The notes below the pieces were generated by a model. That model was not told the DNA's origin. It was given only the letters and a program-made list of their open reading frames with translations, and ran no database searches. 64,000 bases of DNA. Origin: Harmothoe impar. Lineage: Eukaryota > Annelida > Polychaeta > Phyllodocida > Polynoidae. Where the stretch lies: the NCBI GenBank assembly GCA_947462335.1, contig OX381705.1, positions 33,627,570-33,691,569 of the forward strand. Direction: 5' to 3'. Numbering within the stretch: the first letter of the stretch is position 1; each line of letters begins with the position of its first letter. The translations under genes and the position numbers were made by a program. Shown in pieces: positions 1 through 64,000 of this stretch.

Positions 1-3000
1 GATGTTATATTGATTATCAGACTCAATTACTTTGATTGATTTATATTGAATTGATTCAAAATTAGTTTTGATTAGTGTTATTCATTTATTCAAACTTATT
101 TCAAATAATTGGCCTGGATTACAACGCATTGGAGGGTGTTCTCGACCTTTACCAAATCAAGTTACTTTTATTGTTTGGCATTAGCTGGTGTAATAGCAGA
201 CGCTATTTGCAGAAATATAATCATTTAATCTCCCCGTCTGTAAGAAGAACCAAGCAATGTCATTGGTCCCTTGGGATCTCCACCACTGTCCACATCCTAA
301 ATCATAGTATTGATAGTACGGGTAGATGCATGTGCCAAAGCAACGTTATTTAGAGTATGTGGTAAGCTACATCTGATAGAGCAACTTATAAAACGATGAC
401 TTTAAGACCAAAGGCTGTGATCAAATATCTAGAAAAATTCGGATATTTGGTAATAGAGATATCTCGAAAACAAAAAAAAGTGAGATTGGAGAGTGCCCAT
501 ACATATTTAAAGAGCTAGTTCTCAAATACGAGAAGTGGTACCCGCTATAATGCACCACTTGAAAGCTGACGATCGACCTCGATTGTGTAATTGAGTTTTA
601 CCGTGGACGACCCTATGCCCATGACTGTACACAACTGTATTTATGTAAATAAATATAGAATTTTAGTTTATAATTCACTCTGATTATTTACTCCAGAAAT
701 ATATATATAATCTTACTTTCATTGAATGTGGCCTGTATAGAGACCGTTGTTTTTAGTTCAAGAAACTAATGCCTCCAGTCAATGTGTTTGTTACTCAAAG
801 TATACCAAGTAGTTGTGAGGAGGTGCACTACGCCACAGAACACGACTACAAAGGGATCTTGTGACCACTTCACTACACCTCTCCTTTCATCATAGAGGCA
901 TTCATCATTGACACGTGGCACATCTTATGTATAGGTGGTGATTCAGCATTTTCTACAAGCGTTAGTATTATTGCCTGCTCTTGTGTGTTGCTCAAATCAT
1001 GTACGGTAGTTTCGCTAGTGTTTTCAGTTTTCTGAGGGTGTCACTCGGTTTCCACAACTTTGCGCTGTCTTTGCTTGACATTTCTTTGTGACATTCGATA
1101 TTGACGGCTCATTGAGGAGAATCATTTATGTAATAATTAGTCTGTTTTATTATGTTGTGTGTGATCTTGTCTTGAGGGACCTCTTGTATTTTAATGAGAC
1201 AAAGGGATGAGTTGGATCTCTTGGTAACAGTATCGAGTAACCGCCATTGTGATAGCAAAATCATTGTAGTATCAGTATTAATTTGACAGCATATGACCAC
1301 ACACTGAAAACCAAGGGAAACTAAACCTCGTCAGTTGTAATGACCTAGGTTGTCTCTAATCAGTGCCCCCTCCAGCAGGGGTATCCCGTTTACAGTCTTG
1401 GTGTATTCCTGGTTGATCTACACAGCATAGATTGGTGTGTGCCAGTGGGTGAAGATAATGGCCACGTAGGTTTAAAGGCCACTCTTCTCCCTGTCACCAC
1501 TCTTGATAAAAAGAGCTATGTTAATAGTTCATCTCTTCGACACAAAGTTAGACACTAGCTATGTGCAAGTATGTGCCTTGATATCTGACAACTAAGGATT
1601 GGCATTGAGACAACTCAGCACATATTTTGACTTGAAGGTTGTCATTACTGATGACCCAAGGTAGTCACATCCCATGTGATAACTTAAGTTCATCATTATG
1701 ATAACCTTGAATCAGATGTGCCAGCCCAAGGTCGTCACAATGATCACCTAGGGTACTCAACTTGACGACCTAAGGTTGTCAAATTAGGTATTGTCAATTT
1801 GAGGACATGAAGTTGTCAATAAGGTTTTCAGTGTACAAAAAACTTTAAAAAATCTACACGGTCATATTCAATTCCATTATCCGTGCTCCAATGGCCTTAC
1901 AGACTAATTCCGTTTACAATATCTTCTTACGGAGGATTTAAGGTTCAGATGATAGTCATTGCCAAAACATGTCATTATAGCTCCCCTTTATTGTTCAACC
2001 TGAAGGCATTGCAGATACACGTGGCATGTAAACGCTATCATAATAGATTTACGTGACAACCATGGGTAATGTGAATTGCCATGTATGTTGAATTGTCACG
2101 TTTTGATTCCGCAAATACCACACACGTTGTATTAGTAAAAGAGTGGAGTTCTCCTATTAGACCACATCGTTTTAGAACAATCAGAGATATATCCATTGGA
2201 GATGTTAACCGTTATCAGCATCTAGACAAATACATGAAGCTGATTTTGTGAGTCTCTTTATATACTCAACATACATAATATTTGACATCTTATGTATGAT
2301 CCTTACAAGTGTGGGCTTGCAATTTTTCGACTCAAGTATTATAACTCCATAGTTATAGCTAGCACATCCCGTGTAGAATGTTAGTCTCAGCTTAGTTAAG
2401 GTACAGTATTTAAAATCCGTTCATATACATATACTGGTTAAAGCTTATATCCTTTGACAACAATTCACAATCTGGACTCAAACATTTATGGCGTATAATG
2501 AGCAATGTGAAAGGATTAAAAGGGAGTAGTAAGTTCCATACAATTTGCTAGACAAAGAACATACTGTACTTTGCTCCTCCTTAATTTTCACATTCGTAGG
2601 GCTGCTGAATATGTACTCCTGTTTGTTCGCCAGGGTTAAAGCAGCTCCTATTTTTGAAGCATCGCCCTTTTGCCGCCAGTATCTGTAGTCTAGATTTTAA
2701 ATATTCAATGTGGGTACATCTGTAGAATCTACTGTATTTTTACAGTAGATTCTACTCTGAACCTACACTATAGTCCACTGTATACCTGTAGAAATGCAAC
2801 CAACTATTTGCATCGTGGATGCAAGGTTTGCAACATTTATGCCCGTGTCCTTCAGTGACCTTGTACAGTCAGAAGCATAAGGGTTAAAGTGATAGCTGTC
2901 TGCACCTTTGTGATCACGGATGTGAGAAATAATGGCAGGTCTAGTCTTGGCCTTGTCAATTCCCACAAAAGGGAGGTTGGGATTCACACATGATGTTTCT

Positions 3001-5290
3001 AACTAACAAACCACTGACTCCCAAAAGGGATTTAGCTGTCAGCTCAGACCGCACCTGCCTTGGTCAGGGTGTGACAGGTACAGCACCCTAACGGCCAAAT
3101 GATGGTCATGGGTTAGCCCCAACAGTGGGGAGATTAAGAATCCCTTCAGCATATGCCTGTAAACGAAACAATGTATCGTGTGTTCTATTGCAATATTCAG
3201 CCGACATAACGCTCGTAGAAACAGAACATACGTGACCATAGATGTTTAATTTACATTGGCCAAATCCTGCCACGGAGGCGATTTTGTCATTGCACGACAT
3301 CATTCTGATACCGTCCAATTTGATGTCACACAGAGTTGCGTATTTTAGAAAGATGTTATGATGAATTTGCAGTATGTTAACCTTTATTGAAAAACCTCTG
3401 TTGTTTAGTATAGGTTGGCCATCAATAACTATTCTCCAAATTGTTGTATGTAAGTGTTTATATATTAGATTAACAAACTTTGCCACAGGTTGATTTACCA
3501 AGGACCTAACTCTGCCGCCTACATCGTGTATTCTCTCTAGACCTGAATTAGGACACCATATACAATTAAGCAACCTGTATCCTGGACATCTGTCATAGTC
3601 CCACAGTAAGGAGAAGATACAATAAAGGTGCATATTATGCAACTACCCACACTGCTGTCCGCTTCTCACCCCCTCCCGCCCAGCCCCACAAGGGGTGCTC
3701 AGGGTATGCCTGACCCTGGAGGATAAATCTTTAATGGCACCTGTCTATTGATACATCAGTCCCCTTATAGCTGCGGCCACCCTGCTCCCGCAGAATTCCT
3801 AGATCGGTTTAGCATTGGTTGTACCTCTGCCCCATCCTGCCTGTCTGTATTGAACAATTTGTTCACGATCTTTTTTTCATTTTGAGGATATAATGACAAT
3901 ACATTCTGTCCAGAAAAAAAAGGAGTAAATATGTTTTCTATAATCTATAAAGCCCCCTTTTCCCCTGTCTATATCTGAAGTTTTTGCTTCGGAGCACAGT
4001 GGTGCAGATAAACTGTAAGGAGAGTTGGCAGTGGCTGCATGGTGAGCGTTGATGGCAGTAACATCTGCTCACCTGATTGACATTAGCCGTGGCTTCCATA
4101 TTGCCCTGACCTGGGTTTGTTATCATTTAAGTACATCGTTTGCCTTTCCTGTCTGTCCCTACCCCTTCCCATACACCGCTACCCCATGGGTATTTCTGCA
4201 CCGAGATGAATCTCCCCTCTCCCCTTACCTTTGTGGCTTTCAGCTGGTCATATACCCCCGCTAACATGGACATAAGGAATTCAATTGTTCTATTGCTTTG
4301 CTTCTAATACATCTGGAAATTCTATTGTTTCTGCCTAGCAACACATATTGCCATGGTCCTGGGGTTGATTATAACCATATCCACCTAATTGGTGCAATTG
4401 TATTGTTAACCACGCATGGTTACATCGAACTAAATAAATTCTGTCAGAAACCAAATGAAGTACAGACATACATGTAGTAATTTGTGGTAGGCTAGAAGTC
4501 AAGACCCAACTTGCCCCATAGATGGTGAGTACATGTCATACCAGAAGTCTTCTCTAAAGACGAAGTCTAAGGGTAATACACGGTTTATAATGACACTAAT
4601 ATGATAATAATTTTCTTAAACGTACAAAGCCATACTCAGAGGTCAAATCACATTGTTTGGAGAGATATTTTTGGTATGAGACGATGCTGACACATCATTT
4701 CCGTTTATTTACCCTGGCCACATTCATAAAGAACTTCCACAGTTCGAGAATGTATAATTATCACCAGCAATATGATATTGATCCACGAAGTTGATCTATT
4801 ATAATAAAGATAGTGTATGAATGGAGTAATCAAGATTACATTACCACAGATTATCAGGGATCAAGATAAAGAGCGAACTGTATACGTCTCAATATATCCC
4901 ACCACCTCCAAAGACAATGCTGCTGCCATAGACGTGTCGAGGTAGGGTAGTGTGTAGCTTCTTGTTAGCTGCCCCATCTGCCATTCCCAGGTATAACTAG
5001 CATACTTGCTACCTCAGCACAAAATGTACCCCATTGAGGACCGTATGGCCAGTCAGGTCATGTGCTACTAGAATAGTTGAGGTCACAATGACCACTGTAT
5101 ACTATCATGGTTATGTCAAGCTCTTCCATCACATGTAGGCCTACTCATCTTTTGAATATATTCATGGTATCATCTGATTAGGGCCCTTTATTGCTACTGG
5201 AACTGTACACACTATATGCAATTATCCATCCATTTACTCGTCGGCCTCACTCCCATTAACATAGTGACATGCCCTGTATCCCCTATTCCT
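1..5290. other. Gene-poor stretch, no recognised gene
   Basis: I see no exon, RNA gene or complete transposon that I can name here. Visible structure includes a hairpin at about 2722-2754, whose arms read TAGAATCTACTGTA and its complement. Degenerate copies of a motif like CCAAGGTNGTCA occur around 1660-1790. Open frames present look like chance frames, with one longer minus-strand frame listed separately. Confidence 0.6.
3106..3642 (-). other. Unassigned 178-codon open frame
   Basis: This is the longest non-repetitive open frame in the first 5 kb, 178 codons on the minus strand. I do not recognise a domain in the translation. It has no signal peptide and no clear membrane segment. There is no obvious splice structure or codon pattern around it. 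In DNA of this composition a frame this long is uncommon but can arise by chance. It could also be a remnant of an old transposon coding region. I make no functional claim. Confidence 0.15.
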
Positions 5291-5292
5291 TA

Positions 5293-5910
5293 TAATACTC
5301 ATGATCATACCTACACCCTGACCTGGCCTGATCATAGCCACTATTCACTGTACTGCTCACAGTTATACCTACACCCTGACCTGGCCTGATCGTAGCCGCT
5401 ATTCACTGTACTACTCACAGTTATACCTACACCCTGACCTGGCCTGATCGTAGCCGCTATTCACTGTACTGCTCACAGTTATACCTACACCCTGACCTGG
5501 CCTGATCGTAGCCGCTATTCACTGTACTACTCACAGTTATACCTACACCCTGACCTGGCCTGACCGTAGCCGCTATTCACTGTACTACTCATAGTTATAC
5601 CTACACCCTGACCTGGCCTGATCGTAGCCGCTATTCACTGTACTACTCACAGTGATACTTACACCCTGACCTGGCCTGATCGTAGCCGCTATTTACTGTA
5701 CTACTCACAGTTATACCTACACCCTGACCTGGCCTGACCGTAGCCGCTATTCACTGTACTGCTCACAGTTATACCTACACCCCGACCTGGCCTGATCGTA
5801 GCCGCTATTCACTGTACTGCTCACAGTTATACCTACACCCTGACCTGGCCTGACCGTAGCCGCTATTCACTGTACTACTCACAGTTATACCTACACCCTG
5901 ACCTGCCCTG
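5293..5910. repeat. 58-bp minisatellite, about 10.5 copies
   Basis: Head-to-tail units of 58 bp begin at CTATTCACTGTACT and contain ACACCCTGACCTGGCCTG. The period can be read directly (5341, 5399, 5457 and so on). Copies differ by a few substitutions, such as GATCGTAGCCG against GACCGTAGCCG. The array runs directly into a second array with a shorter but related unit. Confidence 0.95.
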
Positions 5911-6018
5911 CCGACCCTGTTCACTATTAGAACAAATGGAGTGCTTCGTTGCAATCAAGCAAGCCTGACGGACATGATCATTGTGTGGGGATGCAACCGT
6001 TCCAGGGTACATGTACAA

Positions 6019-6890
6019 TCCCACCAACACAGTGACCTGCTCCGTAACCCGTATCCATTATACTACTCATGGTCCCAACAACACAGTGACCTGCTCCGTA
6101 ACCCGTATCCATTATACTACTCATGGTCCCAACAACACAGTGATCTGCTCCGTAACCCGTATCCATTATACTACTCATGGTCCCAACAACACAGTGACCT
6201 GCTCCGTAACCCGTATCCATTATACTACTCATAGTCCCAGCAACACAGTGACCTGCTCCGTAACCCTTATCCACTATACTACCCATGGTCCCACCACCTT
6301 ACTCACTGCACTACTCACGGTCAAATCCACACAATCACCTGCCCTGTAACCCCTATTCACTCTGCTACTCATGGTCAAATCCACACAATCACCTGCCCTG
6401 TAACCCCTATTCACTATGCTACCCATGGTCCCATCTACACAGTGACGTGCCCTGTAACCCCTATTCACTATGCTACTCATGGTCCCATCTACACAGTGAC
6501 CAGCCCTGTAGCTCCTATTCACTATACTACTCACGGTCCAAACAAAACTGTGACCTGCTCTGTAGCCCCTATTCACTATACTACTCACAGTCCAACCAAA
6601 ACTGTGACCTGCTCTGTAGCCCCTATTCACTATACTACTCACAGTCCAACCAAAACTGTGACCTGCTCTGTAGCCCCTATTCACTATACTACTCACTGTC
6701 CAACCAAAACGGTGACCTGCTCTGTAGCCCCTATTCACTATATGTGACATGCACTGGGAAAAGGGACCTTAGTGTACCCTGCACTAAGGGCCTTTTTCGC
6801 AGATCGTGTCACATATTACTAACAGTCCAACCAAAACGCTGACCTGCTATGTAGCCCCTATTCCCTATACTACTCACGGTCCCACTTACA
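6019..6890. repeat. 54-bp minisatellite related to the 58-bp array
   Basis: Units of 54 bp follow the pattern CACAGTGACCTG...TAACCC...TATTCACTATACTACTCAYGGTCC. Three sub-blocks are visible: CGTAACCCGTATCCATTATAC copies near 6030-6240, CTGTAACCCCTATTC copies near 6290-6500, and GTAGCCCCTATTC copies near 6500-6740. The unit shares the core GACCTG...TATTCACTRTACTACTCACAGT with the preceding 58-bp array, so the two probably have one origin. Because 54 is a multiple of three, the array produces long repetitive open frames on both strands. These are artefacts of the repeat and I do not call them genes. Confidence 0.95.
6741..6815. mobile_element. 75-bp inverted-repeat insertion inside the minisatellite
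   Basis: The minisatellite unit is broken by 75 bp starting TATGTGACATG and ending CGTGTCACATA. These ends are imperfect inverted repeats of about 11 bp. The unit resumes immediately afterwards, with TA possibly duplicated. The middle, from AGGGACCTTAG to TTTTTCGCAGAT, recurs at 57936-57983. Confidence 0.6.
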
Positions 6891-6899
6891 CGTGAGCTG

Positions 6900-8080
6900 C
6901 ACTGTATTTCCTGTTCAGTATACTATTCACGGTATCTACTAGTATACAGTGACCCATATTCACTGTACAACTGCTATACCTCTCAAAGTCTCATCCACAC
7001 AGTGAACTGCTTACTTATTCACTATGCAATTTGGGACCTCATATACTACCTTGCCTTATAGTCTTTGGTACTGTATAATGTTATGTTTGTGTTAAAGTTA
7101 GCATATGTCAGCGTTAACATCTAATGGAATTTCTTCGCAACGATGTTTTTCACTTGCTCTTGAGTAGCCAGCCACAGCCAACCACAGATTATAAAAACGC
7201 AAAAGCTATTGGAGAATAACTAAACAGGCAGGATGCTCGAAAGCATGCCCTGTATTGTGTGTTTTCCTGCCCTTACTTGGGATATCCTTTCCTGTCCTAC
7301 AGCTCTTCTTGTCATAAATGTCACTCCTACACCTTGTATATTAAATGGTAAAGGCAAAATATTTAACAGATAGGAGAAGGTAGTGAGCACAGAAGGCCTT
7401 AATCCAAGAGCAGATCATTATGAGTGCGTGAACATGGCAGTGACATTATGCGACTAACCAGAGGTCATTGTTATAAATGCCATACTTAAGACTTACTTCT
7501 TGACTTCTCTCAATCTGTTCCACAGATAGATGCCCATCTACTCGTAGATGATAATAGAAGTGAAGCCATACCTAGAAAGCCAAGAAAGCCAAGCATTACC
7601 ATCATCTGGTCGCTCAAGGACCCACCTTTCATTATGGACTTGTATTTATCATGTATGAATCATACTGTCTTAATAAGAGATTCTTATGGTGCTACGATGA
7701 AACAAATATCTTTTTGCAGGAATGCAGGATAGTTCGCACCATGCCCAAGCCTCCGTCCTCTTTTGTTTCTAGCCTTTATCTCCCTCTTCCCCTAGCCTTT
7801 GTCTCCGTTCTTCTCCCCATGGCCTCTGTCCCTTTCTTCCCCCACTTCTGTCCTGTTCTCCCCCTGGCCTCTGTTCTAAACTCCCCCTGTCAGCTGACAG
7901 CACTACATATATAGCTAGCGGCACAGTTATTGTAGTTAATTCTAAAACCAGATATCACTTACCTTTGAAAGTTATTACAACCCTGCTAATGTAGTCATCT
8001 TTAAGTACAGACCACTAACTTCATTCATTATCTTACTACATTATAACCATGGAGTGGTAGCTGTGTGGATGCCACAGGCC
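6900..8080. other. Intergenic, no recognised gene
   Basis: This stretch is a decayed tail of the minisatellite up to about 7040, followed by unremarkable AT-rich DNA. The 87-codon frame at 7651-7914 encodes a repetitive Pro/Leu/Val-rich sequence from CT-rich DNA and I do not support it as a gene. Confidence 0.5.
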
Positions 8081-8400
8081 GTGTCTTATGAGTTTGTAAC
8101 AATTGAAACGTCTTTGACCGGGTGTCGTCTTTGACCTGTGTCGTCTTTGACCTGTGTAGTCTTTGACCAGCAAGTTTTAGAATGGCTGAAATGGGAGCTA
8201 TGTACACAGAAATTGGGGGAAAAGGTTAATGGATATTTTAACACTATATACTACAAATATCCCTGCATTTCTGTTTACATAGCTCCCATTTCAGCCATTT
8301 TAAAACTTGCTGGTCAAAGACTACACCGGTCAAAGACGACACAGGTCAAAGACGACACCCGGTCAAAGATGTTTCAATTGTTACAAACTCATGAGACACA
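8081..8400. mobile_element. Foldback MITE with subterminal GTCTTTGACC repeats
   Basis: Two arms of about 128 bp (8081-8208 and 8273-8400) are near-perfect inverted copies around a short centre. Each arm starts GTGTCTYATGAGTTTGTAAC and contains four spaced copies of the word TCTTTGACC. It then continues into a segment containing GGCTGAAATGGGAGCTATGT. It has no coding capacity, so it is a non-autonomous foldback or MITE-type element. It lies about 310 bp upstream of the secreted-peptide exon. Confidence 0.85.
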
Positions 8401-8711
8401 CTGTACACTGGTATATGCAATCTCTAGTAACAACGATGTGATTTCGGATGAGTAACAGTGAAACTACCTTTGGCACGAGTGCAGCCGTGATACCTATTAC
8501 CGGGTACCTATAAAACTGATACAACTTTCTCATTTTGAAGCTCCCAATCCATTGAACTGTGCCATATTTTTTAGCATTACCTTCGTAAAAATACGTCATG
8601 AACTCAAATACAGAAATGACAAAAGTCATTAGGAACATTTATGTGAGGATTGTAAATAACAATGGTTAAGATAATGATTAATTGAGTTTTTTCTCTTCTG
8701 TGTGTGTGCAG

Positions 8712-8871
8712 GCACGATGACGTTGGCGGTGTATGTGCTGGGACTGGTCTGCCTCCTGCTGCCCGTCACACAGTCACACCCCCGCTGCAGCCTCATGCAC
8801 CTCTACAGCTTTGAGATGGCCGACATCTGTGGGGGGCACGTCTGTGCCCTGTCAGAGGAAGTCTGCAGAGG
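8712..8871 (+). CDS. Coding exon 1 of a secreted cysteine-rich peptide
   Basis: A pyrimidine-rich tract ending TGTGTGTGTGCAG precedes the exon. ATG lies at 8717 and the exon ends AGAGG before the donor GTGAGT, in phase 2. It encodes 51 residues. Residues 1-20 are a classical signal peptide with a hydrophobic core VLGLVCLLL, probably cleaved after PVTQS. The mature part begins HPRC and has cysteines at residues 24, 38, 43 and 50. The spacing CG-x10-C (Cys38 to Cys50, 11 residues between) equals that of an insulin B chain, and an extra upstream Cys is known in molluscan insulin-like peptides. However, no A-chain motif (CCxxxCx8C) was found downstream, so an insulin identity is only a possibility. 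The intron just upstream of the ATG implies a 5' UTR exon that I could not locate. Confidence 0.6.
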
Positions 8872-8879
8872 GTGAGTAT

Positions 8880-11440
8880 TCACTTGATGATTATAAATGA
8901 TTTTATTTACCTATGCCGCAGAAACGCTAGATCATCCCTATATAGAGCAGTTCATGACCATTGTGATAGACTCATGACACTTTAATTAAGGACCTTTAGG
9001 TACTTAATGATCATTATTCATTATAGGGACTGATGTGTAAATTACATAGTTCATCTGGTGTAAGTGATAGTGATTTTCATCATAAGTGAACTTTAGTTTC
9101 CAGCCAATTAACAACTTGCATGGTCATAGCTATTAGCAAATGGGTTTCATGTGCCATCGTTATGTTAATCATAAACATGGCTCTATATGGCCGTCTGAGG
9201 TATACGTTTCTTATTGTGGGCAGTAGATATTGAACGTGCCACACAAATCGGTGAGATATTACAAGTGATTTACATCATCTAGTACAGTGTGTGACTTACT
9301 TTAGGATCAAGCAAATAGGTGACGCCATCACTATAGTTTCTTCTAGAGATACTAAAATGAGACTTCAATGAAACACTTTTTACAGCTTTGTATGAATACA
9401 CCCAGTTAAAGTTTCCAATGATATCATTCAACATTCGCATGAAGATTTTAACATTCACAAAAGAAATTGCATGCTATGAACAAGGTAACTAGTTTCATGA
9501 TGTTTTTATAGGTTCTTAGTGCTCTTACTAAGTATGTGATCATTATCCTAAAGTCCGTCGAGACCCAGTTACATGATGTGTTGATGTGTAATGCGGCTAG
9601 AAATTAATGTAAGGATACTATTATATCAATCAGGTGGTATTTGAACATGGTTTGTTACATAATAATAATATGACTAGACGAGCTTTAAGTCGAGGGAGAG
9701 CCAGCCCTGCTGACCGTTGTAAGGGGCTCAAAGGGGGAAGCATTGGCGACACCCAGTGGGCACAGAACATTGAATCAACATTGATAAATGGTTGTCAACA
9801 TTGATTCAATGTTGATTCAACGTTGATTCAACATAGACCAGGATTTTGTGCCCACTGGGCATGACTGACTGTGATAAGAGTCACCCAACTCTCTTTCGTT
9901 CCCTGTGTTTATAAGCATTAGTGTGTGGCAAATAAAGAGAGTTATCGCATGTAATAATACAATAATTGCATGCATTTACACAGATTTATCACATGCTCAG
10001 TTATATTAAACTATAAGACTATAAGAGCTCTCTTTTTCCTTTTATCATTGTATGTAAAAATAATAATTTTAAGAGACCCACCTCCTTACCCGTTGTATTC
10101 AATGGTGCAGAAAGTTAACGGCAACGTTCAATTAACCTTTGACCATGCACATCATATATGAGAAGGAGAGCGCCATTTTGATAAGTAATCTATGAATCAC
10201 ATGTTGAACGCTATTTTATCGTTACATTTTAGCCGTGGGTAAGTTCTATTCACTGGCTTTGCTGCATGACTTTGAACTAGCTTAGACTTTTGCCAACCGT
10301 ACTGCGCATACAGTATTGCTTATAAGTTATGTGTACCGGTGTACAGCGTGAAAGCTCGTTAAGATTGACTCTTCGATCTTTATTTCAACGCTTTGGTGGG
10401 ATTTCCCTTTTTTTGGAACCTAAATATCATATGAAAATAATGATCCGGAAAATCATCCACAAATTAAAACCTTTGACTGCTAGCAGGTCACTATATCGAC
10501 CGAAGCATCTAAACTGTTGAGCTAAATTTAAAAATATATATTATTACACAAAATTGAGGAAAATATTGCATAGCACCCCAAGTTTAGTATCATATTAAAG
10601 CTTGTGATATTCTCTGACACATCCCGTATTCCAAGAAAGGTCAAAGAGTAGCAATGGCAATACCTCATATCAATTATTGCCATTTACATTTTCTATATAT
10701 CTGTGACTTTTGGCAAAGATATAGAGAAAACTGGCGGTGAGAGGGTACCTGTTTATCTCAAAGAAATAGCGCTGTCATACCTGGACAATATGTATCATAG
10801 ATGGTTGTAATGCAACGACAGAGGTCCTAGAAGTAGGGCAATGCGCCCGTGCTAGGTTTAGATGCATATATATACATTTATTTCGATGTATTTATTAAAC
10901 CTAATGAAACAATTTTTTAACATAGCATGGGTGGTTTACCTATATATCATAAAATATATGATTGGCTTCATTAAAAATAGATCTCATTTAGGTCACTCAA
11001 ATAAAATCTTGTTTTCTCATCGACAAGCACTTATTTTCTGAGGGGCCAAAATGTATAGGAAAGTGTAGACTGCCACTAACAAATTTCACACTTTAGTTAT
11101 AAAAGCATTAATTGATTTTCAGAAGTTGGAAAATGTAAGGTATTCGTAGCCCACATTACTGACAGTATGAGCTTTAATTGCATACCAAATGTGGCAATAT
11201 TTCTCAATATTTGATACATTTTTCATTGAAAATGTTTTTAAGAAAAAAGAAAAAAAAAGGTTTTGGCCAAATCATGATTTTCATGACGTGCGCGGTGATG
11301 AGAAACCAGATTTGTTTTGAGTGGCCTTATCAGAAAACGGGATTTTAAGGTTAGAGTTGACTGTATCTGTCTGACTATAATAAATATATTCGAAAATATA
11401 GGTTAACTGGATTTGTATAATCAGATGTATTCTTCTGTGC
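8880..11440 (+). other. Predicted intron of the cysteine-rich peptide gene
   Basis: This is AT-rich intervening DNA between the two coding exons. It contains the small MITE at 9752-9859. I see no coding exon with good splice sites and no RNA gene in it. Confidence 0.45.
9752..9859. mobile_element. 108-bp MITE with CCCAGTGGGCACA termini
   Basis: Termini CCCAGTGGGCACA and TGTGCCCACTGGG are perfect 13-bp inverted repeats. The interior is made of TTGATTCAAC/GTTGAATCAA words in both orientations, so the element is almost one long palindrome. It has no coding capacity. Confidence 0.85.
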
Positions 11441-11444
11441 ACAG

Positions 11445-11543
11445 GTTACTGGAGTGTAAGGCGTGTATAGGGGCCAACCAAGGCGCGGGGATTGGGAGAT
11501 GAGAGCGGATGTGAAGCTAGCGCAGACAATGTCCCCCATCAAG
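11445..11543 (+). CDS. Coding exon 2 of the cysteine-rich peptide (stop at 11500-11502)
   Basis: The acceptor TTCTTCTGTGCACAG precedes the exon. Its first base completes the phase-2 codon left by the exon ending at 8871, giving Gly52. The exon then adds 18 residues with a CxxC pair (LLECKAC) and ends in GAGIGR before TGA. The predicted precursor is 70 residues, with six cysteines in the mature part spaced 13-4-6-6-2. The final Gly-Arg would allow trimming of Arg and C-terminal amidation, as in many neuropeptides. The exon continues as UTR to 11543, where AAG is followed by GTAAAC. Its GC content is clearly above that of its surroundings. The phase match supports the join, but no transcript is available. 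Confidence 0.5.
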
Positions 11544-11946
11544 GTAAACTTCAAATGTCCTTGACATTTCATACACATTATAATGTACAGTATGCATGTG
11601 CCAGACATTTTTCATGATTGGGAGATCTCTGATTTCTGATGACCACCAAAATAAGTAATATGTGTTTTGCAACCATAGAAATGCTCTTGCAACCCTAATA
11701 TAAAGGTTTCTGGTTTCGAATAATGTAATAATTTTTCATTGCGCTCATCTCTTTTGGAAATAGAACTACTCAATTCTAAGATAACAAGTGATAATATAGA
11801 CTTTCCGTTTTTTTACGTATCAAATCAAAGTTACAAGGCAGGGAGTCACCTTGGTGACAATGACTCATTGTAACTTCTCTGTGCCTTTTATATCAGCTCT
11901 GAATGGAATACTGAACATGTAATTTATTTCGTTCAACATGTTTCAG

Positions 11947-12335
11947 GATGGCTTCTTTGTGGGTCTCTGCACGTTATGGAACACCCGGGTCTCACCACTA
12001 CAACAGCCGAGTTACCATGGAAACAGAGTATCTCTCCTTAACATCCTGTTGTTATAAAGAGACAGCCTCCATACAACCATGGTATGGTTGCCATGGGGAG
12101 ACGTGTATGACTCTCCCCTATACTTCGATACTGTTGCCATAGGAAGGTAGTTCTCCCCTTATTTGATGACACGACCACCACGGAACGTAATGGGTATCTT
12201 GCCAAAGTTTGGGTTGTCATGGAGAGGCCCAGGCTGTGTCCAGGCCTGTTAGTCACTTTACAGGACTGTAGAAACCTTCATATTTCATCCTCTGTACATG
12301 ACCTTACTTGAATAAACAGGTGTTTTGTTTAGTCT
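11947..12335 (+). other. Predicted 3' UTR exon of the peptide gene
   Basis: The segment starts after an acceptor ending ACATGTTTCAG and is GC-richer than its flanks. It ends just after AATAAA at 12311-12316. It follows the UTR donor at 11543. No long frame here fits the coding phase, so I treat it as untranslated. Confidence 0.4.
12311..12316 (+). terminator. Polyadenylation signal AATAAA
   Basis: A canonical AATAAA lies at the end of the GC-rich exon-like segment, followed by a GT/T-rich stretch (GGTGTTTTGTTTAG) as expected of a cleavage site downstream element. Confidence 0.45.
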
Positions 12336-12504
12336 GGCATTACGTATAGTCTGATGATCACTGGTAGCATTCATATAATCTGAAAAGGTCACTTGGAGCG
12401 ACAGTTAGTGTTTAAATGCTTAAAATTACATATTTGACTTTCTATGACTTCAGTAGGAAACGATTCTATATGTAATTGATTTGTGATTTGTGATCTCTAA
12501 TAGC

Positions 12505-12725
12505 TACCCTCACCCCCCTCCCCTCTATAGGTCAAATCCCACAGGGCAATCTATGCTAGAAACTCTCTGCGAATTGGGAATCTGTTGCGAATTAGGGATC
12601 TCCCTCCAATTGGCAACAGATGTAACTATAAGAGGGTGGTGTAACTGCAACGAATCTGCTGCGAATTGGGCACTAACTAAGATCTAGATAATTAGATATT
12701 TTCCACTGCTTAATAGGAAAATCTG
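12505..12725 (+). mobile_element. MITE fragment, GTCAAATCCCACA family
   Basis: It begins GGTCAAATCCCACAGGGC and contains several GCGAATTGGG words. An inverted, closely related copy lies at 17540-17750, sharing for example CTAGATAATTAGATAT and TTCCTATTAAGCAG in opposite orientation. No coding capacity is seen. Confidence 0.6.
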
Positions 12726-13736
12726 TGCGATTTCAACATATTACAAACATTTCAAAGTTAAGGGGGGTCACTTCTCATGCAGAGATAAAACCTTAAAAAT
12801 GCTCAGTAGTGGGACAACTTTCAAAGGTGTGTGATTACCCTTGCGATTTAGAGAATAAGCAAGGGTCCCAGATTGCAATAGGTATATTGTGGGTGTTGGC
12901 CTAAACCGAAAACAGAAAAGAAAAAGGCCTAGGTTGAGTGGGTGTACCATCCAGAAGTATGGATACACAACGTCCATAACTATCTATGAATTGCCATTGA
13001 CATCATATGATATACCGTCAGTGGATCTATATATGGGTTCGACCTTAGAATATGCGGATTAAATTGCCACATACCAGCGTTATTGCTGTATTGCATCGTT
13101 GTATTGGTATCAGCCCCTCCAATTGCTACACAGGTAAAGGACCATTCAGGGATCATAAAACGGTGGTATATTTATGAAACGTGCTCCAGGGGTGTCGCTT
13201 CTACTGGAGGGCTATCACATATCACCTCAAAACAATGGACGGTCAGCGATATTGACAGTAATTGCAGTAACGCCTTTTGGGTGTAAGTCGAATCAGACTG
13301 TGGGATATTTTCCTCAGGACAACCAGTACTATTCTGGTGCCTATATCACGTTGCTGTGCAGCTACAGTTCAGTTTGCTGTATGCAACATCCATACCAGCA
13401 CTACATGTATTACGACAGCAGCCAACAGTATATTGATTATGAATCTGATCTCCAGAGCCTAGTAATATGTCCAGTACTCGTACACTTTGTATCTTTTATA
13501 AGATTTTCTCATTTTAACATTTCTAAAAAACCTCGTCCAATAACATGGCACAAGAAGGCAAACATGTGGCTCAAAGATGGCAATTTACTCCGGAGAACAT
13601 GAGAATATATGTAAAGTTGGAACCTAGTTCTGGACACCTTTCAAAGTACAAAAGGGTCAATATAATACTATTTCAAAACCAATGTCCACAGTGCTATAAA
13701 GCTAGACAAATACCATAGCTGACCGTATTTGTTAAA

Positions 13737-14302
13737 ATAGGTCAAATCCCACAACGCGAGAGAGGGTCAGAAAATGTTGCTAATTGGTAGTAGTATAGCC
13801 GTTTTTTGGGGCCTATATTGGCTAAGACAGGCCCAAATAGGCAAGAAAGTGTTGCCTATATTTTAAATATTTTCCCCCAGAGGACCTAGAAAATGTTGTT
13901 TATTGGAATATGTCAAGGTTTCTTGCTAAACCACAATGGTTATGTCACTGATTAATCTTTAGCCAAATCCCACATGCTCCATATAGTAAGGAGTTTTTCT
14001 CTGTGATTTATATTGCTTAGCTATACTGCCAGAATCTATATAAATTGTAATGGCCAGGGGTGCCTTATTCAAATATCAAAGTCCCTTCTGTTGCGATTTT
14101 AAACTCTACACCATGTCCAATATGGGCCAAATAGCAACACGTTTCCTGTCCAAATTGGCTATAGTGGGATTTGGAGGATCCTATGAATGCAGTAGAAGTG
14201 TTGTGATTTACAAAATCAGTAGCAGCTCCCTGCTGACAGAAGGCTAATTCGCAACACTTTACTACCCATTTTTCGTGCTGTGGGATTTGGCTAAATCACA
14301 TT
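13737..14302 (+). mobile_element. MITE, GTCAAATCCCACA family
   Basis: The left end reads AGGTCAAATCCCACAACGCG. The right end reads TTTTTCGTGCTGTGGGATTTGGC, the imperfect inverted complement. The interior repeats the theme AAAATGTTGCTAATTGG and GGCCAAATAGCAACAC. It is non-coding. Confidence 0.65.
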
Positions 14303-14414
14303 TGAAGGTTGGTTTTAAACAGTATAGTTAGCATACTGATTGCAGGGATTGCAGTGTGTCCAAGAATATATACATAGAGAAAAGAAGTGGAATCACTGTG
14401 ACTCTCGACTTGAT

Positions 14415-14913
14415 CAAGGTCAAATCCCACAACGCGAATGAGGGTTGAAAAATGTAGTTTATTGTGAAATCCTGATCACTAAGCCAATATTGGTTGGTTA
14501 TATCGACTAAAAGAAGCCCAATGTTGGTCATAACCCTTGTCTTAGTCTTGTGATTATGGTAATAAGATATCAAAACATTTAGATATCTTGCTCTGATTAT
14601 GCTCAAATATGTTGCTTATTAGAATAGGCCAACGATTTGGTTTATACAGGGGGGACACTCTAGATATCTTTAGGCTAGTTGAGAGGGAATAATCAAGACA
14701 AATCATACCATGAAGTAACTCCCCTCAACTGGATCCATTAACCAGTCCTATAGGCAACACCTGCCTGCTTATTATTGACCATAGTGGGATTTGGAGAGGC
14801 ATAAGATCACGGGACAAGTGTTGCGATTTACAATATTGGCAACAGTTGCCCCTTGTTTTTATGTCAATAATCAACACTTTCCCACTCATTTTTCGCGTTA
14901 TGGGATTTGACCT
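14415..14913 (+). mobile_element. MITE, GTCAAATCCCACA family, best-preserved copy
   Basis: The left terminus AAGGTCAAATCCCACAACGCG and right terminus CGCGTTATGGGATTTGACCTT are near-perfect inverted repeats of about 21 bp. The interior is about 450 bp and non-coding, with recognisable similarity to the copies at 13737 and 15115. Confidence 0.75.
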
Positions 14914-15114
14914 TCACTGAGGTAACTCTCTCCAGGATTCCAAAGTGACCCCCTGACATTAGCAGGACTATATAATAACTCCATAATGACTCCTATTCTA
15001 ACACTCTCTAATGATTGGGGGTCACTTTAGAGTCGTGGGGAGAGTTACCTCAGTGATCGAGTCCAGACTCCCATTTGGGAATCACCTTGATTCTACTTCT
15101 TTTCTCTGTGTATA

Positions 15115-16140
15115 TAAGGTCGAATCCCACATGGCGACAGAGGGTCAGAAAATGTTGTGAATTGGTCGTATTGCCGATTTTGGACTCTATATTGGCTAAG
15201 ACAGGCCCAAATCGGTGAGAAAGTGTTGTCTTTGTCTTGTAATTTTGGAAATCGCAAGGATCAAAGGAGTTATTTTCCCCCAGATATTTTCCCCAAGAAG
15301 GCCTAAAAAATGTTGCTTATTAGCATATGTGACCCATCTAGGCAAAAGACCCCTTCAGGCGGGATTTTTAGGTTTAGTTTTGGCCACCAGGGGGCACCAT
15401 AGATGCAAAAGAGTGTAAAATACATGATAAAATGTTCTAGGACCATTTTTTGTGTAGAATGCAAAAATCTCCATGAAATTATTCCATCTTGATGCTAACA
15501 TTCTATATTTGGAATGCAAAAAGAACATTTTTTATGACAAATGACACTTTCTGGTTGCCATGGAAACCATCCCAGAAGGCGAAATTAGGGGCAATAATCC
15601 TTATTTATTAAAAAGTGCCATCAGTTACCCAAAACTGAAAACAGAACGCAAAAATTCCATCTAGAAGCAAATTTAGACCAAGAAATCCAATTTTATTCCA
15701 TTATTTCTAAATAAAACAGATTATCCTTATTTACTATGGGATACAATGCATTTAGAGCTTATGTACCATTTTTAGTTAGTGGTATGTACCAATGTTTGAA
15801 AGGGGATTCCCACAAACCTACCAGGATTATTTTAGTTCATAATATCTTATTTTAAAGATTATGAGACCAACTTTAAATATTAATTTCCCCCCTGGAGGGG
15901 TCTTTTCCCTCACCTGGTCACATATGTCAATGATTTAGCTCATATAGGGGGGACACTCCAAATATCTTTAGGCTAATTAGGAGGGAATAGTGAGGACAAA
16001 TCATACTGTGAAGTAACTCCCCTCAAACAGATCCATTAACCAGTCCTGCATGTAACACTTTGCTTGCCTATTATTGACCACAGTGGGATTTGGAGAGGCA
16101 TAAGATCCTGGGACAAGTGTTGCGATTTTGCCTGTGTCCA
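15115..16140 (+). mobile_element. MITE, GTCAAATCCCACA family, split by another MITE
   Basis: It starts TAAGGTCGAATCCCACATGGCGA and follows the 14415 copy through TTGCTTATTAG. It is then interrupted at about 15325-15930 by a different inverted-repeat element and resumes with CAATGATTTAGC. The shared part continues through GACCACAGTGGGATTTGGAG and fades near 16140, so the right end is not intact. Confidence 0.65.
15325..15930. mobile_element. Nested MITE with about 30-bp termini
   Basis: The left end reads CATATGTGACCCATCTAGGC followed by AAAAGACCCCTTCAGG. The right end is CCTGGAGGGGTCTTTTCCCTCACCTGGTCACATATG, the imperfect inverted complement (quoted here only as a landmark pattern: CCTGGAGGGGTCTTTT then GGTCACATATG). 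The host MITE sequence continues on both sides, so this is an insertion. CATATG on both sides may be target duplication or part of the terminus. Confidence 0.7.
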
Positions 16141-16551
16141 AATACTGGACCTTTCACTTCCATATATAGAAAGGATATTGCGCCGCACGTTATAGAAACG
16201 TGATCTACATGTTATTCTCATTCAGTACATAGACACCGATTCACAGGATACATTCAGAACCGACGAGTATCACTGACTAGTATCTCACTCATTGAAGCAA
16301 TGTAAAATACAGCGCATGTCCAATGCGAGATGGAAAGGCCAACACCCACAAGGTGATCTATGACGTGTATCCCTCTGCATTCTGGGCCTGTTGTGTTATA
16401 GGAGCATTGCTTATACTCGCAAGACTTCTCACATACTATTGCAAGTTTCGAATACCACTATTGCATATTTTATGGCACTGCACCTCTGCATATTGGACCT
16501 CATTGACTTGTTTCAGGATAAAATGGGGTATTTGGACTCACTTCATGATAA

Positions 16552-16747
16552 TGTAGCGGGCACGTATCGCTCGGGGCAGCCCGAGCGTGCGTGGAGAGCG
16601 CATTGCCCGCCCATGGTAGCTCAGGTACCGTAGCAGAGCAGTGAGAAGCAGCTGGCCCTGTGGTGCAGCGGTAGCATTCTCAACTCCGGAGCGGAGGGAC
16701 CGGGGTTCGATTCCCCGTGGGGCTCGACGTTTTCACTGCCTTCTACA
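16552..16747 (+). repeat. TRIM 5' LTR
   Basis: This 196-bp direct repeat begins TGTAGCGGGCACG and ends GCCTTCTACA. It contains a short hairpin (GCTCGGGGCAGCCCGAGC) in its first 40 bp, then the tRNA-like unit and a T4 run near its end. No TATA box is visible, unlike the gypsy LTR. Confidence 0.9.
16654..16725 (+). tRNA. tRNA-Arg(CCG)-like sequence in the 5' LTR
   Basis: The 72-nt segment has canonical tRNA geometry: 7-bp acceptor with wobbles, D arm GTGC/GCAT, 7-nt anticodon loop CTCCGGA (U33 present, anticodon CCG), 5-nt variable region and a perfect T arm CGGGG-TTCGATT-CCCCG. The A box TGGTGCAGCGG (16661-16671) and B box GGTTCGATTCC (16704-16714) match the Pol III consensus exactly. A TTTT terminator follows at 16730-16733. 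The anticodon stem CTCAA/GCGGA is largely unpaired, so this is probably a tRNA-derived promoter rather than a working tRNA. Confidence 0.7.
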
Positions 16748-16748
16748 C

Positions 16749-16766
16749 TGGTGCCGTGACCAGGAT
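16749..16766 (+). promoter_or_regulatory. Primer binding site, tRNA-His type (TRIM)
   Basis: TGGTGCCGTGACCAGGAT starts one base after the 5' LTR. Its complement ends in TCACGGCACCA, which fits the 3' acceptor strand plus CCA of metazoan tRNA-His. The same 18-mer follows the 5' LTR of the gypsy element. Confidence 0.8.
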
Positions 16767-16864
16767 CTGCAGATCCTGGGTTGGGTACTTGAGCGGTTTC
16801 AGCTTCTGCTAGGTAGGTCCTCGTGGCCTGACAAGCGACCTAGCAAAAGTCTGAAGGGGAGTAA

Positions 16865-17060
16865 TGTAGCGGGCACGTATCGCTCGGGGCAGCCCGAGCG
16901 TGCGTGGAGAGCGCATTGCCCGCCCATGGTAGCTCAGGTACCGTAGCAGAGCAGTGAGAAGCAGCTGGCCCTGTGGTGCAGCGGTAGCATTCTCAACTCC
17001 GGAGCGGAGGGACCGGGGTTCGATTCCCCGTGGGGCTCGACGTTTTCACTGCCTTCTACA
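16865..17060 (+). repeat. TRIM 3' LTR
   Basis: This second 196-bp copy is identical to the 5' LTR by reading and is preceded by the purine tract GAAGGGGAGTAA. It is followed by ATAA, matching the bases before the 5' LTR. Confidence 0.9.
16967..17038 (+). tRNA. tRNA-Arg(CCG)-like sequence in the 3' LTR
   Basis: This is an identical copy of the tRNA-like unit in the 5' LTR, shifted by 313 bp, with the same A and B boxes and TTTT at 17043-17046. Because it sits in the 3' LTR, transcription from it would terminate inside the LTR. Confidence 0.7.
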
Positions 17061-17084
17061 ATAATTATGGTTACTATTAGTTTA

Positions 17085-17400
17085 GGGAGTGATCATTTAT
17101 TATCAACAGGGGGGGGGTGGTGGGTTTGGGGGGGGGGCAAAAAAATTTGGACCCCTTGACCGGGGGGGGCAAAAAAATTTGGACCCCTCTTGGGGGGGGG
17201 CAAAAAAATTTAACCTGTTTTGAGCCAAAAAGCCCGCGCGTTACTATGCTTCAAAGGGCCCGCGCGCAAGCCGATTTTCGACCCTAAGGGGGGGGGGGGT
17301 AAAAAATTTTGACCCCTTGACCAGGGGGGGGTAAAAAATTTCGCACGCTCCGCGCGGAAACCCACCACCCCCCCCCTGTTGTTGAAAAATGATCACTCCC
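17085..17400. mobile_element. 316-bp MITE with poly-G interior
   Basis: Termini GGGAGTGATCATTT and AATGATCACTCCC are inverted repeats flanked by TTA on both sides. The interior alternates GGGGGGG runs with AAAAAATTTGGACCCC words, and the arms GGTGGTGGGTTT/AAACCCACCACC pair too. A decayed relative lies at about 36420-36540. Confidence 0.8.
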
Positions 17401-17539
17401 TTACTTTGGAAGAGATTATTTGAAATAACAGATCATGTACGACTAGTGGTGGACAGATTATATATGTTATTCATGGAAAATGGTTGGAAAATGCTACCTG
17501 TGTATTATCAGATATCAGGAGTGGCCCCCCTGAGTTAAC

Positions 17540-17750
17540 ATAATCTGAATTCGCAGTGATTTTCCTATTAAGCAGGGAACATATCTAATTATCTAGATAT
17601 TAGTTTGTGCCCAATTCGCAACAGATTCTTTGCAGTTATACATCTTTTTTGTAGCTACATCTGTTGCGAATTGGAGGAAGTTCCCCAATGCACAACAGAT
17701 TCCCAATTCGCAGAGAGTGTCCAGTATAGAACGCCCTGTGGATGTCGGCC
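17540..17750 (-). mobile_element. Inverted copy of the 12505 MITE fragment
   Basis: It shares GATTTTCCTATTAAGCAG, ATCTAATTATCTAGAT, GCCCAATTCGCAACAGATTC and TTCCCAATTCGCAGAGAGT with the complement of 12505-12725. It is non-coding. Confidence 0.65.
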
Positions 17751-18194
17751 TCTGTTTTGAATGAGTCGTGTGTTCCTTTGTTTTTATCACATGTATCATT
17801 GACATGACAAATCACAATTATCCTAAATTAACTTGTAATTCATCATGAAATAAAATGTCTGTTGCTGGGGCCTGCCCATTTCCACATAGTCGTACCCCTA
17901 CGTGCTGTGAAGGGAGCTGGAGAGGAGAGGATTCCGGACTAACACAATCAAGGACCATTGCAAACTGAGAATCATCATTGTGAAACTTTACAATACTTTC
18001 ATTGGTCAACTAATGAAAAGGGTGTTATATTACAGTCGACATATCAGACAGGCGGTGATCCTGCTTTTGTCACAGGATGGGCGTGTGGCGTTGAGATATA
18101 TTGCTAGCCAAGTTGACACATTCATAGTCTTACACACTATGGTCATACAAGTATTACAACTCCCTTTGATATGCCTTTGCTGAGTCCTCGGGCA

Positions 18195-18747
18195 TTAAAG
18201 TTAAATCCCACAACCCGAGAATAATGTAGTTGATTATGAGACTCTCTTAGCCGATAATGTTGGGGTATATAGGCCAATAGCCAAACTCCACAGTACGATT
18301 TAAGTAGGAAAAACTCTGCGTTTCTGTTAATTGAAGACATGTTGGTGATATGGAAGAGCTTACTGTTCTATTGCAAAGCATTATCGGCTAAGACTCCTTG
18401 TCAAAGTATTGCGATTTGGTATATATCCAATATCAAAAGAATTAGATATTTTGCCTTGCAATGTCCAGAAATCTCTGCAGTTTACAGATTTGCCATATGT
18501 TCTGTGATATTTCAATAACAAAGTATATCATATTGAGCATTTTGATAGGCCATTATGTATAAACTGCAACACACCAGTCAAATATGCAAAGGTTTTCTGC
18601 GAATAAATTGCAATAGTGTAGCTTGGGATAGGCAAAGTTGTGCTGAGGACCTTGCTGTTTGGAATATCGGCAACAGTCAGCCCTTGCCACTGTACCAAAC
18701 AGTAGAGGTTTCAGGCCCATAAATCGTACTGTGGAGTTTGGCCATAA
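18195..18747 (+). mobile_element. Further MITE of the AAATCCCACA type
   Basis: It starts near AAGTTAAATCCCACAACCCGAG. Inside, GGCCAATAGCCAAACTCCACAGTACGATTTA (landmark AAACTCCACAGTACGATTTA at about 18287) has its complement AAATCGTACTGTGGAGTTT at about 18719-18738. These give a second set of inverted termini. The structure suggests one element inserted beside or in another. Confidence 0.5.
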
Positions 18748-18839
18748 GAGGGGTCGTAATCGGCAAAGAAGTGATGTGTATTAGGCCAAAAAAAGGGCAG
18801 TCTCGGACCCCAACTGTATGTATACAGTCTGGGAGAATG

Positions 18840-18905
18840 CTTATGTATTGGGTTGTAATGGATGTCACCAATCTGGACATCATGGGTTCGAGTCCCATCA
18901 TGGCA
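18840..18905 (+). repeat. tRNA-derived fragment with B box
   Basis: A perfect T-arm ATGGG-TTCGAGT-CCCAT follows a 6-bp stem GATGTC/GACATC. The loop in that stem has 9 bases instead of 7, and no clean acceptor stem is found, so this looks like a SINE head or tRNA pseudogene rather than a tRNA gene. Confidence 0.4.
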
Positions 18906-19059
18906 CAATGGGTAGTAATTTTGGTATCTGTTCAATGGCCCTCTATTACACTATTGTCCCAATCCTAATATGTAATATGTGTTATTACTATACCAGCATC
19001 AGGGTATTTTTGCTTAAAAAAGGCCAAATAAATAATGTAGAAAAAACAAACCTACGTTT

Positions 19060-19165
19060 TCCCAAGGTGGGATTCGAACCCATGAGGTCATACACAACCT
19101 CATTCATGGTCATGTGACCATGGATAACCAATCAATGGTTGAGCTATCTCATTAAGAAATGATCC
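19060..19165 (-). repeat. tRNA-derived SINE-like fragment
   Basis: On the minus strand, TAGCTCAACCATTGATTGG resembles an A box region and GGGTTCGAATCCCACC a B box. The middle is expanded and self-complementary (CATGGTCACATGACCATG). It abuts the palindrome GATCCAGGATCCTGGATC at about 19161-19178. A tRNA-derived SINE is the likely origin. Confidence 0.45.
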
Positions 19166-19268
19166 AGGATCCTGGATCATTTTCTAACTAGGTCACAGTT
19201 ATTAGATACAAATGTAATGGGCCTGGAGGGCTCGAGGCTGAAAAAAGGATTGGTTTCCAGTAACACTC

Positions 19269-20503
19269 ATGGTCTAGACCGGGCAGGTCGGATCTTTTTT
19301 TAAATTTCTTTTTGGCTTTCTTCCCCCGGCAGGCCTTTAACTAGCTCTCGTTATGGGGTGAATCAGTTTCATATGTAGATTAGCCAGGGGTGAATTCAGG
19401 GCGCCGGGTCCTGAGGGTTTGGACCCCCCTCCCTTTTGATTATTCAGACCGTTCTAATAATATTTTTCCATGCAGTGAGTCGTGGGCAAGAGTCGTAGCA
19501 TGAATCGTGGCTTGAGTCGTGGCACACCGTTTTTCGGTACACATATATACAGCAAGAAAACAAAAAGAAAATCCTATACATGCCCAAAAGGGCCCCCCCC
19601 CTTCCCCCGCTTGATCAAAATATCTATGGGGGGTGGGGATCCAAAAGGGGTTATGCATGTCCTAAAGGGAGGGGGGCTTCACCAAACATCAAAAATACCA
19701 AGAAGTATCAAATCAAGACACGGTGGATCAAAATGTCATTCGAAAAAATGAAGAAAAAATGATCCAAAAGGAGTAGGGTCCAGACCCTCAAGATTTCCCC
19801 CCCATGGTCTAGACGGGGCAGTTCGGATCTTTTTTTAAATTTCTTTTTGGCTTTCTTCCCCCGGCAGGCCTTTAACTAGCTCTGGTTATGGGGTGAATCA
19901 CTTTCATATGTAGATTAGCCAGGGGTGAATTCAGGGGGCGGGGTCCTGAGGGTTTGGACCCCCCTCCCTTTTGATTTTTCAGACCTTTCTAATGATATTT
20001 TTCCATGCAGTGAGTCGCGGGCAAGAGTCGTAGCATGAATCGTGGCTTGAGTCGTGGCACACTGTTTTTCGGTACACATATATACAGCAAGAAAACAAAA
20101 AGAAAATCCTATACATGCCCAAAAGGGCCCCCCCCCCCTTCCCCCGCTTGATCAAAATATCTATGGGGGGTGGGGATCCAAAAGGGGTTGGGTATCGACC
20201 CCGATGACCCAGCCCTCCCGAATCTGTGTTAACTGATGTGTGATATATATTCATTTTGGTGGGCCTTTCTGTTGTTTTTTCTTTCTCAATTTCCACTCAT
20301 AAAAACTGGCATGTACCAAAAGAAATTGAATTTTTCCCCCTTATGCATGTCCTAAAGGGAGGGGGGCTTCACCAAACATCAAAAATACCAAGAAGTATCA
20401 AATCAAGACACGGTGGATCAAAATGTCATTCGAAAAAATGAAGAAAAAATGATCCAAAAGGAGAATGGTCCAGACCCTCAAGATTTCCCCCCCATGGGTC
20501 CGC
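19269..20503 (+). repeat. 535-bp direct repeat, two copies, second with insertion
   Basis: Copy 1 starts at CATGGTCTAGAC near 19268 and copy 2 near 19803. They are nearly identical, sharing features such as TTAACTAGCTCTSGTTATGG and the TGAGTCGYGGGCAAGAGTCG block. Copy 2 carries about 150 extra bp after CCAAAAGGGG (about 20187-20340) that copy 1 lacks. Small open frames on both strands recur in both copies and are repeat artefacts. The element type is not recognised. Confidence 0.8.
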
Positions 20504-20632
20504 CCTTGCCTGATGCAAAAGATGTTGTCCATTTTTGGGGAAAGAACTGCTTATTTTACCACTTTTTGCTCTAAAATCCTTAATAATTGTCCAATTCACG
20601 AACCGTAAAAACTTGCATGTAGGCAAAAAAAG

Positions 20633-20949
20633 TGTAGGGGTTTACTACGGTAATCATTTCTATCCAGGTGACCGAGGAGGGTTAGTTCGGGTTGTTCCAT
20701 GTCGATTTCATATCCAAAGGGGGTATATAAACCTCCCCTCCTCGTATAGTCGCCAGTCAGTGCAGGCCCGGCTGACTCCCAGCATTACCCTACCCCAATC
20801 ACTAGATTGAACCAGGACTGCTTCGTCTTACCCTTCGGGTTAAGACTAGATTCAATTGTAATAGGGATAGGTTGAATAAAAACACTCTTTCTACTTCGCA
20901 CTTGGAAACTGACGTTCTTGTTCTCTTTCTGAGATTCCGAACCACTACA
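20633..20949 (+). repeat. Gypsy 5' LTR, 317 bp (shortened)
   Basis: It begins TGTAGGGGTTTAC and ends CGAACCACTACA. It has a TATATAA box at 20724-20730 and AATAAA at 20875-20880. Relative to the 3' LTR it lacks 98 bp after GGGTTGTTC in the U3 region upstream of the TATA box. Confidence 0.95.
20724..20730 (+). promoter_or_regulatory. TATA box of the 5' LTR
   Basis: TATATAA lies in GGGGGTATATAAACCTCCCC, about 90 bp into the LTR and about 150 bp upstream of the LTR's AATAAA. The 3' LTR has the same box at 30429-30435. Confidence 0.65.
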
Positions 20950-20950
20950 C

Positions 20951-20968
20951 TGGTGCCGTGACCAGGAT
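20951..20968 (+). promoter_or_regulatory. Primer binding site, tRNA-His type (gypsy)
   Basis: TGGTGCCGTGACCAGGAT follows the LTR end by one base. It is complementary to a 3' end TCACGGCACCA typical of tRNA-His and identical to the site in the TRIM at 16749. Confidence 0.8.
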
Positions 20969-21141
20969 CAGTTTTCGAGTAGCAGTCAGGTGAACCTAGA
21001 GTAGAGAAGGATGGGGACGGTAACGTCCCGGAGCGGAACAACCCAGTTGTTCCGACCAGTTCCGAGGGTTTCATACGTGAAGCCGAAGGAACTTTGAATC
21101 CAGGGGTGACCTTGGAGGAAGGAGAGTTGGAATCCACCAGA

Positions 21142-23313
21142 ATGGACCAACTGGATCCAGAAGAGGCGAGGGGGTTCACACCGAACTTCATTGCCACTCG
21201 GGGTCAAATCATGTTGAACACTGGCCGTTCTTTGTTCAACATGACTGATTCAGTGTTCTTTCCCGGAGGAAAGAAGGGAGGGAACCAGAAAGGCTCATTT
21301 CTGGACCCGACGGTACTGGAAATACCGCCGAAACCCCTTCGGGTCGTACCCGAAGGAGGTCCTGTCGTCGGGACCCGACCTGATCTCAATCAGGACGACA
21401 CTTTGGACCGGGACAACGCTTACCGGAACAAAGAAGAAATGAACAAGCAGTACGACGCTCTGCACGACGAACTAATTTCGTTGATCTCTGAAAGGGATCG
21501 GTACATCCTAGAAAATAGGCAGGTCCATCAAGATATGGAGTGGAGAACGGATCAATTGACCCGTGACAACCAGCTGATCCAAGATCAGATGGAGAAGAAT
21601 CAGGAAATCCTGAGGGATGAGAAGAAAAGATTATCCGAGTTGGGTCAAGCTAACCGGAAGTCTTATGCCTGTCAACAGCAATATAAGGCGGACCTAGAAA
21701 GATACTCTAGGGAATGGCACGCCGCCAAAGACGCCCCGAACCAGCAGGTTGAGGACAATGAGGCAGTAAGAGCTGCTATCATCGAAGCGAACGAAGAGCT
21801 AAGTCAGAAAAAGCTAGAGAGCATGCAGGCAGTATCCATACTGGAAGCCAGACGGGTAGAGTTGGAAATCTACCTAGGCAACCAAAAGGTACCAGACCCA
21901 GAGGTGACCCTCACCCCTGGGGAAGGAGTAGAGAACCCTCCACTCCAGGGAGTTCTAAAAACCAACACCCGCTACCCTTCCGGGGGACAGGTCGAGAAGG
22001 ATGTGTATTATGCATCTGCTCCCCCGGGTCCATCGGTAACTATCGACCCCACGGCATATTCCGCAGGGAATACGTCCGGAGTCACTAGTTATGACACCTT
22101 GAACCCCTTTTCTGGGGATAGTCCATCTCGGTATGGAGCTGGTCCACCTCCTTCGGGAACGAACAAAGACACCACCACCCATGAGGATCAACAAGGTGGG
22201 TGGTATGGTTATGATAATTGGGGCGACCTGATCTTTTATCATAACCAGACGACGAAGACAGGAGCCGGGAGGACTCCGGGCAAGCAAGCCCAGGGGCACG
22301 CTACCCGAGGCAAGAAAGCCTGGGAAGGAACTTCTGCTGGATGGTCTGGGGACCAGAACCCACAGTACCCTCGTACTGATAGTCCTGATAAGCCTAGAAA
22401 TAGTCAAGGAAGTCGGCCCAGGCCCCAGCACCATGACCAGACAACAACAGGACCTGATCCCACCTACCCGGGTACCACCTCTCGCCCTCGACCCACCCGG
22501 TTTGCTGGGTGCGAACCAGTCTCCCCAGTCCGGCCATTGACCCGAAGAACCTCAATGGCCCCCGGACTGAGACAGGTTTATGATACTGATCCTTGTATCA
22601 AGAGCCTTGGCTTGGATAGCTATAGCCGAGGACAGGATGCTACTGAAGTAATGGATTGGAGCCGGAATCTATCAGACCAACTGATAGAAGGGGCCACCAG
22701 AGGTGCCCGACGCACCGCCAGGATCACCAAACCCTACAAGGGGAAAGGACCCTGGAAGGACGAATATCAGATATTTGTGGATGACTGCAAATACAATGGA
22801 TGGTCCAAAGAAGACTCATTAGGAGCCTTCGTCATCTGGCTAAATGATGGGCCAGGTAAATCCGCCGTCTCCCAATGGAGAAGTACATATGGCCCTTCGG
22901 GTACATATGATCAGCTCGAAAGTACTGCTGTATATATCTTCGGGAACCTGGTGACCGTGGATCACTGTTTGGTCTTCAAAGGACGAACCCAGAAACCGAA
23001 GGAGTCCCCGAAGATATATGGTTTGGAGCTTCAACGGATCCTGCATCAGGCAAGACCCGAATGGGCTAGAGATGCAGATTACTACATCGAGACTCTTTTC
23101 GTTCGGTTCATTAGTGGATTGAGTGACCCTGATCATCAAGAACTAACCAGGAAAGCTTGGAAAAGCGATTCCTCCCTAGCTGATCTATTCTTAACCATAG
23201 ACAGTTATGAGAAGAAGAAAATTCTTCTTGCCGGATTGGTACCTAACCAATCCCGAATGTCAGCGGTTGATGACTATAGCAGCAGCGGGGGATCTTCGGA
23301 TGAGGATTCCTAG
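21142..23313 (+). CDS. gag: Gag polyprotein (capsid part), ends at early stop
   Basis: The frame is open from about 20980, but its first ATG is at 21142, giving 723 residues. It has a charged N-terminal region, then a coiled coil about residues 90-200 (heptads in NKEEMNKQYDALHDELISL and following). A long Pro/Gly/Thr-rich disordered middle follows. The C-terminal capsid-like domain has the aromatic and hydrophobic pattern of Retrotrans_gag families, from about WKDEYQIFVDDCKYNGW to LFLTIDSYEKKK. The frame ends at TAG 23311-23313, before a nucleocapsid. Coding similarity continues past this stop, so the TAG may be a nonsense mutation or a read-through site. Gag packages element RNA into particles. 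Confidence 0.8.
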   Translation: MDQLDPEEARGFTPNFIATRGQIMLNTGRSLFNMTDSVFFPGGKKGGNQKGSFLDPTVLEIPPKPLRVVPEGGPVVGTRPDLNQDDTLDRDNAYRNKEEMNKQYDALHDELISLISERDRYILENRQVHQDMEWRTDQLTRDNQLIQDQMEKNQEILRDEKKRLSELGQANRKSYACQQQYKADLERYSREWHAAKDAPNQQVEDNEAVRAAIIEANEELSQKKLESMQAVSILEARRVELEIYLGNQKVPDPEVTLTPGEGVENPPLQGVLKTNTRYPSGGQVEKDVYYASAPPGPSVTIDPTAYSAGNTSGVTSYDTLNPFSGDSPSRYGAGPPPSGTNKDTTTHEDQQGGWYGYDNWGDLIFYHNQTTKTGAGRTPGKQAQGHATRGKKAWEGTSAGWSGDQNPQYPRTDSPDKPRNSQGSRPRPQHHDQTTTGPDPTYPGTTSRPRPTRFAGCEPVSPVRPLTRRTSMAPGLRQVYDTDPCIKSLGLDSYSRGQDATEVMDWSRNLSDQLIEGATRGARRTARITKPYKGKGPWKDEYQIFVDDCKYNGWSKEDSLGAFVIWLNDGPGKSAVSQWRSTYGPSGTYDQLESTAVYIFGNLVTVDHCLVFKGRTQKPKESPKIYGLELQRILHQARPEWARDADYYIETLFVRFISGLSDPDHQELTRKAWKSDSSLADLFLTIDSYEKKKILLAGLVPNQSRMSAVDDYSSSGGSSDEDS

Positions 23314-23703
23314 GGAGAAGAGGCCATTGGGGCTGTAGCCTTCGGTGGGAAGCGCCGGGACAAAAAGTCCGGTGATAACAAGAGGCGGAAACCTTTTGAT
23401 AAAACATCCTCTAGCAAAAAGCCAGAGAAACCCACAGGGGATAATTCAAAAACCCCTTCCAAACCTCCCTCGGGTCCACCAGAACCCAATGTTCCGAAGA
23501 AATCGGAACCCGACTAATCCCTTGGGTTGGTAGAAGCCATGATGCAACATATGGTGACCCTGTTTGATAAAAAACAGGAACGGAGGATAGACCCGAGCTG
23601 AGTACTGTAACTTGTTACAGATGTCAAGAGAAGGGGCATTATGCCTCCACATGCACAGCGGAAAAACCTGTGATGCGATTCTCCGGTAAGAACTCGGAAA
23701 ATT
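23314..23703 (+). pseudogene. Broken gag 3' end with nucleocapsid zinc knuckle
   Basis: After the TAG the gag frame continues as a Lys/Pro/Ser-rich basic tract (KRRDKKSGDNKRRKPF) to TAA at 23515-23517. The zinc knuckle CYRCQEKGHYASTC (CX2CX4HX4C) at 23613-23654 is in a different frame. It ends at TAA near 23703. The knuckle binds RNA in functional Gag. Two stops and a frame change mean this copy cannot make an intact nucleocapsid by ordinary translation. Confidence 0.75.
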
Positions 23704-23794
23704 AAAGGGGATCCCTGAGGGAGGCGACTCAGAGATCCCGAAGGAAATATGCCATGATACTCCTGACAGGACGGGAGTAAGTTCACACTCAGTA

Positions 23795-24661
23795 GTGACG
23801 TCCGGACATATGGGGGACAAGCAGGCGCAGCTTGGGAACCCTGGGGCCGGGGCCATCAGCATTCCAGTCATACATTCGGGAAATGAGTCGGGGAAACCCG
23901 GTGCTGATGCAGAGGAGTATAGTGCAATGGTTTGTGGAACCAGGCTCCCCTTAGATCACCCTTGCCTGGAATACATAAGAGGGCGTGGATTAGATCTAGG
24001 TACTGAGAGTGACTTACAGAAGTTCACTAGTAACCCTTCATTGAATGGAGGAAAAAGGTGGTATTTGGCCTCTGTGAAGGGTAGAGTCGGGGAATTTCTG
24101 ATAGATACTGGGGCTAGCCACAGCATCATCTCTCGGAAGTTCTACACTCTTCTGTTGGGCACAAATGATGACCTTAAAATGAGGGTAAATGCGTGCACAG
24201 CCGGCGGTAGCAGATTGCGGACGTTTGGATGTACTTTGCTGTGTATCTCAGTGGTGGGGAAGGAGTTTGTATTCTCCCCAACCATTGCTGAGATCGAGGA
24301 TGATGGTATCATAGGGATGGACTTTGCCGACCTGTTCGGAATGATGTTGAACCCGAAGACAGGTGAATTGTCCATACAGAGTCCCTATAATATCAAGGCA
24401 CAATGTGTGCTGAGAGTTATCAGTAGTGTAGCAAGTGTAGCACAGACGGTGAAACTTCCACCGGGAACCACATGTGATGTGTTGTTCAGCGCTTCCTCTG
24501 AACTCAGAGGAAGGGCCGGGGTCATGGAACCCGACGTAGCTTATCTTCAATCCCTCCGGTTGGAATCTGCTGATACGTTGTGGGAAATGCCCAATGGACT
24601 CTTGTCCCCATATCCAATCCTGGTGTTCATATGGTATATCTCCAGAAAGGCGCTAAAGTAG
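23795..24661 (+). pseudogene. Protease region of pol, truncated by frameshift
   Basis: The 288-codon frame contains the aspartic protease motif FLIDTGASHSII at about residue 105 and the partner motif GIIGMDFADLFG about 65 residues later. This is the usual spacing of retroviral-type proteases. Retroelement proteases work as dimers to cut the polyprotein. The frame is lost after VMEPDVAYLQ...ADTL, where this copy lacks one base (GTTGTGGG against GTTGGTGGG in the second copy). The final 25 or so residues are therefore out-of-frame noise. Its frame would be continuous with the RT frame without the deletion and the 541-bp duplication. Confidence 0.8.
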
Positions 24662-25593
24662 GCAGTGTGGTACTCGCGGAGGCGGTCACCAGCAGCCTTC
24701 TGGGGTTGCCATCCGAAGGTCCGCCGGATACGGTCGTTATTGAGGAGGAATTAGAGAAACTAATTCAGGATGCTTCGGAATTAGATGCGAAGGAGCAGAG
24801 GGACCTTCGGGTGATGTTAAAACGTTGCCAAAGGGCCTTCGCGTTCCCAGGAGAACCATTAGGACGTACTGATAAAGTCCTACACGGAATTGACGTGGGG
24901 GAAGGTTCCTCCTTTAAAATTCCTTACCATCGGCTACCCCTAAAGAAGAAAGAGGTAGCAGAGACGGAAATCAATAAGATGATTAAAGATCACGTTATTG
25001 TACCCAGTTCCAGCCCCTGGAGTAGTCCAGTCTGTATGGTCACAAAAAAAGAAGGGCCGGGGTCATGGAACCCGACGTAGCTTATCTTCAATCCCTCGGG
25101 TTGGAATCTGCTGATACGTTGGTGGGAAATGCCCAATGGACTCTTGTCCCCATATCCAATCCTGGTGTTCATATGGTATATCTCCAGAAAGGCGCTAAAG
25201 TAGGCAGTGTGGTACTCGCGGAGGCGGTCACCAGCAGCCTTCTGGGGTTGCCATCCGAAGGTCCGCCGGATACGGTCGTTATTGAGGAGGAATTAGAGAA
25301 ACTAATTCAGGATGCTTCGGAATTAGATCCGAAGGAGCAGAGGGACCTTCGGGTGATGTTAAAACGTTGCCAAAGGGCCTTCGCGTTCCCAGGAGAACCA
25401 TTAGGACGTACTGATAAAGTCCTACACGGAATTGACGTGGGGGAAGGTTCCCCCTTTAAAATTCCTTACCGTCGGCTACCCCTAAAGAAGAAAGAGGTAG
25501 CAGAGACGGAAATCAATAAGATGATTAAAGATCACGTTATTGTACCCAGTTCCAGCCCCTGGAGTAGTCCAGTCTGTATGGTCACAAAAAAAG
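24511..25593 (+). repeat. 541-bp tandem duplication inside pol
   Basis: The segment from AAGGGCCGGGGTCATGG (24511) recurs from 25052 and runs to about 25593. The copies differ by only a few bases (for example TCCGGTTGG/TCGGGTTGG, GATGCGAAG/GATCCGAAG, CACCATCGG/TACCGTCGG forms) and a 1-bp indel. The junction occurs at short GA-AGGG similarity. 541 is not a multiple of three, so the duplication shifts the frame. Confidence 0.95.
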
Positions 25594-27953
25594 ATGGGAC
25601 CATAAGGTTCTGTATAGACTACAGGAAGCTGAATGGGATGACGAAGAAGAATTCATATCCTCTGCCGAGGATTGATGAGACCATTGACTCGCTAGGAGGG
25701 AATGAATGGTTCTGTACCATAGACTTACAGTCTGGGTACTGGCAGGTCGGGATGAAACCTGCCGACATGGAGAAAACGGCCTTCTCTAGCCATGTAGGAC
25801 TGTTCCAGTACAACGTCATGCCCTTCGGGTTGTGCAATGCGCCAGCCACATTTGAAGCCATGATGGAGACATTACTGAGCGATCTACTATGGAAGAAATG
25901 TCTAGTTTACCTAGATGACGTCATTATCTTTGGGAAGACATTCCAGGGCTGTCTAGACAACCTGGAAGAGGTCCTCCAGAGAATAATGAGTAATGGGTTG
26001 AAATTAAAACCTAAGAAATGTCAATTGTTCAAAAAAGATATCAATTTTCTGGGGAGAATCATTTCCACTCAGGGGGTAAAAGCAGACCCGGAGAAAATCA
26101 GAAGTGTGACTGAGTGGGAAAAGCCCAGGTGTCCCAAGGATGTCCGTTCATTCCTTGGGTTTTGCTCGTATTATCAAGATTTCTTACCAGGTTATGCTCA
26201 GGTGAGTTATCATATCCAATCTCTGTCACATTGGACACCTGGTAGGCGCAAAGAAGTTTTTCCATGGGGAAAAGAACAAGACGAGTCGTTTGAGTCAATC
26301 AAAAGACTCTTTGTTGAGACACCAGTTCTGAAGTATCCGACAGCCGCCGGACACTTCATTCTGGATACTGATGCCAGCAATGAGAGCATTGGGGCTGCTT
26401 TGAGTCAGGTCCAAGACGGAAAAGAAGTTCCCATTGCTTTTGCTAGCAACACCATGAACAAGTCACAGAGGAACTACTGTACCACCAAGAGGGAACTCTT
26501 GGCGGTGATTGTTTACACAACAAAATATAAACATTTTTTGTGGGGCTCAGATTTTACGCTGAGGACTGACCATTCATCTTTGAGGTGGTTACTGAATTTT
26601 AAGGATGCAGAAGGCATGATAGGCCGGTGGTTAGCACACTTATCAGAGTTCGGGTTGGAACAGAAGCAGATCCAACACCGACCCGGTGTGAAGCATGTAA
26701 ATGCTGACGCACTATCCCGCAGGCCCATTAGGAGTTGTGGAAATGAAAAATGTGACGATTGTGGAGCCCATGGGGCGGTCCTGGCTGGAGTCCGGTTGCC
26801 ACTGGAATCCAGAGGAACTGGCATCCTTCAGTGGTCTATGGAGACTATCCGAAGGTTCCAGGAAAAGGATCCGAGCGTGGGGAGGTTGCTCGGGTTAATT
26901 CCTAAGGGAATCAAACCTGTTCGACCTGAAATCTCTCTGGAAAATCGAGAGATGAGGAGATTTTTAGCTCAATGGACAGAGCTGGAAGTATCCGAAGGTG
27001 TTCTATATAGATGGAAGATCAATCCTTCGGGAAGAAGGATCAGACAGGTAGTGATCCCCTCCGGTATGAGGAGGGATTTGATGTATTATTGTCACGGTCA
27101 TATGACCAGTGGTCACTTTGGGAAGAAACGTTCACTGGAACGCCTGTCCCGAAGGTACTACTGGCCAGGAATGAGCACCGACTTATTACGTTGGATCGCC
27201 ACTTGTCCTGATTGCTGCAAGAATAAACCCGGCCCTGGGTTGGGTAAAATGCCCTTGTCCCAGGAACTGTTCGGAGTTAGGTTTGCGAGAATAGCAATCG
27301 ACATCATCAGTGGTTTTAAAACAACCCCTGATGGTAACACGTGTATGATGGTAGTAACCGACTACTATACTAAGTACACGAGGGTGTTCCCCTTACCCGA
27401 TCACAAAGCCGCGACTTGTGCGAAGGCCTTTGTGAAGGGTTGGGTATTACACCTCGGAGTGCCTCTAATGATGCATAGTGACCAAGGCCGGGAATTTGAG
27501 TCGGATCTATGGCAAGAGATGTGCCATAGGTTAGCAATCTGTAAGACCCGAACCAATCCCTACCGACCCCAGAGTGATGGGATGGTGGAAAGGTTCAACA
27601 GAACGCTGATTCAGGTTCTGAAACCCTTGGTGAATGAAAGTATGACAGATTGGGATGAACAATGTGAATATGTATGCCATGCATACAACAGCACTGTTCA
27701 TAAAAGCACCAATTGCACCCCAAACTTATTAGTGTTTGGGGAAGACATGATCATGCCAGCCGATCTTGTTTTTGGGGTGGTCGGGTTGAATCCCGACGCA
27801 CCATGTCACGTGATGTTTGTGGAATCACTAAGAGACCAGTTTAAATTCGCATATGAACTTGTTAGAATTGCTTCCCATAAAAACCTCACTAATACTCCAG
27901 CAGAGCTGTTGGTTGTGAAAGGTTCGGCTACTACCCGAAGCACCTGTTTATAA
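25065..27953 (+). CDS. pol: Pol: reverse transcriptase, RNase H, integrase
   Basis: The 962-codon frame has RT with the FCIDYRKLN block, FCTIDLQSGYWQV, GLFQYNVMPFGLCNAPATFE and the catalytic YLDD at about residue 281. RNase H follows (DTDASNESIGAALSQ, TKRELLAVIV, TDHSSLRWLL). The integrase has an HHCC zinc finger (HGHMTSGHF to CPDCCKNK) and a DD35E core. The Asp residues lie in IAIDI near 744 and HSDQG near 804, and the Glu in VERF near 840. The N-terminal 180 residues duplicate the end of the protease frame. After integrase the frame ends early at TAA 27951. The usual C-terminal region is short or altered, so a deletion or frameshift near 27880-27950 is likely. Confidence 0.92.
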   Translation: MEPDVAYLQSLGLESADTLVGNAQWTLVPISNPGVHMVYLQKGAKVGSVVLAEAVTSSLLGLPSEGPPDTVVIEEELEKLIQDASELDPKEQRDLRVMLKRCQRAFAFPGEPLGRTDKVLHGIDVGEGSPFKIPYRRLPLKKKEVAETEINKMIKDHVIVPSSSPWSSPVCMVTKKDGTIRFCIDYRKLNGMTKKNSYPLPRIDETIDSLGGNEWFCTIDLQSGYWQVGMKPADMEKTAFSSHVGLFQYNVMPFGLCNAPATFEAMMETLLSDLLWKKCLVYLDDVIIFGKTFQGCLDNLEEVLQRIMSNGLKLKPKKCQLFKKDINFLGRIISTQGVKADPEKIRSVTEWEKPRCPKDVRSFLGFCSYYQDFLPGYAQVSYHIQSLSHWTPGRRKEVFPWGKEQDESFESIKRLFVETPVLKYPTAAGHFILDTDASNESIGAALSQVQDGKEVPIAFASNTMNKSQRNYCTTKRELLAVIVYTTKYKHFLWGSDFTLRTDHSSLRWLLNFKDAEGMIGRWLAHLSEFGLEQKQIQHRPGVKHVNADALSRRPIRSCGNEKCDDCGAHGAVLAGVRLPLESRGTGILQWSMETIRRFQEKDPSVGRLLGLIPKGIKPVRPEISLENREMRRFLAQWTELEVSEGVLYRWKINPSGRRIRQVVIPSGMRRDLMYYCHGHMTSGHFGKKRSLERLSRRYYWPGMSTDLLRWIATCPDCCKNKPGPGLGKMPLSQELFGVRFARIAIDIISGFKTTPDGNTCMMVVTDYYTKYTRVFPLPDHKAATCAKAFVKGWVLHLGVPLMMHSDQGREFESDLWQEMCHRLAICKTRTNPYRPQSDGMVERFNRTLIQVLKPLVNESMTDWDEQCEYVCHAYNSTVHKSTNCTPNLLVFGEDMIMPADLVFGVVGLNPDAPCHVMFVESLRDQFKFAYELVRIASHKNLTNTPAELLVVKGSATTRSTCL

Positions 27954-28265
27954 TTTGAGCTCCCAGCGCCCTGCGGGCGCGGGAAAAGAACTGGGTCAAT
28001 GAGTGACCTAGTTAGGGCAGTCTCGCGGAAGGCCCGAGACGCGCATGGATGCGCGTGACCTCTGCGCACAGGGGTCGTTTTGGTTCATTAGATTTCGAAT
28101 CTTCGTCGGCACCGTGTGCTGGCCAAGGAGGAGGGTCTAATAGGAACCAGATTCACACGTTAAAAGTAGGTGAATAAGTTTCAAAAAGGAGAACAGGTCC
28201 TCCACAAAGACCTGTAGCATCTGTTAGGACTCTTATTTAGTAGAAATAAGAGCGCCCAACCCAGC

Positions 28266-29486
28266 ATGGCCGCACGGCAGCTAGAGTTGGGCGGAGGGGA
28301 CCGGCCACACAAGATGGCCGAGCTGCCCCACGAAGACAGCGCTGGTGTCGCCAGCCCTGTTACTCTCTCCGAGGAGCAGCTCCTCGAAGAGGAAGACATG
28401 GATGTATCCATGTCTGCATCAGTCCTCACTGAGGCTGAACGACGGAAACTTCATGAGGAAGATCGTCTTCTGGCTCTAAAAATAGAAAAGGAAGAAGCCC
28501 AACATCTAAAGGATACGTGGGATATGACTGGTAATCCGAATGTCGATCCGGATAACTACCCGAAGGAGGAGAAGCCAGCTAGACTGGTGAAGTCAACTGG
28601 TAAGAGTTGCTACGATGGGAGGGAGATGAATCTCCACCCAGACGTAATGTCCGCCACGGAGATAGGTCTACCTAAACCTATCCCAAACGACATAGTGGAT
28701 ATGTTGCACGAATTTATTGATGCAGGAACTCTCCGCATCATGCCCCCAGAGTGGTTCAGCACCTGGGAAAATCTACAGCAAGGCCTCCGGGTGTGTAAAG
28801 CACTTCGGAAGGGCTTGTTCGACGCCGAGATGGCCGACGTCGGGGTGTATGTACCTCGGATGACACGCATCTCGGATGACGTCTCGTGTGGGGCATTCGG
28901 CGCCACTACCCTTGCTGTAGCTTGCTACCGCAGGTACAACCCAGTAGGAATGTTAGAACCGAAATCAGTTGAAGGATATCGGGCCTTAATACGGTCCAAC
29001 TTATCCTACGAAGTCTATCAGATAGACTACAACCGCATGAAAACTATCATGGCGGAGAAGGGCCTCAGCCGTCACGAACCAATCGTCGAGACGGTGGAGG
29101 AAATGGTCAAGACTCGGACTAAGAGTTTGACCCAGGCAGAGGAGAAGGCTGCAGCTAAGGCTAGCAGGGACATCCGAAAGGGTGACCCTGTAGCCCGCAC
29201 GAGCAGCCCCCACAGTCAGGATATACGGACTGTGGTAGTTGGAGGGGGTGAATCCCCTTTCGTCCTGCCTCGGGGTCGCCAAGCCCTGAGGAATGAGTCA
29301 GCAAGGTTGAGGAGAGTACCAGACGCCCAGCGGATTATGACCGATGGGTCTGTATCAGATAAATCTGATACGAGCAGTACGTCCCAAGGGAAGCACCTCA
29401 CTCAGTCGTCCAAGATGAAGAGGAGAGCACCTCACTCACTCGTCCAAGATGAAGAGGAGAGCACCTCACTCAGTCGTCCAAGATGA
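28266..29486 (+). CDS. Extra ORF downstream of pol, unknown function
   Basis: This 406-codon frame starts ATGGCCGCACGG on the element's coding strand, about 310 bp after pol and inside the LTRs. It has an acidic Glu/Leu-rich start and a charged helical segment LTEAERRKLHEEDRLLALKI. A globular-looking middle follows (residues about 130-260, with Trp, Cys and aromatics, for example PEWFSTWENLQQGLRVCKAL). The Lys/Arg/Ser-rich tail ends in a 34-bp tandem repeat. There is no signal peptide or membrane segment, so it is not a typical envelope protein. I recognise no family. It could be an accessory protein or a captured host gene. Codon use and GC match the element. Confidence 0.65.
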   Translation: MAARQLELGGGDRPHKMAELPHEDSAGVASPVTLSEEQLLEEEDMDVSMSASVLTEAERRKLHEEDRLLALKIEKEEAQHLKDTWDMTGNPNVDPDNYPKEEKPARLVKSTGKSCYDGREMNLHPDVMSATEIGLPKPIPNDIVDMLHEFIDAGTLRIMPPEWFSTWENLQQGLRVCKALRKGLFDAEMADVGVYVPRMTRISDDVSCGAFGATTLAVACYRRYNPVGMLEPKSVEGYRALIRSNLSYEVYQIDYNRMKTIMAEKGLSRHEPIVETVEEMVKTRTKSLTQAEEKAAAKASRDIRKGDPVARTSSPHSQDIRTVVVGGGESPFVLPRGRQALRNESARLRRVPDAQRIMTDGSVSDKSDTSSTSQGKHLTQSSKMKRRAPHSLVQDEEESTSLSRPR

Positions 29487-29510
29487 AGAGGAGAGCACCT
29501 CACGTACTCG
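29395..29510 (+). repeat. Three 34-bp tandem repeats at the end of the extra ORF
   Basis: CGTCCAAGATGAAGAGGAGA recurs at 29407, 29441 and 29475. The 34-bp unit is not a multiple of three, so each copy is read in a different frame and the ORF's last residues depend on copy number. Confidence 0.9.
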
Positions 29511-29519
29511 TCCCGAAGC

Positions 29520-30239
29520 AGATCCGGAGATCAGCCCAGTACCCAACTTTTTTTTAAGTCGACATAGCACTTTTTGTGAGGTTCTGCAGTATACCGCTGC
29601 AGTTCCAGATTATTTATTAACGTACATTCTCGTCCATGTTTCTAATATATATATTTATGGTGCTGATACACTACGATAGTTTATGATACTCAGGATATTA
29701 CCAAAGATCTGTATAAACTGTGTTCAAACGTTGACCACTTCGGGTGGATGTAAATAAGAGTATGTATATCTAGTAGTAGTAGATATATTTTGTTATAGAA
29801 AAAACGGAGGTGATGAAGAAAATTTTGATTCTGGTGCGGAGAGAGGTTATCATGTATCCCTATGTAATTTTTTTTCTAGGCTTGTGAGTCCTTTTTAGGA
29901 CTGGTAATAATTCTTCGGAATTGATACACTTGCCGATCATTTTTTTAAAGGTCCTTATCAGGACTATATATATGTATTTTATATCAGAAGATAGTTACAA
30001 ACTGTTAGTAACTACTTCGGGTTCTACTTAACGTAAAAGTCATATCATAAGGTAACTATGACAGTGTAATGCCTTAATTTCAATAATATATTGTTTATCA
30101 TATGTTACATATGACTAATTGTAGTAAAACCCTTTTTATGTATAGTGTATAGACAAACTACTTCTGGTTGTCAAACTATTTTTATTATGAGTCTACTACT
30201 CAGGTTTTTACCACACCTAGTGTTGTCTAGGGGGGGTAG
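29520..30239 (+). other. Non-coding 3' region and polypurine tract of the gypsy element
   Basis: This AT-rich stretch contains several TTCGGGTT/TTCGGATG words and no supported gene. It ends with CTAGGGGGGGTAG at about 30228-30239, a purine tract directly before the 3' LTR that would prime plus-strand DNA. Confidence 0.7.
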
Positions 30240-30654
30240 TGTAGGGGTTTACTACGGTAATCATTTCTATCCAGGTGACCGAGGAGGGTTAGTTCGGGTT
30301 GTTCCCGCCTGGCGTTAGTGTGGGCGGTATCCCAGAGGGGGCGACTGTCCTCTCTCGGGTACTGCGCACCACGTTTCAGGCGGGAACTTACCGACACGTG
30401 ACCATGTCGATTTCATATCCAAAGGGGGTATATAAACCTCCCCTCCTCGTATAGTCGCCAGTCAGTGCAGGCCCGGCTGACTCCCAGCATTACCCTACCC
30501 CAATCACTAGATTGAACCAGGACTGCTTCGTCTTACCCTTCGGGTTAAGACTAGATTCAATTGTAATAGGGATACGTTGAATAAAAACACTCTTTCTACT
30601 TCGCACTTGGAAACTGACGTTCTTGTTCTCTTTCTGAGATTCCGAACCACTACA
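30240..30654 (+). repeat. Gypsy 3' LTR, 415 bp (full length)
   Basis: It begins TGTAGGGGTTTAC and ends CGAACCACTACA. It contains 98 bp absent from the 5' LTR, between GGGTTGTTC and CATGTCGATTTC. That segment itself starts CCGCCTGGCG and has GCCTGAAA-type complements (CAGGCGGGAA), so it could fold. TATATAA lies at 30429-30435 and AATAAA at 30580-30585. Confidence 0.95.
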
Positions 30655-31099
30655 AGAATTTCTTTTAAATCGCCAGTCCTGCTTTGGTAGACCTGGTCGG
30701 GTTACTGGTAACAAACCATTTTTTTGGCCTTACACAGTAGCAAAGATAATTTCTTTTAGATATTTTCTATTGGTTTACCCGGGACATGCTGCACATTTGA
30801 AATATCTAAAATGTCTAGAATAGAAGGCGGGCTACTCCTCATATCCCTTTGAAACATATTGCTATTGTGAAAGGTAGGTATGATGACTGCTTTGCGTTAA
30901 GGGAATTATTTTTCTAAGTACTGCCCCCCACCTCACCAACGGTAGGCCCCATACAACTTAAAACACTTCTGTCCCCATTTACATGTAGCTATAATTGACA
31001 AATAATATAATTGTTAGCAGCGTAACCACTCATTTGCTAAATGTCAATTCTAACAATTAGAATAAAGGCATAGAGTACTTGTAAGTTTTCCCTATATGT

Positions 31100-31232
31100 G
31101 TTAGATTGACTACACCTGGACACGGTTCTTCCATATACCCACTGCCCCACAGGGTCAAGACGAGGTATTACACACCGAGTCGATGACCAGTGGGTATATG
31201 GAAGGACCCTGGCCAGGTGTAGTCTATCTGAC
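31100..31232. mobile_element. Foldback element
   Basis: The arms TAGATTGACTACACCTGG...TTCCATATACCCACTG and their inverted complement CAGTGGGTATATGGAA...CCAGGTGTAGTCTATC flank a short centre. It is non-coding and directly adjoins the dispersed repeat at 31233. Confidence 0.75.
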
Positions 31233-31475
31233 TTAAAGCTGAGCCGTCAGGGAATACGTTCAGCATTTTCCATACATGGACTAAAATAAAAGTTCCACCA
31301 GAGCGCAGCAGTGTTTGGACAGGGGACCAGGGAATTGTCCAGCTACACAATATTCACCCCATCTTGTGCCTGTAAGAGCTGAGCTCCCAACCCTTAAGAG
31401 CCCTCTTGTGAATGAAAACTGAACTATATCCAAAAGTGCTTTTGGCCTCACTTCAACCATGACAGTCAAGCATTA
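31233..31475 (-). repeat. Dispersed repeat, inverted copy at 35766
   Basis: About 230 bp is shared in opposite orientation with 35766-35995. Landmarks are CTCTTGTGAATGAAAACTGA, CAAAAGTGCTTTTGGCCTC and CTTCAACCATGACAGTCAAG. No coding capacity is recognised. Confidence 0.85.
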
Positions 31476-31739
31476 AATGTAGGCTAAAGTTAGAAATCTA
31501 TTAGCCGGTCTTAAATAATCAAGCACCCTCGATGATCAGCCTGCTTTTTGCAGGGACAGCAACGAGCCTAAATTTTTCTAGTGCATAGCTATACAGCTGT
31601 ACGCTTTACACAATTCTTGAGGACAGTCCTATACATAAACATATACATAATGCTTCAATAATCCGGCTGATTCAATTAAAAAAAATTAAGAGACGAGACA
31701 GATATATACTAGGCTAGTAGCCCCAATAATAACGTCGGC

Positions 31740-32420
31740 AGGTCGCAAGCAACATTTTAAAGTTGGCACAACATTAGTCTGCCAATGTTGGTACAATGTT
31801 GGTAAATTTACGTTGTACAAACAAATACTCCCAATGTGTTGCTAACGTTGATACAACGGAGGATAATTAATGTCATTCCAACATTGGCATAATGCTGTAT
31901 CTCCAACCTCCACCAGATGGCATTGGAGGTTGTAAGAAGATATTTTCCCCATCAGATACATTATCTCCTCATAATAGGCTAATAATTGGGGGTCAAGGTG
32001 TTTTATATAGCATTTGAAACAAAGTATATTCTCTTTATAATCCATTGTATTCCTTATTACCACCTTTATTATGTAATATAAAAGAATCCTGGCAATATTT
32101 CGATGAGGACACCTTTTTGTAGGCAATGACAGGTAGATAAGGTGTAGGGAAAGGATAAGATTCTGTATCACTTCTTGGCCATTCAAACTGAGATTAAGGT
32201 GAAATGAAAACAGAGAAATGCTCTTAAATGATGATTGTTCACAGCCATTAGGCCTATACGATGAGCAAACTATGTTCACTAATTCTCTCCAATCACACAT
32301 TGATAATCAAAGTTGGATAAACACCACAAACAAATGTCATATTTCACCATAAAGTCCAACGTCATGCCAACGCCAGCTAACGTTGAACCAATGTTGTTAC
32401 AACATCAGAATGCTAGATGG
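31740..32420. other. Stretch rich in CAACGTT/CCAATGTTG words, no gene
   Basis: At 31750-31880 and again at 32355-32410 the DNA is built of words such as GCCAATGTTGGTACAATGTTGG and AACGTTGAACCAATGTTG (shown as landmarks). This is typical of the ends of a decayed palindromic MITE. The 152-codon minus frame between them has no recognisable domain. Confidence 0.4.
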
Positions 32421-32936
32421 GTGTGCATCTAAGGAGTGGGGTGGTAGGACAGAGCAAGGGGAGGGCCGAGAAAGCGAGGATATGAGAGGTTACACTGTGG
32501 AGGTTAACATAATTTGTGGTGCCCTCTGGAATTGGCAATATCTAGTCTACAGCATAGACTGCGCTGTGCACTGTAAAACCAGAGAATCACTGGCATCAAT
32601 GGCAGCCGGGAACCCCACATTTTTTAGGGGTTGACGTTTTCAGAAGTCATAGTAATTTTACAGAATTTCACTGTCTTATTATACAGTGGCCTAGAATAAT
32701 CATTTAGCTATTTTAATGAATTTTAGACTTCATTATTCACCTTTTGTTGTTATCTAGCACAAGTTAATATTTTTACAGTCATACTGTGTATCATTGTACA
32801 GTTCATTATAATAATCCACAACGTTCATTTTTCTTCCATAAAGACATGGTGCCAAGACTTTATCATGCATCACAGCCAAAAATAATTTTCTCATTTCAAG
32901 AAACTAAGATAGATAAACTCGCCTGGCGGACAAATG

Positions 32937-32972
32937 ACTAGTTTTAAGAAAATATTTTTTCTTAAAACTAGT
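32937..32972. repeat. Perfect 36-bp palindrome
   Basis: ACTAGTTTTAAGAAAA, then TATT, then the exact complement TTTTCTTAAAACTAGT. It may be the core of a small inverted-repeat element. Confidence 0.9.
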
Positions 32973-33313
32973 TCACTGTAAATCATAAAACAGTGATGCA
33001 CTGCCAAATTTAGCCGAGATCCTCCGTAAATTCAAGGGACTTTTTTCACAGTGTTGAGGGTGTCCCAGCGAGTGTGATCCTTTTCCATATATGGCACAAA
33101 ATGGTGCTATCTATGGCTTCATAAAGTTCATAAACATGTACAGCATCTCTTATTTGTTTCAAGCAAAGTTTACACACACAACTGAAAACATTGCCATATT
33201 GTCTGATAATATCCACAATTTGCCATTATTTTCATGAGTCACACAACACCACTTGGTCGATAGCATCAGATGACCTATAGTGCGAGAGAGCAAACATTGT
33301 ACATCTTCACTCA

Positions 33314-33697
33314 ATAAAGTGGTGATCCCACCGCCGTGACGTGACGGATCCGTCCATTTTTGACGGATCCGTCACCTTTCTGTGATGGATCTATTGACAG
33401 ATGGATCAGTGAAAGCCAAATTATCCATTAAGAAGACCAAAAAAATGATCCACTGATCAGTCTGTCAACGGATCCGTCAACGGACGGATGAGTAGAAGCA
33501 GGAAAATGTGAATCCGTCCATCAATGGGTGATGGATCCGTCACCAATTTGGTGGATCTGTCAAGGGACGGGAATATTAACCATTTTTAATATTCCCGTCC
33601 GTTGGCTAAATCCGCTTCCACTGGTCTGTCCGTCGACGGATCCGTAAAAAAAGTGGATGGATCCGTCACGTAGCGGCGATGGAATTACCGCTTTAAC
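33314..33697. mobile_element. MITE built of GACGGATCCGTC palindromes
   Basis: The outer termini AATAAAGTGGTGATCCCACC...GTGACG and the complement of GTCACGTAGCGGCGATGG...CCGCTTTAA are imperfect inverted repeats of about 32 bp. The interior carries about a dozen exact or degenerate copies of the palindrome GACGGATCCGTC, plus an inner hairpin GACGGGAATATTAA/TTAATATTCCCGTC. Confidence 0.8.
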
Positions 33698-33879
33698 ACA
33701 CCCACTTCCGAGGCATGGCTTTGAACACTAGTGCAGTGAATTGCGAATAATATTCTCTTAACTGCTCCTGTTCATACCCCAGAAGAATGGTGATCTATAA
33801 ACTCTGATAAAACGTATGTATAATACCGGTAAGTGACGTTCTATGATACTGACCTCAGATCGGGCTACGTATTGGCAGG

Positions 33880-34180
33880 ATGTGGTCCGGGGGGGGGGGG
33901 GCAGAATAGAGTGGCATCACCTTTATTTCAAGTGTTGGTTTGAGCTCGCAAGTGGCCTCCTACTAGGGGGGTGATAAATCTACTTTTCTTCGGGGACAGG
34001 CTCAAACTATGCATTTGGGTCCAAAAACACCGGAAATCACATAAATATTTTTTTCGGAGCCCCGTGACCCCCCCCCCCCATACATAGGGTCCGAAGACCG
34101 GCCAAATAGTGAGAAAACAGCCAAAATTCAGGCTTTCAGATTCCTTCTCAAATCTCATCATTTTCTTCATGTAAATGGTC
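33880..34180 (-). repeat. Poly-C/G repeat fragment, related to 35255-35410
   Basis: The minus strand reads GGACCCAAATGCATAGTTTGAGCCTGTCCCYGAA and related poly-G flanks, which recur on the plus strand near 35330-35365 (landmark CCAAATGCATAGTTTGAGCC). The 80-codon frame across it is a repeat artefact. Confidence 0.55.
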
Positions 34181-34286
34181 AGAAACCTTCATATGGGACC
34201 CAAAGAGAGCATTTAAAGTCATATTGTTGTGATTACAGAGGTGTTACTTCCTCTGGGGAGGTGGTTCGTCCACGATAAAATACCAA

Positions 34287-34686
34287 TGAATCAGGTTTTT
34301 TGAAGGATTTGCTCCCTTACAATCAGGTCCCTATACTACCTTAAAAGATCCTCAGGACACCTAATCAGGCAGATTAAACCCTTCTGGAAGGCCCCCTCTT
34401 TCTCTTAACTCCCCCCAGCATGTAATAATAGCCATCAGATAACTCACTCTCCCCCCCCCCCCTCGCCTCTATATTACCCTAAACTGAATCAGGTTTTTTG
34501 AAGGATTTGCTCCCTTACAATCAGGTCCCTATACTACCTTAAAAGATCCTCAGGACACCTAATCAGGCAGATTAAACCCTTCTGGAAGGCCCCCTCTTTC
34601 TCTTAACTCCCCCCAGCATGTAATAATAGCCATCAGATAACTCACTCTCCCCCCCCCCCCTCGCCTCTATATTACCCTAAACTGAA
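34287..34686. repeat. 198-bp tandem duplication
   Basis: TGAATCAGGTTTTTTGAAGG starts at 34287 and again at 34485. The two 198-bp copies read identically, including a C12 run in each. Identity implies a recent event or assembly duplication. Confidence 0.9.
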
Positions 34687-35058
34687 ATAATGTATTAACG
34701 TAAGACCTGTCCGACAGTTTGAACCTTTCTTGAGGGCTCCCTGTTCCTGTTAACCACCCCCCCAATGATCCCCCCTCCACTCCATCCCCACCCTGAACTA
34801 ATAGCCATGAAATATCCCCCCCCCTCACCTCCATATTACACAGTACAACCATCAGCCCCCCCCCCCTCCATGTGACACAGTGCACAGCATTGCCTCTCAT
34901 GGTAAGTATCATCATACCTGGGAGTGGGGACAATGGTGTGGTTAAAAGAGGGGGCCCAAATCCCCCCCCCCCACCCCACCCCAAACCCTTCTTCAATGCT
35001 TCAGAATGAGTGAGCTGGGTCCTTGATACTCTCGTTCCCAAATCCTTCCAAAGGAAGG

Positions 35059-35240
35059 CTCTGGTAACAGCCAAATGACCTTGAACTTGGGATTTTGCTG
35101 GGTCTGGGCAACCCCTGCTGGTAGCTTGGAACCAGTGGACAGGAACCAGAATGTATGATGGTAGTTTTACAGGCTACCAGCAGGGCTTGCCCAGACCCGG
35201 CAAAATCCCAAGTTCAAGGTCATTTGGCTGTTACCGAAGC
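35059..35240. mobile_element. Foldback element, family member at 52791
   Basis: The arms GGTAACAGCCAAATGACC...CAAAATCCC and their inverted complement flank a short centre with GTGGACAGGAACCAGAATG. A related, more diverged element with the same order of words lies at 52791-52975. Confidence 0.8.
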
Positions 35241-35546
35241 CTCACTATTTGGACGATCTTCGGACCCCAAGTACAGGGGGGGGGGATCACAAAAGTCTGA
35301 AAAAAATATTTTTGTGATATCCGAGTTTTGGGTCCCAAATGCATAGTTTGAGCCTGTCCCTGAAACCGTACGACAAAATTTGCGATTTAACACCCCGCCT
35401 ACTCCTACAAAAGTTTTGATGTAAATTATTTCGCTTTATCAAAGTATTAATTTCTCAAGGTTATCCGATTCAATATGATGCTATTGAGAGTCTATATAAA
35501 TATGATTCACAGGCCTTTTAGGGTAACCTGCCCTCATTGAGGGCCC

Positions 35547-35702
35547 GAGATTTGTTCTACACTAGATGGGGCTTCAAGTAGTCCAGGTAAACGAGATCCC
35601 TGTTTTCATACATGTTTTCTACAGGTGAGAATACATGGATAAAAACTGGGATCGCGTTTACCTGGACTACTTGAAGCCCCATCTAGTATAGAACAAATCT
35701 CA
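35547..35702. mobile_element. Foldback element
   Basis: The left arm GAGATTTGTTCTACACTAGA...CAGGTAAACG is matched by its complement CGTTTACCTG...TCTAGTATAGAACAAATCTC. The centre is about 50 bp and non-coding. Confidence 0.85.
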
Positions 35703-35765
35703 ATAGGACAGTTTGCTTTCCCCCTCACTCCTGAGGTCGCCTGCCTCAGATTATGATGTTAAAGC

Positions 35766-35995
35766 TTGACTGTCATGGTTGAAGTGAGGCCAAAAGCACT
35801 TTTGGATATAGTTCAGTTTTCATTCACAAGAGGGCTCTTAAGGGCTGGGAGCTCAGCTCTTACAGGCACAAGATAGGGTGAATATGTTGTAGCTGGACAA
35901 TGCTCATGGTCCCTGTCCAAACACTTCTGCCCTCTGGTGAAACTTTAATCATAGTCCATATATGGAAAATGCTGAACGTATTACCTGAGCTTTAA
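35766..35995 (+). repeat. Dispersed repeat, inverted copy of 31233-31475
   Basis: It starts CTTGACTGTCATGGTTGAAG and ends near GGAAAATGCTGAACGTATTA, with the same order of words as the complement of the 31-kb copy. The two copies differ by scattered substitutions. Confidence 0.85.
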
Positions 35996-35999
35996 AAAA

Positions 36000-38250
36000 G
36001 AGGTTAAATTGGAGGCTAGGCACCAGACTAAACTAGGACCTTAGGACTGGTTCAAAACTTATCCACCAGGGTGCTATACTTGATATACTCGATATGCTAT
36101 TAATTTTTCATGCATAGAAACAACTCAAACGGTATGAACACTTTTTTTTATTATTGTACATAAATATCTATTAAACCAATACATTGCCACATAGGCTAAT
36201 TCCACAACACAAAACAAGACAACTAAGGACAGGAGTACAGGGACCTAGACGTCTCGCATGGATGGTCTGTTACACTGCACATGGACCATTAAACTCGTTA
36301 ACATGCTAGTAGACTAGTACATAACCAGCTCGGATGGAGTTTAATTTGCCAAAATTGACAGATTGATGCATAGGTAAAGTACGTTCAAATACCCTTCAAA
36401 TTGCTTTTTGCTACCATAATCAAGAGTGGTCCAAATATTTTTTTGTCCCCCCCCCCCTCAAGTGGTACAACATTTTTTGACTCGCCCCCCCCCCAATTCC
36501 ACAACCCCTCCCCCCTTGTTAAAAAATTACCACTCCCTAATACTGCCATGTTTATTCAACAAAACTAACAAACCATATTTCAATCAAGTACGTCATGCTA
36601 CAAACTACTTTAATAAAGTATGCCATGCTCACATTCAATTACAAATGTAATCATTCCCATAACCAGATAACAAAATGGTTACTGACGCACGATGTGCTCT
36701 TTGTATCGCGGTAGGCTGGTAGAGTTTGTAATGGAATAATACAGGTAACACATGGCATGCTTGCTTTTTTTAAAGGAAATAGGGCTCGTTGAACATGCAT
36801 GTTCAAGGTCGTAGCAGAACATACCAAATATTACATACTGACTGTTTAAGCAAATTGAACTGCATGCTCGTGCCAGCAGCTGGGATCCATACATAATACA
36901 ATATGCCTGATCACTCCCGGAATGTACTGATAGATCTTCTGTTCTATATTTCTATATAACCAGAGTGTCGGCATGCACTACATCTACTACTGCTCAACGT
37001 TGTTTCACTAAGTCTAGGTCTCGTGACTGATTCTCTTTAGGTTCTCTTTCGTTATCATTCAATATAGTATAACAATCTATAATAGTGGATATGATTACTC
37101 ATTGATAACAGTATCATGAAACAGTCACCTGACATTTTAATATGTATAGTGTATAATACTGAAATCACGAGAAATGCAACCGACCATGAGTTGAAACATA
37201 TTGACCCTATGTGGCAGCACAACTCGTGCTACTCATTTCTCTTTCTGTTTCACCGAGTCCCACCCCTCCTTATTCCAAGCGGTGTGTCCGCCCCAATGCC
37301 AGGCCGGTCTGACAAAGTGATGACATGTGTATGCACACGTTCATATGTATGTCAAAACTAACGCATAATATATTGTAAATAACACCAAAAAAATAACTAT
37401 TTGAACCAACGGTGTAAAATAATGTTTTAGTAGAGCTCATAACAAGGGGGTTGGTGGAGGTTATATTATTTGATTGGTTTATCTACTATAAAATTAATTT
37501 ACGAGTAATGAAGACGACCTCCTAGGAATCTTAGCCCCTAGGAGAAAGTGAATTGCCATACTAGTATCATACAATAGTGTCGACTATAGTCGATGTTAGC
37601 CCTCCTATAGTATCGCCTATGGTCGACGTTAGACCAGCCATGATGTCGATTATGATTACTGATGCTAGCCCTAAAGGGTTAATTTGGCATATTTGTACAT
37701 TTCAAAGAAGAATGACTGTTAGACCTTCGTATTTCCAATGCGTTGTATATCCCTTACGTGCGCAGAATTATTTGAGAAAACTGAGTGATTTACATTATCA
37801 TTGACCAGTACATTGTGTAACACCTGAATAGTGTGGCTGTATATGGCGCCAATAATGCCCAGTATTGTTGGGGTATATAGATTCTAAATCGGGTTACCAT
37901 GACAAACAGTTACATTCTTTTCACTCATATCAAACAGCATCCAGCGTACACGTGGGGGCATAGCTTTTGAACATTATATTAACACAATTATCGTAATTTT
38001 GAGAGGGCATTTTCTTATAATAATTTTATCGATTTTTATGGAAAGCAGAGCCCTGTTTCAGTATAAACGCACGCTGAAGAGCACAATCCTTTAGTTCTGG
38101 ACACGAAAGGGTATACATCAGACACAGGCGCCCCCTTTAGCTTTGCAATGGAGTAACATTACTACTGTCCATCCAAACGTATGTAGCGACATGTTTTGTT
38201 GGGAAGGATATTGATAATGTCAATTGTAACCCATTACACAACAGAATTCG
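36000..38250. other. Intergenic, no recognised gene
   Basis: It contains a decayed relative of the poly-G MITE at about 36420-36540 (ends CCACTCCCTAA) and a hairpin CTCCTAGG...CCTAGGAG near 37518-37545. GTCGACTATAGTCGATGTTAG-like words occur near 37580-37660. Otherwise I see nothing coding. Confidence 0.5.
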
Positions 38251-38950
38251 GCCAATTTTATTAATTTATTTTCATAATTCGCCATAGCTGAACCATATGG
38301 GCAATTTAACACTGCCAGGCAGAATCACATAATGAGGGGCACAATAAATTATCAGACTTAATTAATGTTGGCAGTTTAACGGTCAGGGTGAAATTAGACA
38401 AGATGTTACAATTCTGTACTCTTCATGTGGGATTGATATGAAATGATATACATATACACATATTGTATCAAACAAGAGTTCTGCATAGACTAGATATCGG
38501 TGTCGTACAGGTCTGCCAAGCTCAATACCATAATACTCTCCTTATTCCTAGACACCCGATCCTCTTCTCTGTCCTAATGGACAACATAACTCGAATATAT
38601 TAGATACCCTATCCATGTAATGGGTACATGTATGGACATGGATTAACTTTAACACAGCATGTTTAGATGGCCCAATGTTCATGAGTAGATAGGAGGCCTA
38701 GATATGGTGAGCAATTGGATATAATCTGTATTGTTCTTGCACCACAATTCTGCACCAGATGGTGGTAAAACAGCCCCAGTAAATTAGTGCGAGGTTGTGC
38801 CGGCCTTGGGCATACCCAAGTAAATCCAATAGCATTGGCTTGGGTATCCCACAATGCTTACACAAGCTCGCCCTATTTAGCTGGGCTCCCACCATGTACA
38901 AGGACATCTCGTCCAGACTCGTCACGTGCCATTCTCGCGAGACTTGACGA

Positions 38951-39236
38951 TCACGTGACACTCTCGCGGTACTTGGAGGAGGTGGTACTGCTAACGGTGC
39001 CCTGCTTGTTGTTTCTCGTTTTGTCTTTAAACTGGGAGTTGACCGTGCTCCCCAAGGTACCACTCACTCCGAATATATACACCCCCGAGGTGTCCATGGC
39101 AGCGTTAGGTTTGAAAGTTTGATCATGATATGTGCTGGCATGGCGGGGCTTGGTCTGCACACTGACCGTGCTAAGGATGGAGGGGTCTTTCCACTTGGTG
39201 GAGCTCTGCGCCTTCCGTGCCCGCACCTTGGCATGT
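38951..39236 (-). CDS. Terminal exon: cytoplasmic tail of a membrane protein
   Basis: The acceptor TCTCTCTGTTGCAG precedes the exon. Its first base completes the phase-2 codon (AA+A, Lys) left by the transmembrane exon at 57587. It encodes about 94 residues of a basic, then Ser/Thr-rich tail (HAKVRARKAQSSTKWKDP near the start, SSTTSSKYRESVT at the end) and stops at 38951. A GTGAGT inside the exon (39067) could act as an alternative donor, but the frame beyond it still looks coding. The DNA is GC-richer than its surroundings. The last residues, ESVT, are not a standard hydrophobic PDZ ligand. I do not recognise the family. TTTATT at about 38256-38275 would give AATAAA on this strand, about 0.7 kb downstream. 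Confidence 0.6.
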
Positions 39237-39856
39237 CTGCAACAGAGAGAAATCCACAGTTTTGTTAAAATGATAACAACTTGACGTCTTGAGCATGGGA
39301 GCTATATATGTCAATGGAATGAGTGGATGTGAATGGGTTTTTGTTTAAGAGGAGGGGTTCAGAACAAAAACTGATTCATTCCGAACATATTGAAGTCACA
39401 GAGGTCGACAATCTTGAACGGAAAATCAATTTTTAAAAAGAAATATCTGAGTGTGAAGTATATTCTATTCTCCAATAGTTGCTGTGTTCCTACATATCAC
39501 GATCAATGTATCACCGACTTCTATGGCATCGATGAATGTTGCATTATCTTCATAGAACTGATGAAATATAACATCACAACTAACATGATTATGGCCATTC
39601 AATGATTGCCCCAACACTGAGTATAGTGTTAATATTTTCGCCTGTAGAATAGGTTACAGTACAGTGTATGTCACATGATCCAAAATAAAATGCAATCCTT
39701 TATTTCAGTAGGTTAATAACAAGTGAAGTAGAAGGTGGACTATATGTGTAAGTAGTCCTTAAAAAGCAACATTGCACTCGTATCGGGACCTCTCAATACA
39801 TGTATAGCTCCTGGTTTCTTGCTATCAATTCTGACGCATCAATCAAAGCATTTACG

Positions 39857-39857
<1 letters not shown>

Positions 39858-39925
<68 letters not shown>
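39858..39925. repeat. (TA)n microsatellite
   Basis: About 34 uninterrupted TA dinucleotides. Confidence 0.98.
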
Positions 39926-39931
<6 letters not shown>

Positions 39932-41044
39932 TGTTGTTTTTAAATAGTATTGCTACACCTAACATTAATTATTATTACAACTTCCACACATGATCTTATC
40001 CTTTACTTAAAATGATTAAATGGAGAAATAAAACCCTTCAGGAAAGGACGACTTGTTATACTTTACATGCATCAGCGTCTATACCTGGATGCATCCAGGA
40101 GAAAATAAGTTGTAGTCGTGACTTGATTCCCTTTTTGCAATCCACCTACGCTTGTCCCTTACTTTCTATTCATTTCCCCATGCCCTCCCACCTACTGTGT
40201 TCCAACCCACACCTTCCGCTACCCCACCCGCCAAAAAGATACCTAGACTAATAAGAGTAAGAGGCGCTATACGCACTGAGTGACAGAGCCATCGGGACTG
40301 AAGGCTGAAGACTTATCTGTTGGTTTAATGACCTACATTTTATTCATAGGTTACATTAAAAAACTGTAGCTGGTCACATCGTGCTCAGCAAAACATGGTC
40401 GAGCTCACTTTTTTGTTCAATTTTGGAGAAATCTTCAGACTGTCTTTTAAGATTATGTTAAACATCTTAAGTGGTATTTTTACAACCGGAAGGTTTCTCC
40501 CACTCCATACCTGTTATGTGCCAGAATAATCTTAAAGGGGATCTGAACTAACAACCTCCGATTTGCTGGCAATTGAAGCAGACCTCTTTTTCGGTGGCTA
40601 GTCATGGGAAGTGCTACAGTTCGGTGCCAAACACCCTCTGTCCTTATATGGGCACAATTGGAGGCATTTTGTTTACCAAAGAGCGTCTGGCTGGATGGAT
40701 ACCAGGATAGTTCCTTTTTAGTATCCTCTTCTTTTATCATTCATGACATCCTACACAATATTATATGATGTGCCCGATAAAGCTTCCAATGGGTCTATCT
40801 GCACTAAAATATCTATACATGAGTCACCAAATCGTATAAAAAGAATTTAAAATGTTCCATTGAATGGATATCTGTGTTTAGATTAAATTTCAGACTGTAA
40901 ACACTAACCAAATAGTATTACAAACTACTGGCGAAGAATGGATGATGTGGTAAGCACATAGTTACTTAACAATTTGTACAAAGCCATATTGGTTATCTCT
41001 CCTTGTGACAGAAACAGGCTACAACTATAGCTGATACTGTGATG

Positions 41045-41098
41045 GCCATATGGGAAGGGCTCATGCTACTTTGTATGGGAAGGGCTCATGCTACTTTG
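41045..41098. repeat. Short tandem repeat, two units of about 25 bp
   Basis: TATGGGAAGGGCTCATGCTA followed by CTTTG occurs twice in tandem. The 192-codon frame that overlaps it has no recognisable domain. Confidence 0.8.
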
Positions 41099-42293
41099 TG
41101 GGTCTCCACCGGCTGTGGTCCAAAGGGTTCTTGTCAACACCACCTGGTGGCAGCACAGGAGGGACATGTATTTTGTCTATGGAAAGCCTATTGGGCAACC
41201 TCAACAGAAACCCGGGTCAATGAAAAAAAAACTTCTCTTAAACAAAATCCCATTCGCATTCACCCATTCCATTCACATCTAACCCCTCCTCTGTGTACAG
41301 AGGGTGCCATGGGTTTGGCAGAGAAACCGAGTTTCTCTCCTAAACCCATCTTCTGTACTAATAGCAGGGATTTCAGCACAACCCATCCTCTCACACAAAA
41401 ACCCATCCTCTCACATAATGATTCGGTTTGTAACAGAACATTACTATTGTACAAGATTAAAACAAATGCTAGGGATGTTGATACGATATTAAAATCATTG
41501 GCCAAATCAACGTCTGGCAGCATGAGGATAAGCCTGGTGATGGTGGAAGTCATATGCCAAAGGAAGAAATATTTGTGGGAAAAAAATTCTATACAAAGAT
41601 CTTTCACTGGGCTTTGAAAAATAGGGCAGTTAACGTGATTCACTTACAATTCTCAACATGGCACACAGTTTTTGTGCAGTGTGAACAGGATATACAGACC
41701 AATTAGTCATTTCTAAATTTTCATTCCGGCACATGTTTTTCTTTATTACAGATGGCAGCATATTTCATGTGGATGCCCAAAATAGTGTTTCCCCACCAAC
41801 GCTGTTGGTCTCGTTGTAATTACACATCTCATGTTGAAGCATTTAGGACTCTTGGTAACACGAATAATGTATCTATTTCACAGGGAAAGTATAATTCTAT
41901 TTAGGAGTTTAGAACTTTATCGATGGATTTCATTCTAGCCAGCCCAGTGATGATACCAATTTTAATGAAAATTAAGTGTCACAATTAAAACTAATGAATG
42001 AACTAAAATCATGGAAAATCCTATTGCATTTATCAGCCAAACATATTTCCAACAGGTGATTTCTCCGTATCTACGAGTTTATCCCGTTAATGACAGCCAT
42101 AGACAAAAAGACAGTGCGGAATAACATTTGTGTCATTATTCCTTTTGACGCCAGGAGTCAGTGAATGTCGTCTACTCCAGGAGTCTACTCCAGGGGTCTA
42201 CTGCCTTTAGCCTGTTTGGGCATGGTTGATGCTAAGGACGGTGACACATGTTTCAATTCTGACATAGAAAAATAACATAACAACCCGACACAG

Positions 42294-42382
42294 TAGTGCT
42301 GAAAAGAAAAACGGAAGGTGCAACGTTGACTGACAACGGACTGGCAGGGAGCGAAGTCTTAAAAGGACCCGAACCCTTTGAG
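42294..42382 (+). CDS. Candidate coding exon, plus strand
   Basis: AACCCGACACAG precedes the segment and GTAAAT follows TTTGAG. The 89-nt segment is open in one frame with a protein-like composition (KRKTEGATLTDNGLAGSE). It ends on a codon boundary, which matches the frame of the candidate exon at 44170. There is no homology that I recognise and the acceptor lacks a strong pyrimidine tract. It would lie inside the intron of the minus-strand membrane gene. Confidence 0.25.
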
Positions 42383-43064
42383 GTAAATGACTGGAGGGGA
42401 GAAGCCAACACTTAGTGGATTCATCTGCAGTGTCAACAAACCCCCCTCACGGCACAGTACCCCCATTCAGGTGAGGTAGTGTCCTACAGTCCATCTATAC
42501 ACATACTCCTTATCCCCGCCCGGATGATGAACCAGTATGGCACAGAGTGTGACAAACAATGTACAGATAACACATAGGCTCTAAACCGCCACCTGTTACC
42601 TTTTGGTACGTTTGTGTTGTCTCTTCCCCTTTCTGAAAAGAACAACACATCCACCTGTATTTGAAAAGGGACATGTAGATCCACACGTCAGGTGTGTAGA
42701 GAGATGACTCTATCTATATTGGAAGTAGAGAATACAAATCATGTTTCAGGCTATGAAGGACATATTCCCACCATCCACAGGGTTGTATACGGCTGGTTTA
42801 TGCCCACTATATAAAGGAAATGTGTGGCCTAAGGTGGCTGGCTACCATGGTGTTTCGCCACATACGTGTCTATACATAAAATAGCATAGCAGAGTATCTA
42901 CGTCTCTCTAAAGCCATTTCAGACCCATGTCAGGGTATTGACTTGAATGTTTTCCATCTAAAACAAGCATTTTTGAACTCATGGTTTCGCACATGTATAA
43001 ATCTTTTGGTCATCAAAATAATATATCATAGAAGTTGAAAAGAAGCAGGTACATGCTGAGAGAC

Positions 43065-43660
43065 CTAGTTAGGCCCTTATCCTACAAAATTGCCCTTATC
43101 CTACAAAAATGTATAGTTTTGTAGTACAAGGGCTGTCAGTCAGGCCCTTATCCTACGAAATCGGCCCTTATCCTACAAAAAAGTGCCGTTATCCTACAAA
43201 ACCTCTGCATTTTGTAGGATAAGGGCAATCAGTCAGGCCCTTATTCTACAAAATTGCCCTTCAAAACCTATATCAGGTAGCTTTGTAGTGAATTAGGCCT
43301 GACTGATAGTCTTGATCTTACAAACCCTCCCTTATATAGGTTTTGTAGGATAAGGGCAATTTTGTAGGATAAGGCCTTAACTGTTTGCCCTTATCCTACG
43401 AAAATAGTATAGGTTTTGTAGGATAAGGGCAATTTCGTAGGATAAGGGCCTGACCGACAGCCCTTATCCTACAAAACTATATATTTTTGTAGGATGAGGT
43501 CAATTTTGTAGGATAAGGGCCTGACAGGTGTTTCGTAGGATAAGGGCAAATTTTGTAGGATAAGGGCCTGACTGACAACCCTTATACTACAAACCTATAT
43601 ATATATGTTTTTGTAGGATAAGGGCAATTTTGTAGGATAAGGGCTTAACAGACCTGACTA
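43065..43660. repeat. Palindromic array of TTTGTAGGATAAGGGC units
   Basis: The word GTAGGATAAGGGC or its complement GCCCTTATCCTAC occurs about twenty times within 600 bp, in both orientations. Spacers such as CTGACTGACAG recur too. Direct and inverted copies are interleaved, so long alternative hairpins are possible. No coding capacity. Confidence 0.9.
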
Positions 43661-44169
43661 TACAGCTTTCTAGAGCAGTTACCAACAAACCTAGCGCTGT
43701 TGTAGGGTCTAAGTTTCTCTGTCTTAAGAACCAAGGTTCTAGCCTAGTCCGAAAATCACAAATTATACCTAATATTATAAGACATACACAGTATCATAAG
43801 AGTCACAAATACAACTATTTCCATCAGACGAGTTTCTGGATGGTGTTTTCACAGTACACCATAGCCTAGTCAGCTACCTGAGAGTTAAGAAGGAACCACC
43901 CAGTGGGAACTGGGAGGGGTGGAGGAGGGGGTACTTAATGCATGCATGGCATTTAACATGTTATCCGTCTACACCTGGGCGCTGGGTGGGGTTTGATTCT
44001 GATTACAGCCTCATTAAGTGTCCTGTGGGCGGCGGGGGTGCAGGGTGGGATGTCTGGTGAGTAACGAGCCCAGTATGAAGTTAGAGCCAGTCACTGCAGC
44101 CTACGTCAAATCAAACATACCCTTCGGCCCCAGCTACCACCCGTCACGCCTCCCCTTTGTAATCTCAAG

Positions 44170-44379
44170 ACAAAACTGACGAGCGCATCAGAAAAACGGA
44201 AGACATCTAACAGCAAGCCGCCCAAGCCTGCGATGCCTGTCCCAACAAGGTTTTCTGTGTTTGGCACAGCTACCAAAAAGAATGACGAGCTTCAATTAGT
44301 GACACAGATTGACAATACCACCGCTGTCCCTGCTAACCTGGCGTTGCCAAAGTGTTCTTGGCTTGGGAGGAAATTTTGA
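44170..44379 (+). CDS. Candidate terminal exon, plus strand
   Basis: CCTCCCCTTTGTAATCTCAAG is a good acceptor context. The following frame is open to TGA at 44377-44379 (69 codons) and is Lys/Ser/Pro-rich at first (SEKRKTSNSKPPKPAMPVPT), then more mixed. Its phase fits the exon ending at 42382. I recognise no family and see no AATAAA nearby, so a chance frame is a real alternative. Confidence 0.3.
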   Translation, partial: TKLTSASEKRKTSNSKPPKPAMPVPTRFSVFGTATKKNDELQLVTQIDNTTAVPANLALPKCSWLGRKF

Positions 44380-45065
44380 ATGATGTCTAGATTGGATTTG
44401 CACAGTGACTGGCTGCATATTGCAGAGAGGGGTGTGTACCCCTAATATCGCCCAGCTCAATGAGTGCCTTGTATTAACCAGGTGGGATGGGACTGGACTG
44501 GGGAGTGTGCCAACACCTACCAAGAAGGGTATATAGAGACCCTGTTTGATCCCTCCAGTCACCACCCAGGGGCCTTACACATAGTGACTACCTGACCAAG
44601 GGTTTAGGTTAAGGAGAGCTTCACAAGATAGATATTTTCAAGAGAGATTGGTCTTCAGAGCAATGTATGGTACCCTAACTATTGCACCAGCTGACAAGTG
44701 TATTTCCTACTATACCCCTACTGGACTCATGTTCTCTCAGTCTCGATGGAGAGAAAAAGAAAACGTTGTGAATTAATACCAGTTTGGTATATTATATGCA
44801 TTATGTTGGGAAACTCGGCGAAATTAGCAGGGAGATGTATACATGGGGTCAGACGGTGCACTGCCTTCACCACTACTACTAGCCAAACCCATCGAACTGT
44901 ATCATTGAATTGAATCTTCTGTGGCTGATTATGATAATATTGGATTTGTTTTTATTGTATGTTCTGTATAGTTAGATATCTCATCCGTGCACTGATCAGT
45001 AATTTAAAGGTAAACACAACAAATTCTTAAAGGCTCAGTGGAACTATAAGTTATTATCATTGAGA

Positions 45066-45110
45066 TGTTTTGAGTTTGAGTTTGAGTTTGAAATATTTTT
45101 ATTTGGCACA
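45066..45110 (-). repeat. Possible LINE 3' tail
   Basis: TTTGAGTTTGAGTTTGAAAT followed by ATTTTTATTTGG is, on the minus strand, CCAAATAAAAAT then a short (CAAACT)n run. This resembles the 3' end of CR1/RTE-like retrotransposons that end in short tandem repeats. No associated coding region is visible. Confidence 0.3.
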
Positions 45111-46199
45111 AATCCACCAGCCAGTGATGTCTTTCGATTACAGCCAAAGTGTAACAATAATATCTTACATATTTCATAGAATAGACACTAAGTTGATTAT
45201 CCACAATAAGTTGATTATTTTGTCGGTTCATGTTTATCAAATTCAGTGCACGTATTTACTTTATTTCTGTAGATAAAATTAATGTGTTCTTGTAGCACGG
45301 TGAAACAAGAATATCCACCTCACCTATATCAGAGCAACAAGTAAAGGACTGCTGTCCCCCCGCTGAACGCACCAATGAGTATGAGTCAGACGTGCAGGTC
45401 ATTATCATACAGATCTCCAATTCCAGATACGGTTTAAATGTGAACATAAAAAGCACTAATCTACAGTTTTTATTTCTTTGCTTTTCTCAGTGCCCATTGA
45501 AGATCCTAAATTGGGAGGACTCAAAGAAACAGTTTATGTCTTTTCTGACTCGTGTTATCTATTATAGTGATCTGGTTTGACACCGACAAGCCCCTTAGGG
45601 GTTCAACTTGAGAGATGTATTGTCATATTTACTACAGCTAAACCTTCCCTTATCTGTCTTAAGATGCCCACCCTGCCGGCGTGTAGCCATGAAAGGGGGT
45701 ATACGATACCAGGGTAATGGTCTGGTACAGCTGCAGATGTGGTTGAGTAAGGCTAAGTATATACAGAGGTCATAAGACATAATATTCCCTGTGACTTTAA
45801 ACTAAATTATAAAGAAACTAACGTGTATCAATATTTCAATGGGTAGGCCTACTAACGATGTACATTTTTTATTCGTTTCTAACCCTCCGCCCCCTGGCCC
45901 ATCCCACCCGACCTCCCCTGTATAAGGCACAGAGTATCAGTCCTCCTTCTCGCTGTAGGGGCAGCAAGATTTAGACTGTTGAACTGCATGGGAACGTGAC
46001 TCCTTGATACTCCTTGTCACTAATGTAATTACACCGTCTTGTCAAGTAGAAGCACGGTTTACATCTGTTTGGCATGGATATGCGGACAATTCTCCCGTGA
46101 CTGCAAATATCTATAGTGACTAGGTGCTCCCACGTTGTGCTCCAACAACTCCTGTGTACATGTATATACAAGGTAGGCGCATATATAGTCTGTCTATTT

Positions 46200-49100
46200 C
46201 TATATAGAGTATGTGTGGTTAATTTAAAGGCCCAGCGCCCCTATATATAGGGCTGAGTACCTGTCCCGACTCCACTCCGACTGTCGCTGGAGGGGTACCG
46301 AGAATTGCGCCTTTAAGTGAGCATGTGTCCATAGATGGTATATGATGATGATAATCTACACATTGATCTTACTGATTGATATAGCAATGTAACTTTACGG
46401 ATTTCCTCTATGAGTAAAGGCTAAGGGTCACCACTTACATTACACCAAGGTCCACAGACTATATGCTTTACACCAAGCCACCGACACATGTCTCACTATT
46501 ATTCAGCCCAGATCACAGATAAAACGATCCATCATGCTGTCAAGCCAACCAAAATGATTAGAAACCTTCAGTAACAAGTAACCAAAACACGAAAACTATT
46601 AAAGGTGAAATACAAAATGAGCAAACACAAGAACAGGGGGGGGGGCGAACCATGAAATGATCAAACACTAGAACATGCAGAGGCAAAACATTAAATGACC
46701 GAAAATAATCATGCGAACACACAATCATGCAAACACACAAACATGGAAAGTAATGTCACTCTATTAGCGCACGGAAATAGACTAATCAGAGGCTTGTACT
46801 GCTTAGAAATACTGCTCGACGATCGGCCTCATGTTGGTGGTTCTAGTAAGAAAGCTACTGTCGGCACCAGGTGACATCAGAGAGGCTGGCTGGTTGCCAC
46901 ATGCATTGTTCATGACTGACACACACTGAACCTGTGGATGTCCTCTTATTGTCTGCAGGCCATGTGGTAGTCTGTCTAGTCTGGATCTTCCCATGGTTAG
47001 TAACAAAACAGCAAGAACGTGTGCCAACAGTGCTGGCCATTTTAGGACGTAAACATTGATACATACATGTTAATGGAGGAAGTATAATACATGCACTACA
47101 GAAGACAGTTACTGTAGCTGGCGCTAGTAGTACCGTGACTAGTTAACCACTTCCGGTGGGGCTTTTGGCTAACCGTTATGAGAAATCTACTCTCCTTAAA
47201 GGAAAATATACTTCCAAACTGACGTTTACTATACATCCGTTTCTATCGTTATTATCTTGCTCTGGTTTATTCCTCAGCACTATCGATATAGCATCAACAT
47301 TCCCCCCATTGACATAGGAATTGATATCGAGACTTGCCGTACTGCATCATTGTCTGTATTAGGGATCCAGATGCATAATGTACTTTACTCTGATGTACTG
47401 CTTTGAAAGAGGATTTACACATTTACACAAATTCCAACTTGTAATTTTGTCAGCAATAAAGTTTGATTTTATTGCACCGTGTCTGGTTTTGTGTGATATA
47501 ATCCCATCGAAACTTATATGAAAGTTATTCCTGGATTCAATGCGTTAAATGTCGATTTTAAGAAAGGTCCCATGTCACTATCTATCTATTCCTCATGCCC
47601 CATGCCCCTAAGCCCTAAAAAGCCACACGTCACCGTATCGAATTTAGGGGTCTAGGGCCATTATACTCTGTGTGTGTTCTGTGTGCCCAGAATGTTACCC
47701 TGGTGTTGCTTCTATTTAAAAAAATAGAAGCACCGGTACTTAATGTTTCTCCTGAAATACAGCTAGAATGCACTCTTTCTTGCTTTCCTTGCTGCAGCTT
47801 TGTACATACTGTTGGAATACAACACTGAAGATGATCCGGATGACGAATGTTAAGTAAATGTATGTACATAGAGGTACATAGAGCACTGTCGAGATCAAAT
47901 GTAGTAATCACCAAAGGAAAAAGAAGAAAAACACACAGAGAGACGTGATCCTCTGCATGATTACCATGCATCTCATTCTTATAATGTGTACTTCCAGCTA
48001 CCCACGACAAAACTTCCACCACACTCCTTATTGTACACCAACTGTGAACATGACATCATAATCGACAGAAAAGAGTCTAAAATAGCCTTTGCAAGACGTA
48101 CACCGTATTTATATGAACAAACTGTGGATGAGATCATTGTACTCCTAAATCCCACAAATCTTGCAGTATAATACATAGTACAGTAGGACTTGGGACTTAG
48201 TGTTATACCCGGTCCTTATCCGAGTGAATCCCTCTTGTACGGCTATGGATGATGACAGTTTACAATCCAAGCATGAAACCAACATCCTCTATCATCGCCC
48301 ACTATGGATGTACACTCCACCACAGGTGCCCTGAGCACCAGCACCCACCATCTGAGTGCACCATCAACACACAAGGACTCCCAATATTTATAGAAGCTGC
48401 CCTGTGTCCCCTTATGTACCCGACCACTTCCTTACATGGCCAACTCAGCCCCCTAACCGATCTGTATGTTTGTTAAAGGCTGGCCCAGATCAAATAGTGG
48501 GGTCACCGATCGTCGTCAGGCTAAAAAACACCACACGACCTTCACACTGTTCACCAGCCTCAATACTCCAGTTCTTTTTTCCACCAGCCAGGGCTATAAT
48601 TATTAGTATTATAAATTTTACCTTCTCTATCATTTTTATAATTATTATCTGCAACCTGGGTCTATGATGGTCAGTTCAGATCATATGAATATTACTCAAT
48701 GTGAGAAATGCAGGACACAACTCCTGCTGAGAGCTAATCACTATAATGATGAGAGTTGAATTAGTGACACTTCAAACTACAGCAAGCCCAATATCTAGAT
48801 AGCGTATTGATACCTGTGTAGCCCTAGACCCCTAAATTGGACACAGCAACATGAACCATTTTGGGGCTTAGTGACATGGGACAGGAAGAAAAATAAGATA
48901 GTGACATAGTACATTTCGGCATTTCTTAAAATTGATATGGCGACATGGCCATTTCTTAAAATCGTCATGGGATATGGAGACCCCCCCCCCCCCCCCATCA
49001 AGAGCCCCACCTGTATCCACGCCATGTACTTTTATCACATGCTGATACAATCATTTATCTTTATATCTAGGAATAGAGACCGTGTCCCATGCCTCCAAGG

Positions 49101-52100
49101 GCATAAAGTGGGGATGTATGTGGAAACCAACCTACTATTTTTGGCCCTAAAACAAAGAACAATTCTCTTGGTTTTCCTTATTTTCAGATTGATGGGATTT
49201 GTATTAAACACAACAATCCCACTCAGTAGGTTCCGTTTGCATCGCTCTTCCATGGGTCCAACTCGTGGACCATTGTCTATAGATCTAGATACAATGTTGG
49301 ACTCTATAGGGCCCGAGCCTCTCTTTCAACCACAAAGAGTCCAGCATTGTCAGACTCTAGGAAGAGGGTCAAGAATTATCAGACTGTCCATCCATTCTGG
49401 GTGGGTCCATCGTCTAAATAAGGATCCAGCATCGCCTACCCCTCACTAAAGTGATTGACCCTTGTAGGAGAGTGCTTTTGGCGACATAGCCAGCGTCAGG
49501 CTGACGCTCATACTTTTTGTGAGTGTACACATGTTGGTTTGAACCTTAACGGCTGTATAATGATTGGTCTGGTCTGATGCTAATTATAGAGTCGAATTGA
49601 CATTTATGGGGGTGCAGAGGGGTCCCCCCCTGAGGTCGGAAAGTCGCAGAAATTAAGGGGTCCAGGTCACAAAGTCGCTTTTTGGGCCCCCTACAGTATT
49701 GCCAATTTTGTCCAAAAGTCGCCAGGTCACTTTTATTATTGCAATACTAAGGTCGAAAGTCGCCTCCAAAACGGCCTAGGTCGCCCTGGTCGCTTTTGAC
49801 CCATCTGCAGCCACATTTATCTACCCATGGTTCTATTTTGTAATACCACTTCAACTTGAACTATTGAATTCACAATAAGGCAACCGTTACCATACCAACA
49901 GGAACCACACAAAGCTACCCCACACTGTTATCACCACAAACATGACCATAATTCAGCTCGTTGAAAGTCACCGAAGCAGGAATAATTCACTGTTCCCATA
50001 GGAACCACTGAGAACAGGTTACACATGTAGTCTCTATTTCTAGATGGAATACACCAGGGAGGGATAAAAACAAAAACTGGTTATTTGATAGAGTGGTTGG
50101 CCGAGATACCACTTGGTATACCGAGGTGGTAGACATCAATCATGACCAACTGCTACCAAAAATACAGTAATTGAGGCGTTATATTCATTGCTCTAATCAC
50201 AGGTTTCCAGCGGGTGATGGGGTAATAGCACACACGGACCAGAGGGAATCCAATATTCACACAGCGGGCTGTTATTGGCGACCAGTTCATGTGTATGGCA
50301 TAAGCTTAACGGGTGCAGTTGAAATCAATAACAAATTGTGCAACTGCGTTCAACATCAAGTCTATTCTGGTGGCTCTGGACGGTGTATTGCTAAATATAA
50401 CACAAATAGTGCATTGTATCCTTTACCTCAAACCTCGAGGAAACAACATAATCTACTCTGATAAGTTTGTTATGCTGAAATGGACATGGTAAATGGGACC
50501 AACCCTCACTAGCGTAATTTTCCGATTCCTTGTGGTTTGGTACATCAATGGATTTTGACTAATTTTATTTTCCTGTATTTGGTTTGAAAACACACAGACA
50601 TATTGTTTGAGAAGGCATCTATTCTGTTCTCCCATATCTAGCTACCACATTCACTGCACAGACTCTGAATTGTTTGATTTTTCAATAAGCACCTTTGGAC
50701 CGTCGTGCATGGACTCCGCCTCGGGCGTGCTTTGGTTGCGGACATTGATTTATAGTGGAGGAGATGTCACAGCATTTGAAGGTTTGCTCCAATTTATAGC
50801 ATATTTCATGACACAGAACTTAGAACTAGACCAAGATATATGTCTGATTCATGCCTGATATAGTGCATAAAACTATGATTTATTAGCAATACCAGTTCTA
50901 ATGTAGATGGTGCACTTCACATGCGACTTGAAACTTGCCTCAGCAAGGGGACAAAGTATCATATAAATTGTCGCAGATACATCCATACAAAAATTGATTT
51001 AGAAAGGCGCTTGTACTTTGTACATTTCACACTTTTAAATGGCATATTTTCAAGTTGTATAGAATGTAAAACATTTTTGGAATAGAGGGTATACACCTTA
51101 CATACATGTAGTACACAGTTCTGTCCACATTCTATCAGTGGGCGCTTTGTAACTAGGGTAAGCTGGTAAGGAGATGTGGTGTCCTAAGCTGAGAAGGTTG
51201 TCATCAGAGTTAGTTATGTTCAGAGCAACTATGTATTTTCTTCAAATGCCTCTAAGGGAATGATGACTATACATCCTCATTTCTACAATTGTTATTCCTT
51301 TATAATGGCATTAGCCTGACACACAGTGATGTCGAAGCAAGCAAAGAGGATCAATTGTGGATCAAATTGGAGTGTATACTCAAACACATGCACATTTGCC
51401 CCGGGCAGCTGCAAATTGCCTCCCACAGGAGCTATTCAAATATGATATCACCATTAGGAGAACGTGGGACATGGTGGCATCCACATGTGAGTAAGAGACT
51501 GGTAGTTATCTACAGATCATATTATTTAAGAGCTCTATGAGGGCTTCAAATCCCCCTGCTCAGAATCCAATTACCTTGCTTTGGCATAATTATATTGCTT
51601 ACACTAATTATATAGCCAATATTACAGGATATCTAATTTGATGCATGTAGATTGAAAACAACTGGCAAAAATTATTCTTTTTATTTGTCTAGTAATTTGT
51701 GAGAGGGGATCCCCCTAAAGCAATCAATGAGTGTTAATAAGATGCTAAGATGGTGCTGGCTTGCTGATAACATATCGAATGGCGACAATACTTTTTCTTT
51801 CTCAATAAACAACACGTTTTTGCTCTAACCCTCTCCTGTCAAAGTTTCATGCATGTGTGATGGACAGCTTTCGGGAATACCAAACGGTAGCAGGGGGACA
51901 GTGAGTACAAAACACGGCCGAACGTGAAGGAGAACTGTTTCTCCTTACGTGCTGGGAATGGTGCTTTGACACACATGAGGAGGAGGAGGGGGGATCTGCC
52001 ACAAAAAGGTCCCCTTTAACATAAGATGTGCGTCACACACCTCTCCTTATACACAGGACTCTCACAATAAGATCTCTGGCATTCTACATGATTAAATAAT

Positions 52101-52780
52101 GAAGACCTCACATAATAATCTCTTCTCTGCACTCCTAGACTTGGTGATGACTTTGATTTGGACTACCTGTTTGCTTGTACTGTCCAGAATTGGAAGCCCA
52201 ATAAAAATAGCATATGTGTCGCATGAACTCAGCATCCCAGAATACCTGGCTTGATCCCACTAAAGGAAATTGCTACGTAATTCCTCATTGCATGCTGTCC
52301 CAACCCTCCCCCTATCCAATTGACTATTCAACCTTCAGGACCCCACACAGAGGGTAGGGATAAATTGGCAGTGATAAAGAAACCACTATATTCATCTCTT
52401 TCTGATCCCGCTGTTGGGGATATACAGGTCATCGGACTTCAACAGGTAAAACATGAGAGGTACATTTCATCTGTTCATGAAGGTACTTTTTGATCCTAAA
52501 ACCTGCCAACGTCTCTGGTGTGAACTTAGTGGGAACTCATCGACGGAAGCTACGGCTGATAAACATCCAACTCAATGACACGTATCCTGCCTCTGGATGA
52601 TTTCCTCATCAGGTTAACAAAATACAGGCGTGTTTCATAGGTGAGAAATCGGAGGTAGGAAGGTTGGATTCTTGCCCTTATCCGTTTTTAACTTAATAAC
52701 TACTCACCAATCGTATTAACCAACTTGAGGTCGACCTTGTTTTACTCACCCTCTTCCCCAGATCCTTTCATCAGAAGGTT
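46200..52780. other. Intergenic or intronic, no recognised gene
   Basis: Several open frames of 60-170 codons occur but none shows a domain or convincing splice sites. At 49640-49795 the words AAAGTCGC and GGTCGC recur, suggesting a decayed simple repeat. Poly-C/G runs occur at 46636 and 48980. Confidence 0.45.
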
Positions 52781-52790
52781 CTGATACCTA

Positions 52791-52975
52791 CCAGTATGGC
52801 ATTCACTGCTGGTAGCTTGGAACCAATGAACAGGAAGCAAAATGTATGATTGGAGTTCTCCCATCATACTTTCTGGTTCAAGTTCTGGATTATGTTTGCT
52901 GGTTCCAAGCTGAGTAAGAACAATGATTACCCAGACCCAGCAAAAGTCTAAGTTCAAGGTCATAGTGGTGTTTAC
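52791..52975. mobile_element. Diverged foldback element related to 35059-35240
   Basis: It shares CTGCTGGTAGCTTGGAACCA, GAACAGGAAGCAAAATGTATGAT and CCCAGACCCAGCAAAA-type words with the 35-kb element (landmarks CTGGTAGCTTGGAACCA and AAGTTCAAGGTCAT). The right arm is partly rearranged. Confidence 0.65.
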
Positions 52976-52999
52976 AAGTGCCATTCTGGGACAAGTGTA

Positions 53000-55900
53000 T
53001 GTTTTACTACGCACAGAAACATGGCCATGTTTAATAGTATCAATATTGTATGTCACTCTACTCCCTTGTTAACAGTACTTCATTATAGTATTACATACTG
53101 AACTGACCCTTCCTTATTCACATAGCTTCTACCATTTGAAGTTTTAGTTTGAATTGGTCGCTTCTGGAGGAAGGTTGAGAGGCAAGTTGATAGTTATTGT
53201 CTTTGAGGGAGGGGCTGGCCCAAGGATCTCTGCATATCATTAACCACCAGCGTTTAGCTACCCAGAATGCATCCTTCTAGCTGCCATTATCAACGCTTCA
53301 ACGAACATGTAATGACACATCTAAACCTGTCCACCAACTGTCTACCACAAGCAAGCCTAAAAACGACCAGTATAGATATCGTGCAACCATGTTATTAATA
53401 CATGATTTTTGTCTTGTGATTACTGTCAAATTACAATGTGCACCATGGGTAAGATAATGACTGCAGTGCCTTTGATGTTAATCACCAATTGGATAGGAGA
53501 GACAGAGTACGGGACAACAGCCAATGACGCCTGGCTCAGCAATAGCTTTTAAATTTCACAGGATTACTCAACGGAGTACTCAGCAGTGACTCAGCCCAGA
53601 TAATATGATGGGGTGAGGGGGAGTTAGTATTCACAACATGTAGATAAGTGTCTGATATTGGGAGTAGTTTGGAAGGTAAGTTGATTGTTGAGGTTGACTA
53701 ACGGCTTAGTCATGTTACTGACTCCAGGATCCATGATCTCATTAACGACCAGCAGTTAGCTACCCAGAATGTTTGGAATCCCTGATCTAAAACACTGATC
53801 AGAAGAGCACAGATGATCATCAGTAAAAATAGACTTTGGCTTAAACGGTGCATCAGGAAAATGTTTTACGGTACATCAGTTCTAGTGCTACAGTATAAGA
53901 GATCTGAAAGGCGGTCAACCTTAACGATGACCGTAAACGACTTTACAGACATCGCTATCCCCACAGGTGATAATGCCACATATTTCTTACATATATTCAG
54001 CCCATGATGAGGCTCTAACAAGCTGTGTAATTACAAAGCTATGTGTACTAAGTATATTTATACTAGAGCCAATTGACATCCCCTACATACATATTAATTC
54101 AACATACAGGCTGCTTCAAATCACTTGTAATAATGTGATTTACCAGCTGTTTACAGTGACTTATCACACCCTTTAAAGTGTGAACCAGGCCATTGAAACA
54201 ACCATCATCATACTGCAGATATCTTAGTAGTCCAACATAGTGGTATTCCGCTGTATTTACAGGGATTTCTGGGGTAGCCACGGTAAAGCATACTAAACAG
54301 GGCACAGTACACAAAAACAGCAGGGATGTGACGACAGGAGTGTTTGAATTCACCATGGTAGGGTGACCGAAGAGGGAAGCACACCTACACAGGCCAACAT
54401 ACATGTGTGGGCGGATCTTATCCAAGTATGATACACATCGATACTCAAAAAGACACTCAGGTGGCGAACCTTTGTTTGTCCAACCACGAAGTGCCTCAGG
54501 GCCTGCATTCTGTGGTATATCTGTCCCACAGAGGTATTTCTCGGAGCTGAACATTGCTCTGTGGCTCAAATATATTCAAGCAATTAAACGTGTCCTTTGA
54601 TGTGGGGATCCTTTATTATAACCTATATTTATATATATATACTTCTTGTCCCCCTATATAAGACTGGCCACATTGCTGGTGGCTTTATATCTTAAGGTGG
54701 CAACACAAAAAGGTCTGCATCCTGTTTGTAGGTTCATCTACAAAGGCTCTCTGGTGTGGGTGGAACACCAACGACATGCACCCCCACAGTGGGGAGTGCC
54801 AGAGGTCTCTTATACTTATATATCCTACATGTCACGGCCATATCCGCGGGCCCTACATTCTTCCGCGTTAGAAGATCATGTAGGGCTGAACATGTAAGGA
54901 ACCCTCAGGTGGGGAGAATATGCCTATCCCCAGAGGTCTCAAACTATACAATGTCTAGATCATCATGGCAAGTCGGAGATAGTCAGTTAGTAGGTCCCTT
55001 AAAGTTTAATCATACTAGCCCGTATACTCACTTACGGGGTAGAATGATATACAGTATAATATACAGGGACATACATTTAAGAAATGTTCCATGTCAGCAT
55101 CGTATATAAGATGTACCATGAGCCTTGATCAGCTACAGAACCTGCGATATATTATATAGGATAAGTATAAGACTATCCAATCTGATGACACTTTTTTGTT
55201 GCAATTGCTTACCCAACTTGCTCCAACAACCAGTTTGATATCATGAAGCATCATGAGTGTATGTATTATGTAAACATGTATACTCTCACTAAGCATGTTT
55301 TGATGCTCCCATAACCAGGAGTGGCATTGTTGAGGAGCACTCAGAGACACATGTGAGTGTTGGGGTTTGCTTGTCAGCGCTGATTTAGTTCTTTGAGACT
55401 TTTCTCGATGCTCGGTTTCCCATGAGCTGCAGAGACAAGGCGGGGCTCACCACGGCATGACGGAGCACACTAAGCGTGTGGTGAGCTCAAACATGGAGGG
55501 CCTGCAGAGCACACAGCCGCCTTGGGATGCACATTGTACACGCCTCTGTCTCACTCCTGTCTCAGCTCACACTACAGCCAATATTTGAGGCAGGTCACAA
55601 AGGCTGCCGGTCAGCCCCCCCTCCCTTAACCCTTTAAGGAGCGCATCATAGTGCTGTGTTATTCTCTTTGGTGGACATGATGCATGAATGCAGCCCTGGC
55701 GAGTAACCCGCTCTAGGTTTACATTCATGCATCGTACCGATCCTTCAGGAGCGTAATAACAACGTGGGATCGACATGATGTTTTGACGCATTCCTGGCGA
55801 GCTACTCACCAGGGATGCACCCATACACCATTACGTCGAAGGGCACAGTGCATTAAAGCACTTTTTGGTCCTTAAACTAGAAAAGTTAGAGGGTTATGGT

Positions 55901-56880
55901 TCTACCCCAAGGGTACCTACAAACACCCATGTACGGCTACAGGGCCGTCCTCGGTGATACCTTCTGGGTCAACCTATGCACTTCCTGTAGTCCACACCCC
56001 ACATGTGTGAACATGGGTTTCGGATAGTGCTCATCAAATATTGTCCATGAATTCATTTTGCTGGATATGTTTGACTAATTCATTCCATGGTAGGAACTAG
56101 CATCTCTATGTTAAAGCATAGAAAAAAAACCGTTCTGGGTGCCCCCGTAGATCTTGAGATATTATGTTAATTCTCTTTAACAATATTTTTGACATTATTG
56201 AATATAGTCGTTGCCAACAATGGAAATCAATTACCTACTGGATTTCAAACAGAAAAAAAAAACCATTGTGCAACCATAACGCAGGCCATACCCCTTTAAG
56301 ATGTAGAGCTGGGTACTTGACATGCGAATAAATATGTGTATATGCGGCTTGTGGGATAACGATTAGTATTTATGGTATTCGTGTTTTGAAACAGACCCCT
56401 GGGGTTGGACATGGCATGCATCCCTCACCCTTTATGACAGCACAGACCGCGTGACGGGACATACTAGTCAGGGTGCAGGAATAATCTGATCCCCCACCCC
56501 CTCCCTCAGACACACACTACAAACATCCAGCCATGAGGTTTTACAAGTGAAGGTTTTAAAAACCTAACTCAGTCGAACAAGATGCACTATGCAGGGAACA
56601 TGACATATGGGGATATTCACCGCGTTGTCCATTCTAAATTCTCCTAGAATAGTAGGGATAATGTACGCCCTGTAGCACGCTCCGTACTATACTGAATGGC
56701 AAGACATGTCTGATACTTGGAGGCCTGGAACTATGATATTTGTAATAATGGAGTGTGACACATACGCTCGGTAATATATATAGCTTAGCACGAACAAGTG
56801 ATACATAATATTATACATTATAGTCCAGTATGTTATGGAATAAAGGTAAATGTAGTGTACTATCTATAATAGGTGTACAG
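53000..56880. other. Intergenic or intronic, little to report
   Basis: Apart from the weak signal-peptide-like frame at 54099-54356 I see no gene. A locally duplicated motif around 55620-55860 (CCTGGCGAGTAACCCGC and CCTGGCGAGCTACTCACC with ACATGATG-GCAT words) looks like a decayed inverted repeat. Confidence 0.4.
54099..54356 (-). other. Weak candidate for a secreted-protein N terminus
   Basis: From an ATG in good Kozak context (CTACCATGG) an 85-codon minus-strand frame begins with a signal-peptide-like segment (PVVTSLLFLCTVPCLVCFTV). The rest has no recognised motif. It lies in the intron of the membrane-protein gene, and no splice partner is found. It is probably chance. Confidence 0.18.
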
Positions 56881-56889
56881 TAAATAACA

Positions 56890-57290
56890 AGAGCTTGTTA
56901 CGAGGAACACCTCTTTGAACAGGAAATAATGGGCAGTCCCTGCAGAGGATGACAGTGTATACGGGGGATAGACTCTATGGGAGGCAGCGGGAGACAGGGA
57001 CAGAGGAGAGGAGGTATTCAGAGACAGATAGAGAGAAATGCCGATGCCATACTGACAGAGATACTGTGTCACAGAGACAAATAATTATATTAGGATGGAG
57101 TCTCAGGAAATGGATGGCAAAATAGAGACCGAGAGGGAAAGATAGAGGACGACAGAGACAAGAGGGGCAAGGGGAGAGAAGATAGATGTATAGACAATCA
57201 TCTAGGCATATAGGCAGATAATAAGATAGACAAAATAATGGAGAAAAACAGAGAGAGCGGTGTACGCAGAGAGAGTTAATAAAGTTGTTT
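56890..57290. repeat. Purine-rich GA/GACA low-complexity tract
   Basis: The plus strand is dominated by GAGAGACAGAGA-like words (for example AGACAGGGACAGAGGAGAGG and ATAGAGACCGAGAGGGAAAG). It is low-complexity DNA with no gene. Confidence 0.75.
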
Positions 57291-57586
57291 TGATAGGGTA
57301 GGTTGTCATCAAGTACCAGTCCTATTTAATGGTTGTCCCTAGCAGACACTGTGTTAGCAGACAATTGGTGTTTACAACTAGAGCATGTCGCCCAGTTTAT
57401 ACAGTTTACACCTGTCTGTTGACTCTACCTCCAGCACCTGGTTCACATCACATAATAGCATGCAGACCTTCTTTTTAAATTTACTTTTAAATAATGCGAG
57501 TAGTAGTATAATACATTTTATAGTGGCCATAGGAAACGTATCTATATGTTTGATCATTAAATGTGTGTGCACATTTCTTTACTTAC

Positions 57587-57678
57587 TTGCAGTAGACGAA
57601 GAGCCAGCAGATAATGACAGACAACGTGATGACCAGGATGACAGCACACACTCCAACCACAATGGCTGTTAGGTACAC
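57587..57678 (-). CDS. Transmembrane exon of a single-pass membrane protein
   Basis: The exon lies between the acceptor CTTTCATTCACAG and the donor GTAAGTAAAG. It is 92 nt and starts on a codon boundary. It encodes VYLTAIVVGVCAVILVITLS and continues to LFVYC, one long hydrophobic helix followed by a basic residue. It ends in phase 2 (AA), exactly as needed by the exon at 39236, which continues with a basic stretch (KHAKVRARK). This is the positive-inside pattern of a type I membrane protein. The extracellular exons must lie at higher coordinates or beyond the window. I do not recognise the family. Confidence 0.65.
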
Positions 57679-57935
57679 CTGTGAATGAAAGGGAAAGTGC
57701 CATGGCGTTTTATTTCATGGTAAATACAGCAGCCCCATTGATAAAACCAAGGAAAGAAAGACTTCAAGTTCTCATCGCCATGAAGTAATGCTCGCCAGTA
57801 TTCCACGCCCTGTGACATCATTATAATTAATCATGTTAACATAATTTTCCCAATTGATGAAGCGCAATAACTATTATCACGTAAATACAAAGGAATACTC
57901 AAATAGTTCAATATTAGATTTGTAAAATGTACTTG

Positions 57936-57983
57936 GAGAAGGGACCTTAGAGTGACCTGCACTAAGGGCCTTTTTCGCAGATT
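57936..57983 (+). repeat. Second copy of the short element core at 6741-6815
   Basis: AGGGACCTTAGAGTGACCTG followed by CACTAAGGGCCTTTTTCGCAGAT matches the core of the 6.7-kb insertion with a few differences. The flanking TATGTGACA termini are not present here. Confidence 0.7.
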
Positions 57984-58184
57984 CCGTTATAGTGATCGTG
58001 ATAGTACATGTATATTATACTGATCTCCTATCTCAGGAGGTTGAGCCGAGTGAAATATGCTTGCGAATCTTTGTCTGTATAATAATGCTGATATGTCTGA
58101 TTATTGGATAGTGGCTTGTATAGATCCTACTGTTTAGATACTGCTTCCCACCAGGGATCAGGATGGCTATAGACCAGACCACTG

Positions 58185-58315
58185 TTACTTTTTGTTGAGC
58201 TGAGCTTCAGAATGGAGCGGGTTGTGGAGGTAATTGGCACTGGGTGTACACAGTATGGACAGGAGGAGGTTCCCTGGTGGGTCCCTGACAGTCTTGTACA
58301 GGTTAGCAGACAGCT
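58185..58315 (-). pseudogene. Possible serpin-like exon fragment
   Basis: After a good acceptor context (TGCTCACCCTCTGTCAG) the minus strand reads ELSANLYKTVRDPPGNLLLS and continues about 23 residues to TAA. The pattern LYxxV...PGNxxxS resembles helix A and strand 6B of serpins, but the expected SPxS signature is lost. Its phase does not fit the transmembrane exon at 57587. A chance resemblance is quite possible. Confidence 0.15.
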
Positions 58316-59071
58316 CTGACAGAGGGTGAGCACAAGGGGGGCACAGGGTTCACTTTATCCAGGCCAAGGTGACACGGCTGTCAAAGAGGGTGTGTGTTGT
58401 AAGGAGAAGCATTTTACACAACACCCTCACACCCTGCACTGAGCCTATACCAGGTCTTGATGTCACCAGACCAAGTTTTCTTACATGCTAAATCAATGCC
58501 TTCAGCCTACATGCATACATCTCCTTATATTTCTGAGATTTAGTTTTGCTGATATAGATAAATAAGAGACCAGGGGTTCCCGCTATGGCTTAAGTACCCG
58601 TGGCCCGGTGTCAATGTGCTTCAGGTAAGCCTCAATAGGGATTACAGAGTGTCACCGGAGATCGCCGTTCTACACCCCACCCTCAGGATAATTCTACCTG
58701 CGCCCACTCCAGAGAGGAAATATTTGATCAGGATTTTGTGATTTCTGAAAAGGGGTGTGTGGACATGGTGGAAGGGGCATGGGGGAGGGGGTTGGACGTG
58801 GGTGTATAAGGGCTGAATGGGGTTACTCTGAGGGGGGGAAATATGTGGTGGAGCTGATAATGATGGAATGAAGTGGTAGGGTAGATGATGGGTTTGGGAA
58901 CACTGTATTGTTAACAGTGATCCCAAAAATATTATAATTTTTAGCGTAAACTAACAGTAGATTCTACTATTCATGTACACTATAATACCGAAGAAAACAC
59001 TGTAGAACTATATAGTATACTCTACTGCTTATCCATACTATGACCTTGATGCACTCCCATTCGGACTGAAC

Positions 59072-60055
59072 ATGTGGAAGGCCACCACTATAAAAACCAA
59101 AGATGGACTAGGTTTCAGATCGGAATATAACCCGTTATCCAACCTGTACCCGTGTCAAGTTGAAAACAACAACCAAGTGTATTCTTCTATTGAACAGGCC
59201 TACCAGCATAGTAAGGCGACTGCAGCAGGAGATACCCAGGCCGCCAGTGATATTATGGCTGCAGAAGACCCCTATGTCATGATGAAACTTGGAGCAGAAG
59301 TAGTGCCCATTCAGGATTGGAACAAAGGTGCAACCAAGCTTATGTTCAAGCTAATAAAGAGCAAATTTAGCCCAGCCAACATGGCAGATATCCTCCTGCA
59401 AACAAAGGATAACAGGCTATATGAACTAACATATGATAAAACATATGGAGCAGGCAGACATCTTGGAAACGCCAGGGGCTTATCCCAGGAAAATACGTCA
59501 GGTGGAAATCTCTTAGGCCTACTACTAGAAAAGGCCCGTGGAGAGCTCAAACAAGCTGCAGCGGATGTCCAGAATGGATCTAACCCTCCTACAACCGGTG
59601 CCGAAGACGCAGACAAGAGCAACCCCTGGGACATTCGCATACATGTTCCTACTGATGACCCTCCAGCCCCCGTGCTACAGCCAGACAATGGAAATGCGTA
59701 TGTACCCAAAGCCAAGGTGATACCTGCACCAGTTGTCACACCGCCCGTCCAACCCGATCCTGCAGAAGAAGCGACTGCAAAACCCAACATTCCGGTAGCT
59801 ATACCTCCAGCACAAGAAAGTGATCTCAGTGGTGCAGTACAAGACATATGTGCTAAGGACTCACTCATACTGTCATACCTTGAAAGAGATCTCTCTAACA
59901 GAGGCGCGGCCCCAGAGGAACCAAGCTATGCTCTAAAAGAACTTATACAAGACATCCAAGCCGCTGCAGACCAACCACCAACACCTGGTAGTGACAATTT
60001 TGCAAGCTCGACGCCTACACGGCTCAACCTGAGTTCAAGGGTTCAAGACATTTAA
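59072..60055 (+). CDS. NADAR (YbiA-like) domain protein, candidate LINE ORF1
   Basis: This intronless 327-codon frame has ATG at 59072. Residues about 12-160 form a NADAR domain: FRSEYNPLSNLYPC matches the family's F-x-LSNFYP start, and YSSIEQAYQHSKA matches the W-x-T-x-E-H-x-Y-Q-A-x-K helix, with Glu41 as the likely catalytic residue. The segment WNKGATKLMFKLIKSKF matches the R-x-x-V/M-x-x-x-K-F helix, and GAGRHLGNARGLS then GGNLLGLLLEKAR matches the G-x-N-x-L-G-x-x-L-M-x-x-R end. Known NADARs are N-glycosidases acting on riboflavin intermediates or removing ADP-ribose from DNA guanine. The C-terminal 165 residues are Pro/Ala-rich and disordered, ending with amphipathic VQDI motifs. It lies 377 bp upstream of the RT ORF on the same strand. 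Confidence 0.8.
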   Translation: MWKATTIKTKDGLGFRSEYNPLSNLYPCQVENNNQVYSSIEQAYQHSKATAAGDTQAASDIMAAEDPYVMMKLGAEVVPIQDWNKGATKLMFKLIKSKFSPANMADILLQTKDNRLYELTYDKTYGAGRHLGNARGLSQENTSGGNLLGLLLEKARGELKQAAADVQNGSNPPTTGAEDADKSNPWDIRIHVPTDDPPAPVLQPDNGNAYVPKAKVIPAPVVTPPVQPDPAEEATAKPNIPVAIPPAQESDLSGAVQDICAKDSLILSYLERDLSNRGAAPEEPSYALKELIQDIQAAADQPPTPGSDNFASSTPTRLNLSSRVQDI

Positions 60056-60432
60056 TCACATAATAAGCGTCTGTGTAGCCAACCAGTATTAACTAATTAA
60101 TTACAACAAAATGTGTATTAATGTAAAATATGAATTACCGGTATTTATTTATCTATTTTGCTAGATTTTTGCTATCAAAAGAAAATATGTGAACGGGTGT
60201 CAACCCCAAATTATAATTTATATAAGACTAGTTAGTTCCCTCCCCCTACATGAAATCCAGCCGCTGCCAAAGAAAGTACGAGGTATGGGTGGCCACAAGA
60301 GCCGAAGCCCTAAACCTCTTTTATGTTATATGTCTTGTGTAAACTTTTTTGTTTTGTTGTTGGATATAAAGGTTATTATTATAACTGATACTTTAGCAAA
60401 TATTTCCTGTGAAATGGTATGTACAGTATCTA
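60056..60432 (+). other. Inter-ORF spacer of the LINE
   Basis: This is AT-rich, with stops in all plus frames and no recognised gene. A spacer of this length is long for a two-ORF LINE, where ORFs often overlap or nearly abut. That leaves open whether ORF1 and ORF2 belong to one transcript. Confidence 0.5.
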
Positions 60433-63282
60433 ATGGCTGAAAACAGCATACTACCGGGTAAAGGTCTGAGCATATTGCATCTAAATGCTAGAAGTATACG
60501 GTGCAAATTTCCACAATTAAAAGTAGAGCTCTGGAACAAAGATATCGAAGTATTAAGTTTTTCTGAATCGTGGCTCACAGATGTAAATATAGACTCAGAC
60601 TTTGACCTACCTGGGTACAATCTATTTAGATTGGACAGGCAACGTGAGAAAAATGCAGGTGGTGTATGTACATATGTACAAGAGCATTTAGTATGTGATC
60701 CTGACACTTTTGCTGCATTAAACAAAAGCGTATTAGATATAGAAGTCCAATGGCTGGTAATATCGAAAGGTATGGCGAAAAACATTTTATTGGCCAATAT
60801 TTATAGACCTCCTGATGGGAATAAAATGAAATTTATAGACGAATTGTATGCATTAGTTGGTAAAATACCAAATATTGATGATTATGACGTAATATTGACA
60901 GGGGATTTCAATATCAATGTGCTATCTGAAGACCATGTAAAAGAAACTTTGTACGCTAAATTTGAGGATTATTCTATGAGACAGCTTATAACGTCACCAA
61001 CTCGTATTGCAGCGACTAAAACATGTATTGATTTAATCTTCACAAATGTGATCAATGTAAATTCTAGTGGAGTAGCCAATGTGAATATTTCTGACCATCT
61101 ACCTGTATATATTAGAATTAAGCACATAAAAAGAAATCCATGTAAAAATGAGTTTACCGGTAGATCGTATAAGAAATATAATAGTGATGTCTTCAAGGCA
61201 CATTTTGACGAGTGTTCATGGGAAGAATTTTCTGATTCTCAAGATGTAGAAGAATGCTGGTCTATATATTATAATAACATGTCAAAATCTTTGGATTATG
61301 ATTGCCCTGTGAAGAAATTTGTCATAAAGAATAAGGACGAGCCATGGTTAACGCCCGAATTAAAGGTACAGATTGCTGAAAAAAATCAAGCATTAGCAAA
61401 GGCTAGGGCCTCAAATACTGTGTTAGATTGGCATATAGCCAACGAGCTTAAAAATGACATGTCCAGCAAAATCAAAGAGGCTCATAGAGTGCATATTGTT
61501 GATGAGGTTGTGAATAATGTAGACGAGCCCAAGCAGTTTTGGGCGGCCATGAAAGAGTTATTATCAAAGGGAAAAAATAATAAGCAAATTAACTTGAAAA
61601 ATGATGATGGTGATTCCATAGAGCCTGAAAAAACTGCTGACTATATCAATACATTTTTTGCTGGCATAGGTCCAAAATTAGCCTCTAAACACGACTCTGA
61701 CTGGTCATTTGATGGGGTACCGGTAGATAATGTAATGCCTGATTTTTCTTTTGAAAATGATGAGATAGGTAAAGTAGTCGGAAATTTAAAGACAAACAAG
61801 GCTTCTGCAGTAGATTATATTTCGACCCAATCATTCAAGGATTCAGTTTCTTGCAATATTGAACGTTTTGCCAAAATAATCAATTTATCAATTTTTAATT
61901 CTAAAATTCCTATTTCTTGGAAGCAGGCACAGGTCACTCCTTTGCCAAAATCTGGAAATTTAAATGATGTATCAAATTTCAGACCGGTAAGCCAATTACC
62001 GGTACCTGGCAAGGTATTAGAAAGATTAATACACACTAAGCTGCTCTCACACTTAGATGTTAATGGTATTTTATTGAAGGAGCAAGGTGGTTATAGAAAA
62101 ACATGCTCTACTATTGACACGATAAGCGTTCTTACAAATGATGTTTTAAGAGAAAGAAACATTGGAAGATACACCATGGCCTGTTTTATCGATATAAAAA
62201 AAGCTTTCGATTCTTTAGACTATTTAATCTTATTACGGAAATTAAAATTATATGGTATAAAAGGAAAAAACTTAAAATGGATTGAAAATTATTTTAAAGA
62301 TCGGACTCAGATCACAAAGGCAAATGGTGTATCTTCAGACGTTGTAAACATGACATGTGGCGCCCCGCAGGGGAGTATACTTGGTCCTTTGTTTTTCTTA
62401 ATATATGTGAACGACCTTGGGGCCTCCTTTAATAATGTAAAATCCTTATTATATGCTGACGACACTGTATTGTATGTAGCAGGATCTGATCTAAAAGCCA
62501 TGGAAACACAAATGCAATCGTCCTTAAATCACTTTATACAATGGTCATCAAAAAATAAGTTAACCTTAAATGAGTCAAAGACTAAATTAATGCTTCTAGC
62601 TTCAAATAGAAAATACAAAACACTTCCTTTAGATATAATTAATATAAAAGCTAACCAAGAAAAATTAAAATTTGTCACTTCTTATAAATATTTAGGCGTC
62701 ACACTGGATCATGAACTAAATTATAATCAACATATAAAAGAACTTAGGAAAAACCTGGCTTATAGATCACATCTTCTGGGTCGTCTGAAATTCTTTGTAC
62801 CTACAGATATTCTATTATTAATTTATAAAACTTATGCTTTGCCACTGTTCGATTATGCTGATGTATTATATAATGCATCTAGTAACGAATCGTTAAACCT
62901 CCTCCAGGGCATTCAGAATAGGTGCTTAAAGTATTGTTTAAAGTTACCGGTACTGACAGCAACTGATTATGTACATCAAGAAGCTAAGCTACCAATGTTA
63001 CATAACCGTCGTCTGTACCATGCCAGTATTTATGGGTATAAAAGGGCTCATAAAGTCGAATTTCTTGATATTAGGCCTAGGGCAACCAGAAATGCTAGAT
63101 CTCCCTTGTTAAAATACTACCTGATACATTCGTCATCATATGAAAAAAGCATTGAGGTTCATGTTGCTCAGGTGTGGAACGCCTTACACCACACGGTCAG
63201 AGGGGCAGAGAGTATATCCTACTTTAAGCGTTTAATGAAAATTAAATTGGAAGAATCGATACCGAAAAATATTAGATTGTAA
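60433..63282 (+). CDS. LINE ORF2: endonuclease and reverse transcriptase
   Basis: The frame is open from 60409, but its first ATG is at 60433, giving 949 residues. Residues about 12-230 form an APE-like endonuclease (LSILHLNARSIRCKF, then ESWLTD, NAGGV, LANIYRPP, the ILTGDFNIN metal-binding motif and ISDHLPV). RT spans about 490-760 with NFRPVSQLPVPGKVLERL, GGYRKTCST, CFIDIKKAFDSL, GAPQGSILGPLFFLIYVNDL and the catalytic YADD near residue 673. The C terminus has the conserved QNRCLKYCLKL and FDYAD region found in CR1/Jockey-group elements. The protein nicks DNA and primes reverse transcription at the target. All key motifs are present with no stops. Confidence 0.93.
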   Translation: MAENSILPGKGLSILHLNARSIRCKFPQLKVELWNKDIEVLSFSESWLTDVNIDSDFDLPGYNLFRLDRQREKNAGGVCTYVQEHLVCDPDTFAALNKSVLDIEVQWLVISKGMAKNILLANIYRPPDGNKMKFIDELYALVGKIPNIDDYDVILTGDFNINVLSEDHVKETLYAKFEDYSMRQLITSPTRIAATKTCIDLIFTNVINVNSSGVANVNISDHLPVYIRIKHIKRNPCKNEFTGRSYKKYNSDVFKAHFDECSWEEFSDSQDVEECWSIYYNNMSKSLDYDCPVKKFVIKNKDEPWLTPELKVQIAEKNQALAKARASNTVLDWHIANELKNDMSSKIKEAHRVHIVDEVVNNVDEPKQFWAAMKELLSKGKNNKQINLKNDDGDSIEPEKTADYINTFFAGIGPKLASKHDSDWSFDGVPVDNVMPDFSFENDEIGKVVGNLKTNKASAVDYISTQSFKDSVSCNIERFAKIINLSIFNSKIPISWKQAQVTPLPKSGNLNDVSNFRPVSQLPVPGKVLERLIHTKLLSHLDVNGILLKEQGGYRKTCSTIDTISVLTNDVLRERNIGRYTMACFIDIKKAFDSLDYLILLRKLKLYGIKGKNLKWIENYFKDRTQITKANGVSSDVVNMTCGAPQGSILGPLFFLIYVNDLGASFNNVKSLLYADDTVLYVAGSDLKAMETQMQSSLNHFIQWSSKNKLTLNESKTKLMLLASNRKYKTLPLDIINIKANQEKLKFVTSYKYLGVTLDHELNYNQHIKELRKNLAYRSHLLGRLKFFVPTDILLLIYKTYALPLFDYADVLYNASSNESLNLLQGIQNRCLKYCLKLPVLTATDYVHQEAKLPMLHNRRLYHASIYGYKRAHKVEFLDIRPRATRNARSPLLKYYLIHSSSYEKSIEVHVAQVWNALHHTVRGAESISYFKRLMKIKLEESIPKNIRL

Positions 63283-64000
63283 TTTGCCAGATCATATTTA
63301 CCATATTTATCTGTTAATTTTTGATAAACAAAACGAGCTAAAGAAATCAAGCGTATTCAAAACATAGCCTACATGTATTATCATTGAATGAATGAAGTAT
63401 GTATACACAAGTGTTTGTCCTGTATTGTTGTAGCCACTTGCCCAAACATGGATTTTTTTAGGAAAATATAATTAATGTGATTTAATGACGAAGGGGTGGC
63501 ATTAAACATCTGCAATGCAGACTGCCATCCCTATCTTTTGTCGATCAACATGGATATATATATTTTTCATGTACGCGTGACGCTAATTAATTAATGTACG
63601 GTATTTATAACCCAAAGGAACCCAGTGGAAACACGTCGTGCTGATTGTAAATTATTAAAAATGTGAAACAAATAGATCAATAAAAGATAAATCAACCTCT
63701 TAATCAACCTCTTATACTACCTTTTAACTGTGTGTATCTGTCTGTGTGTCTGTGGTATGGCACTATAACGTGTCATATGTGTAATGTGCTGTTGGAGGTC
63801 TCACACTAAGTACAATGTTCATCTGTGTCTGAGCTACTGCTACAAGTCTACCATGGCTGGTCTCATGTATTTTATGTATGATATACTTTTAAGTAATTAG
63901 AAAGTTATATATGATATATTGATAAGTTATAAATATCATAGGGGGGCCGTGATCAAGTTATATGGGTCTTGATACATAATAGGAGGGAATCGTAACTAAA
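63283..64000 (+). other. LINE 3' UTR and flank, no gene
   Basis: The AT-rich 3' region includes an inverted pair ACATCTGCAATGCAGACTGCCATCC-like hairpin (landmark CTGCAATGCAG) and the tandem tail near 63690-63715. Beyond about 63720 I see only unremarkable flanking DNA. Confidence 0.5.

Follow-up and report, generated by a model that had tools for sequence, protein, structure and literature searches.

The DNA stretch analyzed here (the window, 64 kb) contained at 16552..17060 a 509-bp element, which consisted of two identical 196-bp LTRs around an internal region of 117 bp. The LTRs started with TGTAG at the 5' side and ended with CTACA at the 3' side. The features of the element, together with a Gypsy element downstream of it, were as follows (window coordinates, strand, feature):

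16548..16551, no strand: left target site duplication ATAA, the same as 17061..17064
16552..16747, +: 5' LTR, 196 bp, TGTAG...CTACA, identified by its identity with the 3' LTR
16552..16653, +: putative U3 with a GC-rich hairpin, placed by its position upstream of the Pol III unit
16654..16725, +: tRNA-like unit, 72 nt, putative start of R (ARAGORN; Rfam RF00005, 35.4 bits)
16661-16671, +: A box TGGTGCAGCGG of the 5' LTR unit
16704-16714, +: B box GGTTCGATTCC of the 5' LTR unit
16730..16733, +: T4 run, resembling a Pol III terminator, 4 nt after the unit, putative end of R
16734..16747, +: putative U5, from the T4 run to the LTR end
16748..16864, +: internal region, 117 bp, non-coding, with two hairpins
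16749..16766, +: primer binding site (PBS) for tRNA-His; a host tRNA-His(GTG) gene has a 3' end complementary to the 15 bases that follow TGG
16760..16779, +: PBS hairpin, a perfect 20-bp palindrome in the window copy
16850..16864, +: purine tract (PPT), ending in GGGGAGTAA, directly before the 3' LTR
16865..17060, +: 3' LTR, 196 bp, identified by its identity with the 5' LTR
16967..17038, +: tRNA-like unit of the 3' LTR (ARAGORN; Rfam)
17043..17046, +: T4 run of the 3' LTR
17061..17064, no strand: right target site duplication ATAA, the same as 16548..16551
20633..30654, +: Gypsy element, in one clade with the proposed partner

A sequence-only reading of this DNA had listed LTR ends TG...CA, a PBS, a purine tract and a 4-bp duplication, and all of these were present, with ATAA on both flanks. 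The same reading had described the element as lacking coding sequence, and no stop-to-stop frame of 150 codons overlapped it. On the + strand of the element, T4 runs occurred only at 16730-16733 and 17043-17046. The hairpin in the putative U3 had a fold z of -2.1, and 3 of 200 shuffles folded equally well. A second A-box-like stretch, TAGCAGAGCAG, was also seen in U3 at 16631-16641, just upstream of the tRNA-like unit, and G-rich short repeats with the core GGGGGGGCAAAAAAATTTGGACCCC were present at 17128-17350, directly after the element.

The tRNA-like unit of the LTRs

First, the whole 64 kb was scanned with ARAGORN, which returned just the two LTR units, at 16654-16725 and 16967-17038. The score of the unit against the Rfam tRNA model was above the cut-off of 29 bits. 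When the LTR was dinucleotide-shuffled, ARAGORN reported a match in 1 of 2000 sequences, and none was reported in 20 shuffled windows. The presence in each 196-bp LTR of a tRNA-like unit with an A box and a B box, followed by TTTT, was thus confirmed by ARAGORN, Rfam and the shuffle controls. The Rfam mascRNA-menRNA model also fell on 16654-16724, with 25.9 bits, well below its cut-off of 42.5. The Rfam scan returned only tRNA above cut-off, and LTR sequence derived from 5S rRNA, which marks Cassandra, was absent.

The unit had been assigned to tRNA-Arg(CCG), but this assignment did not hold. ARAGORN labeled the unit tRNA-?(Arg|Pro) and gave it an anticodon of four bases, 'ccgg'. In a comparison with 12 human tRNAs the nearest were Pro, Gly, Asp, and Trp, while Arg-CCG was only eighth. 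Among six host tRNAs the best matches were Lys (48/75 columns) and Glu (45/73 columns). No isotype is claimed for the unit on this sequence evidence. Nor were all the segment lengths canonical, as had been stated: the ARAGORN drawing showed an anticodon arm of 3 pairs with mismatches and an enlarged loop, and the canonical arm of a functional tRNA gene was found neither in this drawing nor in the variability of the region described below. The fold z of the whole unit was 0.31, no better than that of shuffles. Units of such LTRs are called as tRNA genes by tRNA gene finders, as was shown again here.

Copies in the source genome and conservation of the LTR

The 509-bp element was used to search its source genome, which comprises 1.51 Gb in 736 contigs, with the window on contig 2. 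With 40 of 1000 candidates scored, at least 45 scored matches were obtained, and 42 of them, including the window copy, were full-length at 94-100%. The other 41 full-length matches lay in 39 stretches that were fetched, which are best matches and not a random sample. An exact 4-bp target duplication was present at 31 of the 39 loci. Among the eight loci that did not have it, L020 was a fusion with Gypsy, L033 carried a duplication that agreed at three of four bases, and in L014, L016, L029, L039, L040, and L043 the first three bases of the duplication matched and an A, the last base of the PPT, adjoined the 5' LTR. Ten further stretches included six exact duplications (L051, L053, L054, L055, L057, and L058); the remaining four were L059, which had the A pattern, L052, in which there was no match, L056, a cut-off copy, and L050, a fusion. 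An A next to the 5' LTR was thus usual where the duplication was imperfect (the six loci named above and L059). In one copy of Gypsy-B, the family in which the fusions described below were found, the base next to the 5' LTR was G, the last base of the Gypsy-B PPT (L095/L097). The flanking PPT-end base may be an unprocessed terminal base retained at integration.

Exact TRIM LTR-PBS junctions numbered 71 in the genome by exact-pattern count. In a search with the LTR, in which 40 of 1396 candidates were scored, eight LTRs looked single: two were solo LTRs with duplications (L053 and L057), one was broken off inside the internal region (L056), four lay within full or tandem elements, and one lay within a fusion. 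Tandem arrays of the form LTR-int-LTR-int-LTR were found at L024, L027, L038, and L051. The two LTRs of an element were compared in 36 elements and showed no difference in 14, one difference in 12, and up to 14 differences in the rest; because the LTR pairs are near-identical, most of the sample is young. The genome check that had been proposed for the element therefore gave many copies, solo LTRs and target duplications, and the two results named beforehand as speaking against it, a lack of further copies with duplications and a unit confined to one insertion, did not occur. There was no match to the element in a plasmid collection, and viral contigs matched neither of two patterns specific for the unit nor a generic one composed of B box, T4, and PBS. 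Two bacterial contigs that matched the generic pattern (L001 and L002) were rejected as chance matches, since neither had a tRNA and the text was like bacterial coding DNA; L001 had no repeats.

Conservation was analyzed in 85 LTRs and 44 internal regions from the 39 fetched loci and the window, and LTR matches that did not span the 196 positions were dropped. The copies were chosen by similarity to the window copy, so that the absolute values are biased low and part of the conservation is youth; the mean minority fraction was 0.005 for the A box and 0.003 for both the B box and T4, but reached 0.046 across the anticodon-arm region; for U3 it was 0.023. This sampling bias does not explain why, inside the unit, the boxes differ from the anticodon arm. 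The B box was kept in 85 of 85 LTRs, and the A box and B box with their spacing in 83 of 85. Each LTR had one run of four or more T, which was exactly four in 84 LTRs and five in one, and 43 of 44 internal regions were free of any T4. The PBS was exact in 39 of 44 internal regions, and their last 18 bases, at the PPT end, were identical in 42 of 44.

These data bear on two other explanations of the unit. That a tRNA-like sequence arose by chance within an ordinary direct repeat is exceedingly improbable, in view of the shuffle controls, the recurrence of the unit across the LTRs, and the copies with target duplications throughout the genome, which contradict it. That the unit is a true tRNA gene, a source of functional tRNA spread by the element, agrees with the ARAGORN and Rfam matches; however, the defective anticodon arm, a fold like that of shuffles, and an anticodon region about which the copies disagree far more than about the boxes make it very unlikely. 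As judged from the sequences, the pattern of conservation is that of a need for a Pol III promoter, not for a tRNA.

Helenus, the probable primer tRNA and the proposed Gypsy partner

The element was compared with Helenus (TRIMp3), a kind of TRIM with tRNA-like LTR sequence that was named by Kojima in 2024 and is described from fungi, animals, and a lycophyte (PMC10886601). Set against this description, the element is a Helenus, and every testable defining feature was found. It has two LTRs, a total length below 1000 bp and no protein genes, box A and a GGTTC box B in both LTRs (with the counts given above), a PBS directly after the 5' LTR, and a PPT directly before the 3' LTR. Its target duplications are of 4 bp (31 of 39 loci, and 6 of the ten further loci), as in animal Helenus, while those of fungi and plants are of 5 bp, and it has dispersed copies, solo LTRs, and tandem arrays, which PMC10886601 also reports. 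According to the same source, the primer tRNA of Helenus is recognized by its 3' end, with tRNA-His among the primers of vertebrate and bivalve families, and the tRNA-like unit is mostly not a functional tRNA. Pol III transcription of Helenus is called putative there, and the Gypsy partner of animal Helenus was derived from PBS similarity. In contrast, the Gypsy partner here is supported by fused copies and not by PBS similarity alone. The earlier description, a TRIM in which both LTRs carry a tRNA-like Pol III promoter, structurally parallel to Cassandra, was thus supported, for a kind already known. Helenus is also mentioned in PMC12859917, and under the names Helenus and TRIMp3 the literature covered yielded nothing further on the element beyond these two papers. 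As far as PMC10886601 was drawn on here, the fusions with Gypsy, the constancy of T4, and the internal hairpins that recur among copies add to the Helenus account.

Other known systems were compared as well. Cassandra of plants resembles the element in having the Pol III promoter of a small-RNA gene in its LTR, no genes, and tandem arrays (PMC10853983, PMC10886601), and its transcription is said to run from unit to unit, 5S to 5S (PMC10886601). However, it carries 5S rRNA and not a tRNA, belongs to plants, and has a methionine PBS (PMC10853983, PMC10886601), and its autonomous partner is not known according to PMC10886601. The Ajax TRIM of nemerteans also has a Pol III promoter in its LTR, but this is a 5S rRNA fragment, and its duplications are of 5 bp (PMC10886601). 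PbTRIM of the harvester ant is an animal TRIM with 4-bp duplications and a PBS to a tRNA 3' end; in contrast, the description drawn on here gives a TATA box as its promoter and does not describe a tRNA-like unit (PMC3532108). SINEs derived from tRNA share the tRNA-like Pol III promoter, but they have no LTR, PBS, or PPT and move by target-primed reverse transcription (PMC10886601). The element, with LTRs, PBS, PPT, and 4-bp duplications, was therefore rejected as a SINE.

The primer was then examined. The PBS, TGGTGCCGTGACCAGGAT, is complementary to CCA plus 15 bases. In the genome, 112 sites matched GGTTCRANTCCTGGTCACGGCA. One of them was read; ARAGORN identified it as tRNA-His(GTG), and its last 15 bases are complementary to the PBS. 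By this complementarity, the primer would be the host tRNA-His. Dozens of 3' ends of the tRNA-His type, mostly 210 bp apart, were seen on contig 3 at ~28.074-28.095 Mb, and on contig 12, at ~62.64-62.77 Mb (L060, L067), there was a tandem unit of ~1.36 kb with Lys, Asn, Leu, Leu, and Thr tRNA genes.

The fold of the internal region had a z of -2.7, and 1 of 200 shuffles was equally good. A Gypsy leader of equal length gave -2.0, with 8 of 200 shuffles equally good; the fold score alone is weak because the Gypsy leader also folds better than most shuffles. Two similar hairpins recurred in 28 distinct internal regions. In the PBS hairpin the stem was mostly kept, with a loop of the type CTGCAG, GGGAC, or CCACCGA, and five sequences lost one pair. 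In the second hairpin, two adjacent pairs were changed on both sides (AU to GC and GC to AU) in three related sequences, perhaps by a single event, and the same three sequences lost the next two pairs. The covariation term was small (-1.09 of -33.55 kcal/mol). In the chosen structure, which was taken from one of the sequences and is favored by this choice, and which excludes the apical pairs in the second hairpin, 801 of 812 cells paired, versus 24-58% when the partners were slid by 1-3 columns. The hairpins may have a role in packaging or priming. A palindromic dimer signal was rejected as a general reading, since the other copies retain the stem and not the palindrome.

We compared the element with Gypsy elements. 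At the LTR-PBS junction, TRIM positions 16743-16767 and positions 20945-20969 of the window Gypsy shared 25 identical bases. The 18-base PBS was expected 0.05 times in the window at up to 3 mismatches and was found twice, both times exactly. The LTRs of the window Gypsy were unequal (317 and 415 bp), with 98 bp extra in the 3' LTR and otherwise one difference; this Gypsy had no matching target duplication, and its pol contained a 542-bp tandem duplication at 24510-25594.

Two TRIM matches, L050 and L020, were found to be embedded in Gypsy-B, where they separate the leader from the 5' LTR. At the protein level, pol of Gypsy-B is 56% identical to pol of the window Gypsy. The insert was one internal region plus one LTR in L050 and int-LTR-int-LTR-LTR-LTR in L020. 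The carrier of L050 had 546-bp LTRs with one difference, the duplication CCTC, and open frames, stop to stop, of 716 codons for gag and 1413 codons for pol, the latter containing domains for protease, RT, RNase H, and integrase. The LTRs of the L020 carrier showed 4 differences in 545 aligned bases, with GTAG and GTAC as flanks. The Gypsy-B type junction, AACTACATTGGTGCCGTGACCA, occurred 812 times in the genome, and its reversed control did not occur. TRIM-type GGAT followed in 21 of the 812 junctions. Six of these clearly entered TRIM internal region and LTR start (L020, L050, L132, L137, L138, and L142), three entered a partial TRIM-like internal region only (L128, L134, and L144), and twelve went on with something else; for the seven loci besides L020 and L050, 151 bases from the junction were read, and the upstream Gypsy LTR is known from its last bases. 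Among the Gypsy-B junctions, the 30 listed first, which all lie on contig 1, were read and none carried TRIM, so fusions are rare. Because at least three kinds of TRIM internal region are involved, fusion occurred or was copied more than once; L137 and L138, which lie 11 kb apart, may be one event. At L129, L131, L133, and L145, sequence that by eye resembled Gypsy coding sequence directly followed the Gypsy-B PBS, and these loci may be deletion derivatives.

The fused copies are direct physical evidence that TRIM and Gypsy-B DNA meet at the PBS. They could have arisen by homologous recombination of TRIM circles or tandem units with Gypsy at the shared PBS, and would then say nothing about a shared particle. 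A one-LTR circle would contribute an internal region plus an LTR, as found in the insert, tandem arrays do occur, and the stretch common to both elements includes the PBS. However, TRIM and Gypsy-B match exactly over just 14 bases at the PBS, or over about 20 with one mismatch. In L020 the right-hand switch falls at an LTR end and not in the PBS, and TRIM cDNA would still be required. We regard recombination as a real possibility, a little short of even. Taking promoter, copies and partner together, it is very probable that the element is a Helenus-type TRIM, non-autonomous, with a tRNA-derived Pol III promoter in its LTR, and mobilized by Gypsy. A point against this is that no similarity was detectable between the LTRs of the TRIM and those of Gypsy-B.

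Transcription of the element

How a Pol III RNA enters the cycle of an LTR retrotransposon is a question for Helenus and Ajax, and the partner is a question for Cassandra (PMC10886601). The terminator within the 5' LTR, which had been pointed out as a problem for a full-length RNA, is a real one, given the T4 run at 16730-16733. Leaky termination at T4 would be the simplest answer. Pol III would start at the tRNA-like unit of the 5' LTR, and many polymerases would stop at the weak T4 of this LTR and give a dead-end RNA of ~80 nt. A fraction of the polymerases would pass beyond the 5' LTR and terminate at the second T4, in the 3' LTR, or continue further. The productive transcript would be ~393 nt long (16654-17046), with a copy of the tRNA-like unit serving as R at each terminus, as LTR retrotransposition requires, and U5, PBS, hairpins, PPT, and U3 in between. 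A Gypsy akin to the one in the window would supply gag, reverse transcriptase, and integrase, which would package this RNA, copy it with tRNA-His as the primer, and insert it.

In yeast, T4 is a weak terminator, which is aided by RNA structure located immediately or 7 nt upstream, and not by structure 18 nt upstream (PMC9278858); the TRIM unit ends 4 nt upstream of T4. Four T are rarely the first terminator in yeast, and five are the minimum in vitro (PMC9278858), although this may not hold for the present host. Many yeast tRNA genes are read through (PMC4937561). With two equal terminators, the yield of correctly ended RNA would be proportional to p(1-p) and largest at p = 0.5. The T run held at four fits this prediction. 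The optimum is a prediction and not a result, and RNAs that pass the second T4 may still be copied.

The genomic RNA had previously been suggested to be made by Pol II, with the Pol III unit keeping chromatin open, but the LTRs gave this suggestion no support. TATAAA, TATATA, AATAAA, and ATTAAA occurred in none of the 85 LTRs. In contrast, the LTR of the window Gypsy carries TATATAAA and AATAAA, and the 5' LTR of the Gypsy that carries a fusion also has TATA-type and AATAAA motifs. Pol II promoters that have no TATA box exist, and a full-length RNA could start from such a promoter in U3, with the Pol III unit serving to keep chromatin open or to produce a small RNA of its own. The terminator-like T4 in the 5' LTR favors this explanation, since Pol III alone must leak. 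We nevertheless consider it unlikely, because both Gypsy families of the same genome have the motifs that the TRIM LTRs lack, and the A box, the B box, and T4 are among the best-kept parts of these LTRs.

For leaky Pol III transcription combined with Gypsy proteins, a fuller scheme can be put forward tentatively, as a possibility that falls clearly short of probable: the fusions would be fossils of a shared particle, formed through tRNA-His priming and second-strand transfer at the PBS, T4 would be held at intermediate strength, and the RNA would be packaged by the Pol II-transcribed Gypsy by way of the internal hairpins. In one genome this family combines numerous similar copies, a host tRNA that fits as primer, and fusions linking it to a Gypsy, which makes terminator leakage, co-packaging, and the function of the hairpins testable.

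Elsewhere in the window, a frame with a NADAR domain (59006-60052; Pfam E 3.5e-21) was found directly upstream of a LINE endonuclease-RT frame (60397-63279). When protein searches were made with the Gypsy, LINE, and NADAR sequences, the few matches that bore a name included ones from the animals Pinctada, Pseudophryne, and Hydractinia and from one bacterial MAG. For the NADAR region, a protein search found two relatives, and the NADAR frame may be the first ORF of the LINE.
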